Positions 1 to 64,000 of a stretch of 64,000 nucleotides of DNA are shown piece after piece. Below the pieces are notes generated by a model, which searched no databases, was not told where the DNA came from, and was given only the letters and a program-made list of their open reading frames with translations. Numbering within the stretch: the first letter of the stretch is position 1; every line of letters starts with the position of its first letter. The stretch is from the NCBI GenBank assembly GCA_026005055.1, contig BPKI01000001.1:248001-312000 (forward strand), written 5' to 3'. Both the position numbers and the translations under genes were made by a program. Source of the stretch: Lysobacterales bacterium (GTDB taxonomy: Bacteria; Pseudomonadota; Gammaproteobacteria; Xanthomonadales; BPKI01).

Positions 1-141
1 CGCATCGGCGAGATTGCTGCGCGCAGCGGCCAGAATCTCCGGCTCGGCGAGCTGGCCGCGCGCGGCGGCGGCCGCGGCGAGCAGTCCGCGAAGGTGGGCG
101 ATGTCTTGTTCGTCGAGCTCGAAATGCAGTTTGAGGCTCAT
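1..141 (-). CDS. YkvA-like (DUF1232) protein, N-terminal part only
   Basis: This is the first 47 codons of a minus-strand gene that runs off the left edge of the window. It starts at an ATG (139-141) and reads MSLKLHFELDEQDI, followed by an alanine-rich helix. An N-terminus of the form MSLK.xFELxxxD with a helical, acidic-alanine stretch is typical of gammaproteobacterial YkvA-family (DUF1232) proteins, small membrane proteins of unknown function. The DUF1232 core itself lies outside the window, so the family call is inferred from the start alone. The spacing to the phospholipase gene (about 60 bases) would allow co-transcription. Confidence 0.5.
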   Translation of the reverse strand, partial: MSLKLHFELDEQDIAHLRGLLAAAAAARGQLAEPEILAAARSNLADA

Positions 142-201
142 GCCTGAGCTCCTTCCAAGGATTTGCGCAGCCTAACCGAGGGCGAATGGCAGCCACAAGC
201 T

Positions 202-1944
202 TCACAGGATCGGTTCCAGACCGATGCCGAAGGCGGTGACGAGCAAGGTGGGCAGACGCTTGAGCGGCAGAGGCGCCTCGGGAAAAGCGCCCACGTCACG
301 GTAGCACTGGGCGAAGCCGGGATCGCCCGGCTCGAGCTCTGGACAGCCTGGCCGTTTCTCGTAGCTGGTCGCGTAGCGCCATGGCCAGAGGTCGAAAAGC
401 GGTAGAGATTCCGAGATCGCCGAGGCCAGGGCACTCACCGATCCGAGCACGGGCAAACGCTCGCGGCGGGCGATGCGCCAGGCGTTCTCCCCGCGCATGT
501 CGCGCAGGATCGTCTCGCGCAGGCGAGCCACGAAACGAGCGTCCTCGATCAGCACCCCGTTTTCGGTGTTGATGTCGGCCGAGCGCGGGGTGAAGTTGTG
601 CGAGCCGATGATCGCGCTGCGCCGGTCGATGATCAGGGTCTTGGCATGCAGGCCCACGCGCGGCATGGGCGGCTTGGCGCCGAGCGCCCCGCGGAGAAAA
701 CTGAGCCCAGCGAGATAAGGAGGCGCATCCTCGGCGAAGGGCTTCCACTCGAAAATCGCAAGCTTCAGCCGCCGGAGGTAAAGGCGCTTGTATTTGTGCG
801 AGAGCGCATAGACGAAGAAGGCATCGGTGGCGGCGAGGCTGTTGGTTGAAACCATGAGCGCCGGCGGCTCGGGGCGGTCGGCGAGCTTCGCGAAGAGGCG
901 ACGGGCTTGGCGGCTGAGGACCAGGTAAGGGGTCTGAAGCAGCACCTCTTCGCGCGCGGCGCCGATGGCGGCTTTCATCACCGAGGTGAAATCGCGCGCG
1001 GCCGGATCGCGATGGCCCCAAGGCTTCCCCGGCCGGTCGGAGAAATACTCGATCCGCTCCACCGGAACGAAGAGAGCGGCAAAGTGGCGCGCGATGAACG
1101 GGGGATCATCGGCGAGGGCGCGCAGCATGGCGCCCCGCTCACGCCAGGGCGATGGTACTGCGACATCAGGCTCTGCAACCTCGCCGCGGAGGATGCGCTC
1201 GGCCACCCCACCCAGCCGCTCGGCGGGATGGGAGACGGGGTGCTCCCAAAAACGGGTAAAGGAGTCCTCCATCTCCCGGACGGCGGGACCGGAGAGCAGC
1301 ACCTCCCGGTCGCGGAAGTTGTACGCCGGATCCCAGTCGAAGTAGCGATTCTCGACGTTGCGCCCGCCGATCAGGGCGATCAGCCCGTCCACGACCAGCA
1401 ACTTGTTGTGCATCCTGCGATTGAAGTTCTGAAAGCAGCAGAGGATGCCGGCGGCGAATTCAGGAGCGCTGGTGCGGGCGCGGCGGAAAGTCGGGTTGTA
1501 CAGTCGGATCGAAAAGCCCCGGTGGCTGATCGCGAGGCCGGCGAGGAGCGCCTCATCGGGCAGGGAAAAGAGCTGATCGACGAGCAAGCGAACGCGCACA
1601 CCGCGCTGCGCCGCGGCGAGCAATTCGGCAAGGAGCAGCCGCCCCGAGGCGTCATCCGCGAAGATGTAAGTCTGGAGATCGATCGTTTCGCGCGCGGCGC
1701 GGATGAGATGAAGCCTGAGCAAGAGCGCTTCCTCGCCGCGCTCGATCAACAGTGCGCGATGGCGCTCCCGATCGGCCTGAGCCAAGGCGAACAAAGGGGA
1801 AGGCACCGGCGACTTCGCCTCGAGGTCGCTCGCCTTGAGCCGCTCCGCCTGGGCTTGCGCGCGCTCGGCCACGCGCAGGCTCGGAGCGCAGCCGAAAAGG
1901 GCTGCAAGCAGCGCGAGCAGCACGCAATGACCGAGCCGGATCAC
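202..1944 (-). CDS. Phospholipase D superfamily lipoprotein (ClsC/cardiolipin synthase-like)
   Basis: A protein of about 580 residues with two HKD motifs, HNKLLVVD followed by GGRN and HAKTLIID followed by GSHN. These define a phospholipase D fold with two half-sites. ClsC-type enzymes of this build join phospholipids to make cardiolipin, and that is the likely role here. The N-terminus (VIRLGHCVLLALLAALFGCA) has a hydrophobic stretch and an LFGC lipobox, so it is probably a membrane-attached lipoprotein. The open frame continues far upstream, but that part is a shadow of yceI. I chose the GTG at 1944-1942 because it overlaps the yceI stop as GTGA and opens straight into the signal sequence. 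It is longer than E. coli ClsC. The substrate is not proven. Confidence 0.88.
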   Translation of the reverse strand: MIRLGHCVLLALLAALFGCAPSLRVAERAQAQAERLKASDLEAKSPVPSPLFALAQADRERHRALLIERGEEALLLRLHLIRAARETIDLQTYIFADDASGRLLLAELLAAAQRGVRVRLLVDQLFSLPDEALLAGLAISHRGFSIRLYNPTFRRARTSAPEFAAGILCCFQNFNRRMHNKLLVVDGLIALIGGRNVENRYFDWDPAYNFRDREVLLSGPAVREMEDSFTRFWEHPVSHPAERLGGVAERILRGEVAEPDVAVPSPWRERGAMLRALADDPPFIARHFAALFVPVERIEYFSDRPGKPWGHRDPAARDFTSVMKAAIGAAREEVLLQTPYLVLSRQARRLFAKLADRPEPPALMVSTNSLAATDAFFVYALSHKYKRLYLRRLKLAIFEWKPFAEDAPPYLAGLSFLRGALGAKPPMPRVGLHAKTLIIDRRSAIIGSHNFTPRSADINTENGVLIEDARFVARLRETILRDMRGENAWRIARRERLPVLGSVSALASAISESLPLFDLWPWRYATSYEKRPGCPELEPGDPGFAQCYRDVGAFPEAPLPLKRLPTLLVTAFGIGLEPIL

Positions 1945-2492
1945 TCCCTCGCCGTCTCCCGCGCAAGACGGATGGAGAGACGAAGCAGGATCCGGTCGCC
2001 GAGCGCCAAAGCTCCGCGTCCCAAGGAAAAGCTCGTTCGGCGAATCACCCCTTTGGCTTCGAGCGGGCAGTCCAGACCCGCCCGGGCGCAGGAAGGCGCG
2101 GACAGCTCGAAGCGAACCGGTCGCCTCACCCCCTTGATCGAAAGCTGGCCGGGAATCGAGCCGGCCCCTTGGAGTGCCGCACAGGGGATGGGCTCGCTCT
2201 GGAAAAAGATGCGCGGATGATGCGCGGCATCGAAGAAGGCCGGCCCCAACGCCCAGCGCCGCTCCGACTCGCGCAAGCCTTCGAGGCTTTCCACCGCGAT
2301 CTCCGCCTCGATGATCACTTGCCCTCGGTCGAGAAGAAGCCTGCCTGAGAGTCCACGAAACACGCCCCCCGCGGAGAAAAAGCCAAGCGTACTCACCGCG
2401 AATTCGGCGTAGGAATCCTCCGCCGACCAAACGCGCTCTCCCTGCTCCTCGGCGAAGGGGCAAGCCAAGGCGACGAGCAGTAACAGGCCCAC
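1941..2492 (-). CDS. YceI-family periplasmic protein
   Basis: A protein of 183 residues with a short signal peptide (GLLLLVALACPFA, GTG start) and a YceI lipocalin-like beta barrel. The visible signature is the opening SAEDSYAEFAVSTLGFFSAG, then the central RxxxRRWALGPAFFDAAHHPRIFF block. YceI proteins bind isoprenoid or lipid-like ligands in the periplasm, and their physiological role is mostly unclear. It begins 4 bases after the sixA stop and overlaps the downstream phospholipase D gene by 4 bases. It therefore sits in a four-gene run with the secreted protease, sixA and the PLD lipoprotein. A lipid-binding protein next to a phospholipid enzyme is a suggestive but unproven pairing. Confidence 0.85.
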   Translation of the reverse strand: MGLLLLVALACPFAEEQGERVWSAEDSYAEFAVSTLGFFSAGGVFRGLSGRLLLDRGQVIIEAEIAVESLEGLRESERRWALGPAFFDAAHHPRIFFQSEPIPCAALQGAGSIPGQLSIKGVRRPVRFELSAPSCARAGLDCPLEAKGVIRRTSFSLGRGALALGDRILLRLSIRLARETARE

Positions 2493-2496
2493 CGCC

Positions 2497-2985
2497 TCAG
2501 GGAGGCTCCCAACGCGCGATCAAGCGATTGGGCCCGGGGCCCGGCCGCTCGGGCACCGCCGCCTCGACGAGCGCGATTCCCGCCGTGGGCAACTCGCCGG
2601 CCGCCGGCTCCCCCGGGCACAGCGCCGCCAGGAGCTCGGAAAGCCCTGGATTGTGCCCAATGAGCAGCAGCGGGCTTGCTTGCGGCAAGTGGGTCTCGAC
2701 CAGCTGAAGCAAGGTGCTCACATCGGCCTCGTAAATCCGAGGCTCCTCCCGAAAGCGGCCCTCATCGAGCCAGGCGCTCAGAGCTTCGGCCGTTTCCACG
2801 GTGCGCCGCGCGGGGGAGCAGAGAATCCGCGCCGGCGGCCATTCCGGCCGGGCGATGAGCCACGCTGCTGCCTGCCGCGCTTGCTCGCGTCCGCGCGGGG
2901 TGAGCGCGCGCTCGAAATCGCTCGCCTCCGGCCGTTGCGCCTCGGCCTTGGCATGACGAAGCAGGATCAACAAGCCTGCGCTCAT
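2497..2985 (-). CDS. sixA: Phosphohistidine phosphatase SixA
   Basis: A 162-residue histidine-phosphatase-superfamily protein. The N-terminal LLRHAKAE carries the catalytic RH(A/G) histidine, followed by LTPRGREQARQAA. The second histidine is in LLIGHNPGLSELL. This small single-domain build and the RHAKAE form match SixA, which removes phosphate from histidine of phosphorelay or PTS proteins in the cytoplasm. The ATG overlaps the stop of the upstream protease gene as ATGA, and yceI follows after 4 bases. Its place behind a secreted protease is probably operon packing rather than a shared function. Confidence 0.88.
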   Translation of the reverse strand: MSAGLLILLRHAKAEAQRPEASDFERALTPRGREQARQAAAWLIARPEWPPARILCSPARRTVETAEALSAWLDEGRFREEPRIYEADVSTLLQLVETHLPQASPLLLIGHNPGLSELLAALCPGEPAAGELPTAGIALVEAAVPERPGPGPNRLIARWEPP

Positions 2986-5900
2986 TGCGGCGGGGCCAAG
3001 GGCTGGACCGGGAGCGCGCTGCTGCGGCGGAAACTTCCGCCCACGCCGGATGGCCAGCTCACGTCGATGGCGATTTGCCCGCTGGTGGGGCTGGCGAAGC
3101 TATGGGTGAGGCTACCCGCCGCGAGCGGGAAGTTGCCGAAGTCGGCGAAGGAGGGACAGCTCGGGCAATGCACGAGGAAGGTCCGCTGAGCGACCGCGGC
3201 GCCGTTGACTTGCAAGGTGTCGCCCAGGCTCCAGCGCGCCACCCCGCCTTCGCCGTAGAGGTAGGCGATGTTGACCAGATCGCGCTGGCCATTGAGCAGA
3301 TGCTCGTCGAAGACCACGCCCCAGCCGGCTTCCGGCGGATGGAACCACGCCTGCGTGCGGTGCCCCAGAGGCCGTGCGCCGGGATAGAGCAGCGACACCG
3401 GCTCGAGGCCCTGGCGACCGCCGAGCGACCACCACACCCAGTGCCGATCCGCTTCGGTGAAGACCACATGGGCCTCGCCGACCACATCCCGGCTCACCGC
3501 GAAGGGGCTCGCGCTCACCTGTCGGAACCGGAAAATCGGGGTGCTCGCCTGATTGTCCTTGAACTCGCCCTGGAGGATGTACCAGGTCGGCGTGCGGTCG
3601 GAAAGGGCGGTGAACCAGGCGCCGAAGAAGACCGGCGCCGGACTTGCGGGAATCACGAAGCTGCCGAAGCCGTTGCCGAAGCGGGCGGGATTGGCGAAAA
3701 GCCCCTGGGCAGTCGCCACAGGCGCCGCGGCGAAGGGACAGCCCGCGACTGGTGCGCATACGCTCGCCACCGATCCCACGATCTCGTTGCCGCCCTGCAC
3801 CAGGGCGAAGCTCGGCCCGTCGCTCGCTCCGAGCATGCGGAAGCGAATCGGAGCGCCACAGGCGGCCTGATCGGCGAGCTTGAAATCCACGTTGACCACG
3901 CTCTGCTGACCGGGCGCCAGCGCCGGCAGGCTCGGCGCCGGCGTCTCCAAGCGCACCACCGAGGCGCCGGAAGCCGGCTGGGCGCTCGGATGGAAATAAC
4001 ACACCGAGCGCACCGGACCGATGCGGCCGGCCTGGTTGCAGGTATAAGGCAGGCGCTGGGTATTGGCGGCGTTCTGGATGGTGACGTGCGCGCGCCGGGC
4101 CTGATCCGGATCGCTGGAGCGGTACTGAAAGACGATCTGGTGCGAGCCCTGGTACAGAATCGCCTGAAAGTCGAAGCGGCCCGATGGATTGCCATCGAAG
4201 TTCTCCATGCCGTTCCATTGGAAGACGTGACAGCCGACGTTGGCGGGCCCCACCTGCGGCGGGCGCGGGCAGGTCGAGTAGAAGCGGTGGAAGAGACCGC
4301 GGTCGCTGAAGCCGGTGTTGTAAAGCCAGTCGCTCTGCATGGGATCGATGCGCCCACCGGTGCTGCCTTGGCTCTGCGCCCCATTGCAGTTGACCTGGAA
4401 CTGTCCGCCCGTCTCGCTCGCCGAGGTGCTGAGGTAGCCGTTGGTGGACATGACGATCTGGGTGACCGTCTCGCCGTAGAAGTCGAAGGGGAAGGCCAAA
4501 GCGATCGGTCCGGCCCGACCATCGTCGCTGGCGGGGTAGGAGCCCGATGCGGTGACGGCAAGACGCGCCCCGTCGCTGATGTCGATGAACTGGAAGGGAC
4601 AGAGATTGCCGTCGTTCTGGTCCGCATAGGTGTAGCCGAAGCCGTCCGGCCCACCGCTCGTGGATTCGCTCGCCAGCGCCTGGAAGAGGAGACGCCCAGC
4701 CCCGATCGGGCCGTCGCCGACGTTCTGGACGGTGATCGGCAGCCGGATGCGTTCGCCCGGATCGAACTGTGCGTCGCTGTTCCCGCAGAGCTGCAACGGC
4801 GTGCCGAGACTGAAACCGATCCGCGGCCCCGCGACGTCGAGGGCGCGCGCGGCCAAAGCCGAACAGCCGGCGGCGTCGCGGACGAAGACGCGCACCTGGG
4901 TGCTGAGCACCGCCGGATAGAGCGGCGAGATCGCGGAAATTCCGTTCGCACTGGTTTCCCGCCGGTCGATGAAGCCATCGCCATCCACGTCCCACTCGAA
5001 GGCATAGGGCCCGCCTCCGCCGCCGCTCGCCGTCGCCCGCCAGGAGACCGTTTGACCGGCGCGCGGGCTTGCCGTCAGAAGCTCGAGATTGAGGTTCGGC
5101 GGCGTGCATCCCCCGCTGTCGAGGAATTCGGCCCCGGTCCCCAAGGGATCGAGGTGATCGCGGGCGCGGCTCGATGGCGTCCCGCCGCCTTCCCAGGCGG
5201 TCTCGAGGCGTCCGTAGATGTCGAAGCCTCCGGGGTTGCTGCACGAGGCCGAACCGCCGGAAAGCACCCCGATCAGGCGCTGGTCGCGATTCCAAAGACC
5301 CGAACCCGAGGAGCCGGGCTCCGTCGTGCCCTGGGTCCAAAAGGGCACCCGCCAATGGTGCTGCCCGAGCCCCGAGGTGGGCGTGTCCTGTTTGGTCAGC
5401 GTCTGCGTGGTGTGGCTAATGCGTTTCTCGTGGCCTTGCGGGTGGTGGATGCCGGTGGCCCCGTCGGTGCGGGGATTGCTGCGGCGATCCCAGCCGCTCA
5501 GGAACACGTTGGCCGCAGGCGGCGGCGTCGTGTTCAGGCGCAAGAGCGTGAAATCGCTATTGGGGTGGTTGGCGAGGAGCTGGGCCCCACCGGTCTGAGG
5601 GATGGCGCTTGGGTTGTTCGGGCCGATCGAGCCGAGTCCGTTTTCGCTGCTGTTGACGGCGCGGCAGGTGGGATGCTCGTGCCGCCAATAGAGCACCACC
5701 GAAGCGGCTTGGCTGGCCGAGCTCACGCAGTGGTTGGCGGTGCTGAAGACGCGGTTGTCTCCGGCTTGGGTGGTCGCCATCAGGGTGCCGGAGCACAGCC
5801 CGCTGCCGCCGATGGTGTAAGAGGCCACGGCCCGGATCTGGTTGCGCCAGCCATCGCCTTCGGGACAGACCACGTCGATGTTGCAAGCTCCGGCCTTGGC

Positions 5901-6452
5901 CGCGAAGGGGTCGCGGAAGCCGCGCTGGATGCCGGCGATGGCGAATTCGAGCCGACCGGCATTCGGGGGGAGTTCAAGCAGAAGCACGGCCCGGTCCCCC
6001 TCGAGAATCGGCGTCCAGAAGGCCCCCGAGGGCGGATTGTCGCGATCCTCGTAAGGGCCGAGGACTTGCCGCTTCTCAGGGTCGCTGATCCAGAGGCGCG
6101 CGCCGTAAGGCAAGCGGAAGGGCTCGAAGTGGAAATTGAGGTTCTTCGCGCCCGGCGCCTCGATGGCCAGCGACCAACGACGCGATCCATCCGCTGCTTC
6201 GACCCAGGCAGACGCGACGACCTTGGCCAGAGCCTGATCGAGCGCTCGACCCGTGAGCGCTTCGGCGAAGGGGTACGGGACGCCTGGTTTGAGTTCGCTT
6301 TCCGCCTTGAGCCGCGCCTTCTCGGCGTCGAACCGCGGCAGCACCACCCGCGGCGCATCTTCCCAGCTCAGCTCGGGAGCCAAGGCGCGCACGCACGTGG
6401 GTGCTGAGGCCATCGCGACCATCAGAACCGAGAGGAAAACGACACCGCGCAC
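2982..6452 (-). CDS. Secreted lysyl-endopeptidase-type serine protease with PKD and long C-terminal region
   Basis: A precursor of about 1155 residues. I chose the GTG at 6452-6450: it is preceded by a strong GGGAGGGG Shine-Dalgarno and starts directly at a signal peptide ending near PTCVRA. A longer GTG start at 6479 is possible. After a propeptide of about 185 residues comes ACNIDVVCPEGDG, close to the mature start of Achromobacter protease I (lysyl endopeptidase). The triad is visible: His in STANHC (about 241), Asp in NSDFTLL (about 300), Ser in TEPGSSGSG (about 382). The Asp before IYGR matches the S1 residue that selects lysine, so basic specificity is likely. A PKD domain (FEWDVDGDGFIDRRET) and roughly 600 more residues follow, including two Gly/aromatic repeats with AYLYGEGGVARW. 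It is secreted. Confidence 0.85.
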   Translation of the reverse strand: MRGVVFLSVLMVAMASAPTCVRALAPELSWEDAPRVVLPRFDAEKARLKAESELKPGVPYPFAEALTGRALDQALAKVVASAWVEAADGSRRWSLAIEAPGAKNLNFHFEPFRLPYGARLWISDPEKRQVLGPYEDRDNPPSGAFWTPILEGDRAVLLLELPPNAGRLEFAIAGIQRGFRDPFAAKAGACNIDVVCPEGDGWRNQIRAVASYTIGGSGLCSGTLMATTQAGDNRVFSTANHCVSSASQAASVVLYWRHEHPTCRAVNSSENGLGSIGPNNPSAIPQTGGAQLLANHPNSDFTLLRLNTTPPPAANVFLSGWDRRSNPRTDGATGIHHPQGHEKRISHTTQTLTKQDTPTSGLGQHHWRVPFWTQGTTEPGSSGSGLWNRDQRLIGVLSGGSASCSNPGGFDIYGRLETAWEGGGTPSSRARDHLDPLGTGAEFLDSGGCTPPNLNLELLTASPRAGQTVSWRATASGGGGGPYAFEWDVDGDGFIDRRETSANGISAISPLYPAVLSTQVRVFVRDAAGCSALAARALDVAGPRIGFSLGTPLQLCGNSDAQFDPGERIRLPITVQNVGDGPIGAGRLLFQALASESTSGGPDGFGYTYADQNDGNLCPFQFIDISDGARLAVTASGSYPASDDGRAGPIALAFPFDFYGETVTQIVMSTNGYLSTSASETGGQFQVNCNGAQSQGSTGGRIDPMQSDWLYNTGFSDRGLFHRFYSTCPRPPQVGPANVGCHVFQWNGMENFDGNPSGRFDFQAILYQGSHQIVFQYRSSDPDQARRAHVTIQNAANTQRLPYTCNQAGRIGPVRSVCYFHPSAQPASGASVVRLETPAPSLPALAPGQQSVVNVDFKLADQAACGAPIRFRMLGASDGPSFALVQGGNEIVGSVASVCAPVAGCPFAAAPVATAQGLFANPARFGNGFGSFVIPASPAPVFFGAWFTALSDRTPTWYILQGEFKDNQASTPIFRFRQVSASPFAVSRDVVGEAHVVFTEADRHWVWWSLGGRQGLEPVSLLYPGARPLGHRTQAWFHPPEAGWGVVFDEHLLNGQRDLVNIAYLYGEGGVARWSLGDTLQVNGAAVAQRTFLVHCPSCPSFADFGNFPLAAGSLTHSFASPTSGQIAIDVSWPSGVGGSFRRSSALPVQPLAPPQ

Positions 6453-6478
6453 AGAGAACCCCTCCCAACGCCGAGCCA

Positions 6479-9400
6479 CTAGCTTAGCCCCTCATCCTGA
6501 GCCCGTCGTGAAGGGTCCTTGGAGCGCTGAGCGCGGAATCGGTCGAACAGGGCGCAGAGCTCGACATAGCCGAGCAGACGGGCCAGATCGGCCGGACGCC
6601 GACCGAGTCGGTCCCGCCGCTCGGGATCGGCACCATGTTCGAGCAGCAGAGCGACCGCCCGCGTCAAACCATGGATGGAGCCGGCATGAAGCGGCCCGAC
6701 ACCCCGATCGTCCTGCGCGTCGAGATCCGCGCCCGCGAGGATTAGACGTTGCAGCGAGGGAAGGAGCAAGGCCTCGAGTGCAGCTCGCCCCGGCTGGACG
6801 CGGCTGCCGAGAAGCAGGGCCAGGGCCGAATCACCCCGCACCGAACGCCGCCGGACATCGGCGCCTGATTCGATCAGCACGGCGATCACCGCCGAAAGCC
6901 CCTCGCCGTCCTCCCCGGCCAGGCTCGCGCGGAACAAGGCTTCGGCCGCCACCATCAGCGCCGTTCGCCCTCTCTCCTCGCAGCGATCGACCTGCGCGCC
7001 GAAACCGATGAGCAGTCTCGCCGCATCGGCCTCGCCGAGCGCTGCGGCGACGAACAGCGCGCTGGCCCCTCCCGCGAGCTCGCGCTCCGGGTCGGCGCCC
7101 GCCTCCAGCAGCCGGCGCAGCACCGGCAGGGAACGCCCGACGATGGCCGCGCTCAGCGGACTCGCCCCGTTCTCGGAAAGGCGGTTGGGATCGGCACCGT
7201 GCTTGAGCAGCCAAGCCACCGCCGCCTCGCGGCCCAGACCGGCGGCATGAAGCAAGGCGCTGGCACCCTGACCGTCGCAAGCCTCTACCGACAGTCCCAG
7301 CCGATGGAGGCATTCGAGGGCTTCGATCTCGCCAGCGCGAGCGGCGGCGATCATGTCGCTGTCGCGCAGGGGCCGTCCGGGCCAGACGAAGCCCGACGGG
7401 TGAAGCCACCTCACCGCCTCGCGATCCCCCATCTCCCAAGCCACGCCGAGGGCGGTCTCCCCGACCCGGTCGCGGCGCCACGGATCGGCTCCGTGTCGAA
7501 GCAAGCAGGCATACCAGGCACCGCCTCGTTGCAGCTCCACCGCCACCTGGAGGGGCGGGCGGCCGCAAGGATCCGGCGCGTTCGGGTCCACCCCGCGGGC
7601 GAGAAGGGCCTCGGCGATCGGAAGCGAGGCGGCACGGATCGCTGCCTGCAGGGGCGAGAGGCCGGAGAGGCCCGCGCCGAAGAGATCCGCACCGCTCTCG
7701 ATCAAAGCCAGGAGGAAACGCTCGCCCTCCCGCGAACCCGGGGGAAGCGCCTCGATCAAGCGCGCGAGCACGCCGCGACCGGCCAGAGCCCCGAGGATGC
7801 CGGGCAGCGCCGCCAGCTTGCCCCATGGCAGAGGATCCGCGCCGCAGAGCGCCTCGGCCAGCGTGCGCCCATCGCCGAGGACCGTATCCGCACCCAAAGC
7901 ACCCCGCGCACAAAGCCAGCGGAATCCCCGAAGCGATTTCAGGCGAACGGCGATCTCGGCGAGTTCCGCCGGGGCCAGCGGCAGGCCGAGCAGCCGTTCG
8001 GCCACCGCCTCTCGTCCCGTTTCGAGAGCGGCCAGCAGCAGGGCCAGCGGATCGGGCGCCGCATCGCCCTCCTGCGACTCCGCCCCCGCCTCGAGCGACT
8101 CCGGAAGCGGCGCAGCGGGATCGAGCAGCCGCACCAGACTCCAGCGCCCGAGCGCCAAGGCTTGCTCGAGGGCATTGCGGCCGTCCGGACCGGGCTCACG
8201 TGGGTCGGCCCCCATGGCCAGCAGCAGGCGGCAGATCGCGGGATCGGCATGTTTGCTGGACACGGCGATGAGCAACGCCGTGCGGCCGAGCGAATCGCGC
8301 CGCGAGAGATCCGGCCGTGCGAACGCCAAGCGCTCCAGCACTTTGAGCTCGCCGGCGCGGACGGCCTCCATCACGGGCGTCGCCCCGTGGCTGTCCTGGG
8401 CGTTGGGATCGGCCCCCGCCGCCAACAAGGCTTCGGCCATGCGAACACGACCGTGCAAAGCCGCATGGTGGAGTGCCCGCCGACCCAAACGGTCGGCTGC
8501 ATCGACCCGCGCCTTGGCCTTGAGCAGCATGCGGATGCCGGTGGGATCGTCCTGGATGCCCCGCGCCGCCGCGACCATCGCCGGACAGCCTCCCACGGGC
8601 TCCAGGGCAGCGCCCCGTTTGATGAGGTACTCGGCGGTCGCCCAGCACTGGGCTTCCAGCGCCACGCCAAGCGGCGACATCCCCTCGCCGTTGAGCGCAT
8701 CCAGCGGTGCGCCGGCATCGAGCAGGGCAGCGATGACCGCCGGATTTTCGCAGCGTGCGGCGTGATGGACCGCCTGATTGCGCTCGCGATCCACGGCATC
8801 GAGCCGAGCACCATTGGCGAGCAGGGTGAGCACAGCTTCCAGCCGCCCTGCGCGGCTGTCGCGGGTCGCCGCGATGAGCGGCGTGATCCCGCCGTGCAAC
8901 TCGTTCACCGAGACGCCGCGAAGGATCAGGGCCCGCAACAAGCGCAGATCCGGAAGCGTCACCGCGATCTGGATCAGGCTGCGCTGATCGGCATCCTCCG
9001 GTTCGGGGAGGGCGAGCGGATCGGCACCGGCCTCGAGCAGGATCAGGGCCTCCTCGACGCGCCCCTGTCGAGCCGCCTCGTAGAGCCGCCGCTCGAGAGG
9101 AAGCCCCGAGTCCTCCGAAGCGGTGGGCGGGGACCTCGTCGCGGTTGCCGCCCGGGAGGCGAGTTCTTCCGGCGCATCGCGCTCCTTCCTCATCACCCCC
9201 GAGACCATCAGCCAGCTCCCTGCCAGCACACCGGCGGCGATCGCGAGCGCGACGGGGATGGAGAAGCCGACCCAACCCTCGATGAGCGCCGCCCACAGGA
9301 ATCCCAGCGCGAAGAGGAGGAGTCCGGAACCGAGCTCTTTGCCCGGCGCGAGCCAGGCGAGTTCCCGGAACCAGGACGCGCCTGCGGTTCCCGGGGACGG

Positions 9401-9775
9401 GGGCGTGCAGGGCGGCTCGGCGGCGCGCCGGATCAAGGGCGCCAGGCTCCAAGCCCAGCCGAGCAGCACGACGTAGAGCGCACTCAGCCACAACAAGCCC
9501 CGCGGGTCCGGAGACACGGCGATCAGGCGGCGAGAGAGATCCAGTGCCGGCCAGAACGGCAGAAGCAGCAGGAGCAGGCTCGCGCTCAGACGCAGAAGAG
9601 CGGAGGCGTCGAGCCGAGGTCCCCGCCGAAAGCCCGCCATACCGTGCAGACAAAGCACCGCTCCCAGGGCGAGCGAAAACGCTCCGACGGGCGGTGCGAG
9701 CGCAGGCGCCGCCGACACGCCGGCCACTCCGAGCGCGAGCGAGAGCAGCGGCGGAATCGGAGCGGCAGCGCCCAT
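6479..9775 (-). CDS. Large ankyrin-repeat protein with N-terminal membrane segments
   Basis: A 1098-residue protein. The first roughly 220 residues hold several hydrophobic segments (for example PPLLSLALGVAGVSAA, LRLSASLLLLLLPFWPAL, LLWLSALYVVLLGW and two more near 165-190), so it is membrane-anchored. The rest is almost entirely ankyrin repeats of about 33 residues, seen as repeated G.TPL..A, A..LL..GADP and LL.HGADPN blocks. The repeats run in an uninterrupted array to about residue 1085. Ankyrin arrays bind proteins. There is no catalytic domain, so it is probably a scaffold or binding surface on the membrane; the partner is unknown. It begins 19 bases after the S9 peptidase gene and ends 26 bases before the secreted protease start, so co-transcription with peptidases is likely. 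Confidence 0.85.
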   Translation of the reverse strand: MGAAAPIPPLLSLALGVAGVSAAPALAPPVGAFSLALGAVLCLHGMAGFRRGPRLDASALLRLSASLLLLLLPFWPALDLSRRLIAVSPDPRGLLWLSALYVVLLGWAWSLAPLIRRAAEPPCTPPSPGTAGASWFRELAWLAPGKELGSGLLLFALGFLWAALIEGWVGFSIPVALAIAAGVLAGSWLMVSGVMRKERDAPEELASRAATATRSPPTASEDSGLPLERRLYEAARQGRVEEALILLEAGADPLALPEPEDADQRSLIQIAVTLPDLRLLRALILRGVSVNELHGGITPLIAATRDSRAGRLEAVLTLLANGARLDAVDRERNQAVHHAARCENPAVIAALLDAGAPLDALNGEGMSPLGVALEAQCWATAEYLIKRGAALEPVGGCPAMVAAARGIQDDPTGIRMLLKAKARVDAADRLGRRALHHAALHGRVRMAEALLAAGADPNAQDSHGATPVMEAVRAGELKVLERLAFARPDLSRRDSLGRTALLIAVSSKHADPAICRLLLAMGADPREPGPDGRNALEQALALGRWSLVRLLDPAAPLPESLEAGAESQEGDAAPDPLALLLAALETGREAVAERLLGLPLAPAELAEIAVRLKSLRGFRWLCARGALGADTVLGDGRTLAEALCGADPLPWGKLAALPGILGALAGRGVLARLIEALPPGSREGERFLLALIESGADLFGAGLSGLSPLQAAIRAASLPIAEALLARGVDPNAPDPCGRPPLQVAVELQRGGAWYACLLRHGADPWRRDRVGETALGVAWEMGDREAVRWLHPSGFVWPGRPLRDSDMIAAARAGEIEALECLHRLGLSVEACDGQGASALLHAAGLGREAAVAWLLKHGADPNRLSENGASPLSAAIVGRSLPVLRRLLEAGADPERELAGGASALFVAAALGEADAARLLIGFGAQVDRCEERGRTALMVAAEALFRASLAGEDGEGLSAVIAVLIESGADVRRRSVRGDSALALLLGSRVQPGRAALEALLLPSLQRLILAGADLDAQDDRGVGPLHAGSIHGLTRAVALLLEHGADPERRDRLGRRPADLARLLGYVELCALFDRFRAQRSKDPSRRAQDEGLS

Positions 9776-9794
9776 GGCGCCAGAGTATAGGCGG

Positions 9795-12188
9795 CTAGGG
9801 ATGGTTCACCTGTTCAAGCAGCGCCCGTTCGAACAACGCGAGGATGCGCCGGTATTGGTCATACCAACTCTCGGGATGACGGAAGGCGTGCCGCTCGAGC
9901 GGATAGCTCGCTAGCTCCCAATCGGGCTTCCTGAGCTCGATCAGGCGCTGCGCCAAGCGCACCACGTCTTGATAGAACACGTTGTCATCGAGCATCCCGT
10001 GGCTGATCAGCAGGTGCCCCTTGAGCCCCTCGGCGTACTCGATCGGTGAGCTTCGCCGGTAGGCCTCCGAGTCGCGTGCCGGCGTGTTGAGGATGTTCGA
10101 GGTGTAGGGGTGGTTATACGAGGTCCAATCGGTCACCGGTCGCAAAGCCGCCCCGGCTTTGAACACCTCAGGATGCTTGAACATCGCCATCAGGGTGATG
10201 AAACCGCCGTAGCTTCCTCCGTAGATGCCCACCCGGTTGCGGTCGATGGGTTCGCGCGCCGCGATCCACTCGAGGGCGTCGAGGTGATCCTCGAGCTCAG
10301 GCGTACCCATCTGCCGGTAAATGGCGGTCCGCCAGGCGCGGCCGTAGCCCTTCGAGGCGCGGAAATCGAGATCGAGCACGAAGAAACCGCGGCGGGCGAG
10401 CAGGTCGTGGAACATCTGCTCGCGGAAATACTGCGGGAAACCGCGGTGCACGTTCTGCAGGTAGCCGGCACCGTGCACGAAGAACACCAGCGGGTAGCGT
10501 CGCCCCGGCTCGATCACCGGCGGCCGGTAGAGCTTGCCGAGGATCGGCCGCGGCGCTCCGTGGCGGGAGGGAATCTCGACGAACTCCGGGCCGATCCATT
10601 GGATCGCTCGGTAGGCCTCGCTGCGGGTGTCGGTGAGCACTTTTCCTTCACCGCCCAGAGCGGGCATCACCGTCAGCTGCGTCGGTACGTGACTCGCCGA
10701 CCAGCGAAGCAGCATCAGGCGCTCGTCGGGGGAAATGAGGTAATCCTCGATCCAATCGTGCGCGCCCACCTCCGTGAGCTGGTCTTTCTCGAGATCGAGC
10801 AGATAGACACCGGCGCGGGTGGGATCGCCGTGATTGCTCATCAGCCACACGCGCTTGCCGTCGCGCGCTACGGTCGGACGCCACACCTCGAAAGCGCCGC
10901 GCGTGTGTTGCCGCGGCTTTTCGCGGCCGGCACTGAGCGTGTAGAAGTGCGAGAAGCCGCTTTCCTCGGAGAGAAACCACAGCGTCGAGCCGTCCGGCAT
11001 CCAGCCGAAATCGTTGAAATCCCAGTTGATCCAGGCCGGATCGTGAAGCCGATGGCGGGGCCTTAGCGCGGCAGCCGCAAGCTCGATTTCGGCGAGCCAG
11101 CGGTCTTTGTTGTCGATGGCGCGGAGCATCACGGCGAGCCGACTGCCATCGCGATTCCAGGCCATCCCGATCAGGGCGAGATCGCGTCGTCCCTTTTTCC
11201 CCTCGGCCTCGGCCTCGGCCGGACGCCGAGACTTGCGCGTTTTCTCGAGCCCAGCAGCCTTCCCGGCCTCGAGGAAGGCCAGCGGATCCTCAGCGATCCC
11301 CGGCAGGACGGCCACATCGAGCGGCCGCACGGTGCCGCTCGCGAGATCCCCAAGCCACAGGCTCTGTCCCGGCGGCGGATTCCGCCCCACCCGGGTTCGC
11401 ACCTCCTCCGTTTCCTCGTAGCCGGATTCGGTCACGTACTTCGGCATCTGTCCGCGCCGGCCGCGGTCGGCCTTGTCCGGCTCGGTGAGCACCAATACCC
11501 AGCGCTCGTCGGGAGAGGGCGAACTCGCCACGATCCGCAAGCCCTCCGGTAGGCGCAGCAAGACCACGCCTTTGCGCTGCCGCTCCCGCGCCTGGCGCGC
11601 AAGCCGCTCCTCGCGCTCCCGCGCCAGAGTCGAAATCAACCGAAGCTCATGGGCGCGGGCCGGTTCCTTCGCTTCCTCCTCGGGGGATTTTTCGCTGCGC
11701 AGCTCGAACCAAGGGCGCGCCGCCCCTCCGCGCGCCGCGACCCGAAACCATTGCCCACCGGCGCGGTAATGCACCAGCGACTCATCGGCTGCAAAACGCG
11801 CCTCCTCCACGTTCGCCTCGCCGCCGCTCAGCCGGATGAGCGTCCCGTCGCTGCGATCGCGAAGGTAAAGAACCCCATCGCGCACGAAGAGGTAGCGTTG
11901 CCTCGCCTGGTCGTAAGCCAGGGGCCTTGCATCGGCCGAAGCCCGTTCCGCCTCGGGCACAGCGCTCAGCTCGCCGCCGGCGAGCGGCACCCGATAGAGC
12001 CGGCGGGCCTCTCCGCCAGGCTCGCGCAGCTCGCAGTAGGCCTCGCGCAAGTCCCAGGAAAAGCTCGGATTTTCGACCGGGGCGCCAATCCAGGCAGGAT
12101 CGTCCATGATCCGCGCGAGTTCAGGGATGACCTCGGCGCGAAGCGGCGCAAGCCAAACGAGAGCGATGAGCGCGATGCGTTGGAACAT
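9795..12188 (-). CDS. S9 family prolyl oligopeptidase / dipeptidyl-peptidase-like hydrolase
   Basis: A 797-residue exported peptidase with signal peptide IALIALVWLAPLRA. A beta-propeller covers about residues 45-540 (repeats such as SPSPDERWVLVL and ISPDERLMLLRW), followed by an alpha/beta-hydrolase domain. The catalytic serine is in GIYGGSYGGF (about Ser659), the aspartate in HGMLDDN (about 734) and the histidine in ERHAF (about 767). This order and spacing is that of S9B/S9C peptidases, which trim short peptides, often after proline. A charged, Lys/Arg/Glu-rich insert (about 165-205 and 310-335) breaks up the propeller. It diverges from the tricorn-type peptidase gene across about 105 bases, so the two may share control. 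Confidence 0.92.
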   Translation of the reverse strand: MFQRIALIALVWLAPLRAEVIPELARIMDDPAWIGAPVENPSFSWDLREAYCELREPGGEARRLYRVPLAGGELSAVPEAERASADARPLAYDQARQRYLFVRDGVLYLRDRSDGTLIRLSGGEANVEEARFAADESLVHYRAGGQWFRVAARGGAARPWFELRSEKSPEEEAKEPARAHELRLISTLAREREERLARQARERQRKGVVLLRLPEGLRIVASSPSPDERWVLVLTEPDKADRGRRGQMPKYVTESGYEETEEVRTRVGRNPPPGQSLWLGDLASGTVRPLDVAVLPGIAEDPLAFLEAGKAAGLEKTRKSRRPAEAEAEGKKGRRDLALIGMAWNRDGSRLAVMLRAIDNKDRWLAEIELAAAALRPRHRLHDPAWINWDFNDFGWMPDGSTLWFLSEESGFSHFYTLSAGREKPRQHTRGAFEVWRPTVARDGKRVWLMSNHGDPTRAGVYLLDLEKDQLTEVGAHDWIEDYLISPDERLMLLRWSASHVPTQLTVMPALGGEGKVLTDTRSEAYRAIQWIGPEFVEIPSRHGAPRPILGKLYRPPVIEPGRRYPLVFFVHGAGYLQNVHRGFPQYFREQMFHDLLARRGFFVLDLDFRASKGYGRAWRTAIYRQMGTPELEDHLDALEWIAAREPIDRNRVGIYGGSYGGFITLMAMFKHPEVFKAGAALRPVTDWTSYNHPYTSNILNTPARDSEAYRRSSPIEYAEGLKGHLLISHGMLDDNVFYQDVVRLAQRLIELRKPDWELASYPLERHAFRHPESWYDQYRRILALFERALLEQVNHP

Positions 12189-12293
12189 GAGCGGTCAGCC
12201 TGGTCGTTGCGAGCGACCGGAACCATAAGCAGCCCCGCCGGTCCAGGCAAGCGCTTAGAATCCCCCACTTTCTTCGCGATCACGGGCCTTGCC

Positions 12294-12992
12294 ATGCGAT
12301 TGCTCCCCCTCATCGCGCTCATCCCGGCGCTTGCCGCCGCAGAGCCGACCCGACTCTTGCGCCAGCCGGACTTCCACGGCGACACCGTGGTCTTCGTGTA
12401 TGCCGGCGATCTCTACACCGTTTCGGCTCAGGGCGGGGTGGCTCAGCGCCTGACCTCGCATGAGGGCATGGAGCTTTATCCCAAGTTCTCGCCCGATGGG
12501 CGCTGGATCGCCTTTTCCGCCGAATACTCCGGCACTCGCCAGGTATGGGTGATTCCGGCGGCAGGCGGAACCCCACGCCAGCTCACCTTCTACAACGACG
12601 TGGGGCCGATGCCGCCGCGCGGGGGTACGGACTACCGGGTGCTCGACTGGACCCCGGATGGCGAGTACGTTCTCGTCCGCGCCAACCGCACCCCTTATGG
12701 CGAACGCGAGGGCTTGCCTCTGCTCGTGCCTTTCCGCGGCGGGATGGAAAAGCCCTTGGGTCCGCCCGAGACCGGCGGCGGCTCGCTTTCTCCCGATGGC
12801 CGTTATTTCGCCTTCACCCCCATCGACCGCGACTTCCGCACCTGGAAACGCCATCGCGGCGGTCGCGCGCAGGACGTGTGGATTTACGACCTCCTCGCGC
12901 AGGATTCGCGCCGGCTCACCGATTTCATCGGCACCGACCACCAGCCGGTGTGGGTGGGCGAGCGCATCGTCTTCGCCTCCGACCGCAAGTGA
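12294..12992 (+). pseudogene. Tricorn-type S41 peptidase, N-terminal fragment cut by transposase sequence
   Basis: This is the first 232 residues of a tricorn-like peptidase: signal peptide (RLLPLIALIPALAAAEP), then the start of a six-bladed propeller with TolB-like WD repeats (FSPDGRWIAFSAEYSG, LSPDGRYFAF). The frame stops at a TGA (12990-12992) just after ERIVFASDRK, exactly where transposase-derived DNA begins. In intact family members the text continues as SDRxGxLNLxS. That continuation is found about 500 bases further on, at TLNLFSMN. The gene is therefore broken, or the assembly is wrong here. The start ATG at 12294 gives a clean signal peptide. Confidence 0.85.
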
Positions 12993-13495
12993 CAGCAGCT
13001 GCCTGAGCGTCTTACGCTGGCCAGTGCCCAGCGCGGCTCGCACCGCCTGCGCGTCGGTGGCCATCTCCGCGCGGCGCACCTGGTCCATCGCCTCGATGGC
13101 CATCGAGACGACGTGGAAGCGGTCGTAGCTGATCTGCGCCTGGGGCAGCGCCAGCGCCACGCCCTTGGCGTAGGCCGCGCTCATGTCCATGCACACGTGC
13201 CGCACCTGGGCGGGATCGCCGCCATGGGCCTTCAGATCCTCGGCGAACTCCACCACCGTGCGGTGCTCGCGCCCCTCGGTGGCGAACAGCAGCCGCTTGC
13301 GATCCAGGTCGTGCACGACGGTGATGTAGTGCTGCCCGCGCCGCAGGCTGGTCTCGTCGATGCCCACCGTGCGCACGCCGGCGAAGTCTTCCAGCGCACG
13401 CGCCTGCGCGACGTAGAACTCGATGCGCCGCCACAGCCGCTTGTCCTTGCAGCGCAGCAACTCGGCGGCCTGGCGCACCGGCAGGTCCAGGCACG
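12990..13495 (-). mobile_element. Internal fragment of an ISL3-family transposase
   Basis: On the minus strand this stretch encodes about 165 residues of a DDE_Tnp_ISL3-type transposase. It begins near SCLDLPVRQAAELLRC, continues through VGIDETSLRRGQHYITVV (first catalytic Asp) and HVCMDMSAAYAKG (second Asp), and ends at GQRKTLRQLL. The N-terminal zinc-finger/HTH part and the C-terminal part with the catalytic Glu are missing, and I see no terminal inverted repeats or target duplication. Beyond 12990 the open minus-strand frame continues, but it is only antisense to the peptidase gene. The boundaries are good to within about 6 bases. It is either a decayed insertion or an assembly join through a repeat. 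Confidence 0.85.
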
Positions 13496-16036
13496 ACGCT
13501 CAATCTCTTCTCGATGAACAAGGACGGAGGCGATCTCCGCCAGGAAACCTTTTTCGACGAGTACGACGTGCTTTGGCCCAGTTCCGACGGCCGGCGGGTG
13601 GTGTTCGAAAACGGCGGCTACATTTGGCTATACGACCCGGCTGAAGGAACGCCCCGAAGGCTCGACATCGAGGTGCGCGGCGATCGCCCGCACACCCTGC
13701 CGAAGCGCAAGAACGTCGCCGCCTTCGTCGAAAGCTTCGATCTTTCCCCGAATGGCCAGCGTGCGGTTTTCGCGGCCCGGGGAGAGCTCTTCACCGTCCC
13801 CGCCAAGCACGGCGAAACCCGAAACCTCAGCCGCAGCCCTGCGTATCGAGAGCGCGGAGTGGCCTGGTCGCCCGATGGCCGGTGGATCGCTTATCTCTCC
13901 GACGAGACGGGCGAATACGAGCTTTACCTGCGACCGCAAGATGACAAGGGCACAGCGCGCCAGCTCACGCGCGGAAGCCGCACTTGGTATTTCCCGCCGG
14001 TCTTCTCCCCCGATGGCCGGCGCATCGCCCTTGCCGCCAGCGACAACCGCTTGCTTGTGGTCGAGGTCGAAAGCGGCCGCATCACCGAGGTCGACCAAGT
14101 CCGCCACGCCAACGATTTCTACCGCGACCCGGTGCAGTACACCTTCTCCCCAGACGGCCGCTTCCTCGTCTACACCAAAGTCAACGCCACTCGCACGAGC
14201 TCGCTCTGGGCTTACGACCTTCAGGGCAATCGCCGCATCCAGCTCACCGAGGACGGCTACAACGATTCAAGCCCCGCTTTCGACCCCAAAGGCCGTTGGC
14301 TTTACTTCGTCTCCACGCGCGATCACAACCTGGTCTTCTCCTCCTACGAGTTCAACTATCTCTACGCCAACTCGAGCCGCATCTTCGCCGCCGCGCTCCA
14401 CCCCGACCAGTCGCCGCCGATCGTGCTCAAAAGCGACGAGGCGGTCGAGCCTGAGGGTGGGGGCAAGGGCAAGCGCGAGGAGGGCGCCGGTTCGATGCGC
14501 TTCGAGCCGGAAGGCTTCGCGCAGCGCATCGTCGCCCTCAAAGTGCCACCGGGAAACTATTTCGGGTTGGCGGCCAACGAGCAAGGGCTGTTTTTCCTGA
14601 GCGCCGCAGGCAATCAGGGACAAAACGCCGATCTGCGCTTTTACGATCTCGCGAAGGAAAGCGTCGAGAACGTACTGTCGGGAGTGAGCTCGTATCGCCT
14701 GAGCGCCAAGGGCGACAAGCTCATCTGGCGCCAGGGCGAGCGCTTTGGCATCGCCGAGGCCAAACCGGGCATCGATCTCAACCAGACGGCCCTCGATCTC
14801 TCCAGGATGGAGCTTCTCATCGATCCCCGCATCGAATGGCCGGCGCTCTATCGAGACGCGTGGCGCATCCTCCGCGACTGGTTCTACGATCCGGGCATGC
14901 ACGGCCAGGATTGGGAAAAGATCTACGAACGCTACCGGCCGCTCGTCGATCACGTCGCCCACCGCGCCGATCTCGACTACGTCTTCGGCGAGATCGCAGG
15001 CGAGCTCAACGCCGGCCACGTCTATGTCGCCGAAAGCCCAGATACGCCCAAGGCCGAGCGCAAGCCGGGGGGCCTGCTCGGGGCCGAGATCGAAGCGCAT
15101 CCCTCCGGCTACTTCCGCATCGCCAAGATCTTCCCGGGCGAGAACTGGCACGAGTACTACCGCTCGCCGCTCACCGAGCCTGGGGTGAAGGCCCGGCCTG
15201 GGGATTTCATCCTCGCGGTGGACGGGGTGAGCACGAAGAGCGTCAAGAACTTCTACGAGCTCATGCAGGACAAAGGCGAGCGCACGGTGCTGCTCACGCT
15301 CAACGACAAACCGAGCGAGGAAGGCGCCTGGGAGGCGCGGGTGCGCACCATCACCTCGGAGGTCAACCTGCGCTATCTCGATTGGGTGCTCGCCAACCGG
15401 CGCAAAGTGCACGCGCTCTCCGGCGGACGCATCGGCTACATCCACCTGCCCAATACCGCGATCGAAGGCAACCGCGAGCTCATCAAGGGCATGCTCGCCG
15501 AGATGCACCGCGAGGCGCTGATCCTCGATGATCGCTACAACGGCGGCGGTTTCATCCCCGACCGGATGATCGAGATCCTCGCCCGCCGACCGCTCAACTA
15601 TTGGGTGTGGCGCGGTTTCGAACCAGTGCCGCGGCCGGTGCTCGCCCACGATGGGCCTAAGGCGATGCTGATCAACGGCCTTTCGAGCTCAGGGGGCGAT
15701 GCGCTGCCTTATTACTTCCGCAAGCTCGGGCTTGGGCCCTTGATCGGCACCCGCACCTGGGGCGGCTTGATCGGCATCTCCGGCCATCCGACGCTCGCCG
15801 ACGGGGGTGCGATCATCCCGGCGACCTTCCGTTTCCTCGACACCGAAGGGCGTTGGGCGGTCGAGAACGAGGGCGTCAGCCCCGACATCGAGGTCATCGA
15901 TGCTCCGCATCTCAAAGCCCAGGGCCGTGATCCAAGTCTCGAGAAAGCGGTCGAAGTGCTGCTGGCCGAGCTCGCCAAGAAGCCCCCGCGCCGGATCCAA
16001 GCCCCGCCCGCGCCGCGCGACTTTGGCTTCGAGTAA
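13496..16036 (+). CDS. Tricorn-type S41 peptidase, C-terminal part (propeller remainder, PDZ, S41 catalytic domain)
   Basis: This is the larger part of the split peptidase gene. The family sequence resumes at TLNLFSMNKDGG (13496); the first usable ATG is 13514, giving 840 residues. It holds the rest of the first propeller, a second WD/TolB propeller (SPDGRRIALAA, SPDGRFLVYTK, DPKGRWLYFVS), a helical core and a PDZ domain (PGDFILAVDGVSTKSV). The S41 domain follows, with the catalytic Ser in LINGLSSSGGDALPYYF and the oxyanion region GTRTWGGLIG. Tricorn-like enzymes degrade oligopeptides. As it stands the fragment lacks a signal peptide and two or more blades, so it should be non-functional unless the interruption is an assembly fault. 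It ends opposite the ATP-grasp gene. Confidence 0.88.
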   Translation, partial: TLNLFSMNKDGGDLRQETFFDEYDVLWPSSDGRRVVFENGGYIWLYDPAEGTPRRLDIEVRGDRPHTLPKRKNVAAFVESFDLSPNGQRAVFAARGELFTVPAKHGETRNLSRSPAYRERGVAWSPDGRWIAYLSDETGEYELYLRPQDDKGTARQLTRGSRTWYFPPVFSPDGRRIALAASDNRLLVVEVESGRITEVDQVRHANDFYRDPVQYTFSPDGRFLVYTKVNATRTSSLWAYDLQGNRRIQLTEDGYNDSSPAFDPKGRWLYFVSTRDHNLVFSSYEFNYLYANSSRIFAAALHPDQSPPIVLKSDEAVEPEGGGKGKREEGAGSMRFEPEGFAQRIVALKVPPGNYFGLAANEQGLFFLSAAGNQGQNADLRFYDLAKESVENVLSGVSSYRLSAKGDKLIWRQGERFGIAEAKPGIDLNQTALDLSRMELLIDPRIEWPALYRDAWRILRDWFYDPGMHGQDWEKIYERYRPLVDHVAHRADLDYVFGEIAGELNAGHVYVAESPDTPKAERKPGGLLGAEIEAHPSGYFRIAKIFPGENWHEYYRSPLTEPGVKARPGDFILAVDGVSTKSVKNFYELMQDKGERTVLLTLNDKPSEEGAWEARVRTITSEVNLRYLDWVLANRRKVHALSGGRIGYIHLPNTAIEGNRELIKGMLAEMHREALILDDRYNGGGFIPDRMIEILARRPLNYWVWRGFEPVPRPVLAHDGPKAMLINGLSSSGGDALPYYFRKLGLGPLIGTRTWGGLIGISGHPTLADGGAIIPATFRFLDTEGRWAVENEGVSPDIEVIDAPHLKAQGRDPSLEKAVEVLLAELAKKPPRRIQAPPAPRDFGFE

Positions 16037-16151
16037 CCGGGATCGCGCCGGTTGGCCCTCGTCCAAGCCCTCCCGACCGCGACGGGCGGTGGAGGCGGCA
16101 GGCTTCGCCCTGAGGCCAACCGAAAATCGAGCGCAAGGGACCCTGCTCGCC

Positions 16152-17042
16152 TCAGGCTTCGCGAAGCCGGTCGAGCGCTGCGGCCACTGCCGCCGCCATT
16201 CGTGCCGCTGCCCCGCGGCCATAGGCCAGAAACAGGGAAGGCTCGGCGAGCTCGAGTTCGAGCAGGAGCGGGCCCTCGCGCGCAGGGATGAGATCGACCC
16301 TGGCATAGACCGGCGGCCACTGCTCAGGAAAGCGCCCCTTGAGCACATCGAGCACCTTCTCGCCCACCTCCCGCTCGGCGGCGCTTGCGCGATGGCGAGC
16401 GATCCGTTCCGGGTTGTAGAGGGCGCGGATGGCTTCGCCATCCGCGGGGAGCAACGCCACTTTGCGGATGGCATGGGAATATCGCCCTCCGAAATAGATG
16501 AGCGCCGTTTCTCCGCGCGCCTCGATCTCGGCGAGGTAGGGCTGGATGAGCAAGCCGCGGCCGACAGCGAGTAAGCTCTCGACCTCAGCGCTGAGCGCTT
16601 TCGCCTGCTCTCCGCGCACTCGCCGCGCGCCCCGCGACCCCGCCCCGATCGCGGGCTTGAGCACCCATTCGCCGGGCGGCAAACGCTTCGACCAGTCCTC
16701 GGGGCGATCCACGAAGCGAGTAGGAACGGTGGGAATGCCCGCCGCCGCGAGATCGCCGAGATAGTGCTTATCGAGGTTCCACGCGAGCAGCGGATAGGGA
16801 TTGAGCAAGGGTCTTTCCTGCGCGAGCCGCGCCAAGAAAGCGAAAAACTCGCGGTGGCGCTCGCTGTAGTCCCAGGGCGAGCGGATCAGCACCGCATCGT
16901 AGCGGCGCCAACAGACGGTGAAATCATCCCAGGCGCGTTCTTCGAGGGCGATGCCAAGGCGCGCGAGCGCCGCCGCAAGCGGTGGCAGATCCTGATCTTC
17001 GCCGAAGGCGGCAATCGCCGTGAGCGCAGCCAGGCGCGGCAT
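16152..17042 (-). CDS. ATP-grasp (RimK-like) ligase of unknown substrate
   Basis: A 296-residue ATP-grasp protein. The first third is a pre-ATP-grasp domain (AAFGEDQDLPPLAAALARLG, then RSPWDYSERHREF). Next come the ATP-binding strands GEWVLKPAIGAGSRGARRV and LLIQPYLAEIEARGE with IYFGGRYSHAIRKV. The metal-binding end is YARVDLIP and LLLELELAEPSLFL. The RSPWDY and KPAIGAGSRG forms are those of the DcsG/RimK-like cytosolic group, which joins a carboxylate to an amine using ATP. The substrate cannot be read from the sequence. It lies 9 bases downstream of the ETF-ubiquinone oxidoreductase gene, and its 3' end faces the tricorn-type peptidase gene. Confidence 0.82.
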   Translation of the reverse strand: MPRLAALTAIAAFGEDQDLPPLAAALARLGIALEERAWDDFTVCWRRYDAVLIRSPWDYSERHREFFAFLARLAQERPLLNPYPLLAWNLDKHYLGDLAAAGIPTVPTRFVDRPEDWSKRLPPGEWVLKPAIGAGSRGARRVRGEQAKALSAEVESLLAVGRGLLIQPYLAEIEARGETALIYFGGRYSHAIRKVALLPADGEAIRALYNPERIARHRASAAEREVGEKVLDVLKGRFPEQWPPVYARVDLIPAREGPLLLELELAEPSLFLAYGRGAAARMAAAVAAALDRLREA

Positions 17043-17051
17043 GGCCAGGCT

Positions 17052-18650
17052 TCAGAGGTTCTGGTAGTTCGGGCCGGCACCCCCTTCCGGCGTCACCCAG
17101 TCGATGATCTGGTAGGGATCCTTGATGTCGCAGGTCTTGCAGTGCACGCAGTTGGAGGCGTTGATCTGCAAGCGGCGGCCCGCTGCGTCCTCGACGATCT
17201 CGTACACCCCGGCCGGACAGAAACGGGTGCAAGGATTGCCGTATTCCTGGGTGCAGCGCGTGATGCAGATCGAGGTATCGCGCACCTTGAGGTGCACCGG
17301 CTGGTCCTCGTCGTGCTGGGTGGAGGCGAAGAAGACGCCGGCCAAGCGGTCGCGCGGCGGAAGTTCGCGCGGCCCCCAGTGGCGATCGGGGCTCTGATAG
17401 CGGTCGATGCGCTCGAGGCTTGCGAAATCGGCCTTGTTGGCGAGCGTCCAGGGCGTGCGCCCGGCGAGCATGGTCTCGAGGGCGGCATTGGCAAGGCCGA
17501 ACCACAGGCCTTTCTTGAAGCCCGGCTTGATATTGCGCACTTTGTGAAGCTCGGCGACGATCGGAGAGGCGCGAAGCCGAGCGTCCCAGCCCTCGCTCGA
17601 GAGCCTCTCCGCGAGGTGCTCGGCGGCGAGCATGCCGGAGCGCAGCGCCTGATGGGTGCCCTTGATCTTGGGCACGTTGAGAAGCCCCGCATCATCCCCG
17701 ATGAGCATGGCCCCGGGCATCTCGACTTTGGGCAGGCTCTGGTAGCCGCCGGTGACGATCGCACGCGCACCGGCCGAGAGGATCGAGCCGCCCTCGAGCA
17801 GTCCTTTGACCATGGGGTGGTGCTTCCACTGCTGAAAGGCCTCATACGGCTGGAGCCTGGGGTCGCGGTAATCGAGGCCGACGACGAAGCCGATCGCCAC
17901 CCGATCGCCATCGAGGTGATAGAGGAAACTGCCGCCGTAGGTCTTGCCATCGAGCGGCCAGCCGATGGAGTGCACGACGAGACCCGGCCGCACCCGCCCG
18001 GGAGGCAGCTGCCAAAGCTCCTTCATGCCGATCGAATAGCTTTGCGGCTGCGACTCGGCATCGAGGCCATAGCGGCGGATCAACTGCTTGGCGAGGTGAC
18101 CGCGCGCCCCTTCCGCGAGCACGGTGACCTCGGCCTCGATCTCCACTCCCGGCGTGTAACTCGGCTTCGGCTTTCCTTCCCGATCGAGACCCAAATCGCC
18201 GATGCGCACCCCGCGCGCCGCGCCTTTCTCATCGAACAAAGCCTCGGCGGCGGCGAAGCCCGGGTAAATCTCGACCCCCAACGCTTCTGCTTTGGCGGCG
18301 AGCCACGCGCAGGTCGCGCCCAGGCTGACGATGAAGTTGCCGTGATTGCGCTGCTGCGGCGGCGTGGGCAGGCGGATGGCGCGCTTGCGCGTGAGGAGAT
18401 AAAACCGATCCTCGCTCACCGGCACGCAGATCGGCGGCGGCTCGGCGCGCCATCCTGGCAGGAGCTGATCGAGGGGTTCGGGCTCGATCACGGCGCCTGA
18501 GAGGATATGCGCCCCCACCGTCGAGCCCTTCTCGATCACGCACACGGAGAGCTCGGGCCGGCGCTGTTTGAGGCGAATCGCGCAGGCGAGCCCGGCGGGG
18601 CCGGCGCCCACGATCAGCACCTGATAACGCATCACCTCGCGCTCGCTCAT
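17052..18650 (-). CDS. Electron transfer flavoprotein-ubiquinone oxidoreductase
   Basis: A 532-residue enzyme that passes electrons from ETF (from acyl-CoA dehydrogenases and similar enzymes) to ubiquinone in the inner membrane. The N-terminus has the FAD-binding VLIVGAGPAGLACAIRLKQ; GDDAGLLNVPKIKGTHQAL is the typical mid-protein FAD motif. The C-terminal [4Fe-4S] domain has CTQEYGNPCTRFCPAG and CVHCKTCDIKDP. It ends with the family's P.YQNL. I chose the ATG at 18650 (MSEREVMRYQ), which has GAGG 4-5 bases upstream, over a TTG five codons earlier. The length matches the family. It diverges from the AlkB-type dioxygenase gene. Confidence 0.95.
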   Translation of the reverse strand: MSEREVMRYQVLIVGAGPAGLACAIRLKQRRPELSVCVIEKGSTVGAHILSGAVIEPEPLDQLLPGWRAEPPPICVPVSEDRFYLLTRKRAIRLPTPPQQRNHGNFIVSLGATCAWLAAKAEALGVEIYPGFAAAEALFDEKGAARGVRIGDLGLDREGKPKPSYTPGVEIEAEVTVLAEGARGHLAKQLIRRYGLDAESQPQSYSIGMKELWQLPPGRVRPGLVVHSIGWPLDGKTYGGSFLYHLDGDRVAIGFVVGLDYRDPRLQPYEAFQQWKHHPMVKGLLEGGSILSAGARAIVTGGYQSLPKVEMPGAMLIGDDAGLLNVPKIKGTHQALRSGMLAAEHLAERLSSEGWDARLRASPIVAELHKVRNIKPGFKKGLWFGLANAALETMLAGRTPWTLANKADFASLERIDRYQSPDRHWGPRELPPRDRLAGVFFASTQHDEDQPVHLKVRDTSICITRCTQEYGNPCTRFCPAGVYEIVEDAAGRRLQINASNCVHCKTCDIKDPYQIIDWVTPEGGAGPNYQNL

Positions 18651-18699
18651 CGCCCTCACACCCAAGCCAAGGGAGAGCGGCCATTATTGAAAGCTGGCC

Positions 18700-19320
18700 G
18701 TGAAGAGTGCAATGCGATCCGATTTGCCGGCAGGTTTCACGCTCATGCCCGCATTCCTCTCGGAAGCCGAGGCGGAAGCGGCATTGGCCGCCCTGCTCGC
18801 GGAGGTGCCTTTCTCCCAACCGAGCGTGCGCCTCTTCGGCAAGCTGCGCCCGAGCCCCAGGCTCGCCTGCTGGATGGGCGAGGCGACTTATCGCTATTCG
18901 GGAGTGAGCTACGCGCCCCTTCCGTGGACGCCGACCGTGCTCGCGCTGCGCCGGCGCATCGAACAGGCGCTGCGGGCCTCGTTCAACGGTGTGCTCATCA
19001 ATCTCTACCGCGACGGGCGCGACAGCATGGGCTGGCACGCGGATGACGAACCCGAACTCGGCGCCGAACCGCTGATCGCTTCCTTGAGCCTCGGCGCCGC
19101 CCGCATCTTCGCCATCCGCAGGCGGCCGCGCGGGCCGATCCTGCGCATTCCCCTGCCGCCGGGGAGTCTCTTGGTGATGAGCGGTGCCAGCCAGCGCGAT
19201 TTCCTCCATGCCCTGCCGCCCACCGCGAAGCCAGCGGCAGCGCGCATCAACCTCACCTTTCGGCGCATCCTCGGGCCAAGCGCTCCAGACCGTCGAGCAC
19301 CAGCTCAGGGCGCAGCATGA
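18700..19320 (+). CDS. AlkB-type Fe(II)/2-oxoglutarate dioxygenase (nucleic acid demethylase)
   Basis: A 206-residue AlkB-family oxygenase. The substrate lid is PSPRLACWMGEATYRYSG, and the iron ligands are His and Asp of WHADDE and the His of DFLHALP. The 2-oxoglutarate arginine is in RINLTFR. Layout and length fit the bacterial AlkB2/AlkB-like group that removes methyl groups from damaged bases by oxidation. The short form with NLYRDGRDSMGWHADDE resembles ALKBH2/3. Its last 68 bases overlap, tail to tail, the 3' end of coaX, so transcripts from the two strands would be complementary there. There is no neighbouring ada or alkA; ogt lies 30 kb away. Confidence 0.88.
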   Translation: MKSAMRSDLPAGFTLMPAFLSEAEAEAALAALLAEVPFSQPSVRLFGKLRPSPRLACWMGEATYRYSGVSYAPLPWTPTVLALRRRIEQALRASFNGVLINLYRDGRDSMGWHADDEPELGAEPLIASLSLGAARIFAIRRRPRGPILRIPLPPGSLLVMSGASQRDFLHALPPTAKPAAARINLTFRRILGPSAPDRRAPAQGAA

Positions 19321-19996
19321 GCGGGGGCGAGAGCGCCTTGGCCAAGCTCGCGGCATCCCCGCCAGAAAGCAGCAGGATCGGCCGATGCCCCCAGCGCTCT
19401 TCGAGCAACAGCCGAAAGCGTTCGATCGCCGCCACCAGGCCGTTTTCGCTGCCCAGAGCGATGGCCTCTCCGGTGCTTTGCGGAAAAGGGCCTCGGGCCG
19501 CGCGCTCTTCGGGCCGAGGCGAACGCAAGCGCGGGGCACGCGCGGTGAGCGCGCGCTCGAGCAGCGCTAAACCTGGCAGGATCCAGCCCGGCCAGTGGCG
19601 TCCCTCCCGATCCAAAGCATCCAAGGTCAGGCAGGTGCCCGCGAGCGCGATCGCGCAAGGCGCATGTTCCATCGCCGCGAGCAGGGCGAGCCACCGATCG
19701 ACGCCAAGCTCGCTCGGATCGCGGTAGCCGAGCTTCGGGCCACCGGCCAAGGGGCGGACCGCGACTCGCTCGGCTCGGGCGAAGGGCAGGGCCATGAGCC
19801 GCTCCGCGATCCGCTGGCCCCGGCGACTGCCCGCCACGCTCGCAAGCCAGAGCGAAAGACGCGGCGCGCTGCTCGCCAGGCCCTCGAGGAAACCCCCGGC
19901 CCGGGCCAAGGGGAAGGCGCCTTCCTCCCGGCCTTCGCTGCGCACCAGTCGCCATTTGAGGCGGCTGTTGCCGAGATCGACCAAAAGCGCTGCCAT
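19253..19996 (-). CDS. coaX: Type III pantothenate kinase
   Basis: A 247-residue CoaX, the first enzyme of CoA synthesis, which phosphorylates pantothenate. Visible are the N-terminal phosphate-binding strand LLVDLGNSRLKW (with the DxGNSxxKW signature), the LGVDRWLAL block, and IALAGTCLTLDALD with WPGWILPGL, the glycine-rich substrate region. LLLSGGDA follows near the C-terminus. The usual GT in AGTAxTxD appears as AGTCLTLD. The ATG at 19996 overlaps the birA stop by one base (TGATG), so the two are translationally coupled; birA-coaX pairs are common. The 3' end overlaps the dioxygenase gene by 68 bases. Confidence 0.9.
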   Translation of the reverse strand: MAALLVDLGNSRLKWRLVRSEGREEGAFPLARAGGFLEGLASSAPRLSLWLASVAGSRRGQRIAERLMALPFARAERVAVRPLAGGPKLGYRDPSELGVDRWLALLAAMEHAPCAIALAGTCLTLDALDREGRHWPGWILPGLALLERALTARAPRLRSPRPEERAARGPFPQSTGEAIALGSENGLVAAIERFRLLLEERWGHRPILLLSGGDAASLAKALSPPLMLRPELVLDGLERLARGCAER

Positions 19997-20925
19997 CAGG
20001 ATTGCACCTCCCCGGTGCTCACCGCAACCTGCCCCGAGGCGGTAGCGAGGAGCAGGGCGCCCTCCTCGCTCAGGCCCAAAGCGCGCCCCTCGATCCTTCC
20101 ACCTGCCGCATGCACGCTCAGACTTTGTCCCGCCAGCGCATCGAGACCGGCGAAACGGACGCGAAAAGGCAGAAAGCCCTCGCGCCCGAACTCGGCGATG
20201 GCAGCGCACAAAGCGGGCACGAGCCGGAGGAGGAGCGCCGTCCGATCCGGGCAGGGATCATCCTCCGCCCAACAGGCCGCAGGCACAGGCGCTGCCTGGG
20301 CTGCTTCGGGGCACACGTTGAGGCCGAAACCCACGAGCAACGTGACACCCTGAGCACCCCTCGGCAGCACTTCGACCAGCACCCCGCCCAGCTTACGCCC
20401 CCCTTTGAGCAGGTCGTTCGGCCATTTCACCCGAATATCCCCTCCGCCTGCGGCAATCAGCGCCTCGGCCAGCGCCACCCCGAGCGCCGGCGCGAGCCCG
20501 GCGAGGGCTGACGGCGCCCGCGCGATCGGGGCGACGAGGGTGGCAAGGAGCGCCGACAGCGGCGGGCTCAGCCAGCGGCGGCCCCATCGCCCGCGCCCCG
20601 CGCTTTGCCATTCGGCGACCACGAGGAATGGCGCCGCCTCGCCGGCGGCGAGCAACCGCTTGGCCTCTTCCTGCGTGGAGTCCACGGCGGGACGGTAGAA
20701 AAGCCCAAGCCCCAAGGGGGCGAGCGCCGCCGCCAGATGCCGGTGCGAGAGCGGCGCCCAGCCGGGGGCGAAGCCGAGCACGCCGCCCTCGAGCCAGATC
20801 GGCCAGCCTTGCGCGCGCCAGCTCGCGATGAGCGCCTCTCCCTCGGTGCCGAGAGCGAGCGCCTGTTCAGGCTGAGCGCACATCGCCTCGAGCCAGACCG
20901 GAATCGGCGTCGCCGATGAGCTCAC
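19996..20925 (-). CDS. birA: Biotin-[acetyl-CoA-carboxylase] ligase, shortened N-terminal domain
   Basis: About 309 residues (GTG at 20925 overlapping the plsY stop as GTGA) or 295 (ATG at 20883, with GAGG just upstream). It attaches biotin to the carrier protein of acetyl-CoA carboxylase. Catalytic motifs are VDSTQEEAKRL, the biotinyl-AMP loop SAGRGRWGRRWLSP, VKWPNDLL with GGRKLGGVLVE, and the C-terminal SH3-like RIEGRALGLSEEGALLL. The N-terminus has only the last helix and wing of the DNA-binding domain (RAQGWPIWLEGGVLGFAPG). The first two helices of the HTH found in E. coli BirA are absent, so repressor activity is doubtful. It is the third gene of the fakAB-plsY-birA-coaX operon. Confidence 0.9.
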   Translation of the reverse strand: MSSSATPIPVWLEAMCAQPEQALALGTEGEALIASWRAQGWPIWLEGGVLGFAPGWAPLSHRHLAAALAPLGLGLFYRPAVDSTQEEAKRLLAAGEAAPFLVVAEWQSAGRGRWGRRWLSPPLSALLATLVAPIARAPSALAGLAPALGVALAEALIAAGGGDIRVKWPNDLLKGGRKLGGVLVEVLPRGAQGVTLLVGFGLNVCPEAAQAAPVPAACWAEDDPCPDRTALLLRLVPALCAAIAEFGREGFLPFRVRFAGLDALAGQSLSVHAAGGRIEGRALGLSEEGALLLATASGQVAVSTGEVQS

Positions 20926-21542
20926 TTCGCGAAGAAGCGTTTGAGCAACCAGATCCGCTCGAAGCGGTTTTCGCGCCCTTGGATCAGCCGCTCGATGTTG
21001 GCCTCGTGGCGCAGGATCACGAGCGCGGCCACAAGCCCCGCGAACAGCCGCACCGGCAGCTCGGCAAAGGGAAAGAACGCAAGCAGCGCAAGCGCTGCTG
21101 CGGCAAGAAGGGACGCCAAGCTCACGAAGCCGCTCGCGAGCAAGCCGAGCAGCCAGAGCGCCGCCAAAGCCGGCACCCAGAGCGGCATCAGGAGAAAGCT
21201 CGCGCCGGCGGCGCTCGCCACCCCCTTGCCGCCGCGGAATCCGTGCCAGAGCGGATAGCAATGCCCGAGGACCGCCCCGAGACCCGCCGCCGCCCCCGGC
21301 CAGTCCGGCGTCGCCGGGAGGAGCAGCCAAGCGACGGCGACCGCGAGACTGGCTTTGCCGAGATCGATCAGCACCACGAGCAGCGCCACCCTCGCCCCGA
21401 GCACGCGCAAGGCGTTGGTGCCGCCGGCATTGCCGCTGCCGTGCTCGCGCACGTCCACCCCGAAGAGGCGCCCGAGCAGCAGGCTTCCTGAGAACGAACC
21501 CAGGAGATAACCGATGAGCAGCGCGAAAACCGGCTCGATCAT
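20922..21542 (-). CDS. plsY: Acyl-phosphate:glycerol-3-phosphate acyltransferase PlsY
   Basis: A 206-residue inner-membrane enzyme with about five hydrophobic segments. It moves the acyl group from acyl-phosphate to glycerol-3-phosphate, the first step of phospholipid synthesis. All three active-site loops are clear: GSGNAGGTNALRVLG, GHCYPLWHGFRGGKGVA, and HEANIERLIQGRENRF near the C-terminus. The ATG (21542-21540) overlaps the stop of the fatty acid kinase fusion as ATGA, and its own stop overlaps the birA GTG. The gene just upstream is predicted to make its substrate, acyl-phosphate, which makes the pairing functionally meaningful. Confidence 0.96.
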   Translation of the reverse strand: MIEPVFALLIGYLLGSFSGSLLLGRLFGVDVREHGSGNAGGTNALRVLGARVALLVVLIDLGKASLAVAVAWLLLPATPDWPGAAAGLGAVLGHCYPLWHGFRGGKGVASAAGASFLLMPLWVPALAALWLLGLLASGFVSLASLLAAAALALLAFFPFAELPVRLFAGLVAALVILRHEANIERLIQGRENRFERIWLLKRFFAK

Positions 21543-23395
21543 CGCGAAGCCCCGAGCCGCTCGATCAGCGCGAGCGGTGGTTCGTAATCCTGCACCGCGA
21601 CCAGAAGCGCCCCCGGCCCGGCATGAGCGGCGATGGCGCTGCCCAAAGGCACGATCTCGAGCATCTCGAAGCCGATGCCGGAGCCCGCAAGCCGCGCCCG
21701 CACGCGCGCTGCCGCTTGCGCATCGTCGGCGTGAGCAATGAGCGCCCGATAGCGCCTGCTGCGATTAAGGCGCCTGAGCACCCATTCGGCGAAGCGTTCC
21801 GGCCGACGGCGCCGCGCCACGAGCACACCGGCAATGCCCAAGCGTCCCTGCCGGTTGGTGAGCACGGGCCGCAGGTTCAAACCCTCGCCGAGCCAGCGTG
21901 CGAGGCGCGGCAGGCGCCCCCCGCGCTCGGCGTGGCCGAGGTCTTGAAGCACCGCATAGCTTTTCGTGCGCGGCACCATTGCCTCGACCACCGCCGCCGC
22001 CTCATCGAGCGCAAGGCCGGCGGCGATCGCCTCGGCGGCGTAAGCGACGAGGAGACCTTGTCCCGCCGAAGCGTTTTCGCTGTCGACCAGGCGGATGCGC
22101 CCGCTTGCGTGGCGCGCCGCCGCCTCGGCCGATTGCATCGTCCCCGACAGCCGCCGCGAGAGGTGCACCCCGAGCACGCCTTGGTGATGCGAGAGCAGGA
22201 ACTCGAAGGCGCGCTGAAAATCCGCAGGCGGTGGCTGCGAGGTGCGCGGCGGCGCAGCGCTTGTGCGCAGCCGGGCGAAGAACTCGGCCGGGTGGAGCCC
22301 GAGCTTGTCGAGAAATTCCTCCTCGCCGAAGGCGACGCGCACCGGCACGAGATGGACGCGCGAGGCGGCGAAGAGCTCATCGGGCAGATCGGCACCGGAA
22401 TCGGCAAGCAAAGCGAGGATGGCAGCGCGGCTTTGCTGCGCGCGCATATCATCGACCTTGCACCGCGAGACGGTTCCGAAACGAGCGGCCAGCGCGAAGA
22501 AGGCGGCGGGGTCATCGGCATGGCCATGAATGCGAAGCTTCTCGCGGCTGCCGGCGATGACCAGGCTATCGGCCGGAAGCTGCGCGAGGGCATCGCGCAG
22601 GCTGGCGATCGCGAGATCCGGACCGCTGAGCACGCACTCGCAGCAGTAGCGGAAGCGCGTATCGTCCGCAACCGCCTCGCTTGTCGTTGCGGCGATGAGC
22701 GACGCGGGCTGCTCGGCAAGAGCAGGCTCGAGGCGCGGTCTCCGCCCGCGAAGCAACTCGAGCATGCCGGCGACGAACTCGACGAAGCCCTTGGCCCCGG
22801 CATCCACCACCCCGGCGGCGCGAAGCTCGGCGAGCTTCTCAGGGGTCTCGGCGAGCGCCTTGCGCGCGCCCTCGAGCGCCGACTGCAGCGCCGCGGCGAG
22901 ATCATCGGCACCTTTGCGCGCCTGCTCGAGGAGCTCGGCAGTGAAGGCGCGCATCACCGACAGCATCGTGCCTTCGCGGGGACTGGCCACCGCCGCGTAA
23001 GCCGCGCGCTCACCGGCCGAGGCCGCCTCGGCCAGACCCGCGAGATCGAGGCGGCGGTGGGGCGCCGCGGCGGCGCTGAAGCCGAGCACGTATTGGGCGA
23101 GGATCGCTCCCGAGTTGCCGCGCGCCCCATCGAGGATGGCGTCGGCGAGACGCTGAAGCAGCGCCCCGAGGTGCGCACCTCGCGCATCGCGCAGCGCGGC
23201 GAGCATGGCTCTCAAGGTATGCGAGAGATTCGCGCCCGTATCCCCATCCGGCACCGGGAAGACATTGATCCGATCGAGGAGCTCGCGCTGCGCGAGCACG
23301 CGGGCCACACCCGCCGCCAGGGCGCGCCTGAACGAGGGTGCCGAAAGACGCCGAAGACCGCGCCCGGCCGAGGGCCTAATCGAGCAATCGTGCAT
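21539..23395 (-). CDS. FakA-FakB fusion: DAK2-domain fatty acid kinase joined to DegV fatty-acid-binding domain
   Basis: A 618-residue, apparently single-chain fatty acid kinase. Residues about 25-210 are a DAK2/DhaL ATP-binding domain with the metal-binding motif NVFPVPDGDTGANL and GARGNSGAIL. About 240-320 is the middle FakA domain (FRYCCECVLSG, KLRIHGH, KVDDMRAQ). From about 323 to the end is a DegV/FakB lipid-binding domain (ALLADSGADLP, PPRTSQPPPADF, LSRRLSGTMQSA). In Firmicutes FakA and FakB are separate: FakB presents a bound fatty acid and FakA phosphorylates it to acyl-phosphate. I chose the ATG at 23395 since upstream sequence looks non-coding. It overlaps plsY by 4 bases. The enzymatic role is inferred from the domains. 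Confidence 0.88.
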   Translation of the reverse strand: MHDCSIRPSAGRGLRRLSAPSFRRALAAGVARVLAQRELLDRINVFPVPDGDTGANLSHTLRAMLAALRDARGAHLGALLQRLADAILDGARGNSGAILAQYVLGFSAAAAPHRRLDLAGLAEAASAGERAAYAAVASPREGTMLSVMRAFTAELLEQARKGADDLAAALQSALEGARKALAETPEKLAELRAAGVVDAGAKGFVEFVAGMLELLRGRRPRLEPALAEQPASLIAATTSEAVADDTRFRYCCECVLSGPDLAIASLRDALAQLPADSLVIAGSREKLRIHGHADDPAAFFALAARFGTVSRCKVDDMRAQQSRAAILALLADSGADLPDELFAASRVHLVPVRVAFGEEEFLDKLGLHPAEFFARLRTSAAPPRTSQPPPADFQRAFEFLLSHHQGVLGVHLSRRLSGTMQSAEAAARHASGRIRLVDSENASAGQGLLVAYAAEAIAAGLALDEAAAVVEAMVPRTKSYAVLQDLGHAERGGRLPRLARWLGEGLNLRPVLTNRQGRLGIAGVLVARRRRPERFAEWVLRRLNRSRRYRALIAHADDAQAAARVRARLAGSGIGFEMLEIVPLGSAIAAHAGPGALLVAVQDYEPPLALIERLGASR

Positions 23396-23492
23396 GATCG
23401 AAGAGTCTAAGCGCTGACCCCCACTCGGCTCGTGATGCGATGCAAAATGCGCCCACGCCGTTCTCACGGATGCGGTGCTAACATTCTCGATT

Positions 23493-23714
23493 ATGAGTCG
23501 CTCTCCGTCGCCGTTCACCTCGCTTCGGCTCCGCATCTGGGCCTTGGCCGCGGTCGGTCTCATCGTCCTGATCCTCGGCCTCTCCGCCGGTGAATCCCAG
23601 ACGGCGAGCCAGTCCCTCGCTGAGCGCGTCACCTCTCCTGCGGTCGAAAGCATTTCCGAGGAAGGCTGGTTGCGGCTGCGCTGGCAGTCCCTGCTGCCCG
23701 GGATGATGAAATAG
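23493..23714 (+). CDS. Small single-span membrane protein, unknown function
   Basis: An open frame of 73 codons starting MSRSPSPFTSLRL. One clear transmembrane or signal-anchor segment (RIWALAAVGLIVLILGLSAG) is followed by a short tail rich in Ser and Glu that ends in WLRLRWQSLLPGMMK. Codon third positions are GC-rich, as in neighbouring real genes. It sits 97 bases from the divergent fatty acid kinase fusion and 16 bases ahead of mtfA, so it may be the first gene of a two-gene unit. No Shine-Dalgarno is evident. I do not recognise the family. It may also be a non-coding leader region of mtfA. Confidence 0.45.
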   Translation: MSRSPSPFTSLRLRIWALAAVGLIVLILGLSAGESQTASQSLAERVTSPAVESISEEGWLRLRWQSLLPGMMK

Positions 23715-23730
23715 GCCGACGCCCCCTGGG

Positions 23731-24507
23731 ATGTGGGGCTGGCTACGCAAACGACTCGCCCCTCCGGAGCTGGCGGAGCCGCTCTGGCAATTCGTGTTGC
23801 AGTCCGTTCCCCCGCTCGGACTCCTCTCTCCCGAAGCGCAAGCGCAGTTGCGCGCCCTCAGCGCGCGATTCCTCGCACGCAAGGCGATCACCGGAGCGGG
23901 GGGGCTTCAGCCGGAACCGGAGCAGAAGGCGATCGTGGCCGCGCTGTGCTGCCTGCCGGTGCTCGAACTCGGCTTCCATTGGCTGCGCGGGTGGCATGAG
24001 GTGATCCTCTATCCGAGCGCTTTCCGGGTACACCGCCGTCACCACGACGAGGACAGCGGCGTGGTCAGCGAATGGCCGGACGAGCTCGCGGGCGAGGCGT
24101 GGGAACAGGGGCCCCTGATCCTCTCCTGGCAGGACATCGAAGCCGATCTCGCCGATCCCTTCTCCGGCTACGCGCTGGTGGCTCACGAAATCGCCCACAA
24201 ACTCGACATGCTCGACGGCGTCTCCGACGGCACGCCACCGATGCCCGCGGGACTGGATTGGCGCGAATGGACGCGAACCATGCAAGCCGCCTACGATCGG
24301 CTGTGCGCCGAGCTCGAGGCCGGGCGCGAGGCCCCGATCGACCCCTACGCCGCCGAAGCCCCAGATGAGTTCTTCGCCGTGACCAGCGAATACTTTTTCT
24401 CCGCGCCGGCGCTGCTTGAGCAGGCGATGCCGGACGTCCATCGCCTGCTGCGACGCTTTTACCGCCCCGCGACCGGCCTCAGCCCGGTGCAGAGAGCTCC
24501 ACCGTGA
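23731..24507 (+). CDS. mtfA: MtfA-family zinc peptidase
   Basis: A 258-residue cytosolic metallopeptidase of the MtfA (Mlc titration factor) family. The zinc site HEIAHKLDMLDG (HExxH plus downstream Asp/Gly) is preceded by SGYALVAHE, and EFFAVTSEYFF supplies the third-ligand glutamate region. The N-terminal LGLLSPEAQAQLRALSARFLARK and the ILYPSAFRV strand are also typical. In E. coli MtfA binds the repressor Mlc and so affects glucose PTS genes, but this family is wider than Mlc. Its last 29 bases overlap the 3' end of the sensor kinase gene on the other strand. The length is normal for the family. Confidence 0.92.
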   Translation: MWGWLRKRLAPPELAEPLWQFVLQSVPPLGLLSPEAQAQLRALSARFLARKAITGAGGLQPEPEQKAIVAALCCLPVLELGFHWLRGWHEVILYPSAFRVHRRHHDEDSGVVSEWPDELAGEAWEQGPLILSWQDIEADLADPFSGYALVAHEIAHKLDMLDGVSDGTPPMPAGLDWREWTRTMQAAYDRLCAELEAGREAPIDPYAAEAPDEFFAVTSEYFFSAPALLEQAMPDVHRLLRRFYRPATGLSPVQRAPP

Positions 24508-25849
24508 AGCGGGCGCCGCCGAGCGCGCTCGACCGTCCGATGCGCAACTCGCCTCGATAGGAGCGGACGATGTCTTGCACGATCGCCAGCCCGATGCCGT
24601 GTCCCGGAACCCGCTCATCGCCCCGCACCCCACGCTGCAGCACGCGGTCGATCTGCTCCTCGGGGATGCCAGGGCCATCGTCCTCGACGTCGATCACCAG
24701 GGCCGGGCGACGCGCGCCCGGACTCGGCCGCGCCGAGGCGCTGAGCAGGACCCGGCTCTTCGCCCATTTGAAGGCGTTCTCGAGGAGGTTGCCGAGCAGC
24801 TCGAGCAGGTCGCCCTCCTCGCCGTGGAAGCGCGCCGCTTCCTCGATCTCGAACTCACAGAGGATCTTTTTGTCGGCGTAGACCTTCTCCAGGCTCCGGA
24901 CGAGCGATTCGGCGCTCGGCGTGATCGGCACTGGCGCGGAGAGCGTGCGGTGACCGGAGCGGGCGGCACGCGCGAGCTGGTAGGCCACGATCCCGTCCAT
25001 GCGCTCGACCTGAGCCAGCACCTGAGCCCTGAGCGCTTCCCCGCTCTCGTTCTCGGCGGCGCTTCTGAGCACCGCGAGAGGCGTCTTTAGGCTGTGTGCC
25101 AGGTCGGCGAGGGTGTGACGGTAGCGGGCGAGGTTTTCCCGCTCCGCCTCGATCAGTGCGTTCAGATTGCGGGTGAGCGGCTCGAGTTCCGAAGGATAGC
25201 CGCCGCCGAGACGCTCCCGCTGCCCTTGCTCGATCTCGGCGATCTCCCGGGTGACCCGGACGAAGGGCGCCATGCTCCAGCGCATGGCCAGGAAGAGCAG
25301 GATGAGGAGGATGCAGGCGAGCGCCCCGAGGAAGATGACCAAGCGCTCGCGAAACACCGAGATTTGTTCGAGCAGGGAGAGCTCATCCTCCACGACGTGC
25401 AGGGTGAGCGCCAACTCACGACCCGAGCCATCCTCGAAGACCAGGCCCTGGCTCAGGCGGTAATACTTGCTTCCGGCAAAAGCGATGGGGCCTTGGAAGT
25501 GGCGCTCGCCCGGCTCGAGCACGTCCTCCACGGGTAGTTCGCGGCCGAGCGCGGAGGGCGAGCGCCAGCGGAAGCCGGGGGCGATGAGCGCCGCATAAAG
25601 TCCCGAACTCGGCCTTTCCAGACGCGGTTCGGGAAGCGGCTCGGGAACGAGAATGGCTCCGCCCCGCGAAACCTCGAGCTTGGCCAGAAAGGCATAGACA
25701 TAGCCCTGCAGCCGCTGCTCGAGCGCCGCCCGCTGGCTCGCGACGAAGGCGAGATCGATCGCCAGACCGGTGGCGCCGAGGAAGACGAGCAAGGCCGCGG
25801 CCGCGCTATAAAGCAGCCGCCGGCGCAGCGACCACGTCGCGGCCGCCAT
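24479..25849 (-). CDS. phoQ: PhoQ-type sensor histidine kinase
   Basis: A 456-residue membrane kinase. TM1 is at about 10-33 and TM2 at about 175-195, with a periplasmic sensor of about 140 residues between them (GRELPVEDVLEPGERHFQGP and LVFEDGSGRELALTL). A HAMP-like linker is followed by the H-box DLAHSLKTPLAVL, whose HSLKTPLAV form is the PhoQ hallmark. Next come the N-box (NLLENAFKWAK), G1 (VEDDGPGIPEEQ) and G2 (GHGIGLAIVQDIV). It should autophosphorylate in response to low divalent cations, acid pH or cationic peptides and pass phosphate to the regulator encoded 9 bases upstream. The acidic patch typical of enterobacterial PhoQ is not obvious, so the signal could differ. Confidence 0.9.
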   Translation of the reverse strand: MAAATWSLRRRLLYSAAAALLVFLGATGLAIDLAFVASQRAALEQRLQGYVYAFLAKLEVSRGGAILVPEPLPEPRLERPSSGLYAALIAPGFRWRSPSALGRELPVEDVLEPGERHFQGPIAFAGSKYYRLSQGLVFEDGSGRELALTLHVVEDELSLLEQISVFRERLVIFLGALACILLILLFLAMRWSMAPFVRVTREIAEIEQGQRERLGGGYPSELEPLTRNLNALIEAERENLARYRHTLADLAHSLKTPLAVLRSAAENESGEALRAQVLAQVERMDGIVAYQLARAARSGHRTLSAPVPITPSAESLVRSLEKVYADKKILCEFEIEEAARFHGEEGDLLELLGNLLENAFKWAKSRVLLSASARPSPGARRPALVIDVEDDGPGIPEEQIDRVLQRGVRGDERVPGHGIGLAIVQDIVRSYRGELRIGRSSALGGARFTVELSAPG

Positions 25850-25858
25850 GCTCAGGCT

Positions 25859-26539
25859 TCACTCCTCGCGCGGCAGGGCGAAGCGGTAGCCGCGACCGCG
25901 CACCGTCTCGATCGGCTTGATCGTTCCTTCCGGATCGAGCTTGCGCCGGAGACGGCCGATGAAGACCTCGAGCACGTTCGAGTCACGCTCGAAGTCTTGC
26001 TGGTAGATGTGCTCGGTCAGTTCCGCCTTCGACACCAGGTTGCCGGCATTGAGCATGAGGAACTCGAGGACCTTGTACTCGTAGGAGGTCAGCTCGACCG
26101 GCTGGCCGTTGACGGTAACCTTCTGCGCGGCAGTGTCGAGGGCGATCGGGCCGCAGCGCACCAGCGGACGGCTCCAGCCGGCCGCGCGTCGCATCAGGGC
26201 GTTCAAGCGGGCGAGCAGCTCCTCGACGTGAAAGGGTTTGACCAGGTAATCGTCTGCGCCCGCGCGCAGGCCCTCGACCTTGTCCTGCCAGCTGCCGCGC
26301 GCGGTGAGGATGAGGATCGGGAAGCGGCGACCGTCCTCGCGCAGGCGGCGGACCAAGTCCATTCCCGAGAGCTTGGGAAGTCCGAGGTCGATGATCGCCA
26401 CGTCGAAGGGGATTTCCTTGCCGAGGTAGAGACCCTCCTCGCCATCGGCGGCGAGATCGACGGCGAAACCCTCGCGCCGAAGCCGCGCGCCCAACGTCTC
26501 CCGAAGCGGGGCCTCGTCTTCCACCAGCAAGATTCTCAT
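25859..26539 (-). CDS. phoP: PhoP-type OmpR-family response regulator
   Basis: A 226-residue regulator with a receiver domain (RILLVEDEAPLRETL; phospho-acceptor Asp51 in VAIIDLGLPKLSG; Lys in DDYLVKPFH) and a C-terminal winged helix (LTSYEYKVLEFLMLNAG, SNVLEVFIGRLRRKLD, GRGYRFALP). It pairs with the kinase gene that follows after 9 bases. The ATG at 26539 (MRILLVEDE) fits the family start; an upstream in-frame ATG would add 10 residues that do not look like a receiver start. The upstream pepSY gene ends 40 bases away. A PhoP-box-like direct repeat lies ahead of pepSY, so positive autoregulation is likely. Confidence 0.93.
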   Translation of the reverse strand: MRILLVEDEAPLRETLGARLRREGFAVDLAADGEEGLYLGKEIPFDVAIIDLGLPKLSGMDLVRRLREDGRRFPILILTARGSWQDKVEGLRAGADDYLVKPFHVEELLARLNALMRRAAGWSRPLVRCGPIALDTAAQKVTVNGQPVELTSYEYKVLEFLMLNAGNLVSKAELTEHIYQQDFERDSNVLEVFIGRLRRKLDPEGTIKPIETVRGRGYRFALPREE

Positions 26540-26578
26540 CTGTCGGACTCCCCGTTCGCGAGCGATCACGCCGCCCTT

Positions 26579-26932
26579 TCAGTTCTCCCAGCCGCCGCGA
26601 CCTCGCCGCGAGGGGCGCTCGTCCTCCTCGCGCTCCTCCGCTTCCGCCCGCGGCCGTTCTCGCCGAGCGGGCGAGGATTCGAGCGGCCATGACTCCCGCG
26701 GGTACGCCCCGCGGAGTCCACCCTCCTGTTGGATGACCCGAACCCGACCATCCGGAGTGAGCACTTTGATGCGATGAATCTCACGATCTCCGGCGCGCAA
26801 AGTCTCGGCCGAAAGGATCCGCCCACCGGTCTCGCGCTCGACCCTGCGCACCGACTCATCCAAAGACTGTCCCAGCGCCGGGCCCGATACGGCGAGGAGC
26901 AGCGAAATGAGCAAAGAAGGATGGCGCAGCAT
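26579..26932 (-). CDS. Exported PepSY-like small protein linked to PhoPQ
   Basis: A 117-residue precursor with signal peptide HPSLLISLLLAVSGPALGQ. One PepSY-type fold follows (SVRRVERETGGRILSAETL, then REIHRIKVLTPDGRVRVI), and the C-terminal tail of about 35 residues is highly charged (Arg/Glu/Pro). PepSY proteins are thought to bind or inhibit peptidases or to help sense envelope state. A small PepSY gene just before a PhoPQ-type pair is a recurring layout in gammaproteobacteria, so a role in tuning the sensor is plausible but inferred. The ATG at 26932 starts directly at the signal peptide. It is preceded by about 150 bases containing the PhoP-box-like repeat. Confidence 0.78.
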   Translation of the reverse strand: MLRHPSLLISLLLAVSGPALGQSLDESVRRVERETGGRILSAETLRAGDREIHRIKVLTPDGRVRVIQQEGGLRGAYPRESWPLESSPARRERPRAEAEEREEDERPSRRGRGGWEN

Positions 26933-27063
26933 TTCGGAGGAAGCCGGACGAGCGATGAAAAGGCACGTCCCACACCGGCCGCTCATGGTGCGGCATCGTC
27001 GATCGAGGAGCAACCGCCGACACCGGCGCCGCATGGGACGATTCGAGTCTCGGGCATCGGCAT

Positions 27064-27080
27064 TGAACCCCTTATGAACC
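27064..27080 (-). promoter_or_regulatory. PhoP-box-like direct repeat upstream of pepSY-phoPQ
   Basis: On the plus strand this reads TGAACCCCTTATGAACC, which on the minus strand is GGTTCA, five bases, GGTTCA: a perfect hexamer repeat with the 6-5-6 spacing of PhoP boxes (consensus (G/T)GTTTA N5 (G/T)GTTTA, with GTTCA variants in other gammaproteobacteria). It lies about 130 bases upstream of the pepSY ATG and 6 bases past the deiminase stop. It would suit autoactivation of the operon. No strong -10 element is visible behind it, as is usual for activator-dependent promoters. Confidence 0.6.
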
Positions 27081-27086
27081 GGGACC

Positions 27087-27998
27087 TCAGTAAATCTCGG
27101 CGACCAGGCAGCGCAGGCTGCCGCCGCCTTTTTCGAGCTCGGCAAGCGGTACCGTGGCGATGCGGAATCCGGCACGTCGAAGCTGCCGTGCCTGCGCGGC
27201 GGTGAGTGCATCCGCGGCCCTTTCGCTCATCCACACCGTCTCGGGGTCGAGCGCGATGGCATTGGCCGCGAAGGCCCTCTTCTGAGCCTCGTCGAGGACG
27301 ACGATCGCGCCGCCATGCGCGGCGATGATGCATTCGGCGTCGGAGGGATCGGCGAAGCCGGATGGGGCGATGAGGAGCGCGCGTCCGGCGAGGGAGCTCA
27401 TGACCACGTTGGTGTGGTACTCGCCGGGCGCGAGCGGGAACACGAAGGTGGCGGCGAGGCCGAAGGCCTCGTGCATGGCCCGCGCCCCGGTCTCGTCGCA
27501 GCGTTCGGACAGACCGCAATAACCGATCCTTCGGCCGCGGTCGATGACCAGACTGCCGGTGAGCTCGGCGGTCAGATCTTCGCGTTGCGAGAGGTCGATC
27601 GCCTCGTAGCGAAGTAGCTCGAGGAAGAAACGCCGGATGTCGGCGCGCGCCGTCTCCCGGCGTCGGATCGGCCAGCGCATCCGCCCGATGATGAGCCGGC
27701 CCGGCGCGGTGGCGAAGGCGTTGTTCGGGAACACCCCATCGGGCGCCTCCGGATCGCCGGGGAAGAGCAAGGTGGGCATCCTCGCCGCCAGGGCGCGAGC
27801 CAGCGCCGCGTGCTCGTCTCTCGCGCGCGCGGCATCCACCGGCTCGCTGCTCATGTAGCGATTGTCGCCCGCGGTTTCGCTCGGCCGGCCGAAGCCTTCC
27901 GGCGTGACCAGGAAGACCCCACGCGCACAGGCAGGTCCGCGTGGCAGTGCGGCGGCGGCCGCTGCGAGAAAGCGCGCGTGATCGCGGGTGGCACTCAT
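27087..27998 (-). CDS. Arginine deiminase-related / CtlX-like amidinohydrolase
   Basis: A 303-residue guanidino-group-modifying enzyme of the amidinotransferase superfamily. The substrate-binding motif DGVFPNNAFAT is near residue 95; GSLVIDRGRRIGYCGLSERCD and the catalytic His in GEYHTNVVM follow. The catalytic Cys is in GGGSLRCLVAEIY at the C-terminus. The FPNNAFAT and GGGSxRC forms match the citrulline/arginine-related hydrolase (CtlX) group. The substrate may be citrulline, arginine or a methylated arginine, and it cannot be fixed from sequence. Its ATG overlaps the dusA stop as ATGA; this coupling looks like packing rather than pathway. Confidence 0.82.
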   Translation of the reverse strand: MSATRDHARFLAAAAAALPRGPACARGVFLVTPEGFGRPSETAGDNRYMSSEPVDAARARDEHAALARALAARMPTLLFPGDPEAPDGVFPNNAFATAPGRLIIGRMRWPIRRRETARADIRRFFLELLRYEAIDLSQREDLTAELTGSLVIDRGRRIGYCGLSERCDETGARAMHEAFGLAATFVFPLAPGEYHTNVVMSSLAGRALLIAPSGFADPSDAECIIAAHGGAIVVLDEAQKRAFAANAIALDPETVWMSERAADALTAAQARQLRRAGFRIATVPLAELEKGGGSLRCLVAEIY

Positions 27999-29005
27999 GC
28001 GGCGATCGGCAGTGTCAGCGCTTCGAGCGCCCGCTCGACCGTCTCCCACCCCGCCGTAGTCTTACGCGCTCCCTCCGATAACAGCCGCCGGAAACGCCGC
28101 CCACCGGGTTCGGCCTGGAAGAGCCCGAACCAGGGCCGGACCATCTCCGACAGCCGCTCCCCGCGCTCGAGTTGCTCTTCCACGTAGGTGCGCATCGAGC
28201 GAAGCAGGGAGATTCGGTCCTGGGGATGGGGGATCCATGGGTGAAGCGCGGCGCTCAAACGCGAGAACCACCAGGGGCGCTGGTAGGCGGCTCGGCCGAT
28301 CATGACGCCGTCCACGTGGCGGAGTGCGGCCTCGACCTGTTCGCGGCGGTTCAGCCCCCCGTTGAGCACGATCGTGAGCTTAGGGAAGCTCGCCTTGAGT
28401 CGAAACACCCGTTCGTAGTCGAGCGGCGGCACCTTGCGATTCGCCGCCGGATCGAGTCCGCCGAGCAGCGCCTTGCGGGCATGAACGGTGAGGACTCGGC
28501 AGCCGGCGCCGGCGATGGCCGAGACGAAGCGGTCGAGGTCGCGCTCGGTGTCCTGCTCGTCCACGCCGAGGCGGCACTTGAGGCTCACCTCCGTCCCAGG
28601 AGGCACCGCCTCGATCAGGGCGCGGACGCACTCGGCGACCCGCCCCGGATCGCGCATGAGACAGGCACCGAAGCCGCCACCGCTCGCCCGCGGCGAGGGG
28701 CAGCCGACGTTGAGGTCGATGCCCGCGAAGCCGAAGGGAACCGCGAGCCGGGCAGCCTGATGCAGCTCCTCCGGATCGCTGCCCCCGAGCTGGAGGACGA
28801 GGGGCTGCTCGCTCGGATCGTGGGCGAGCAATCGCTCGACCCGGCCGTAGACGATCGCCCTGGCGACGATCATCTCGGTGTGGAGCAGCGCAGGCGGCGC
28901 CAATCGGCGGTGGAAATAACGGCAGTGGCGATCGGTCCAGGCCATCATCGGGGCCACGGACAGGAGCCGGGAGTTCACGGGCCGTGCGGGAATCGGAGCG
29001 GACAT
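27995..29005 (-). CDS. dusA: tRNA-dihydrouridine(20/20a) synthase DusA
   Basis: A 336-residue FMN-dependent enzyme that reduces uridine at positions 20/20a of tRNA. The N-terminal LSVAPMMAWTDRHCRYFHRR is the DusA form (APMMxWTDRHCR) that separates it from DusB/DusC. The catalytic cysteine region is NVGCPSPRASGGGFGACLM. FMN-binding residues lie in SLKCRLGVDE, LTVHARKALLGGLDPAANR and NGGL, then VDGVMIGRAAYQRPW. It is divergent from the methyltransferase gene, with about 70 bases between starts. The later dusB gene in this window is a distinct paralogue. Confidence 0.95.
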   Translation of the reverse strand: MSAPIPARPVNSRLLSVAPMMAWTDRHCRYFHRRLAPPALLHTEMIVARAIVYGRVERLLAHDPSEQPLVLQLGGSDPEELHQAARLAVPFGFAGIDLNVGCPSPRASGGGFGACLMRDPGRVAECVRALIEAVPPGTEVSLKCRLGVDEQDTERDLDRFVSAIAGAGCRVLTVHARKALLGGLDPAANRKVPPLDYERVFRLKASFPKLTIVLNGGLNRREQVEAALRHVDGVMIGRAAYQRPWWFSRLSAALHPWIPHPQDRISLLRSMRTYVEEQLERGERLSEMVRPWFGLFQAEPGGRRFRRLLSEGARKTTAGWETVERALEALTLPIAA

Positions 29006-29073
29006 CGGCCTATCATCTTCGCACGTGCCATGGTCGCGCCGAGGGTGCGCGGCCGATCCGGAGACTTTCGAGC

Positions 29074-29862
29074 ATGAGCGAGGCCGCCGAGGCCAAGGCC
29101 TTGTCCAAGACCTGGTTTTATCCGTTCCGCCTTCCGAGCGGGGCGGTCACGCCGACTTACGACGGCGGTGCCCTCGATGCCATCCATTACACGCGCCGGA
29201 ACATGCTCGATCACGCGCTCGCCGCGCTGTTCCCCGGCGAACGCGGTGATCTTCGCGCGCTCGACCTCGCCTGCCATCAGGGCTACTTCGCCTGTCACCT
29301 CGCCCAGAGCGGCTTCGGGGAGGTGGTGGGGACCGATGCACGCGTGGAACACATCGAGGATGCTCGCTTCATGTCCGGGCTGCTCGGGCTTCAGGAAAGG
29401 CTGCGCTTCCTGCCCATGGACGTGCACGAGGCGACACCCGAGCGCCTCGGAGGAAGCTTCGATCTCGTCCTCTGTTTCGGCCTGATCTATCACCTCGAGA
29501 ATCCGGTGGGGGCGCTGCGCAGCGCACGGGCCCTCACCCGCCGCGCGCTCCTGATCGAGACCCAGCTCGTGCCCGGACTCAGCGGCATGGTGGACTACGG
29601 CAGTTACCGCTTCGTGCGGCCGCTCAAAGGCAGCTTCGGCCTCATCGACGAGACCGAGGAGACGCACGGCCCGGAGGCCAGCACTACCGGCATCTGCCTG
29701 GTCCCGAGCCGCGAGGCGCTGCTGTGGATCCTGGAGCGGCTCGGTTTCGCCCGGATCGAGATTCTGCCGCCTCCGGAAGACGCCTACGAGCAGCTTCGCT
29801 TCGGCAAGCGAATCATGGTGCTCGCCGAACTTTCGCCCCCAGGGGGCGAGCGCTTAGGATAG
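29074..29862 (+). CDS. SAM-dependent methyltransferase (CmoB/DUF1698-like)
   Basis: A 262-residue class I methyltransferase. Motif I is ALDLACHQGYFACHLAQ, followed by VVGTDARVEHIEDA, then FDLVLCFGLIYHLENP, where YHLENP is a post-motif typical of CmoB-like and DUF1698 proteins. An N-terminal patch, KTWFYPFRLPSG with YTRRNMLDHAL, also recalls CmoB-like enzymes that work on wobble uridines or small acids. No substrate can be assigned. The ATG at 29074 follows the divergent dusA promoter region. The 3' end is 24 bases from the membrane Mrr-like gene. Confidence 0.78.
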   Translation: MSEAAEAKALSKTWFYPFRLPSGAVTPTYDGGALDAIHYTRRNMLDHALAALFPGERGDLRALDLACHQGYFACHLAQSGFGEVVGTDARVEHIEDARFMSGLLGLQERLRFLPMDVHEATPERLGGSFDLVLCFGLIYHLENPVGALRSARALTRRALLIETQLVPGLSGMVDYGSYRFVRPLKGSFGLIDETEETHGPEASTTGICLVPSREALLWILERLGFARIEILPPPEDAYEQLRFGKRIMVLAELSPPGGERLG

Positions 29863-29886
29863 GGGGTTTTCGGGCGAGGGAGCGAG

Positions 29887-30828
29887 ATGAGCCTAATTTT
29901 GAAAGTCCTCGTGCTGCTGGTGGTGACGATCCTCGTCGCCGGGATCGTCGCCGTCCTGCTCATGGTGCACCGCCCGAGACGGATTCGCGCCCGAGCCGGC
30001 CTCGGGGCGACGGATTCGCTGAAATGGCGGGAATTCGTCCGTCTCACGAGCGATCTCCTCGCCCGCCGCGGCTTCCGACCGATCGAGGAGGAGCACGCCC
30101 TCAACCCGCGCGGCTACGACCTCGCCTTCCAGCGCGGCAGCAAACGCTACCTCGTGCAGTTCAAGCAGGGACGCGCCACCAAGGTCAACCCGGAGTCGCT
30201 CAAAGCCCTGCGCCAGGCGATGGCGGAGCAGGACGCAGCGGGAGGGATCGTGATTTCGACCGGACAGATCGACCGCCATGTGGGGGTGCTCGATCCGACC
30301 ATCGAGATCCTCCATGGTGAGGCGCTGTGGAACGAACTGGAACCGCTGCTCGAGGGGAAACTCAAAGAGACGGCGGAAAGCGCCATCCGCCACAGCTTCC
30401 AGTTGAGGATCGGCACCGCCGTGCTCGCGGGCCTGATCGCTGCCTCGCTCACCGCCATGCAGCTTCCGGAAACCCTCTCCCCGCCTCCTGCGCCCGAGAG
30501 CCCCGCCCAGCCTGTGGCGGCGCCGCGCGAGCGGCCCGCGGCACCGGCCCCGCCCACTCCGACGGAGGCGCGTCCGCTGAGCGAGGAGGAACGCAACCAG
30601 CGGCGCGTCGCTCTGGCCAATGAGGTGGCACGGCTGCCCAACGTCAGTTCGGCCTACTGGCCCACGAGCACCACCCTCGAGGTCTCCGTGACCTACCAAG
30701 ACCCCCGTCAGCGTCCCGAGGTCACCGCCAAGATTTGCGAGCGCGTTCTTCAGTATCACGAGCTCCGCTTCACTCGGATCCAGATCGTCGAGCCGGGCAA
30801 CCGCTCGCACTGGTGGCAGTGCCAGTGA
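29887..30828 (+). CDS. Membrane-anchored restriction-endonuclease-like (Mrr-type) protein
   Basis: A 313-residue protein with an N-terminal membrane segment (LILKVLVLLVVTILVAGIVAVLLM). An Mrr/endonuclease-IV-like fold follows at about 45-150 (GFRPIEEEHALNPRGYDLAFQ then RYLVQFKQGRATKV), in which Asp of GYDL and the QxK of QFKQ match the PD-(D/E)xK core. A second membrane segment is at about 172-190, then a proline/alanine-rich linker and a C-terminal domain ending in HWWQCQ. Such membrane-bound Mrr-like proteins are found in Lysobacterales, but their role is unknown. The nuclease residues look present; activity is not shown. It starts 24 bases after the methyltransferase gene. Confidence 0.75.
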   Translation: MSLILKVLVLLVVTILVAGIVAVLLMVHRPRRIRARAGLGATDSLKWREFVRLTSDLLARRGFRPIEEEHALNPRGYDLAFQRGSKRYLVQFKQGRATKVNPESLKALRQAMAEQDAAGGIVISTGQIDRHVGVLDPTIEILHGEALWNELEPLLEGKLKETAESAIRHSFQLRIGTAVLAGLIAASLTAMQLPETLSPPPAPESPAQPVAAPRERPAAPAPPTPTEARPLSEEERNQRRVALANEVARLPNVSSAYWPTSTTLEVSVTYQDPRQRPEVTAKICERVLQYHELRFTRIQIVEPGNRSHWWQCQ

Positions 30829-30883
30829 GCGCCCCGAAGCCTCCTTGCCCTACACTATCGGTGCTTCACCGGGGAGACTGGGC

Positions 30884-31318
30884 ATGGCCAACATCGTGAT
30901 CGTCGGGCTGGATGGAAGCGAGGGGAGTCGGCGGGCCCTCGACTTCGCCATCCGCCGGGCCAAGGCCGGTCAGCATGAGCTGATGCTGGTTTGCGTGATC
31001 CCCCATTCGACCCACGCCATCCTCACCATTGACGAGCTCACCCGCAACGAAGCCTGGCGTCAGGCTCAGCGCGAGCGAGTGCAACGCGAGATCCTCGACC
31101 CGGCGCTTTCCAGGACGGCGGAAGAGGGGGTGCGCGCCCATTCCCGGATCGAGTTCGGCGATCCGACCGAGGTTCTCGGCGAGGTCGCCCGCGAGATCGG
31201 TGCCTCGCACGTGATCGTGGGCCGGCGCGGCCTTTCGCCGCTCCGGGCCCTGCTCTTCGGCTCCATCGCCTCGCGGCTGGTACAGACCTCGCCGGTGCCG
31301 GTCACGGTCGTGCCCTGA
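30884..31318 (+). CDS. Universal stress protein (UspA family)
   Basis: A 144-residue single-domain Usp. It opens with IVIVGLDGSEGSRRALDFAIRRA (the VGxDGSExSxxA start) and has GASHVIVGRRGLSPLRALLFGSIASRLVQTSPVPVTVVP at the end, with the ATP-binding G-2x-G-9x-G-S form partly kept (GRRGLSPLRALLFGS). It probably binds ATP and helps stress survival in the cytoplasm. I chose the ATG at 30884, with GGGGAG about 10 bases upstream. The SDR gene begins 3 bases after its stop, so the two are probably one transcript. Confidence 0.9.
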   Translation: MANIVIVGLDGSEGSRRALDFAIRRAKAGQHELMLVCVIPHSTHAILTIDELTRNEAWRQAQRERVQREILDPALSRTAEEGVRAHSRIEFGDPTEVLGEVAREIGASHVIVGRRGLSPLRALLFGSIASRLVQTSPVPVTVVP

Positions 31319-31321
31319 TCC

Positions 31322-32032
31322 ATGCCGGGGCCGCTTTCCATCGAACTCGAGGGACGGCGGATCGCTGTCACCGGGGCCTTCGGAGCGCTCGGCCGGACTG
31401 TGGTCCGCACGCTGGTCGGCGCCGGCGCACGGGTCGCGGCGATCGATCTCACCGGCCCACCCCCGGGGATGAACGACGATCCTGCGATCCTTCCCCTTTT
31501 CCCGATCGATCTCGCGGAAGTCGACTCGGCGACATCGGCCTTCGCGCGGATCGGCGAAGTGTTCGGCAGTCTCGATGGGCTGTGCAACCTCGCCGGCGGC
31601 TTCCGTTGGCAACGCCTCGACCAGGGCGAGCCGGCGGCCTTCGATCTCATGTTCTGGATGAACCTGCGCACCGCCGCCGTCGCAAGCACCCTCGCCCTTC
31701 CCATGCTCGCCGACGGACGCGCCGCGATCGTCAACATCGCCGCGTTGTCCGCCCTCAAGGCGGGCGAAGGCATGGCCGCCTATGCCGCGGCCAAAGCGGG
31801 GGTGATGAAGCTCACCGAGTCCCTGGCCGAGGAACTGAAGCCGCGCGGCATCCGGGTCAATGCCATCCTGCCCTCGATCATCGACACCCCGGCCAATCGC
31901 GCCGACATGCCCAAAGCCGACTTCTCGCGCTGGGTACGGCCTGAGGAAATCGCTCATTTGATCGCCTTCCTCCTGAGCGATCTCGCCAGCGGCATCAACG
32001 GCGCCCTGATCGCCGCCCCCGGGCGGCTTTGA
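31322..32032 (+). CDS. Short-chain dehydrogenase/reductase
   Basis: A 236-residue Rossmann oxidoreductase. The NAD(P)-binding TGAFGALG is near residue 18, and the LCNLAGG strand is in the NNAG position. The active-site Ser is in VNIAALSALKAG and Tyr/Lys in YAAAKAGV (YxxxK). GIRVNAILPSIIDTPANR is the usual segment after the catalytic lysine. An Asp after the second strand (AAIDLTG) favours NAD over NADP. The substrate is unknown. It is translated right after the universal stress gene and faces the OmpA-like gene tail to tail with 3 bases between stops. Confidence 0.9.
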   Translation: MPGPLSIELEGRRIAVTGAFGALGRTVVRTLVGAGARVAAIDLTGPPPGMNDDPAILPLFPIDLAEVDSATSAFARIGEVFGSLDGLCNLAGGFRWQRLDQGEPAAFDLMFWMNLRTAAVASTLALPMLADGRAAIVNIAALSALKAGEGMAAYAAAKAGVMKLTESLAEELKPRGIRVNAILPSIIDTPANRADMPKADFSRWVRPEEIAHLIAFLLSDLASGINGALIAAPGRL

Positions 32033-32035
32033 AGC

Positions 32036-33025
32036 TCAGCGGCTCGTCAGCTTGAACTCGATGCGCCGATTGCGGGCATAGGCCTGCTCGTTCTCGCCCG
32101 GATCGAGGGGATGATGCTCGCCGAGGCCCGCAGCCACCAGGCGCTCGGGCGGAATGCCGCGGGCGATCAGATGCCGCACGACAGCCAGGGCGCGGGCGGT
32201 GGAGAGCTCCCAGTTCGAGGGAAAGCGGGCGGTGCGGATCGGCCTGCGGTCGGTATGGCCGTCCACCTGAAGCACCCAGGGCAGATCGGAAGGAATCTTC
32301 GCGGCGACTTCGCTCAGCACCTCGGCCAGCCGCGAAAGCTCGGCAAGCCCCTGCTCGCTCAGCTGATCCGAGCCGGAGGGAAAAAGGATCTCGCTTGCGA
32401 TCACGAAGCGATCCCCGACGATGCGCACGTCTTCGCGATCGCCGAGCGCCTCGCGCAAGCGGCCGAAGAACTCGGAACGGTAGCGCTCGAGCTCGCGCAG
32501 CCGCTCGGCGAGCAGGCGATCGAGCCTTGCCTCGAGCGACTCGATGGCCGCGCTTTGCTGAGCGAGCACGCGATCCTTCTCGGCGAGCAGGGCCTGAAGC
32601 GCCGCGATCTGCTCGCTCAGCCGCGCGAGCCTCGCTTCGCGCTCGGCAAGCGAGAGGGCAAGCGCCTCCTTGGCCTCGGCCTCGGTGCGCAAAGCCGCGG
32701 CGAGCGCGGCGAGGCTCTCCTGAAGTGCACCTTCCCGCGCCGCCGCCTCGCCGAGCAGGCGCTCGCGCTCGACCTCCGCCTCGCTCAAGGCGGCGCGAAG
32801 TCGAGCGAGCTCGGCTTGCGCCCCCCTCAACGCCTCCTGAAGGCGCGCGCGCTCGGCATCGAGCGCGCTCAGCGTCTGCTGCGAGCGGCCGAGCCGCTCG
32901 CTCAGCACGTATTGGCCGAGGGTGAAGACGAGCAGCAGGAACAATAGCACCATCAACAGCGCCGAGAGCCCGTCCACGAAACCGGGCCAAAGATCGCTCT
33001 CGCGCGCTGCCTGCACTCGCCTCAT
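32036..33025 (-). CDS. MotB/OmpA-like stator protein with long coiled coil (non-flagellar)
   Basis: A 329-residue protein with one N-terminal membrane segment (FVDGLSALLMVLLFLLLVFTL) carrying an aspartate (FVDG) in the place of the MotB proton-channel Asp. About 140 residues of Leu/Ala/Glu/Arg coiled coil follow (35-175). The C-terminal OmpA peptidoglycan-binding domain has ILFPSGSDQL, VDGHTDRRPI, NWELSTARALAVVRHL and RRIEFKL. Together with the upstream MotA-like partner (4-base overlap) it should form a proton-driven stator-like complex joined to the cell wall. There are no flagellar genes in the window and the coiled coil is unlike MotB, so it drives something else, not yet known. Confidence 0.82.
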   Translation of the reverse strand: MRRVQAARESDLWPGFVDGLSALLMVLLFLLLVFTLGQYVLSERLGRSQQTLSALDAERARLQEALRGAQAELARLRAALSEAEVERERLLGEAAAREGALQESLAALAAALRTEAEAKEALALSLAEREARLARLSEQIAALQALLAEKDRVLAQQSAAIESLEARLDRLLAERLRELERYRSEFFGRLREALGDREDVRIVGDRFVIASEILFPSGSDQLSEQGLAELSRLAEVLSEVAAKIPSDLPWVLQVDGHTDRRPIRTARFPSNWELSTARALAVVRHLIARGIPPERLVAAGLGEHHPLDPGENEQAYARNRRIEFKLTSR

Positions 33026-34086
33026 GATCCGGCCCGTTCCCGCCGCTCCTCGAGAGCGCGGCCGAGGGTGCGCGCGATCAGCCGGAGCTCCTCGCGGATC
33101 GCTTCAGTCTCGGCGGACAGCGCGGCGCGTTCGGCGAGGGCGAGGCGAAGCGCATCGAGCGCCGCGATCACGCGCTCGCGCTCACTGCTCTGATCGCGCA
33201 GGTTCTGGTTCAAGCGATTGAGCTCGGCGGCAAGCGCCCGCCCCTGCTCGACATGCTCCTGCCGCAGTCGCTCGCCGTCGTTGAGCAGCCGTTGCATGCG
33301 ATCGAGGTTTTCGACGAGATTCCCGATCAGCGCCTCGAGGTAACTCGGCACCGCGCCCTCGACCTCGGCCAAGGCGCCTGGCGGCAGGCGGGCGAGCCCG
33401 GTGAGCGCGTCTTCGAGTGCCGCGAGGAAACGGTTCTGCCCGCGGCTCGCCACGAGATCGAGGAAGCCGAGCGCAAGCGCCCCGGCAAGACCGAACAGCG
33501 ACGTCGAGAAGGCGGTGGCCATCCCCTGAAGCGGACGCTCGAGCGAGGCGCGAAGCTGCTCGAACCACGCAAGGCTCTCGCCGCCCGCGGGCATTCCGGC
33601 GATGACCTCGCTGACCGCGGCGATGGTGAGCAAGAGCCCCCAGAAGGTGCCGAGCAAGCCCAAGAACACGAGCAGCCCGATGAGGTAGCGCGACAGTTCG
33701 CGCGATTCCTCGAGGCGCGAGGCCACCCCATCGAGCATCGCCCGCAGGGTGGTGGGGCTCAGAACCGCACGCCGCTCCTCGGCCCCGCCCGAGAGCAGCT
33801 GGATCAGCGGCTTGAGAAGCCGCGGGGGAGGGCCTTTGCGCTCCAGCTGGCCGGTGCGCAGGCGCGGCAGCCAATGCGCTTCCCGGCGCAAGGCGCTCAA
33901 GCGCCGCCATTGCACCAGGACACCGATGGCGAAAACGGCGAGGATCAGACCGTTGAAGGCCGGATTGGCGAGGAAGGCGCCCTTGAGCGCCCCGAAGAGC
34001 AGCCAGGACAGGGCGGCGAGCAGGGCGAGGAAGAGCACCATCGCGCTCAGGCTTTGCCCAAGGCGAGGAGGATCGGCGTGTTTCAC
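33022..34086 (-). CDS. MotA/TolQ/ExbB-like proton channel protein
   Basis: A 354-residue inner-membrane protein. Hydrophobic segments lie at about 14-33 and 44-60, then at about 135-160 (YLIGLLVFLGLLGTFWGLLLTIAAVSEV) and 195-215 (TAFSTSLFGLAGALALGFLDLV). The last two carry the MotA/TolQ/ExbB channel signature GLLGTFWGL and AFSTSLFGLAGAL. A C-terminal helical tail of about 130 residues, rich in Leu/Arg/Glu, is longer than in TolQ or ExbB. It is coupled by ATGA overlap to the OmpA-domain partner. TolQ, ExbB and MotA form pentamers around two partner helices, so a 5:2 rotary motor is a fair expectation, not shown. Confidence 0.8.
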   Translation of the reverse strand: MKHADPPRLGQSLSAMVLFLALLAALSWLLFGALKGAFLANPAFNGLILAVFAIGVLVQWRRLSALRREAHWLPRLRTGQLERKGPPPRLLKPLIQLLSGGAEERRAVLSPTTLRAMLDGVASRLEESRELSRYLIGLLVFLGLLGTFWGLLLTIAAVSEVIAGMPAGGESLAWFEQLRASLERPLQGMATAFSTSLFGLAGALALGFLDLVASRGQNRFLAALEDALTGLARLPPGALAEVEGAVPSYLEALIGNLVENLDRMQRLLNDGERLRQEHVEQGRALAAELNRLNQNLRDQSSERERVIAALDALRLALAERAALSAETEAIREELRLIARTLGRALEERRERAGS

Positions 34087-34131
34087 GGAAGCAGTCCTTC
34101 GAGCGACATCGTTGCGACCACGGACAAAGCG

Positions 34132-35193
34132 CTAAGTTGCCGCCACCCCGCGGGAAGGTGTGGCGCTTTCCATCCAGGCATCGAGGCGGGATGCGACTTC
34201 CTCGACCGCGATCAGCTCCATCACCCCCGGCACGTGGATGTGCTTGCCCCATGGCAGCGCCTCAGGCTCCCGCCCGAGAAATCGCCGCGCCGCCTCGGCG
34301 AAGCGGTCGATGCACAGCGGACGGCTGAAATAGGGGCCGCTCCGCGCGCATTCGGTGGCGGCATAGAGGCCGAGCACCGGCGTTCCGACGGCGTTGGCGA
34401 GATGGGCGGGTCCCGAATCGGGCGACAGCACGAGCCGAGCCCGCTCGGCCAAGCAAAGAAAACGCTTGAGCGTGTCGCGACCGGTAAGATCGAGGATGGG
34501 CACGCCCGCATGAGCGAGGATGGCATCGGCCAGCCGCCGATCGGCCTCGCCTGGCCCCCCGCACAGGACCACCCGCAATCCATGGCGGCGCACCGCATGG
34601 GCGGCGAGCGCCGCATAGCGCTCGGGCGGCCAGATGCGCTCGCGATGGGCAGAGCCGGGGCTGATGATCAGGCACGGCTGCTCGCCGGGCAGCATCTCTT
34701 CGGCGAAGGCGCGGTCGGCTTCGCTGACCGGAATGTCCCAGCGCGGCCGGCTCGGGCGCTCGATGCCGAGCAGCTTGAGAAACTCGAGCAGGCTGTCGAG
34801 GACATGAGCGCGGCCGCGCATCGGCGGCAGCCTGCGGTGCACGAAGAGACCATGGCCCTCGCGCGCCCGCGCCCGGTCGAAGCCGAGCCGCTCGCGCGCG
34901 GAGACGAGCAGCGACAGCAGATGCGCGCGCAGGCTGCGCTGAAGTAGGAGCAGGGCGTCGAAACGCCTGCCGCGCAGCCGACGACGGAGTTCCCACACCG
35001 CGGCCGCACCGCCTTGCTTGTCGAAGACCGCGAATTCCACACCGGGCAGATCGCCGACGAGCTTGGCCTCGGTCCGGCCGACGATCCAGGTGATCGACCA
35101 GTCCGGGCGCGCATCCTGGATCGCACGCACCAAAGGGACGGTATTGACCACGTCCCCGATCGCCGAGAGCTTGAGGATGGCGATGGCGGTCAT
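34132..35193 (-). CDS. Glycosyltransferase family 9 (heptosyltransferase-like)
   Basis: A 353-residue GT9 enzyme. The N-terminal AILKLSAIGDVVNTVPLVRAI is the acceptor-side signature of WaaC/WaaF-type transferases. LIISPGSAHRERIWPPERYAAL and LVLSPDSGPAHLANAVGTPVLGLYAA are the donor-binding motifs. It probably adds a heptose or similar sugar to lipopolysaccharide core on the cytoplasmic face. The closest pattern is heptosyltransferase I, but the exact sugar is uncertain. I chose the ATG at 35193 (MTAIAILKL); an ATG three codons upstream is also possible. The 3' end is 45 bases from the MotA-like start, on the same strand. Confidence 0.9.
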   Translation of the reverse strand: MTAIAILKLSAIGDVVNTVPLVRAIQDARPDWSITWIVGRTEAKLVGDLPGVEFAVFDKQGGAAAVWELRRRLRGRRFDALLLLQRSLRAHLLSLLVSARERLGFDRARAREGHGLFVHRRLPPMRGRAHVLDSLLEFLKLLGIERPSRPRWDIPVSEADRAFAEEMLPGEQPCLIISPGSAHRERIWPPERYAALAAHAVRRHGLRVVLCGGPGEADRRLADAILAHAGVPILDLTGRDTLKRFLCLAERARLVLSPDSGPAHLANAVGTPVLGLYAATECARSGPYFSRPLCIDRFAEAARRFLGREPEALPWGKHIHVPGVMELIAVEEVASRLDAWMESATPSRGVAAT

Positions 35194-35243
35194 GGCCGCC
35201 CATTCTCCGCCGCGTGCACCTCGGCGTGAAGATTCGAGTTCCT

Positions 35244-35948
35244 TCAGAGACCGAAGGCGGCGAGCGCCGCCCGGGCGAGCTCGCGCGCATGCCTCGCCGA
35301 CACCTGGCTTCGATTCTCGCGGACGTCGAGGTTGAGGGTGGCGATCATCGCCGCGAGCAGCACGCACGCGTCGTAAGCGGCGGTGATCTCCGCGCGCGAG
35401 AGCCGTTCAGTGACGCCGCCCTCGAGCAAGGCGCGGTGGACCGCCTCAAGCAGCCTCGCCTTCTCGCCCGGGCTGAGCTCTCGGCCTTTTTCGGTGGCGA
35501 GCGCGAGTTCGAGCAACAGGGCGAGCCCGTGGCTCAGATTGTCCTTGCGGAAGGCGGGATCGGATTCGAGCGAGGCGAAGAGACCGCGCCCGAGCTCGCG
35601 CAGGAAGGCCCTTTCATCCTCGTTCTCGCCGAAGGCGGCGAACTGATCGAGCAGGGATTCTCGCCGCTCGGGGCGGAAATCGGTGGCCTCGATACCCCCG
35701 CTTCGCGCCTCGCCCGAGGGTCGTTTGGAGGTGCCGGCACGGCGGCGCGCTTCCTCGGAAAGGGCCCACTCCAGGCCGGTCGCGCTCATTTCGAGCGCGA
35801 GATTCTGTCGGGCCATGGACAAAAGGGTGCTGGCATTGGCCAGGGCCTGGCTTTCGTATTCCATCCCGGGCGAGAGGAAATCGCTGTACTGGGCGGAAGC
35901 GGTGATGCTCGCAAGGAAGAGGACAGGCGAGAGGGCGAGGCGGAGCAT
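35244..35948 (-). CDS. Exported alpha-helical protein of unknown function
   Basis: A 234-residue precursor with a clear signal peptide (LRLALSPVLFLASITASAQ). After a low-complexity, charged region (about 70-95) the C-terminal 140 residues are helical, with a repeated small-residue pattern: FLRELGRGLFASLESDP, LSHGLALLLELALATEKG, and ITAAYDACVLLAAMIATLNLDV followed by SARHARELARAALAAFGL. I do not recognise it with confidence; the overall pattern recalls the DUF6683 group of exported proteins. It lies upstream of the GT9 gene by 50 bases. Secretion to the periplasm is the only firm prediction. Confidence 0.7.
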   Translation of the reverse strand: MLRLALSPVLFLASITASAQYSDFLSPGMEYESQALANASTLLSMARQNLALEMSATGLEWALSEEARRRAGTSKRPSGEARSGGIEATDFRPERRESLLDQFAAFGENEDERAFLRELGRGLFASLESDPAFRKDNLSHGLALLLELALATEKGRELSPGEKARLLEAVHRALLEGGVTERLSRAEITAAYDACVLLAAMIATLNLDVRENRSQVSARHARELARAALAAFGL

Positions 35949-36041
35949 GTTTCGAGACCGGGACGGGAGGAACCCGCCGATCCTAGCGCCCGGCGATGAG
36001 AGCCGCCTGAACGTTCCTGCGCCGCAACGCTTCCCTCCGAG

Positions 36042-37190
36042 TCAGCGAAGGCGGCGGGCGAGCGCCCGGAGCGCGTCCTCCCCTCGCTTCGGATCGAGGT
36101 TTAGGCGCTCGCGCTCGCCCCCCATCGCTTCGTAGGCGCGCCGATCCATGATCCGGAACCAAAGCGGCGGCAGGTAGGCGATGAGGAACATCTCGAAGTA
36201 GCCGGCGGGCAGTCGCGGCGCTTGCGGCTCGTCGCGCAAGCGATGGAAGGGTTCGGCCGCTCTGAGGTGGTGATCGGCATGGCGCTGGAGATTGAGCAAC
36301 ACCGCATTCGAGAGCCAGGCGGCGCTGTTCCAGGAATGAGCGAGGCCTACGGGCTCGACGCCGCCGTCAGGAAGCCGCCGACGCTTGAGACCGTAGTGCT
36401 CGACGTAGTTCGCCGAGCTCAGCTGAAAGTGGGCGAAGGCGGCGGCGAGGATCAGGAATAGCAGCGCCTTGGCACCGAAGAGCAGGGCGAGGGCGAGCCA
36501 GAGCGAAAGCGTGCTCACAAGTCCTGCCAACACGCCATTGGCCAGGGAGTGGGGCGAGCGGCCCATCGCCCGCAGGCGCTCGCGCTCGAGGCGATGAGCG
36601 CGGCGCCAGGCACCTGGCCATTCGCGCAGGATGAATCGGTAGAGCGACTCGCCGAGCCGGGCCGAGGCCGAATCCTCGGGAGTGGCCACGGCGCGATGGT
36701 GGCCGCGGTTGTGCTCGATTGGGAAATGCGAGTAGGCCCAGGGCACCAAGGCGAAAAACGCGAGCCGCCTGAGGCCAGGCGAACGGGCATGGCCGAGTTC
36801 GTGCGCGGCATTGATCGCGAGTCCGCCGACGAGCCCGGTGGAGAGCGCAAGCGCCAGGAAGCCGAGCGTCGTCTCGACGCGCGTGCTCGCATACCACGTC
36901 GCCGAGAGCAATATCGCAAAGCCGCTGGCCGCCACGAGAACGGGCAAGGCGGCGAGAAGCGGATCGAAAGAGGGCAGGGGCTGGGGGTTGCTTCGATCTT
37001 CCCCGAGCAGCCGATCGGCCAAGGGCAGAAGACCGTAGGCGAAAAGGAGCGGCACGGCGAGCGCCCATTCCGTGCCGGTCGCTTCGGCCAAGAACGGTCC
37101 TGCACCGAGCAGCAGAGGGATAAAGAGCGCGGGAAGCCAGCGGCAGGCTTCGCGCGAGTGCCCCAAGCTCGGCAAGGCGGCGGTATTCAT
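36042..37190 (-). CDS. alkB: Alkane 1-monooxygenase (AlkB-type membrane hydroxylase)
   Basis: A 382-residue integral membrane di-iron hydroxylase. All histidine boxes are present: HELGH, EHNRGHH followed by RAVATPEDSASARLGES, and LQRHADHH. The AlkB-specific NYVEHYGL signature separates it from fatty acid desaturases. It should add one oxygen atom to the end of medium-chain alkanes using rubredoxin electrons; no rubredoxin gene is next to it. The ATG at 37190 has GGGAGA six bases upstream. A divergent AraC-type regulator starts 105 bases away and is the likely controller, as in many alkane loci. Confidence 0.9.
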   Translation of the reverse strand: MNTAALPSLGHSREACRWLPALFIPLLLGAGPFLAEATGTEWALAVPLLFAYGLLPLADRLLGEDRSNPQPLPSFDPLLAALPVLVAASGFAILLSATWYASTRVETTLGFLALALSTGLVGGLAINAAHELGHARSPGLRRLAFFALVPWAYSHFPIEHNRGHHRAVATPEDSASARLGESLYRFILREWPGAWRRAHRLERERLRAMGRSPHSLANGVLAGLVSTLSLWLALALLFGAKALLFLILAAAFAHFQLSSANYVEHYGLKRRRLPDGGVEPVGLAHSWNSAAWLSNAVLLNLQRHADHHLRAAEPFHRLRDEPQAPRLPAGYFEMFLIAYLPPLWFRIMDRRAYEAMGGERERLNLDPKRGEDALRALARRLR

Positions 37191-37295
37191 CGTGTCTCCC
37201 GGGTTCTTGGTGGCGATGATCCTGCCCGAAGGGCCGGACCGACAGGCTCCGCTCGCGCGCCGAGAAATCCTCATTTTCTGCCAAAATCATCGCGC

Positions 37296-38282
37296 ATGAA
37301 GCGCCTGCTGCTTCATCCTTCCTACTTCCGCTGGCTCGAACGGCTGCTTGCGCGCGCTCATACCGGAAGCGCCAAGGCGCTTGCCTTCAAGCCGGCTGAG
37401 AGCGCGGCGGAGCTCGAGCGGATCGCGCACAGGGCGCAGAGCGCGAGCCGTGACCCGTGGCTCGGTTTGAGCCTCGGGGAGGCGATCCCGGTCCTCGGCC
37501 ATGGACCGCTTTCCGCACTGCTTGCCACCGCCGCGACGATGCGCTCGGCGCTCGAGGACCTGGAGCGCTACGCCTCGCTGCGCGCACCCGCGCTTCGGTT
37601 CGCGCTTCGCGTGCGCCCTCGTGGTGCCGTACTCGAGCTTCGCCCGAACTTGGCCGGCGCGGAAAAGGCCGAGCGCATCCTGATCCAGGCGGTGGCGGTG
37701 CTGCTCGAGCGGCTGTTCGAGGCGTTGCTCGGCGAAGTCCCGCAGGGCCTGCGGCATGGGTTCCCCTGGCCGGCGGAGTCCGAGGCGCCTTATCGGCGGC
37801 GCTTGCGCGGGGCGATCCGATTCGGGGTACCGCTCTACGCCCTGGAGCTTCCTTCCGAGCTGCTCGACACCGCTCTCCCCGGCGCCGATCCGGAAGCCGC
37901 GCGCAACGCCCGCCGCCTCTGCGAGGCCCTCCTCGCGCGCTCAGGGATCGCCGAGCGACCGACGAGCGCCGCCGTCGAGCGCCTGCTCTGGCAGGCCGAG
38001 TGGCGCTGGCCCGCGCTTCCCGAGCTCGCCGCCGCGCTCTCGACCTCGGTGCGCAGCCTGCAGCGCGCCCTCGCCGAGGAAGGCACGAGTTTCCGTGCGC
38101 TTCGCGAGCGGGTCCGCGCCGAGCGGGCGCGGCGCTTGCTTGCCGAAAGCGAGCTGCCGATCGGCCAGATCGCCGAGCGTCTCGGTTACCGCGATCCCGG
38201 CAACTTCGCCCGTTCGCTCAGGCGTTGGCTGGGCGATGGCGGCAGGCGGCTGCGTGCGCGTCTCAAAGCCCTTGGCGAGTGA
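37296..38282 (+). CDS. AraC-family transcription regulator (divergent from alkane monooxygenase)
   Basis: A 328-residue regulator. The N-terminal part (about 20-190) resembles the arabinose-operon-like ligand domain (PF12625): DPWLGLSLGEAIPVLGHGPLSALLATAATMRSALEDL. The C-terminal 100 residues carry two HTH motifs: LPELAAALSTSVRSLQRALAEEGTSF and PIGQIAERLGYRDPGNFARSLRRW. This build (AraC group with 'LG..GPLG.A....T') is the one found next to alkB genes. It probably senses an alkane or alkanol and switches on the monooxygenase gene, which faces it across 105 bases. The start at 37296 follows weak ribosome-binding sequence. Confidence 0.9.
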   Translation: MKRLLLHPSYFRWLERLLARAHTGSAKALAFKPAESAAELERIAHRAQSASRDPWLGLSLGEAIPVLGHGPLSALLATAATMRSALEDLERYASLRAPALRFALRVRPRGAVLELRPNLAGAEKAERILIQAVAVLLERLFEALLGEVPQGLRHGFPWPAESEAPYRRRLRGAIRFGVPLYALELPSELLDTALPGADPEAARNARRLCEALLARSGIAERPTSAAVERLLWQAEWRWPALPELAAALSTSVRSLQRALAEEGTSFRALRERVRAERARRLLAESELPIGQIAERLGYRDPGNFARSLRRWLGDGGRRLRARLKALGE

Positions 38283-38721
38283 ACCTCGTCCCGCCCACGT
38301 CTTCGACTCTCCGATACCGCTCGGCATTCTTAGGAGAGGGGCTCCTGGCGCCCCGAGAATCCCCCGAGAACCCGACGCCCGCTGCGCTTGCCTGCTCCGC
38401 GCGCCTTCGCCCTCGATGCCAGGGCCATTTGCGCCGGAGCATCGGCGTCAAGGGCCCATCCCGTCGCAGAGGAGGCCCTCGCGTCACCCCATCGCATCGA
38501 AAGCAGGCTCGGGCTCCAGGACCTCTCCACACCGCAAGGTGGCCGTCCTCGCTTGCAGACGAAAGCCTCGCCGTCGTTCCTGGCCAGGCGCCACACCGTC
38601 GCCAAGGAGAGTATGTTCCGTGCTTTCTTCCCCTTGCCGAGCGGATTCCTCGGCGAGGCCTGAACCCTCTGCGAGGAGGGTGGGGGATAAGCTCTCCGAT
38701 CGATCGCACCGGGGCGCGGGC
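38283..38721. other. Non-coding stretch between regulator and groEL terminator
   Basis: About 440 bases with no gene I can support. Open frames of 90-150 codons exist on both strands, but none has a recognisable domain, a good ribosome site or steady GC-rich third positions. Some text resembles decayed coding or repeat-like DNA. A hairpin, CCCTC/GAGGG with a TGCGA loop (38665-38680), is present without a T run. It may hold a worn repeat or a 3' region of the regulator transcript. Confidence 0.4.
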
Positions 38722-38751
38722 AAAAAAAGACCCCGCGCGCTGCGCGGGGTC
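38722..38751 (-). terminator. Rho-independent terminator of groES-groEL
   Basis: Read on the minus strand: GACCCCGCGC, AGC, GCGCGGGGTC, then a run of seven T. The stem of about ten base pairs and the T run form a classic intrinsic terminator. It starts about 34 bases after the groEL stop. Confidence 0.93.
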
Positions 38752-38784
38752 CGAAAAGCGGCGTGTACGGTACGCCTTACGTGA

Positions 38785-40419
<1,635 letters not shown>

Positions 40420-40486
40420 CTAAACCCTCTTGCAAAGAAATCGGGACATTCCGTTCGCTCACTGTCCGCGCCGGGACAGTGTTCGA

Positions 40487-40774
40487 TCAGTTCAGGATGG
40501 CGAGGATGTCGTCCTCGCGGACCACCAGGTACTCGGTGCCGTTGATCTTGACCTCGGTACCCGCGTACTTGCCGAAGAGCACCCGGTCGCCCTTCTTCAC
40601 CTTGAGCGGGCGGATCTGGCCATTGTCGAGAGGCTTGCCCTCGCCCGTGGCCACCACCTCGCCTTGGATGGGCTTCTCCGCCGCCGTATCGGGGATGACG
40701 ATCCCGCCCGGCGACTTGCGCTCCTCCTCCATCCGCTTGATGACGACTCGATCATGCAGAGGCTGGATGTTCAT
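40487..40774 (-). CDS. groS: Co-chaperonin GroES
   Basis: A 95-residue GroES, the lid of the GroEL chamber. It starts [20 protein letters not shown] and carries the mobile loop [20 protein letters not shown], then [15 protein letters not shown] and [13 protein letters not shown]. It is the first gene of the groESL operon. Its ATG is 52 bases downstream of the CIRCE element. Confidence 0.98.
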
Positions 40775-40825
40775 GGTCTGGCTTTCTCCAGTGTTGAGAA
40801 CCTCGGGAAAACGATCGGACGGCTG

Positions 40826-40852
40826 TTAGCACTCACCGCCGATGAGTGCTAA
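40826..40852 (-). promoter_or_regulatory. CIRCE operator (HrcA binding site)
   Basis: TTAGCACTC, nine bases, GAGTGCTAA: a perfect match to the 9-9-9 CIRCE inverted repeat. HrcA binds it to repress heat-shock genes at normal temperature. It begins one base after the -10 box of the groES promoter, so a bound repressor would block transcription start. Confidence 0.97.
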
Positions 40853-40853
40853 C

Positions 40854-40883
40854 AGTCTATTCTGCCGTACCGGTCACTGTCCA
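40854..40883 (-). promoter_or_regulatory. Sigma-70-type promoter of groES-groEL
   Basis: On the minus strand: -35 TGGACA (40883-40878), spacer of 18 bases, -10 TAGACT (40859-40854), directly followed by CIRCE. The layout suggests HrcA-repressed sigma-70 transcription, with no clear sigma-32 promoter. Confidence 0.75.
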
Positions 40884-40993
40884 GTTCCGGACGCCCCCGG
40901 TTTTGGGGGCTTGCCGCTAGAATTCAAGGTTCCCGACCGTTCATGCGAAGCGCGCCGATGGGGCGGCCCCTGCCGCCGCACGAAGACTCGACG

Positions 40994-41323
40994 ATGCCGA
41001 CGGAAGCTCTCCTCACCCTCAGCACCGCCCCCGACCGGGATCGGGCCCTTGCCATCGCCCGAACCCTCGTGGAGGAACGGCTCGCGGCCTGTGTCAGCCT
41101 CCTGCCCTCGGCCCGCTCCGTCTATCGCTGGCAGGGAGAGATCGTCGAAGACGAGGAATGCGTGCTCCTGATCAAGACCTCGCGCGCTCGCTGGGAGGCG
41201 CTGGTCACGCGGCTGAAGGCGATCCACCCCTACGAGGTGCCGGAGCTGATCGCCATTCCGGTCGAACGAGGCCTCGAATCCTATCTCCGCTGGCTCGCCG
41301 AGAGCACGGTCGAGGACAAGTGA
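40994..41323 (+). CDS. cutA: CutA1 divalent-cation tolerance protein
   Basis: A 109-residue CutA1, a very stable trimer linked to copper and divalent-cation tolerance. Typical text: LVEERLAACVSLLPSARSVYRWQGEI, EDEECVLLIKTSRARWEALVTRLKAIHPYEVPEL, and the C-terminal YLRWLAEST. It starts the cutA-dsbD-tlpA run, a common order in gammaproteobacteria, and overlaps dsbD as GTGA. Confidence 0.95.
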   Translation: MPTEALLTLSTAPDRDRALAIARTLVEERLAACVSLLPSARSVYRWQGEIVEDEECVLLIKTSRARWEALVTRLKAIHPYEVPELIAIPVERGLESYLRWLAESTVEDK

Positions 41324-43458
41324 GCCGGATAGCTCTGGCAGGCCCGTTGCTGCTCGCGCTCGCCGCCGCGGCGGCTGCGAGCGAGCCCGAGCTACCGCCC
41401 TTCGCGGAGGTCTTCCGCCACCAAGCCTCCTTCACCGACGAGCGCAATCTCGAAATCCGTTGGGAAATCGTCGAGGGCTTCTATCTCTACCGCCACCGCT
41501 TTGGCCTGCGCGCCCTCGATCCCGCGATCGAAGTCGGGGCCCTGAAGCTCCCGCCCGGCCAGCCGGTCGAGGACGAGTTCTTCGGTCCGACCGAGATCTA
41601 CCGCAAGTCCGTGCTCATGCAAGCTCCCTTGGCTTGGCGCGGGTCACCGGGCGCGCGGATCGCCTTCGAGCTCTCCGCCCAGGGCTGCGCCGACATCGGC
41701 GTGTGCTACCCGCCGCAGCGCATCCTCGTGGAGCTTCCATCGCCGAGGGAGGCGGGCGCGGGGACGCTGCCGCTTCCCGCCCCAGGGGCCGGCGGCCTTT
41801 TGCCATCGCCTGGTGGCTTCGCGGAAAGTTTGCCCTTGCCGCCCGAGGAAGCCTTCCTGAGCGAAGCCATCGCCTCGGGTCCAGACCGGCTGCTCATCCG
41901 GCTGACGCCCGCCCCGGGCTATTACCTCTATCGCGACCGCACGCGAATGGCCGTCCTCGAGCCGGGTTTCCGGCTCGGTGCTCCCGAATGGCCCGAAGCC
42001 AAGCCGCATCGCGATGAGCACTTCGGCGAGGTCATGGTCTATTTCGAGCCGGTCGAGGTCCCCGTGCCCATCGCGCGGAGCGATGAGGGGGCCCGTAGGA
42101 TCACGCTCGAACTCACCCTTCAAGGCTGCCAAGACGAGGGCATCTGCTACCCGCCGATGGAACGGCAGATTGCCCTGAGCCTGCCGGCAGGCCCGGGTGC
42201 GCGTCTCCTCGGCGATACGGGGGAAGGATCGGCCGCGGGCGGCGGAGCCTGGCTGCTCGCGCTGCTCGGCGCCTTCCTCGGCGGGCTCTTGCTCAACCTG
42301 ATGCCGTGCGTGCTGCCGGTGCTCAGCCTCAAGGCCCTGGCCGTGGCCAGCAGCGAGCCGAGCGAGGCGCGCGGGCATGCGCTCGCCTACACCGCCGGAG
42401 TGCTCGCCAGCATGAGCATCCTTGGCATCCTCATTCTCGTTTTACGCGCCTCGGGCGAGGCGCTCGGTTGGGGTTTCCAGCTCCAACAGCCTGGCGTCGT
42501 CGCCGCCCTCGCCTTGTTGATGTTCGCGCTCGGGCTGATGCTCTCGGGCGTCTTCGAAACGGGATTCGGCTTGGCCGGCCTCGGCTCGGGGCTTGCCGCG
42601 CGTCCGGGAAGATCCGGGGATTTCTTCACCGGCGTGCTGGCCGTGGTGGTGGCCAGCCCCTGCACCGCACCTTTCATGGGCGCGGCGCTCGCGCTTGCCG
42701 TCACCGCGCCCATCGCCCTCGCCCTACCGATTTTCTTGAGCCTGGGTCTCGGACTGGCCTCCCCCTTCCTCGCCATCGCCTATATCCCCGCGCTCGCCCG
42801 ACGGCTACCACGGCCGGGTCCTTGGCTGGAGGGCTTCAAGCGGGCGATGGCCTTTCCGATGTACGCCGCGGCGGTGTGGCTCGCCTGGGTGCTGGCCCGG
42901 CAAGCGGGCGCGGATGCGGTGGGGTTGCTGCTTCTCGCCGCCGTCGCGCTCGCCGCCGCGCTCTCCTGGCTCGCCGAACTGCGCGGCCGCTCGGCGCCTC
43001 TCGCCCGAGGCGTGGCCGTGCTGCTGCTCTTGATCGCCGCGGCCGCGCCCTTGGCGATGCCGAGGCTTCAGGCAGGTGCAACGCCTGATCGTCCCGAAAG
43101 CGCGCTATGGCAGCCTTTCTCCCCCGAGCGCCTGGCCGCCCTTCGCCAGCAAGGGAAAGTGGTCTTCGTCAACATGACCGCCGATTGGTGCATCACCTGC
43201 AAAGCCAACGAAAAGCGCGTGCTCGAGGGCGAGAGCTTCCGCCGCACTCTGGCAGAGGTCGGGGGCGTTTATCTGCGCGGCGACTGGACGCGGATGGACC
43301 CGGCGATCACCGCTTTTCTCGAGGCCCATGGCGCGGTCGGGGTTCCCCTCTACGTCGTCTTCCCGCCGGGTGAGGGTCCCGGCCGGAAGCTGCCGGTGCT
43401 CCTCACCGAAACCATCGTGCGCGAAGCCCTGCTCGCGGCGAGGAGCGCGGGCCGGTGA
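41320..43458 (+). CDS. dsbD: Thiol:disulfide interchange protein DsbD with two tandem alpha domains
   Basis: About 712 residues, much longer than E. coli DsbD (565). After a signal peptide (ALAGPLLLALAAAAAA) there are two DsbD-alpha-like domains: the first ends with QGCADIGVCYPP and the second with QGCQDEGICYPP, each with its cysteine pair. An eight-helix membrane domain follows, with the redox cysteines in NLMPCVLPVLSLKAL and ASPCTAPFMGAAL. The C-terminal thioredoxin domain has ADWCITCK. It carries electrons from cytoplasmic thioredoxin to periplasmic partners. The GTG start overlaps the cutA stop, and a TlpA-type thioredoxin gene overlaps its end. The second alpha domain is the unusual point. 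Confidence 0.93.
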   Translation: MSRIALAGPLLLALAAAAAASEPELPPFAEVFRHQASFTDERNLEIRWEIVEGFYLYRHRFGLRALDPAIEVGALKLPPGQPVEDEFFGPTEIYRKSVLMQAPLAWRGSPGARIAFELSAQGCADIGVCYPPQRILVELPSPREAGAGTLPLPAPGAGGLLPSPGGFAESLPLPPEEAFLSEAIASGPDRLLIRLTPAPGYYLYRDRTRMAVLEPGFRLGAPEWPEAKPHRDEHFGEVMVYFEPVEVPVPIARSDEGARRITLELTLQGCQDEGICYPPMERQIALSLPAGPGARLLGDTGEGSAAGGGAWLLALLGAFLGGLLLNLMPCVLPVLSLKALAVASSEPSEARGHALAYTAGVLASMSILGILILVLRASGEALGWGFQLQQPGVVAALALLMFALGLMLSGVFETGFGLAGLGSGLAARPGRSGDFFTGVLAVVVASPCTAPFMGAALALAVTAPIALALPIFLSLGLGLASPFLAIAYIPALARRLPRPGPWLEGFKRAMAFPMYAAAVWLAWVLARQAGADAVGLLLLAAVALAAALSWLAELRGRSAPLARGVAVLLLLIAAAAPLAMPRLQAGATPDRPESALWQPFSPERLAALRQQGKVVFVNMTADWCITCKANEKRVLEGESFRRTLAEVGGVYLRGDWTRMDPAITAFLEAHGAVGVPLYVVFPPGEGPGRKLPVLLTETIVREALLAARSAGR

Positions 43459-43991
43459 GGATGCAAGCGCTTCTCATCGTGGTGAGCGCGCTCGCCGCCG
43501 GCGCCTTCGGCTTCTGGCTAGGCCTGCCGCGTCCACCCTCAGGCGCGCTCACGCCGCTCGAGCTGGGGGAACCGGTCCCGGCGATCGCTCTTCGCGACCT
43601 CTCCGGCCAGCCGCGGACGCTCGCCGAATGGCAGGGCAAGCCCCTCCTTCTCAACTTCTGGGCGAGTTGGTGCCCGCCCTGCATCCGCGAACTTCCCCTG
43701 CTCGCCGAGTTCGGGCGCGAGACCTCAGGCATGGCCGTACTCGCGATCGCCTTGGATGATCCCGAGCCGGTGCAAGCCCTTCTCGCCCAGCTCGACCTCG
43801 GCCCTGGACTCGTGCCTTTGCTCGCCGAGGGCGATCCTTCGGCCCGCTTGGGCAATTCGCGCGGCTTGATCCCGTTCACGATCGTGCTCGATGCCGAGCA
43901 CCGCCTGCGCGAGCGCCACCTCGGCACGGTCGACCGCAAGCAGCTTGAGGCGTGGCGCGAGCGCCACGCGCCCTCTCCCGAGCCGCCCTGA
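43455..43991 (+). CDS. TlpA-type periplasmic thioredoxin-like protein
   Basis: A 178-residue membrane-anchored thioredoxin of the TlpA/ResA group. The N-terminal anchor is ALLIVVSALAAGAFGFWLGL. The redox site WASWCPPCIRELPLL lies in LLLNFWASWCPPC, and the cis-proline region is GLIPFTIVLD. It probably reduces periplasmic thiols with electrons from the DsbD just upstream, with which it overlaps by 4 bases (GTG at 43455; an ATG at 43461 is an alternative). Its exact partner (cytochrome c assembly or other) is not evident. Confidence 0.88.
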   Translation: MRMQALLIVVSALAAGAFGFWLGLPRPPSGALTPLELGEPVPAIALRDLSGQPRTLAEWQGKPLLLNFWASWCPPCIRELPLLAEFGRETSGMAVLAIALDDPEPVQALLAQLDLGPGLVPLLAEGDPSARLGNSRGLIPFTIVLDAEHRLRERHLGTVDRKQLEAWRERHAPSPEPP

Positions 43992-44000
43992 ATACCGCCC

Positions 44001-44765
44001 TCAGCCGCGTTCCCGGCCGAGGAAAGCATTCATCAGCTCGATCGGCAGCGGGAAGACGATCGTCGAGTTGCGCTCGCTTGCGATTTCGGTGAGGGTCTGC
44101 AGGTAACGCAGTTGCAGCGCCCGCGGATCGCTCGCGAGGGTGCGGGCCGCTTCGACCAGCATCTCCGCCGCCTGCTTCTCGCCCTCGGCGTGGATCACCT
44201 TGGCCCGGCGCTGACGCTCGGCCTCGGCCTGGCGCGCCATCGCACGCACCATGTTCTCGTTGAGATCGACGTGCTTGATCTCCACGTTCGTGACCTTCAC
44301 CCCCCAGGCCTCGGTTTGGGCATCGAGGATCGCCTGGATGTCGGCATTGAGCTTGTCGCGCTGCGAGAGCATCTCATCGAGGTCGTGCTGACCCAAGACC
44401 GAGCGCAGCGTGGTCTGGGCGAGCTGGCTGGTGGCCTCGTAGTAGCGCTCGACGTTGATGATCGCCTTCTGCGGATCGATCACCCGGAAGTAGATCACCG
44501 CATTGACCTTGACCGAGACGTTGTCGCGGCTGATCACGTCCTGGGTGGGCACATCCATGACCATGGTGCGCAGATCCACCCGCTCCATGGTCTGGATGAC
44601 CGGGATCACGAGCACCAGCCCCGGCCCCTTGACCTTGTGGAAACGGCCGAGCTGGAAGACCACCCCGCGCTCGTACTCGCGAAGGACGCGGATCGCGTTG
44701 GCAAGAAGAGTGAAGACCGCGACCGCGACGATGATCCAGAAGGAAAGGAAATCGAAAGGCATCAC
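44001..44765 (-). CDS. Slipin (SPFH/stomatin-like membrane protein)
   Basis: A 254-residue stomatin-family protein. An N-terminal hydrophobic hairpin ([23 protein letters not shown]) is followed by the SPFH domain: [58 protein letters not shown] helical region with [26 protein letters not shown] and the C-terminal STIVFPLP follow. It forms oligomers in membrane microdomains. It is preceded 39 bases upstream by an NfeD-type protease gene. The slipin-NfeD pairing is a well-known conserved unit in which the protease may act on the slipin. Confidence 0.93.
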
Positions 44766-44804
44766 TGACCTCCGCCGTTCAGGGAAAATGGCTGACGAAA
44801 AAGC

Positions 44805-46154
44805 TCACGCGTCGCGCCGCGGCTTGACCTTGAGCACCAGTCCCTCGACCTTCTCGACGGCAAGCCGCTGACCGGTACGGACGGGCTCGGGGCTTTCCGC
44901 CCACCAGGTCTCGCCGCGAATGCGCACGCGCCCGCGTCCGCTGAAATCCTCGAGCGCCTCGGCCGTCTCACTGAGCAGCTCGGAGACACCGGAGACCACC
45001 GGCGCCCGCCGCGAGCGCGCGATGCTCGCGGCGATGAGCAGGAACACGAGGCCCGAGGCCGTCGCCACCCCGGCGATCAACCCGCGCGAGACCTCGAATC
45101 CTGGCATCTCGCGGTCGAAGAGGATGATCGATCCGAAGACCAGCGCCACGAGCCCGCCGAAGCCGAGGATGCCAAAGCTTGGGGTGATGACCTCGACGAG
45201 CATCAAGAGCAGACCGAGCACGATCAGCGCGAGGCCGACGTAGTTCACGGGCAGAAGCTGCAGCGCATAGGCGGCCAGCAGCAGGCAGATGACGCCCACG
45301 ACTCCGGGCAGCAAGCTGCCGGGGTTGTAACCCTCGAGCAGAAGTCCGTAAAGCCCCACGAGCAGCAAGAGGTAAGCGACGCTCGGATTGGTGATGATCG
45401 AGAGGAAGCGATGGCGCCAGGTCGGTTCGAAGCTCTCGACGACCGCACCGCCGGTCGCCAGGGTCTTCTCCCCGACTTCCAGACGCACCGCCCGGCCGTC
45501 GAGCTTCTCGAGCAGTTCCTCGAGGTTCGCTGCCAGGATCTCGATGACCTGCTGCTCGAGCGCTTCCTGGGCGGTGAGGCTCGCGCCCTCGCGCACCGCG
45601 CGTTCGCCCCATTCCGCGTTGCGCCCGCGGAGCTCGGCCAAGGCGCGAATGTAGGCCGCGGAATCCTCGAGGATCTTGCGCTGCATGGCATCGCCCGAGG
45701 GCGCCTCTTGCTCCTCCTTGGACTGATCCTGTGGCCGGCGCGGCGAAGATGGGGCGGGTCCGCCGATCGGCACGGGGGTCGCGGCGCCCAGATTGGTGCC
45801 CGGTGCCATCGCGGCGAGGTGACTCGCATAGATGATGAACGTCCCGGCACTCGCCGCCTGCGCGCCGGAGGGCGCCACCCAGGTCACCACTGGCACCCTG
45901 GCGGCGAGAATCGCCTTGTCGATGTCGCGGGTCGCGGCGGCGAGCCCGCCTGGGGTATCGAGCCTGAGGATGAGCGCTTCCGCACCGGTGGACTCGGCGC
46001 GCTCGATCGCCGCGAGCACGTATTCGGTGGTCGCCGGCCCGATCGCCCCTTCGATCGCAGCGAGCACCACCCGCCGTTCGCCGGCCGCGATCGCACAGGC
46101 CGATGCGCCGGACAGCAGGACGGCGAGCAGAGCGCGGGAGCACGCGGAGAACAT
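44805..46154 (-). CDS. NfeD-family membrane serine protease (1510-N type)
   Basis: A 449-residue protein: signal peptide (RALLAVLLSGASACAIAA), then a ClpP-like protease domain with the catalytic Ser in SGAQAASAGTFI and the candidate Lys in MQRKILEDSAAYI. Several membrane segments lie at about 260-395 (YLLLLVGLYGLLLEGYNPG, LPGVVGVICLLLAAYALQLL, ALIVLGLLLMLVEVI). The NfeDC OB-fold domain is at the end (GRVRIRGETWWAES). It cuts the hydrophobic end of its partner slipin in archaea; here the slipin gene follows directly. I chose the ATG at 46154, which begins the signal peptide. Confidence 0.9.
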   Translation of the reverse strand: MFSACSRALLAVLLSGASACAIAAGERRVVLAAIEGAIGPATTEYVLAAIERAESTGAEALILRLDTPGGLAAATRDIDKAILAARVPVVTWVAPSGAQAASAGTFIIYASHLAAMAPGTNLGAATPVPIGGPAPSSPRRPQDQSKEEQEAPSGDAMQRKILEDSAAYIRALAELRGRNAEWGERAVREGASLTAQEALEQQVIEILAANLEELLEKLDGRAVRLEVGEKTLATGGAVVESFEPTWRHRFLSIITNPSVAYLLLLVGLYGLLLEGYNPGSLLPGVVGVICLLLAAYALQLLPVNYVGLALIVLGLLLMLVEVITPSFGILGFGGLVALVFGSIILFDREMPGFEVSRGLIAGVATASGLVFLLIAASIARSRRAPVVSGVSELLSETAEALEDFSGRGRVRIRGETWWAESPEPVRTGQRLAVEKVEGLVLKVKPRRDA

Positions 46155-46234
46155 GATGGCGATTGTAGGCGTCGAGAATGAAAAAATGCGTGAGCTCGTC
46201 GGCGGCGACCCTCCCCGCAGGCGATAATCAGGCG

Positions 46235-47347
46235 ATGAGGCCGCCATACCGCATGATCGCTCCGCAGGAGGCTTCCTCCCTGCACGCCAAAGGCGCGCGC
46301 CTGATCGACGTCCGTGAGAGGCATGAGTACGGGCAAGCCCACGCCGCGGGTGCGGAGTGCGTGCCGCTTTCCGATCTGGCCCGGGGCCTCAAGCCGTGCC
46401 TACCGATGGATGAGCCGATCCTGATCCTGTGCGCCACTGGCCCGCGCGCCTGCCGAGCTGCCGAGTGGCTGGCCGCGCGCGGCCATCGCGAGCTTTACGT
46501 GGTCGCCGGCGGCACCGCGGCCTGGGTCGCGGCGGGCCTTCCCGTCGTCCAGGAACCCGATCAGGGCGCGAGCGCACGCTACGCGCGGCAGATCGTCTTG
46601 CCCGAGGTGGGCATCGAAGGTCAGCAGCGCCTCCAGCGCGCGCGCGTGGGGCTCGTCGGGGCGGGTGGATTGGGCTCGCCCGTGGCTCTCTATCTCGCGG
46701 CGGCCGGAGTCGGCATGATCCGTCTCGCCGATCCGGATCGGGTGGAGCTCAGCAATCTTCATCGGCAAATCCTCCATGGCGAGGATGCCCTCGGCCTGGC
46801 CAAGACCGAGTCGGCGGCGCTTCGCTTGCAGGCGCTCGCCCCCGAGCTTGCGCTCGAGACCTGGCCGCAGGTGGTGGATGGGCGCAACGTCGAAGCGTTC
46901 ATCGCCGGCTGCGACCTCGTGATCGACGGCTCGGATCGCATCGCGACCCGGTATCTGCTCAGCGATGCCTGCTTTGCCGCGGGCGTTCCGCTGATCCACG
47001 CCGCCGTCGAAGGCTTCCGCGGCATGATCACGGTCTTCGATCCCCGGCGCGCCGATTCCCCTTGCTATCGCTGCCTGTTCCCGGACGAACAGGCGCCCGA
47101 GCCGCGAAGCTGCGTCGAGCGCGGCGTGCTCGGCCCCGTGCCGGGCGTATTCGGCTGCCTGCAGGCGGTGGAAGCGCTCAAGCTCCTGCTGGGCGCCGGA
47201 GAAACGCTGATCGGACGGCTGCTCATCGCCGATTTGCTCGCGCCCTCCTTCCGCATCCTCAGCCTGCCGCGCGACCCCGTCTGTTCCTGCGCTCATGCGG
47301 CGGGACGTCGGGCCGATCGCTCCGCCCCTGCCGAAGCGAGAGCCTGA
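46235..47347 (+). CDS. Rhodanese-MoeB fusion (molybdopterin-synthase adenylyltransferase)
   Basis: A 370-residue two-domain protein. Residues 1-105 form a rhodanese (GARLIDVRERHEYGQAHAAGA; active cysteine in LCATGPRACRAAEWL). From about 110 on is an E1-like/MoeB domain: SARYARQIVLPEVGIEGQQRL, the nucleotide motif VGAGGLGSPVALYLAAAGVG and DRVELSNLHRQILH. The catalytic Cys region is RSCVERGVLGPVPGVFG. Zinc cysteines CYRC are present, but the second pair reads CSC rather than CxxC. It adenylates the C-terminus of a ubiquitin-like sulphur carrier such as MoaD, and the rhodanese probably supplies sulphur. The ATG at 46235 begins the rhodanese. Confidence 0.9.
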   Translation: MRPPYRMIAPQEASSLHAKGARLIDVRERHEYGQAHAAGAECVPLSDLARGLKPCLPMDEPILILCATGPRACRAAEWLAARGHRELYVVAGGTAAWVAAGLPVVQEPDQGASARYARQIVLPEVGIEGQQRLQRARVGLVGAGGLGSPVALYLAAAGVGMIRLADPDRVELSNLHRQILHGEDALGLAKTESAALRLQALAPELALETWPQVVDGRNVEAFIAGCDLVIDGSDRIATRYLLSDACFAAGVPLIHAAVEGFRGMITVFDPRRADSPCYRCLFPDEQAPEPRSCVERGVLGPVPGVFGCLQAVEALKLLLGAGETLIGRLLIADLLAPSFRILSLPRDPVCSCAHAAGRRADRSAPAEARA

Positions 47348-47351
47348 GCCC

Positions 47352-49211
47352 GTGGACAAGCTCTTGGTCTTCACCATCATCGCGGCCGCGCTCGCGCTCT
47401 TCGCCTCGGAGCGGGTGCGCGCCGACTTGGTCGCGATCGGGGTGATGCTGACCCTGATCGTGAGCGGATTGGTGAGCGTGCAAGAAGGGTTCCAAGGTTT
47501 CGCGAGCCCTGCGGTGATCACGGTGATCGCCATGTTCGTGCTCTCGGCGGCGCTGGTGCGAACGGGCGTGGCCGATCTGCTCGCCGGAGCGATCCTCGCC
47601 ACGGGGACCCGCAACCTCAAGCTGCTGGTGCTGATGCTGATGCTGCTCGTGGGCTCGATGTCGGCCTTCATGAACAACATCGCCGCCACCGCGATCCTCT
47701 TGCCTGCGGCCTTCGCCCTCGCCTCGCGCACCGGACAGCCGGTGTCGAAGCTGTTGATGCCCCTATCCTTCGGCTCCTTGCTCGGCGGGCTCACCACCCT
47801 GGTCGGCACCCCGCCCAACTTGCTCGCCTCCAACGCGCTCGAGCAGGCCGGCTATGAGGGCTTTCGCATGTTCGACTACCTGCCGAGCGGGCTCGCGGTG
47901 TGTGCGGTCGGCGTGCTTTACATGATGTTCCTGGGCAGTCGGCGTATCCCCTTGCGCGAGCCCGTCGGGCGCTTCGGCAATGAGCAGAGCCTGCGCCGCT
48001 ACGTGACCGAGGTCAAAGTGAGCGAGGGCTCCTCGCTCGTGGGCAAGACCATCGCCGAAGCCAAGTTGAGGGAGCGGCTGGGGCTCGTCGTCGGCCGGAT
48101 GCACCGCCGCTACCGCCGAGAGCGCGGGGAGGATCCGGAAAGCAAGCCATGGCTGCCGCTCGGTCGGCACGGACGCGACGAGGACGGCGAGACCTATTCC
48201 TTCGTGCCCTGGCCCGAGACCCGGATCGAGGCCGGCGATCTGCTGCAGCTCGAGGGCAATCCCTCGCTGCTCCTGCAAAAGCAAGGTCCCAAGTTCCTCG
48301 AGCTCTCCGGCCAGCATCTCGCCGAAGTGCCGATCGAGGAAGGCGAGGCGCAGCTCGGCGAAGTGGCGATCGCGCCGACCTCGCGCGCCGTCGGGCGCTC
48401 TCTCGAAGAGGCGGATTTTGCCGGGCGCTACGGAATCACCGTGCTCGCGGTGCGCCGAGCCGGACGCGAGGTCACCGAGCGCCTGAGCCAGATTCGCCTC
48501 GAGCCCGGCGACGTGCTCCTGGTCCGCGGCACCCCCGAGGCGCTCGCCGAACTGGCCCACAATCCCGACTTCCTCGTCGTCAACCGGCTCGAACACGCCG
48601 AGCGCGACCGGCGCCGGGCCAAGTGGGCGGTTTTGGTGATGCTCCTCACCATCGTCGCGGCGGCGACCGGCCTGATGCACATTTCGGTGGCGGCGATGGC
48701 CGGGATGCTCGCGATGGTCGCCACCGGCTGCATGCCGCTGCGCGAGATGTACGGCCACGTCGATTGGCGGGTGGTGTTCATCATCGCCGGGATGATGCCG
48801 CTTGGGATCGCCATGGACGATCAACACACGGGAGCGGCGCGCTGGCTCGCCGAGGCGATTCTCGGCCTCTTCGCCGGCATCCACCCGACCTTCGTCCTGG
48901 CGCTGATCATGAGCATCACCGTCGCCCTCACCCAGGTGATGTCCAACGCCGCCTGCGTGGTCCTGGTGGCCCCGATCGCCATCGCCATCGCCCAGAGCAT
49001 GGGGGTCGATCCCCATGCTTTCGTCATGGGCGTGGCCATCGCCGCCTCGACTGCCTTCCTCACCCCGATCGGCCACCAGGCCAATCTGCTCGTCTATGGC
49101 GTGGGCAACTACCGCTTCGGCGACTTCTTCAAGGTCGGAGGACCGCTCACCCTGCTGATCACCGCGATCAGCCTCTGGCTGTTGCCGATCCTCTGGCCTT
49201 ATGCCCGGTGA
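47352..49211 (+). CDS. SLC13-family permease with two TrkA-C domains
   Basis: A 619-residue inner-membrane transporter of the DASS/SLC13 type. Two blocks of membrane helices (about 3-195 and 415-619) flank two cytosolic TrkA-C/RCK domains (about 215-390: RYVTEVKVSEGSSLVGKTIAEAK and EGEAQLGEVAIAPTSRAVGRSLEEADF). Family motifs: SAFMNNIAATAILLPAA (SNN/NNxA), GTPPNLLAS, TQVMSNAACVVLVAPIAIAIA, and FLTPIGHQANLLVYG. It probably moves a dicarboxylate or sulphate with sodium; the substrate is open. I chose the GTG at 47352, 4 bases past the moeB stop; an earlier start would overlap moeB. Its last 44 bases overlap the gene on the other strand. Confidence 0.9.
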   Translation: MDKLLVFTIIAAALALFASERVRADLVAIGVMLTLIVSGLVSVQEGFQGFASPAVITVIAMFVLSAALVRTGVADLLAGAILATGTRNLKLLVLMLMLLVGSMSAFMNNIAATAILLPAAFALASRTGQPVSKLLMPLSFGSLLGGLTTLVGTPPNLLASNALEQAGYEGFRMFDYLPSGLAVCAVGVLYMMFLGSRRIPLREPVGRFGNEQSLRRYVTEVKVSEGSSLVGKTIAEAKLRERLGLVVGRMHRRYRRERGEDPESKPWLPLGRHGRDEDGETYSFVPWPETRIEAGDLLQLEGNPSLLLQKQGPKFLELSGQHLAEVPIEEGEAQLGEVAIAPTSRAVGRSLEEADFAGRYGITVLAVRRAGREVTERLSQIRLEPGDVLLVRGTPEALAELAHNPDFLVVNRLEHAERDRRRAKWAVLVMLLTIVAAATGLMHISVAAMAGMLAMVATGCMPLREMYGHVDWRVVFIIAGMMPLGIAMDDQHTGAARWLAEAILGLFAGIHPTFVLALIMSITVALTQVMSNAACVVLVAPIAIAIAQSMGVDPHAFVMGVAIAASTAFLTPIGHQANLLVYGVGNYRFGDFFKVGGPLTLLITAISLWLLPILWPYAR

Positions 49212-49929
49212 GCCCTTCCTCCGCGAACAGCGAGAGCCAAAGCCCCTTCGCCGTCACCGCCGCTTGCGCGCGGGCGACGAAGCGCAGAGCCCTCGGTCGC
49301 AGGCCCTGCACCATGCTCGCCGCCGCCCTCGTCTGCACCCCGGTATGGCCCACGGCGGCGGCTGAACGCGCCGAAAGCCACTGAAAAAGCCGTTCCCACT
49401 CACAAAAATCGGTCGCAGGTAAAAGCTCGAACTCGATCAAGGGCTGAGCTCTGGGGCTCACGACGGCGATCCACTCGCGCAGGCCCCAGGGCGCCACGCA
49501 GGCCTGCGCGAAGACGCCCGCCGCCCGCCCGCACAAGATGCGTAGCCAGGGATCGAGGATTCGCCAGGAAGGCGGCGGCATCCACCCCGAGCCCCGCGGC
49601 GGAGGCGGGGTATAGACGACCACCCGAAGCGGACCGAGCCGAGGCAAGCCGCCGAGCAGCGCCGTCAGCGCCGCCGCGTCCACCGCCAACGTCCGCTTCG
49701 CCAGCGCGCCCGCCGCGCCCTCGCCCCGATCGCAGCCCCGATTCGCCCAGACACCGCCGAAAACGCACGCGAATGGATGCTCGCTTCGGTTCGCCGGCGA
49801 GGAGGCTTGCGCAAGCCCTGTTCGCGACGCCGGCGACGCTTGCTGCTCCTGCTCGGGCCGAGGATCCGAGGAGGCCGGGGAGAGAACGCGCTCCCCCGGC
49901 GGGTGGGCAGGCGGTCTGGAGGAAGGCAT
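49168..49929 (-). CDS. Unknown protein behind a Fur box
   Basis: A 253-codon frame that I cannot assign to a family. The first 50 or so residues are proline/serine/glutamine-rich and look disordered. The middle (LAVDAAALTALLGGLPRLGP followed by LRVVVYTPPPP) and the later part (PLIEFELLPATDFCEWERLFQWLSARSAAAVGHTG) look like folded protein, and third positions are GC-rich as in real genes. No membrane segment, signal peptide, heme or iron motif (for example the FhuF cysteines) is evident. Its ATG is 34 bases downstream of a good Fur box, so it is probably iron-repressed. The 3' end overlaps the SLC13 gene by 44 bases. The true start could be internal. Confidence 0.5.
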   Translation of the reverse strand: MPSSRPPAHPPGERVLSPASSDPRPEQEQQASPASRTGLAQASSPANRSEHPFACVFGGVWANRGCDRGEGAAGALAKRTLAVDAAALTALLGGLPRLGPLRVVVYTPPPPRGSGWMPPPSWRILDPWLRILCGRAAGVFAQACVAPWGLREWIAVVSPRAQPLIEFELLPATDFCEWERLFQWLSARSAAAVGHTGVQTRAAASMVQGLRPRALRFVARAQAAVTAKGLWLSLFAEEGLTGHKARGSATARG

Positions 49930-49963
49930 GCGCGAGTCCCACGGCGATCACTCGATCGCAAAT

Positions 49964-49982
49964 GATAATGATTATTATTTGT
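49964..49982 (-). promoter_or_regulatory. Fur box
   Basis: GATAATGATTATTATTTGT on the plus strand; the minus-strand reading matches 15 of 19 bases of the Fur consensus, with the core AATCATTATC intact. It is a sharply AT-rich island in very GC-rich DNA. It sits between the ogt 3' end and the start of the unknown minus-strand gene, 34 bases from that gene's ATG. Confidence 0.85.
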
Positions 49983-50007
49983 TCTGCAAGCCCGCCGCTG
50001 ATGAGCC

Positions 50008-50481
50008 TCACGAGGCGGTCGATCGGCTTTCATGTCCTAGCAGCCACGTCTTCGCCCCTGGTGGTCCGCTGTAACCCCCGAGAGCGCCCCCGGCCGCGAT
50101 CACCCGGTGGCAAGGAATCACGATCGGCAAGGGATTGGCGGCGAGCGCCGCGCCCACCGCCCGTGCCGCCTTTGGCTGTCCGATCCGCCGCGCAAGCTCA
50201 CCGTAGGCGATCCTCGCGCCGTAGGGGAGCTCGCCGAGCGCCCGCCACACGCGAAGCTGGAACGCGCTGCCTGCGGGCGCGAGCGGCAGCTCGAAGGAAC
50301 GGAGCGCACCCCGGAAATACGCGCGAAGCTGAGCGGCAGCGAGCGCGAGAACCCCCGCCCTCGGCCTCGGCCAGGCCGCTGCCTCACCGAGAAAGGCCAG
50401 GCCGATCAAATGCTCGCCGTCGGCCCTCAGTTCGAGAACCCCGAGCGGCGATTCGATACGCGCCCGGCGAAGTTCAGCCAC
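50008..50481 (-). CDS. ogt: Methylated-DNA-[protein]-cysteine S-methyltransferase
   Basis: A 157-residue Ogt/MGMT suicide repair protein that takes the methyl group from O6-methylguanine onto its own cysteine. The active site is IPCHRVIAAGGALGGYSG, and the DNA-binding helix-turn-helix is FQLRVWRALGELPYGARIAYGELARRIGQPKAARAVG, with the arginine finger near RAVGAAL. It overlaps the end of the aldo/keto reductase gene by 8 bases and lies upstream of the Fur box. Confidence 0.95.
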   Translation of the reverse strand: MAELRRARIESPLGVLELRADGEHLIGLAFLGEAAAWPRPRAGVLALAAAQLRAYFRGALRSFELPLAPAGSAFQLRVWRALGELPYGARIAYGELARRIGQPKAARAVGAALAANPLPIVIPCHRVIAAGGALGGYSGPPGAKTWLLGHESRSTAS

Positions 50482-51466
50482 CGTCGGCGAAGATGCGCTC
50501 GGCCTCGAGGTAAAGCGCCTCGGGGATGGCCTCGAGCCGGTCGATCACCGCGAGATTGGCCCGAAGCTGCTCGATCCGGCTCGCCCCGAGGATCACCGAG
50601 CTCACCGCCGGATGACGCAGACACCAGGCGATCGCCAGCACCGCCGGTTCCACACCCGCCTCTTGCGCGATGGCGACAAAGCGGCGCACGCCTTCGAGTC
50701 GCTTCTCCCGAGCCTCCCCGAACACCCAGCGCTCGAGCCAACCATAGCCAGGGAGAGTCAAGCGCGAGCCCTCGGGAACGCCCTCGTTGTATTTGCCGGT
50801 CAGAAGACCCGAGGCCAACGGGGACCAGGTGGTCAGCCCCAAGCCATAGGCCGCCACCAGCGGCGCATAATCGCGCTCGACCCGCTCGCGGTGGATGAGG
50901 TTGTACTGCGGCTGCTCCATCTGCGGGCCGAAGAGCCCGTTGCGCGCAGCGAAGCGGCAAGCCTCCTCGAGCTTCTCCGGCGGCCACTCCGAGGTGCCCC
51001 AATAGAGCACCTTGCCCTGCCGCACGAGCAGATCCATGGTCACCACCACTTCCTCGATCGGCGTCTCCGGGTCGTGGCGGTGGCAGAAGTAGAGGTCCAG
51101 ATACTCCACTTGGAGACGCCTGAGCGCCTGCTCGCAGGCTTCGACGATGTGCTTGCGGCTCAGGCCGTGCTGGGTCGGGCGCGGATTCTCGACCGCGCCC
51201 CAGAACACCTTGCTCGAGACCAGGTAGGCATCCCGCGGCAAGCGCAGATCGGCCAGCGCCTGGCCCATGATCCGCTCCGCCTCGCCGCGGGCATACACCT
51301 CGGCGTTATCGAAAAAGTTGACTCCGTGGTCGTAGGCGAGCGCGATCATCTCGCGCGCCTCGGCGAGGCCGATGCGGGTACCGAAGTTGATCCAGGCGCC
51401 GAAGGAGAGCGCCGAGAGCTTGAGGCCGCTTCGACCGAGACGGCGGTAGATCATCGTGGCAGGCAC
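50474..51466 (-). CDS. Aldo/keto reductase (Kv-beta-like)
   Basis: A 330-residue NADPH-dependent reductase with the (beta/alpha)8 fold. The tetrad is Asp in NFFDNAEVY, Tyr in AEVYARGEAE, Lys in LVSSKVFWG and His in YFCHRHDPETPIE. The cofactor end is WSPLASGLLTGKY and VILGASRIEQLRANL. The HRHDPETPIEEV text and the length match the voltage-gated potassium channel beta-subunit-like group, which reduces aldehydes such as methylglyoxal. It is co-directional with ogt and overlaps it by 8 bases. The ATG at 51466 or the one at 51454 could be the start. Confidence 0.93.
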   Translation of the reverse strand: MPATMIYRRLGRSGLKLSALSFGAWINFGTRIGLAEAREMIALAYDHGVNFFDNAEVYARGEAERIMGQALADLRLPRDAYLVSSKVFWGAVENPRPTQHGLSRKHIVEACEQALRRLQVEYLDLYFCHRHDPETPIEEVVVTMDLLVRQGKVLYWGTSEWPPEKLEEACRFAARNGLFGPQMEQPQYNLIHRERVERDYAPLVAAYGLGLTTWSPLASGLLTGKYNEGVPEGSRLTLPGYGWLERWVFGEAREKRLEGVRRFVAIAQEAGVEPAVLAIAWCLRHPAVSSVILGASRIEQLRANLAVIDRLEAIPEALYLEAERIFADGG

Positions 51467-51514
51467 GAGGGGAGGGCCTGCGAGTGTAGCGGCAACACAC
51501 TAGAATGGTGAAAC

Positions 51515-51622
51515 CTTTCGGGGAGTAGCCGACCCGTCCCGCTCGGGACGGGGGTCCGCGTCAACATGCTCGGGTTCGCCCGTGGCGCGGACGGTGCCAA
51601 GACCTGGCGAGACCGCGAGGCG
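51515..51622 (+). promoter_or_regulatory. yybP-ykoY manganese riboswitch
   Basis: The hallmark pieces are in order: a P1 5' arm CCTTTCG then GGGGAGTAGCC, a helix (GACCCGTCCC/GGGACGGGGGTC), GTCAACATGCTCGGG with TTCG loop, and CCTGGCGAGACCGCGAGG closing P1. These match the yybP-ykoY motif, which binds Mn2+ through two docked helical legs. It precedes a TMEM165/GDT1-family transporter gene, a family with known manganese transporters, and so should raise its expression when manganese is high. Confidence 0.9.
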
Positions 51623-51632
51623 CGAGGGCCGA

Positions 51633-51681
51633 ATGCCGGATGCGGCCTTCTCGTCTCGTCGGGCTTGCGGGTATCCGGCAT
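51633..51681 (+). promoter_or_regulatory. Inverted repeat in the riboswitch expression platform
   Basis: ATGCCGGAT (51633-51641) and ATCCGGCAT (51673-51681) are perfect 9-base complements, ending 12 bases before the transporter ATG. The hairpin could hide the ribosome binding region when no manganese is bound. There is no T run, so a translational switch fits better than termination. Confidence 0.55.
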
Positions 51682-51693
51682 CGAAATCGCACG

Positions 51694-52263
51694 ATGGACA
51701 CGCTCCTCCTCGCCTTCGCCTTGGTCTTTCTCGCCGAGCTCGGCGACAAGACGCAGCTTCTCACCCTGCTGCTCGCCGCGCGCTGGCGACGTCTCCTGCC
51801 CATCGCCCTGGGACTGGCGCTTGCGAGTTTCTCAAGCCACCTCGCGGCCAGCCTGCTCGGCGCGGGTCTCGGCCAGCTCGTCGATCCCAAGCTCACACGC
51901 CCGATCGCCGGCATCGCCTTCCTCGCCTGTGCGCTCTGGATGCTCTGGCCGGAAGGCGAGGAGGGACGCGAAGATGCTCCCTTGGCGCGCGGACTCTGGC
52001 AGACGACGCTCGCCGCTCTGAGCATCTACCTCTTGGCGGAACTGGGCGACAAGACGCAGTTTGCAAGCGTCCTCCTCGCCCTCGAGCGCGGCGAAGTGCT
52101 TCCGGTGACGGCCGGCGCCACCCTCGCGATGCTCGCGGCCAATCTGCCCGCGCTGTGGCTCGGCGCATGGCTTGCCGAACGTCTGCCCCGCAAGGTGCTG
52201 CGCGCCATCGCCGCGCTCCTCTTCGCCGCGATCGGGTCGGCGCTTCTCATCGCCCCCGCTTGA
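51694..52263 (+). CDS. TMEM165/GDT1 (UPF0016) family cation transporter, probably manganese export
   Basis: A 189-residue membrane protein with six helices in two repeats. Each repeat carries the family signature: FLAELGDKTQLLTLLLAA and LLAELGDKTQFASVLLAL (ExGDKT). Members exchange Mn2+ or Ca2+ for protons; bacterial ones export manganese. The yybP-ykoY riboswitch in its leader strongly supports a manganese role. The ATG at 51694 has no clear Shine-Dalgarno. Confidence 0.9.
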   Translation: MDTLLLAFALVFLAELGDKTQLLTLLLAARWRRLLPIALGLALASFSSHLAASLLGAGLGQLVDPKLTRPIAGIAFLACALWMLWPEGEEGREDAPLARGLWQTTLAALSIYLLAELGDKTQFASVLLALERGEVLPVTAGATLAMLAANLPALWLGAWLAERLPRKVLRAIAALLFAAIGSALLIAPA

Positions 52264-52380
52264 TTCGCTCGAAGCCGAGGGCGCTCGCCGCGAGAAAAGC
52301 TCCTGCAAGAGACGGACGGAGCCGGGCTTGCCGCCTGGCGGCCCCTCTACTAGCCTTGCCGCAGCCTCGGGAGGAAAGGG

Positions 52381-53661
52381 GTGGCGATGGCGAGCGTTCT
52401 CTTCGGCGTATTCGGGCTCGCGGTGCTGATCGGCATCGCGACGCTCTTCTCCGCCGACCGTCGCCGTATCGACTGGCAGCTGGTGATGGTCGGGCTGATC
52501 CTGCAGATCGCCTTCGCCGTCTTCGTCCTGCTCACGCCCTTCGGCGCGCGCATCTTCGGGGCGCTCTCTGAGGGCTTCGTCGCCCTGCTCGGTTTCACGG
52601 CCCAGGGCGCTCAGTTCATCTTCGGCGAGCTCGCCAAGGGGCAGAGCCTCGGTTTCGTCTTCGCCTTCCAGGTGCTGCCCACGATCGTCTTCTTCGCTAG
52701 CTTCATGGCCGTGCTCTACCACCTCGGGGTGATGCAGCGCATCGTCGAGGGCATGGCCTGGGTGATCACCAAGCTCATGCGGGTCTCGGGCGCCGAAACG
52801 CTGTCGGTGTGCGCCAATGCCTTCATCGGCCAGACCGAAGCCCCGCTCGTGGTCAAGCCCTACGTCGCGCGGATGACCCCCTCCGAGCTTTTCACCCTGA
52901 TGACCGGCGGCATGGCCACCATCGCCGGCGGGGTGCTCGGCGCCTACGTGATGATGCTCGGCGGCAGCGACCCGGTGGCGCAGGCGCAATACGCCAAACA
53001 CCTGATCACCGCGAGCATCATGGCCGCCCCGGCCACTTTGGTCATCGCCAAGATCCTTGAGCCGGAGACGCAGGAGCCGCTGACCCTCGGGCGGGTGCGG
53101 ATCGAAATCGAGCGCACCACGGCCAATCTGATCGATGCCGCCGCGGCTGGCGCAGCCGATGGCCTTCGGCTCGCGCTCAATGTCGGCGCGATGCTGCTGG
53201 CCTTCATCGCCCTCATCGCTCTGCTCAATGCCCCTCTCACCTGGCTCGGTGAGGTCACGGGTCTGGCCGCATGGCTCGGCAAACCCACCGACCTCTCCAC
53301 CCTGCTCGGCTATCTGCTCGCGCCCATCGCCTGGCTGATCGGCGTGCCATGGCAGGATGCGCCGACCATCGGCGGCTTGATCGGCGTCAAGGTGGTGCTC
53401 AACGAGTTCGTGGCCTACACCCAACTCGCCACGGTGAAGGATGCGCTCGATGCGCACTCGGTTCTGATCGCCACCTACGCGCTCTGCGGTTTCGCCAACT
53501 TCGCCTCGATCGCGATCCAGATCGGTGGAATCGGCGGCATCGCACCGGAGCGGCGGCAAGACCTCGCCCGCTTCGGGCTCAAGGCGGTGCTCGGCGGCAG
53601 CCTGGTCACCTTCATGACCGCCACGATCGCCGGGGTGTTGCACGCGCTGGGCGGCGCATGA
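52381..53661 (+). CDS. CNT-family (NupC) nucleoside transporter
   Basis: A 426-residue concentrative nucleoside transporter with about ten helices. Typical motifs: LPTIVFFASFMAVLYHLGVMQ, GAETLSVCANAFIGQTEAPLVVKPY, MTGGMATIAGGVLGAYV, GGLIGVKVVLNEFVAYTQL and ALCGFANFASIAIQIGGIG. It imports nucleosides with protons or sodium. The GTG at 52381 has GGAGG six bases upstream; an ATG two codons later is an alternative. It overlaps the PfkB kinase gene by 4 bases (ATGA), so the pair probably serves nucleoside or ribose uptake and use. Confidence 0.94.
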   Translation: MAMASVLFGVFGLAVLIGIATLFSADRRRIDWQLVMVGLILQIAFAVFVLLTPFGARIFGALSEGFVALLGFTAQGAQFIFGELAKGQSLGFVFAFQVLPTIVFFASFMAVLYHLGVMQRIVEGMAWVITKLMRVSGAETLSVCANAFIGQTEAPLVVKPYVARMTPSELFTLMTGGMATIAGGVLGAYVMMLGGSDPVAQAQYAKHLITASIMAAPATLVIAKILEPETQEPLTLGRVRIEIERTTANLIDAAAAGAADGLRLALNVGAMLLAFIALIALLNAPLTWLGEVTGLAAWLGKPTDLSTLLGYLLAPIAWLIGVPWQDAPTIGGLIGVKVVLNEFVAYTQLATVKDALDAHSVLIATYALCGFANFASIAIQIGGIGGIAPERRQDLARFGLKAVLGGSLVTFMTATIAGVLHALGGA

Positions 53662-54590
53662 GGGTCCTCGTCGTCGGCAGCTACAACCTCGACCGCGTCT
53701 TCGAATGCCAGCGCCTGCCCGCCGCCGGTGCCACCGTGGCGGCGTCCTACCGCGAGGGGCCGGGCGGCAAGGGTTTCAACCAGGCCGTCGCCGCCCGCCG
53801 CTTGGGCGCCGAAGTCTATTTCCTCGCCGCCATTGGCCATGACGAGGCCGGTGCGCAGGCGTGTCGCCTCGCCGCCAGCGAAGGCATCCACGGCGACTGG
53901 GTCGAGAGCGAGGCGCCCACCGGCACCGCCGGCATCTTTCTCGAGCAGAGCGGGGCCAATGCGATCGCCGTGGCCCTCGGCGCCAATCTGAGCCTGAGCG
54001 CGGAAGAGGTCGCGCGCCGGATGCGCCGCATGCCTCCTTTCCGCGTGCTGATCACCCAGCTCGAGATTCCGCTCGCGGCGGCCTCCGCCGCCTTGGCGCA
54101 CGGACGGGAACGGGGGGCGATCACCCTGCTCGATCCCGCACCGCCGCGCTTCGACCGCTCGCTGCTAGCGCTCGCCTCGCTGATCAAGCCGAACGAGGCG
54201 GAATTCCTCGAGTTGCTTCGTCAGGCGGGCGAAGCCTTGCCTGAGACACCGCTGACCGCGCTCCCCGATGAGCCGCTGCATGCGCTCTGCCGAAGGCTCG
54301 CACCCGGCAGCGTGCTGCTCACCCTCGGCGCGCACGGCGTGTTCGTCTCGCATGGCGAACGCCGCTTCGGCGATGAGCGCGAGTTCTACCGAATCCACGC
54401 AGCGCCGGCGACGGTGCGCGATACGGTGGCCGCGGGCGATGCCTTCGCCGGGGCGCTCGCGGCCTTTCTCGCCATGCAGCCAGAGGCCCCGCTGGCCGCC
54501 GCCGTCGCTTTCGCCACGCGCGTCGCCGCGCGTAAAACCGAGCGCCCGGGTGCCGCCCTCGCCATGCCGCGGCGCGAGGAGATCGAATAG
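53658..54590 (+). CDS. Ribokinase-like PfkB sugar/nucleoside kinase
   Basis: A 310-residue PfkB kinase. It opens VLVVGSYNLDRVFECQRLPAAG and has the substrate motif REGPGGKGFNQAVAARRLGA. The catalytic, anion-hole region is DTVAAGDAFAGALAAFL, where the usual GAGD is AAGD, a small change. LIKPNEAEFLELL and LLTLGAHGVF are the ATP side. It phosphorylates ribose or a nucleoside. The coupled nucleoside transporter gene makes a nucleoside-salvage role likely. The exact substrate cannot be read. Confidence 0.88.
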   Translation: MRVLVVGSYNLDRVFECQRLPAAGATVAASYREGPGGKGFNQAVAARRLGAEVYFLAAIGHDEAGAQACRLAASEGIHGDWVESEAPTGTAGIFLEQSGANAIAVALGANLSLSAEEVARRMRRMPPFRVLITQLEIPLAAASAALAHGRERGAITLLDPAPPRFDRSLLALASLIKPNEAEFLELLRQAGEALPETPLTALPDEPLHALCRRLAPGSVLLTLGAHGVFVSHGERRFGDEREFYRIHAAPATVRDTVAAGDAFAGALAAFLAMQPEAPLAAAVAFATRVAARKTERPGAALAMPRREEIE

Positions 54591-54627
54591 ACACCACCCC
54601 TCCCCGGCGCACGCGCCGGCGCTCACA

Positions 54628-55632
54628 ATGATGAGCTCATTCGTCCTCGCGACCGCCGTGCAGATTGGCCCCTACCGGATCGATCCTCCGCTCGCCCTCG
54701 CCCCGATGGCGGGGATCACCGACAAGCCTTTTCGCCAGCTTTGCCGCAAGCTCGGGGCGGGCTACGCCGTCGCGGAGATGACCAGCGCCGACCCCAAGCT
54801 CAGGGACAGCGCGCTCTCCTTGAAGCGCCGCGACCTTCAAGGCGAAGCCAGCCCGCGCGCGGTGCAATTGCTCGGCTTCGATCCGCAGATGCTCGCCGAG
54901 GCCGCGCGCCAGGCGGTCGATGAGGGCGCTCAGATCGTGGATCTCAACATGGGCTGCCCCGCCAAGCGGGTGTGCAACCGCGAGGCGGGCTCGGCCCTGC
55001 TCAAGGACGAAGCCTTGGTCGCGCGCATCCTCGAGACGGTGGTGCGCGCCGTGAAAGTCCCCGTCACCCTCAAGATGCGCACCGGTTATTCGCGGGCGAT
55101 GAAGAACGGGCTACGGATCGCCCGCATCGCCGAGGACTGCGGCATCGCCGCCCTGGCGATCCACGGCCGTACCCGCGAGGATCGGTTCTTGGGCGAGGCC
55201 GAATACGAGACCATCGCCGCGATCAAGGCGACGGTCCGCATTCCGGTGTGGGCCAACGGCGACATCGATTCCCCGGAAAAGGCCGAGAGGGTGCTCTGCC
55301 AGACCGGCGCCGATGGCCTGATGATCGGGCGCGCCGCCCAGGGGAGGCCTTGGATCTTTCGCGAGATCGCGCACTTCCTTGCCACCGGAAAGCACCTTCC
55401 TCCGCCTTCCGGCGAGGCGCTCATCATGATCATTCACGAGCACCTCGAGGCGCTCCATGCGCACTACGGGCGCGAGCAAGGGGTGCTCATCGCCCGCAAA
55501 CATCTCACGTGGTATCTCGAGCGGCTGCCGCAAGGCCGCGCCTTCAGGCCTTGGCTCATGTCGCTTCAGACCCCCGAGGCGCAACGCGCCGCTCTCGAGC
55601 GAGTTTTCGCGGAACTGCCTCTTGCGGCATGA
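54628..55632 (+). CDS. dusB: tRNA-dihydrouridine synthase B
   Basis: A 334-residue Dus enzyme that reduces uridine 17 (DusB-type) of tRNA using FMN. The N-terminal LALAPMAGITDKPFRQLCRKLGAG, the catalytic DLNMGCPAKRVCNREAGSALL, the KMRTGY and IHGRTRED segments, and WANGDIDSPEKAERVL with GADGLMIGRAAQGRPWIF are all DusB-like. In many gammaproteobacteria dusB leads a dusB-fis pair; here a methyltransferase gene overlaps its stop instead of fis. ATGs at 54628 and 54631 both fit. Confidence 0.94.
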   Translation: MMSSFVLATAVQIGPYRIDPPLALAPMAGITDKPFRQLCRKLGAGYAVAEMTSADPKLRDSALSLKRRDLQGEASPRAVQLLGFDPQMLAEAARQAVDEGAQIVDLNMGCPAKRVCNREAGSALLKDEALVARILETVVRAVKVPVTLKMRTGYSRAMKNGLRIARIAEDCGIAALAIHGRTREDRFLGEAEYETIAAIKATVRIPVWANGDIDSPEKAERVLCQTGADGLMIGRAAQGRPWIFREIAHFLATGKHLPPPSGEALIMIIHEHLEALHAHYGREQGVLIARKHLTWYLERLPQGRAFRPWLMSLQTPEAQRAALERVFAELPLAA

Positions 55633-56453
55633 ACAGCAGCCCAGAATTTCCCTACATCCACGGTTTTTCCGAAGTCGAGCAGGCGCGGCTTCGCAAACAG
55701 GCGCGGCTTGCGGAAGCCCTGGTCTTCCGCGATGTCGATTTCAGCGACTGCCGGCACATCCTCGAGGTCGGCTGCGGCGTGGGCGCGCAGACGGAAATCC
55801 TGCTTCGCCGCTTTCCCGAGCTCAAAGTCACGGGCGTCGATTTGTCGGAGCGACAGCTGAGCGCCGCTCGCCACCACCTGGAGCAAGTCCCGTGGTGTCG
55901 CGGTCGTTATGCGCTCGAGCAAGCGGATGCCGCCGATTTGCCTTTCCCAGCCCGCGCTTTCGACGGCGCTTTCCTCTGTTGGATCCTCGAGCACGTGCCC
56001 AAGCCGGCGAATGTGCTCGCCGAATGCCGACGGGTGCTGGCACCGGGCTCGCCGATTTACGTGACCGAGGTGCTCAATAGCAGCTTTTTCCTCGACCCTT
56101 ACTCGCCGAACCTGGTCCAGTACTGGACCGCCTTCAACGACCATCAATACGAAAGCGGCGGCGATCCTTTCATCGGCGCCAAGCTCGGAAACCTTTTGCT
56201 CGCTACCGGTTTCCAGCAGGTGATCACCCGCGTCAAGACTTTTCACTTCGACAACCGCGAGCCGCATCGGCGCAAGGCGATGATCGCCTTCTGGGAGGAG
56301 CTTCTGCTCTCGGCGGCCGATCAGCTCCTCGCCCGCGGCAAGGTCACGGAAGCGGTGGTCGAAGGGATGAAACGCGAGCTCAAGCACGTCCAAAACGACC
56401 CCAACGCCGTGTTCTTTTTCGCCTTCGTCCAAGCCGAAGCGCGGGTTTACTGA
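55629..56453 (+). CDS. Class I SAM-dependent methyltransferase, unknown substrate
   Basis: A 274-residue methyltransferase. Motif I is ILEVGCGVGAQTEILLRRFP, then VTGVDLSERQLSAARHHL, QADAADLPFPARAFDGAFLCWILEHVPKP and an RRVLAPGSPIYVTEV segment. This is the Methyltransf_11/25 layout used on small molecules, lipids or quinones. The C-terminal 100 residues (LVQYWTAFNDHQYESGGDP onward) are not family-specific. The ATG overlaps the dusB stop (ATGA). Its last 7 bases overlap the 3' end of thrC. Confidence 0.85.
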   Translation: MNSSPEFPYIHGFSEVEQARLRKQARLAEALVFRDVDFSDCRHILEVGCGVGAQTEILLRRFPELKVTGVDLSERQLSAARHHLEQVPWCRGRYALEQADAADLPFPARAFDGAFLCWILEHVPKPANVLAECRRVLAPGSPIYVTEVLNSSFFLDPYSPNLVQYWTAFNDHQYESGGDPFIGAKLGNLLLATGFQQVITRVKTFHFDNREPHRRKAMIAFWEELLLSAADQLLARGKVTEAVVEGMKRELKHVQNDPNAVFFFAFVQAEARVY

Positions 56454-57730
56454 GCGGAAAGCAGCGCTTCGAGCGCCGCGAGGCTGGGCTCGATGCGGAG
56501 CGCCCGCGACGGCCGCGACCAGGCCGCGCGGAGGGCCTCGGGGACCGGCACCGGCTCGCCGATCAGGGGCTCGACGATCTCGGCGAACTTGGCCGGGTGC
56601 GCGGTGGCCGCCACCGCGAAATCGCGCTCTTCGCCGCTTGCGCGAAGCCGCGCCAGCACCGCCATCCCGACGGCCGTGTGCGGGCAAAGCGCGAGGCAAT
56701 GCCGCCGCCAGACCGAAGCGATGGTTTCGCGGATCTCGGCATCGCTCACCCAATCCGCGCGGAGTGCCGCGCGCAGGGCGCGCTCGTCGGGAAACAGATG
56801 ACGCAGCCGCTCGAAGTTGCTGGGCGCGCCCACGTCCATGGCATTGGCCAGCGTGCGCTGAGCGGGCCGCGGGCGGTAAGGCGCGCCCGCGAAATATTCA
56901 GCCAGCACCCGGTTTTCGTTGAGAGCGATCACGATCTCACCGATCGGCAATCCCATCGCCCGCGCGAGCACGCAGGCCAAGGCATTGCCGAGATTGCCGG
57001 TCGGGATGATGAAGGACAGCGGCCGATGTGCCCGCTGCCAGTGGCCAAGCGCCGCCTGCGCGTAGTAGGCGATCTGCGGCAGCAAGCGGCCGAGGCTGAT
57101 GCTGTTGGCCGAAGTCATACGCCGCCCGGCAACCTCAGCGGCGGTGAGAAGCGCCTTGACCAAAGCCTGGCAGTCATCGAAGCTTCCGGCCACGCGCAGG
57201 GTGAGCACGTTCTCGCCAAAGCCATCGAGATGCGCGGCCTGACGGGGCGAGACCCGCCCTTCGGGATAGAGCACCACCACTTGAAAACCCGGCAGGCGAT
57301 GAAATGCAGCGGCCACGGCCGCGCCGGTGTCGCCTGAGGTGGCCACCAGCACCACGACCCTCTGATCGCTCCTCAGCTCGCGCCAGACCTGAGCGAGGAA
57401 GCGCGCGGCATAGTCCTTGAAGGCGCCGGTCGGACCATGGAAGAGCTCGAGCAGGAAATCGCCTCTGCCCAAGGGTCGGAGCGGCGCGGGGAAAGAAAAA
57501 GCCGCCGCGCAGAGCGCCGGAAGCTGGCTCGCCAGGGCCTCGCCTGCGAAGAAGGGCTTGAGCACCCCCACCGCGACTTCAGGCAGCGCATCCGCCGAGG
57601 GCCATTGCGAGGGATGAAGCCGCGGCCATTCCTCAGGCAGGTAGAGGCCCCCATCAGGAGCAAGCCCGCGCCTGAGCGCCTCGGTGAGCGCCACCGGCTC
57701 GGCGCGACCGCGGGTGCTCAGGCAGCGCAT
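56447..57730 (-). CDS. thrC: Threonine synthase
   Basis: A 427-residue PLP enzyme that turns O-phosphohomoserine into threonine. It starts CLSTRG and has [18 protein letters not shown]. The PLP lysine is in [51 protein letters not shown] and [21 protein letters not shown] are typical of the shorter bacterial type. The ATG at 57730 overlaps the end of thrB by 13 bases. It is the last gene of thrABC. Confidence 0.96.
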
Positions 57731-58647
57731 GAGAGCAGCTCCGCGGCCGGCCCCGCCACCGGCGAGATCCAACCCTCGCTGTCCAAGCCGGCCTCGGCGA
57801 AAGCCTCGCGCATCGCGGCCAGCGCCGCTTCTGCCAAAGCGGCGTGCTCGAACCAGGCAAAGACGCTCGGGCCGGCACCGGAGAGGCTCGCGCCCAATGC
57901 CCCATGATCGAGGGCCGCTCCCTTGACCCGCTCGAAACCAGGAACCAGGGGCGCCCGCCTCGGCTCGACCAGCAGATCCGCGAGCCCCGCCCGGATGAGC
58001 GCGACATCGCCGCGCTCCAGCCCGATCAAAAACAAGGCCAGGCGCTCGCTCTGGGCGACGAAATCGGCGATGGCATAAGGGGCTTTGAGCACCGCCCGCG
58101 CTTCGCGCGTGGAAAGCTCGAGGCGCGGATGCACCACCACGCAGCACAGCCCAGCGGGTACCTTGAGCGGCACCAGCCGCTCGCGACCGGCCAGCACCAC
58201 GCCGCCGAGCAGCATCGGCCCCACGTTGTCCCCATGCCGACCGCCGCTCGCCACCTCTTCGCCGGCCAAGGCGAAGGGATAAAGGGCCTCCCGCGGCAAT
58301 GGCTCGGGCAACAGGGCGTTCGCGGCCACCACCGCCGCTACCGCCGAGGCGGCGCTGCCTCCCAGCCCCGAGGCCAGGGGGATGCCCTTGTCGATCTCGA
58401 GGGCGAAACCGAAGGGCAGGTCTAATGCCGCGCGCAGCGCGAGCAAGGCAGCGCCGGCGGTGTTGCGCTCGGGTTCTCGCGGCAAACGTTCTGCGCCCGG
58501 GCCGCGGATGGCTCGGATCTCGACCCCAGGCTGGGCGCACCGCTCGACCAGCACCCGATCCGCTGGTCCCGCGATGCTGTGGCCGAGCAAGTCGAATCCG
58601 ACCCCTATGTTGCCCACCGAAGCCGGCGCCCGCGCCGCCGCTCTCAC
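57718..58647 (-). CDS. thrB: Homoserine kinase
   Basis: A 309-residue GHMP kinase that phosphorylates homoserine. It has [19 protein letters not shown] at the start, the ATP loop [16 protein letters not shown], the [12 protein letters not shown] loop and the C-terminal [15 protein letters not shown]. The start is GTG at 58647, overlapping the thrA stop as GTGA. It is followed by thrC with a 13-base overlap, so the three enzymes should be made together. Confidence 0.96.
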
Positions 58648-61121
58648 AGCCGCGCTCCCAGGCTTTGCGCGATGCGCAGCACATCGGCGAAAACGCCGGC
58701 GGCGGTCACCTCCGGCCCGGCGCCAGGGCCTTGCACGATGAGCGGCTGTTCCCGGTAGCGCCGGGTGATGAAGCGCACCAGGTTGTCGCTGCCTGAGGCA
58801 CGAGCGGCGGGGTGGTCGGCGCTCAGTTCGGCGAGCTTGACCTCGGCCTGCCCGCGCTCGGCATCGAGTCGAGCGAGATAACGCAGCACCCGCCCCTGGC
58901 TCGAGGCTGCTCGCCGGCGCGCTGCGAGCAGCGGGTCGAGCTCCTCAAGCCTCGCAAGAAAAACCTCGAGCGGGAGGGAAGCCAGGGCCGCTGGCACCAA
59001 GCTCTCCACCGCCACCTCCTCGGGCGACAGGCGAAGCCCCGCCTCGCGGGCGAGGATGACGAGTTTGCGCGCCACATCCCGCCCGGAAAGATCCTCGCGC
59101 GGGTCGGGTTCGGTGTAGCCCAGCCGTTGCGCTTCGCGCAGCAGGGCCGAAAACGGCCGCTGGCCATCGTAGGCCGAGAACAGCCAGGCCAGCGTCCCGG
59201 AGAGCAGTCCCTCGATCGCGATCAGCTGGTCGCCGCTATCGATGAGATCGCGTAGCGTTTGGATCACCGGCAAACCGGCGCCGACGGTGGCCTCGTAACG
59301 GAAGGCGGTCCCCGCCTGCCTCGCCGCGGCGCGGATCGCCTCCAACCTCGACCACGGGCCAGCGCCGGCAAGCTTGTTCGCGGTCACCACGTGAATGCCT
59401 TGCCGCAACCAGCTCGCGTAACGCTGTGGCGGCTCCTCGCTCGCGGTGCAGTCCACGATCAGGGCGTGCGGCAAGTGCTCGGCGCGCACATGCGCGGCCA
59501 GCGCCTCGAGGTCGCACGCGCAACCATCGCGAAGACGCTCGGCCCAGTCGCTCACTTCCACCCCGCGAGGGTCAAGCCACATCCGACGCGAGTTGGCCAC
59601 CGCCCGCAGCCTAAGATCGAGCCCGGCGCGCTCGCGCAGCCTTGGCGCCGCAGCCAAGAGCTGAGCGATGAAGGCGCGCCCCACCTGACCGGCCCCGACC
59701 ACACCCACGGAAATCGTCGTCGGCGAGAGCCAAAATGCCGCGTGCGCAGCGCGCAGCGCCCGCGCGGCTTCGGTTTCGGCCACCGCCACCGAGATGCTGC
59801 GTTCGGATGAACCCTGGGCGATGGCGCGCACATTCACGCCGGCCTGGGCGATACTCGCGAACAGCCGCGCCGCCACCCCGGGGGTACCGGCCATGCCCTC
59901 CCCTACTGCGGTCAGCGCGGCGATGCCCTCCGTCACTCGCACCGCCTGCACTTCGCCGCGCGCAAGCTCCAAGGCAAAGGCCTGATCGACCGCAGCCTTG
60001 GCGCGCGCCGCCTGCTCCGCGCGCACCAAGCAGCAAATCGAGTGCTCCGAAGAGCCCTGCGAGATCATCACCACCGAAATCCCGGCTCGGTGCAACGCGC
60101 CGAACAGGCGCTCCGCGGTGCCCGGCACGCCGATCATCCCGGTGCCGGTGAGCTCGAGCAAGCTCAGGCCACGGCTCAAACTCAGGCCACGCACCGGACC
60201 TGGCCCGCGCGGCGCATCCGCCGAGATGCGGCTGCCGGGGTGCTCGGGCCGGAAGCTGTTGCGGATGACGACCGGGAACCCCTTCGCCATCGCGGGCGCG
60301 AGGGTGCGAGGATGCAGAACCTTGGCGCCGAAATAGGCGAGCTCGCAGGCTTCTTCGTAGCTGAGCGCGGGTAGGCTCACCGCTTCCGGCACGAGCTGCG
60401 GATCGGCCGAGAGGACGCCATCCGTGTCGGTCCAGATCAGGCACTCGCGGGCATCGGCCAACGCGGCGAAGATCGCCGCCGAATAATCGCTGCCGTTGCG
60501 GCCGAGGGTGAGCGCGCGCCCCCGCCGATCGGCGGCGATGAAGCCGGTGGCCACCACCCGCGGCGAGGGTTCGCGTTCGCGCCAAGCGGCGAAGCGCCGC
60601 GCGCTTTCGGCCCAGTCCACCGACGCCCCGCCCTCGGCCGGCTCGGCCACCAACACCTGCCTGGCATCGAGCATCGCGGCGTCGGCGAAGCGCTCCGACC
60701 ATGCCGCATGAAAAAGCGACGCCGACCATACCTCACCGAGCCCGCTCACGTAATCGGCAAAAGCCTCGTGGGCGGCGCGGAGCATGGCGCAGGTCGAGAG
60801 CACCTGCGCCAGTGCCGCGAAGCTGTCATCGAGTCGGCGCAAGAGCGCTGTGCGAGCCTCCTCTCGCGCTAAGAGGGCTGTGGCGGCGCGGCGGTGGCGC
60901 TCGGCTAGCTCGGCGAGCATCTCGCGCCAGCCATCGGTGCCCGCCGCCGCCGTCTCTAGGCACGAAAGAAGTGCGTCGGTAACCCCGCGCATGGCCGAAA
61001 CCACCACGATGACCGGCGCTTCCTCACCGACGATCGCGATCGCCCGCCGGATGCGCTCGGCATCGGCGAGACTCGAGCCTCCGAACTTGTGCACCCTGAG
61101 TGCCGCCGCGATGGAAGCCAA
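58644..61121 (-). CDS. thrA: Bifunctional aspartokinase I / homoserine dehydrogenase I
   Basis: About 825 residues from a TTG start at 61121, chosen because AGGGG lies nine bases upstream and [17 protein letters not shown] follows at once; an ATG at 61169 would add 16 residues. The aspartokinase half has [27 protein letters not shown] and TDTDGV. Two ACT domains hold [13 protein letters not shown] with [11 protein letters not shown] and [13 protein letters not shown] with [11 protein letters not shown]. The homoserine dehydrogenase half has [35 protein letters not shown] and [14 protein letters not shown]. It starts the aspartate branch to threonine and is normally inhibited by threonine through the ACT domains. 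Confidence 0.95.
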
Positions 61122-61181
61122 AGCGGGATTCCCCTGTCGATGCGATGGGCCGATGCTGCGATCGCACAACGAACGCTGTCA

Positions 61182-61527
61182 AGGCAGATCGGGTAAGTGC
61201 TCGCGAGGATGCGCCCAACGCCGCGTGCGCCGCGCCATCGCAAGCCATCGTCGATGCGCAAGCTCCCTTGATGGGCTCGGCCCAGCCTCCACCTCGCTCG
61301 CCGGGATACCACCATCGCTCGCGGCGCGATCGCTGAGTCGAGAACTGCCCTGCCCGAAGGCGATCCGCGCACCAGGACAACCGCCCCACCCCGCACTCGT
61401 GGGCGCAAGACCCGTGGCGGTTGGCGTTGCTCGTGCGGCGAGGCATCGCCCGCGCGAGCCTCGAGTGCAGGGCAGCTCCGCCGTGGCGAGCGCCCATCGC
61501 GCCGATCCTCGCGTTGGCTCCGGGGGC
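61182..61527. other. Intergenic region between thrA and the ilv leader
   Basis: About 345 bases between two divergent operons. I see no supported gene. Open frames on both strands lack domains and sensible starts. On the minus strand TTGACA (61181-61176) could be the thrA -35 box, with only a weak -10 behind it. No threonine/isoleucine-rich leader peptide or terminator is visible ahead of thrA. Confidence 0.45.
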
Positions 61528-61555
61528 TTGACAAGCGCCGATGCTGCGGTACAGC
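61528..61555 (+). promoter_or_regulatory. Candidate promoter of the ilv operon
   Basis: TTGACA (61528-61533) is a perfect -35 box. With a 16-base spacer the -10 would be TACAGC (61550-61555), a weak match. A start around 61562 would place the leader-peptide ATG (61564) almost at the 5' end of the RNA. Confidence 0.55.
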
Positions 61556-61559
61556 ATCG
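61539..61559. promoter_or_regulatory. Perfect dyad over the ilv promoter, possible operator
   Basis: CGATGCTG, CGGTA, CAGCATCG: a perfect 8-5-8 inverted repeat lying across the spacer and -10 of the candidate ilv promoter. A bound repressor here would block transcription. The sequence GCCGATGCTGCG also occurs near 61150, ahead of thrA. No regulator is identified. Confidence 0.4.
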
Positions 61560-61563
61560 AACC

Positions 61564-61674
61564 ATGGTCACCTCCACGAGCAGCTTTGCTTCGCCTGAGA
61601 CCGCCAGCGGCCGGCGCAGCGGGCTTCTCGTCCTCGTACTTATTCGCCGCGGACAGCGCGGGAGGGTGACCTAG
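61564..61674 (+). CDS. ilv leader peptide (branched-chain amino acid attenuation)
   Basis: A 36-residue peptide, ATG to TAG, with the run GLLVLVLI (Leu-Leu-Val-Leu-Val-Leu-Ile, codons about 61621-61644) near its end. It is followed 34 bases later by an intrinsic terminator and then ilvD. The codons of the three end products of the pathway sit just ahead of the RNA arms that would decide termination. A ribosome stalled for lack of Leu, Val or Ile should favour the antiterminator and let ilvDC be transcribed. Confidence 0.85.
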   Translation: MVTSTSSFASPETASGRRSGLLVLVLIRRGQRGRVT

Positions 61675-61707
61675 TCCCCGAAGAATCCAACACTAGGCAC
61701 CGAAGAA

Positions 61708-61737
61708 CCCCGCGCCGGACCCCGACGCGGGGTTTTT
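61708..61737 (+). terminator. ilv attenuator terminator with competing antiterminator arm
   Basis: CCCCGCG (61708-61714) pairs with CGCGGGG (61726-61732), followed by five T. The same left arm can instead pair with GCGCGGG at 61656-61662, which lies just after the Leu/Val/Ile codons of the leader peptide. The two structures exclude each other, the standard logic of attenuation. It sits 26 bases upstream of the ilvD start. Confidence 0.9.
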
Positions 61738-61762
61738 CGTTGGCCGAGCGAAAGCCCCGAGG

Positions 61763-63424
61763 ATGCGAAGCGACGCGATCAAAAAAGGCCCCGAGCGAGC
61801 TCCCGCCCGCGCCATGCTGCGCGCCACCGGGCGCAACGATGAGGCCCTCGCTCGGCCCTTCGTCGGCATCTTCCACGCCTTCAGCGACGTCTCCCCCTGC
61901 AACCTCAACCACCGCGAGCTCGCCGCCGCCGCCCGCCGCGGCATCGAGGCCGCCGGCGGCACCGCCTTCGAGTTCTCGACTATCGCGGTGACCGATGGCA
62001 TCGCGATGGGCACCTCCGGGATGCGCGCCTCGTTGGTCTCGCGCGAACTCATCGCCGACTCGATCGAGCTCGCCGTCATCGGGCATGGGCTCGATGCCGC
62101 CTTGTGCATCGTCGGCTGCGACAAGACCATTCCGGCGGCGGCCATGGCGCTTGCCCGCCTCGACTTGCCTGGGCTGGTGCTCTATGGCGGCAGCATCCAG
62201 CCAGGCTGCCATCGCGGCCGAATGATCACCATTCAGGACGTCTTCGAGGCGGTCGGCGCCTTCGCCGCCGGTCGCATCGACCAGCATGAGCTTCTGGCCA
62301 TCGAGAAAGCCGCCTGTCCTGGTGCCGGTGCGTGCGGCGGTCAGTTCACCGCCAACACCATGGCGCTCGCCTTGGCCTTCCTCGGGCTGGCGCCGATGGC
62401 GGAAAGCGAGCTTCCCGCCACCCATCCCGAGAAGGCCGCCGCGGCCGAGCGTGCGGGGGCGATGCTCATGCGCTTGTTGCGCGAGGGCAAGAGCGCCCGC
62501 TCCTTCCTCGCGGCGGAGTCCTTTGCCAATGCCATCGCCGCAGTCGTGGCCACGGCCGGCTCGACCAACGCCGTGCTGCATCTTCTGGCCATCGCCCGGG
62601 AAGCGGGGGTGCCGCTTTCGCTCGAGGACTTCGACCGGATCAGCCGGCGCACGCCGGTCGTCGCCGATCTCAAGCCCACTGGCCGCTTCACCGCGACCGA
62701 GATGCATGCCGCCGGCGGGGCGCGCCTACTCGCGCGGCATCTCTTCGCAGGCGGCCTGATCCACGACCGCCCCACGGTGAGCGGCCGGTCGCTCGCCGAG
62801 GAGGCGGCGCTCGCCTGCGAGGCGCCCGCTCAAGAGGTGCTCCGGCCGCTCTCGGCGGCGCTCAGGCCTCAGGGCGGCTTCGTGATCCTCAGGGGCACTC
62901 TCGCGCCCGAAGGAGCGGTGCTCAAACTGCCCGCCGACGGCCGTCAGCGCTTTCTCGGCCCGGCCCGGGTCTTCGATGGCGAGGAGGCCGCCTTCGCGGC
63001 CGTGCAGGCGGGTTCGATCCGCCCGGGCGAGGTCGTTCTCATCCGCGGTGAAGGGCCGGTCGGGGGCCCCGGGATGCGCGAGATGCTGGCGGTGACCGCC
63101 GCCCTCGTCGGTCAGGGGCTCGCCGATTCGGTGGCGCTCATCACCGACGGGCGCTTCTCCGGCGCGACCCACGGCTTCATGGTCGGCCACATTTGCCCGG
63201 AGGCCGCGCGCCTAGGCCCGATTGCGTTCCTGCGCGACGGCGACCCGGTCTTGATCGATGCCGTCGCCGGCCTGATCGACACCCCGGCCGATCTGACCGG
63301 GCGAGAAGCGAGTTACCGGCCGCCGCGACCCGCCCCGGAGGCCGGCGCCCTCGCCCGCTACGCCGCCACGGTTTCCTCCGCCGCGACCGGTGCTTGTACC
63401 GCCTTTCCCTCCCCCCGCTGCTGA
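61763..63424 (+). CDS. ilvD: Dihydroxy-acid dehydratase
   Basis: A 553-residue IlvD that dehydrates dihydroxy-isovalerate and dihydroxy-methylvalerate, the third common step to valine, leucine and isoleucine. It starts MRSDAIKKGPERAPARAML. Iron-sulphur ligands are in SPCN, VGCDKTIPAA and CPGAGACGGQFTANTM. SGRSLAEEA, VLIRGEGPVGGPGMREM, ITDGRFSGATHGFMVGHICPEA and the C-terminal PADLTGREA are typical. It is the first structural gene behind the leader/attenuator, and ilvC follows 9 bases later. Confidence 0.96.
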   Translation: MRSDAIKKGPERAPARAMLRATGRNDEALARPFVGIFHAFSDVSPCNLNHRELAAAARRGIEAAGGTAFEFSTIAVTDGIAMGTSGMRASLVSRELIADSIELAVIGHGLDAALCIVGCDKTIPAAAMALARLDLPGLVLYGGSIQPGCHRGRMITIQDVFEAVGAFAAGRIDQHELLAIEKAACPGAGACGGQFTANTMALALAFLGLAPMAESELPATHPEKAAAAERAGAMLMRLLREGKSARSFLAAESFANAIAAVVATAGSTNAVLHLLAIAREAGVPLSLEDFDRISRRTPVVADLKPTGRFTATEMHAAGGARLLARHLFAGGLIHDRPTVSGRSLAEEAALACEAPAQEVLRPLSAALRPQGGFVILRGTLAPEGAVLKLPADGRQRFLGPARVFDGEEAAFAAVQAGSIRPGEVVLIRGEGPVGGPGMREMLAVTAALVGQGLADSVALITDGRFSGATHGFMVGHICPEAARLGPIAFLRDGDPVLIDAVAGLIDTPADLTGREASYRPPRPAPEAGALARYAATVSSAATGACTAFPSPRC

Positions 63425-63433
63425 GACACCGCC

Positions 63434-64000
63434 ATGACCCAAGCCCGTCTGCATCATGCCCTCGACGACGCGCGGATCCTGCTCATCGGCTACGGCAGCC
63501 AAGGCCGCGCCCATGCCCTCAACCTGCGCGACAGCGGCCTTAGCGTCGCCGTGTTCACCCGACCGGGCCCCAGCCGCGATCGCGCCCGCGAGGATGGCTT
63601 TGCGCCGGCTGATGCTTCGGCGGTGGGCGAGGCCGATCTGATCGCGCTCCTGGCGCCCGACATGGCCCAGCCGGCGCTCTATCGCGAGCTCATCGCCGCC
63701 CAGGCGAAGCCCGGTGCGGCCTTGCTCTTCGCGCATGGCTTCAACATCCACTTCGGCGAGATCGAACCGCGCCCGGACCTCGATGTGATCCTGGTCGCCC
63801 CGAAAGGTCCAGGCGCCCTCGTGCGCCGGGAGTTCGAGCAGGGCCGCGGCGTGCCTTGCTTGCTCGCTGTCCATCAGGACGCCTCCGGGCAGGCGCGCGC
63901 CCGCGCCTATGCCTACGCCGAGGGGCTTGGCGGCACCCGCGGCGGGGTGATCGAGACCAGCTTCGGCGAAGAGACCGAAACCGATCTCTTCGGTGAGCAG
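63434..64000 (+). CDS. ilvC: Ketol-acid reductoisomerase, N-terminal part
   Basis: The first 189 codons of ilvC, cut by the right edge. The NADPH-binding strand [21 protein letters not shown] is at the start, followed by the second-strand loop [12 protein letters not shown], which lies where cofactor choice is made. [62 protein letters not shown] and [16 protein letters not shown] (metal-binding Asp/Glu) match class I KARI. It makes the dihydroxy acids that IlvD uses. The gene pair is controlled by the upstream attenuator. Confidence 0.96.

Follow-up and report, generated by a model that had tools for sequence, protein, structure and literature searches.

A candidate single-chain fatty acid kinase overlapping plsY in the Lysobacterales and its probable role in PlsX-independent acyl-phosphate supply

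A single gene in the window (the whole stretch of 64,000 nucleotides analysed here) joins the kinase and middle domains of FakA to a FakB-type fatty acid carrier, and its stop overlaps the start of plsY. It is likely that the product is a self-contained fatty acid kinase which hands acyl-phosphate to PlsY independently of PlsX. This reading is based on the observed domains, residues, fold, gene order, co-occurrence and absence of PlsX.

Gene organization

The relevant features of the window are:

21539..23395, minus strand: candidate fatty acid kinase fusion, single chain (FakA_N + FakA_L + FakB), 618 aa (ORF translation, Pfam and TIGR profiles, structure model)
22757..23257, minus strand: DAK2/DhaL ATP-binding kinase domain, residues 47-213 (PF02734, invariant residues, FakA_N structure match)
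22430..22654, minus strand: FakA middle (L) domain, residues 248-322, with Cys-His-His triad (PF21645, conserved residues, PMC9136124)
21596..22414, minus strand: DegV/FakB fatty-acid-binding domain, residues 328-600 (PF02645, TIGR00762, residues, FakB1 structure match)
21539..21542, minus strand: ATGA overlap of the fusion stop (TGA) and the plsY start (ATG) (sequence)
20922..21542, minus strand: plsY, acyl-phosphate:glycerol-3-phosphate acyltransferase, 206 aa (TIGR00023, 169.3 bits with a cut-off of 137.2; PF02660)
19996..20925, minus strand: birA, biotin-protein ligase, GTG start at 20925, overlapping the plsY stop (Pfam and TIGR profiles)
19253..19996, minus strand: coaX, type III pantothenate kinase, 247 aa, ATG at 19996, overlapping the birA stop (Pfam and TIGR profiles)

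The first-pass annotation of this DNA had described one gene of 618 residues with DAK2, FakA middle and DegV/FakB domains, whose stop overlaps the plsY start by 4 bases. Both statements hold, as all three Pfam matches exceed their cut-offs (Dak2 131 bits, FakA-like_M 57.9, DegV 198) and the overlap is the ATGA listed above. Downstream, plsY and birA overlap by GTGA and birA and coaX by TGATG. Since all three junctions overlap, fak-plsY-birA-coaX forms a single tightly coupled run. An earlier start of the fusion gene, giving a 704-aa ORF from 23653, was discarded, as relatives start at about residue 13-20.

Presence of birA and coaX had also been taken to strengthen the link to lipids. The pair indeed lies downstream of plsY in many relatives, but it is widespread outside this setting and says little on lipids.

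Acyl-phosphate and fatty acid genes of the host

As judged from searches and a few stretches of its sequence, the host genome (2.44 Mb in one contig, 99.96% complete) encodes one PlsB, one PlsY and, among its AMP-binding proteins, one FadD-type ligase scoring above the cut-off of the FadD equivalog. A FadL was not found in this genome. PlsX gave no match either, in a search that finds it in 8 of 14 control genomes. The usual plsX slot lies in the order yceD-rpmF-fabH-fabD-fabG-acpP-fabF (gene names read off the translations); rpmF adjoins fabH with about 90 bases between them, and plsX is cleanly missing from this position. Because PlsX, the usual supplier, is missing, the fusion is probably the only source of the substrate of PlsY in this host.

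Co-occurrence and adjacency with plsY in the order

Among 151 genomes of the order, 79 encode the fusion, 80 encode PlsY and 76 encode both (phi 0.907). PlsX (67 genomes) is uncorrelated with PlsY (phi 0.147); 37 genomes carry fusion and PlsY without PlsX, and 26 carry PlsX without PlsY. PlsB is almost universal (148/151). PlsX is also present in 40 of the 79 fusion-bearing genomes, so that in about half of them PlsY has two possible donors.

In 73 of the 76 genomes with both genes, plsY is located 3' of the fusion on the same strand with at most 130 bases between match ends. This adjacency spans ten families. About 76 intact or near-intact fusion orthologues, with 36-50% identity and most of them adjoining plsY, were found in the order, which argues that the fusion is not a chance product. 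The tie to plsY exceeds what the first-pass annotation knew, in that the fusion and plsY co-occur almost completely across the 151 genomes and the host lacks PlsX.

The deviating cases are few. The three genomes with the fusion only (G075, G113, G133) are all cut at contig ends, and the same applies to G072 with plsY only. Genuine exceptions with PlsY and without the fusion are G005, G018 and G069. In G018, where no PlsB match was obtained, PlsX is the probable partner of PlsY. In each of the families f2, f7 and f12, some genomes have both genes and others have neither, which indicates joint gain or loss at least three times. Neighbouring genes can vanish together by one deletion, which weakens the argument from co-occurrence. 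Among the genomes lacking adjacency, a contig break separates the two genes in G026; in G009 and G011 the fusion and plsY are truly apart, yet both are retained.

According to a 2024 paper, FadL/D is the system of Gram-negative bacteria, and no bacteria other than Xanthomonadales are known to keep PlsB/C alone (PMC11633183). This PlsB/C-only view fits most genomes of f2 and f12, where both PlsX and PlsY are missing from 41 of 49, but not the other families of the order. Many lineages of the order have PlsY and a one-chain Fak and no PlsX.

Distribution outside the order

In a sample of the class, 17 of 369 genomes match the fusion, 15 of them outside the order (11 full length, 3 cut short and, in G218, 1 split pair). 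A sample of 398 genomes of the phylum yielded 2 matches, both of this order. Proteobacterial contigs with the fusion are named Lysobacteraceae, Rhodanobacteraceae (Dokdonella), Wenzhouxiangella, Woeseiaceae and Coxiellaceae. Elsewhere the fusion was found on contigs of Neomarinimicrobiota, Acidobacteriota, Aminicenantes, Caldithrix, CSSED10-310, Bacteroidales, Cloacimonadota and Atribacterota, these phylum labels being contig assignments from bins that may hold stray contigs. In the tree, a branch with support 96 sets the Pseudomonadota fusions apart, with Neomarinimicrobiota next to them.

plsY is located immediately 3' of the fusion in 32 of 80 named contigs, including 13 of Neomarinimicrobiota and 4 other non-proteobacterial ones, most gaps being about -8 to +75 bases. 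Outside Pseudomonadota, this arrangement was seen on contigs of Neomarinimicrobiota, Acidobacteriota, Caldithrix, Aminicenantes and CSSED10-310. In Woeseiaceae the order is gspA-gspB-fusion, not beside plsY, and in several phyla the fusion likewise lies away from plsY. Other fusions adjoin DUF1295.

The gspA-gspB and DUF1295 neighbourhoods would fit an alternative in which the protein is a fatty acid kinase, its acyl-phosphate mainly serves a purpose other than PlsY, such as signalling or the detoxification of free fatty acids, and its position near plsY has no functional meaning. In S. aureus, SaeRS is also influenced by Fak (PMC5539427). We nevertheless regard such a role as improbable, since acyl-phosphate is the substrate of PlsY and since the near-perfect co-occurrence and adjacency with plsY extend over ten families and five other phyla.

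Domain composition

Canonical FakA consists of an N domain (ATP), an L domain (dimer, Cys-His-His) and a C domain, which is FakB-like, lacks a tunnel and docks FakB (PMC9136124). The protein encoded in the window is composed of FakA_N, FakA_L and a true FakB, without FakA_C. Hence, of the FakA-FakB fusion proposed in the first-pass annotation, the kinase, middle domain and FakB in one chain remain, whereas FakA_C is missing: a Pfam search of the 618-aa protein gave no match to PF13684 (FakA-like_C). As a control, the canonical 548-aa FakA of G218 (L045), a member of the same class with a separate FakB adjoining, scores 236 bits with this model. TIGR00762 (DegV) scores 220.9 bits on the fusion with a cut-off of 99.7. 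The YloV and FakA equivalog profiles both align to the first half only and stay below their cut-offs (YloV 268.5 with a cut-off of 396.1, aligned positions being the first 298 of 530; NF038248 156.7 with a cut-off of 975). One usual property of a FakB, being a separate protein, is absent, since the DegV part is fused.

A review labels the C-terminal domain of FakA as DegV (PMC10146087), and a DhaL, a middle and a DegV-like C-terminal domain make up canonical FakA as well (PMC10146087, PMC9136124). The protein might therefore be read as an ordinary FakA with a merely DegV-like C-terminal domain, the fatty acid being carried by separate FakBs. However, its C-terminal part matches DegV and TIGR00762 and not PF13684, the YloV alignment ends near the middle of that profile, and this part has the length of a whole FakB together with the fatty-acid residues. 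Moreover, a search of the host genome returned a single match to the fusion and a single DegV, without a second one that could act as separate carrier. This reading was rejected on the PF13684 control, which canonical FakA matches and the fusion does not, and we consider it very improbable.

Fused forms on contigs assigned to at least 8 phyla, together with weak in-register matches of two distant fused DegV domains to FakA_C, lead to a tentative and rather doubtful speculation on origin: the single-chain form may be the older one, and FakA_C a fused FakB that degenerated into a platform for docking after its role had passed to separate FakBs.

Conserved residues and predicted structure

Published essential positions of the S. 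aureus proteins were mapped on the fusion, and their conservation was counted in 63 fusions of 28-50% identity from several phyla. The Mg/ATP ligands N44, D50, D52, T53, N94 and D198, corresponding to FakA N32, D38, D40, T41, N82 and D185, are kept in 62-63 of 63. N44 sits just ahead of the Pfam Dak2 match. The triad C251, H290 and H292 (FakA C240, H282 and H284) is found in 63, 63 and 62 of the 63 fusions, respectively, and kinase and triad residues were kept in 40 of 40 in a first fusion set. In the DegV half, T385, S417, R494 and H591 correspond to FakB1 T62, S95, R173 and H270. The carboxylate-binding residues are conserved in 59 (T385, Ser in the other 4), 63 (S417) and 60 (H591) of 63 fusions. 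R494 is invariant (63/63); its counterpart Arg173 is essential in FakB (PMC9136124). The first-pass annotation had named degenerate metal-binding Asp residues or a degenerate DegV lipid pocket as evidence against its reading. No such degeneration was observed, the residues of both halves being invariant or nearly so. A loss of fatty acid phosphorylation, leaving a DhaL-type kinase with another substrate or a fatty-acid sensor, would agree with the loss of FakB Arg205 but is hardly credible, because every catalytic residue tested persists across 28-50% identity, FakB Arg173 and the Cys-His-His triad specific to FakA among them.

Arg205 has been reported to be completely conserved in FakB and to bind FakA_C and membranes (PMC9136124, PMC8892158); in FakB1 it aids membrane docking (PMC8892158). 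At this position the fusion of the window has V526, and only 3 of 63 fusions have Arg; most others carry a hydrophobic residue (Phe, Leu, Ile, Trp or Val). In all standalone DegV proteins of the alignment (2dt8, 3fys, 1pzx, 3lup and L046) the position is Arg. Loss of both FakA_C and the docking Arg205, with the catalytic residues kept, fits tethering instead of docking. S. aureus FakA_NL without FakA_C keeps kinase activity (PMC9136124). The loss of Arg205 could alter fatty acid loading of the carrier half.

The AlphaFold2 model of the fusion has a mean pLDDT of 91.4 and a pTM of 0.81. It superimposes on S. aureus FakA_N with Z 35.6 and rmsd 1.0 A over 208 residues, and on S. aureus FakB1, over the whole length of the DegV/EDD fold, with Z 33.9 and rmsd 2.2 A (280 of 288 residues aligned). 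The best Foldseek match of the whole model is the Streptococcus suis FakA-FakB2 complex (PDB 7w7h, E 8.3e-31), which consists of two proteins in contrast to the single chain described here. The sequence alignment to its FakA chain spans residues 17-322. A whole-chain rmsd of about 24 to 7w7h means that the domains are arranged differently or that their arrangement is unconstrained.

Proposed route and relation to known systems

From these observations we infer kinase activity, its product, hand-over to PlsY and a fatty acid source that is either recycled or external. The DegV/FakB half would hold the free fatty acid. Acyl-phosphate would be made in an active site to which the DAK2 domain contributes bound ATP-Mg, the middle domain its Cys-His-His triad and the DegV half Arg494. 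The tether may stand in for the FakA_C docking domain by which two-part Fak captures FakB. Acyl-phosphate would then be converted to lysophosphatidic acid by PlsY, encoded by the overlapping next gene. With PlsX absent, the host lacks the known enzyme for making acyl-phosphate from acyl-ACP and for returning it there, so the route would run one way, from free fatty acid to phospholipid, in parallel to PlsB.

The domains and chemistry of this system are already known. Like the FakA/FakB pair of S. aureus and other Firmicutes (PMC9136124), it comprises a DhaL-type ATP domain, a Cys-His-His middle domain and a DegV carrier with Arg173 and the carboxylate-binding residues. It differs in forming one chain, in a carrier that replaces FakA_C, in the lost docking Arg205, and in a Gram-negative host which has PlsB and lacks PlsX. 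With the PlsX/PlsY system of Escherichia coli (PMC11633183) it would share an acyl-phosphate donor feeding PlsY beside PlsB; judging from the encoded domains, however, the donor would be derived from free fatty acid and ATP, not from acyl-ACP and phosphate, and plsX is missing from the rpmF-fabH slot.

The Gram-negative FadL/FadD/PlsB pathway (PMC11633183) also leads from free fatty acid to phospholipid, and FadD and PlsB are present here; activation would proceed via acyl-phosphate and not acyl-CoA, and FadL is absent. FadD and PlsB already offer the host a fatty acid route, which counts against the proposed one via the fusion. The missing FadL argues mildly for fatty acids from lipid turnover or taken up via another porin.

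FakAB was described as a Gram-positive strategy in a 2023 review (PMC10146087), and we found no description of a FakA-FakB fusion in open-licence papers. What is new is the union in one chain, its position next to plsY, the absence of the docking Arg and a PlsY unaccompanied by PlsX. If the proposed route is true, Gram-negative bacteria have a second, acyl-phosphate way to put free fatty acids into phospholipid, which bears on a possible bypass of fatty acid synthesis inhibitors. A one-protein kinase would also lend itself to a first structure of the closed Fak active site.

Acyltransferase and fatty acid utilization genes

In the source genome (G000), the customary rpmF-plsX-fabH slot does not contain plsX (L049 9588-11341, with L049 corresponding to G000:C1:1867000-1886500), and rpmF and fabH are separated by about 90 bases. 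FadL (PF03349) was not found in a search of the whole genome. Despite this absence, FadD is present in G000, as is a further gene located in the window:

17052-18665, ETF-QO

Genome G018 is a PlsX/Y-only lineage within the order. PlsY is present, and neither a PlsB match nor the fusion was detected in this genome. Its PlsX is fragmented into three pieces and contains an internal TAG (L140, G018:C1:531000-540000); this plsX is possibly broken or frameshifted.

Variants and neighborhood of the fusion

In G145 the fusion is distributed over two reading frames with a break at approximately query residues 430-450 (L142, G145:C9:44000-51000), representing a pseudogene, a frameshift or a sequencing error. 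G001, G012, G052, and G053, all of which lack the fusion, gave weak matches to DegV only; these lie in open reading frames roughly 325-355 aa long. The gammaproteobacterium G218 carries fakA in its ordinary form with three domains (548 aa), and fakB (282 aa) comes after it as a gene of its own (L045, L046).

Divergent to the fusion, both in the window and in many other Lysobacterales loci, lies a peptidase gene:

23731-24507 (+), M90-family (MtfA) peptidase

In Woeseiaceae, the fusion follows the type II secretion genes gspA and gspB and is not located beside plsY (L057 5436-9797, L062 5640-9827). At two further loci (L117 9722-10507, L121 9786-10559) the gene after it codes for a DUF1295 membrane protein, which resembles phospholipid methyltransferases.
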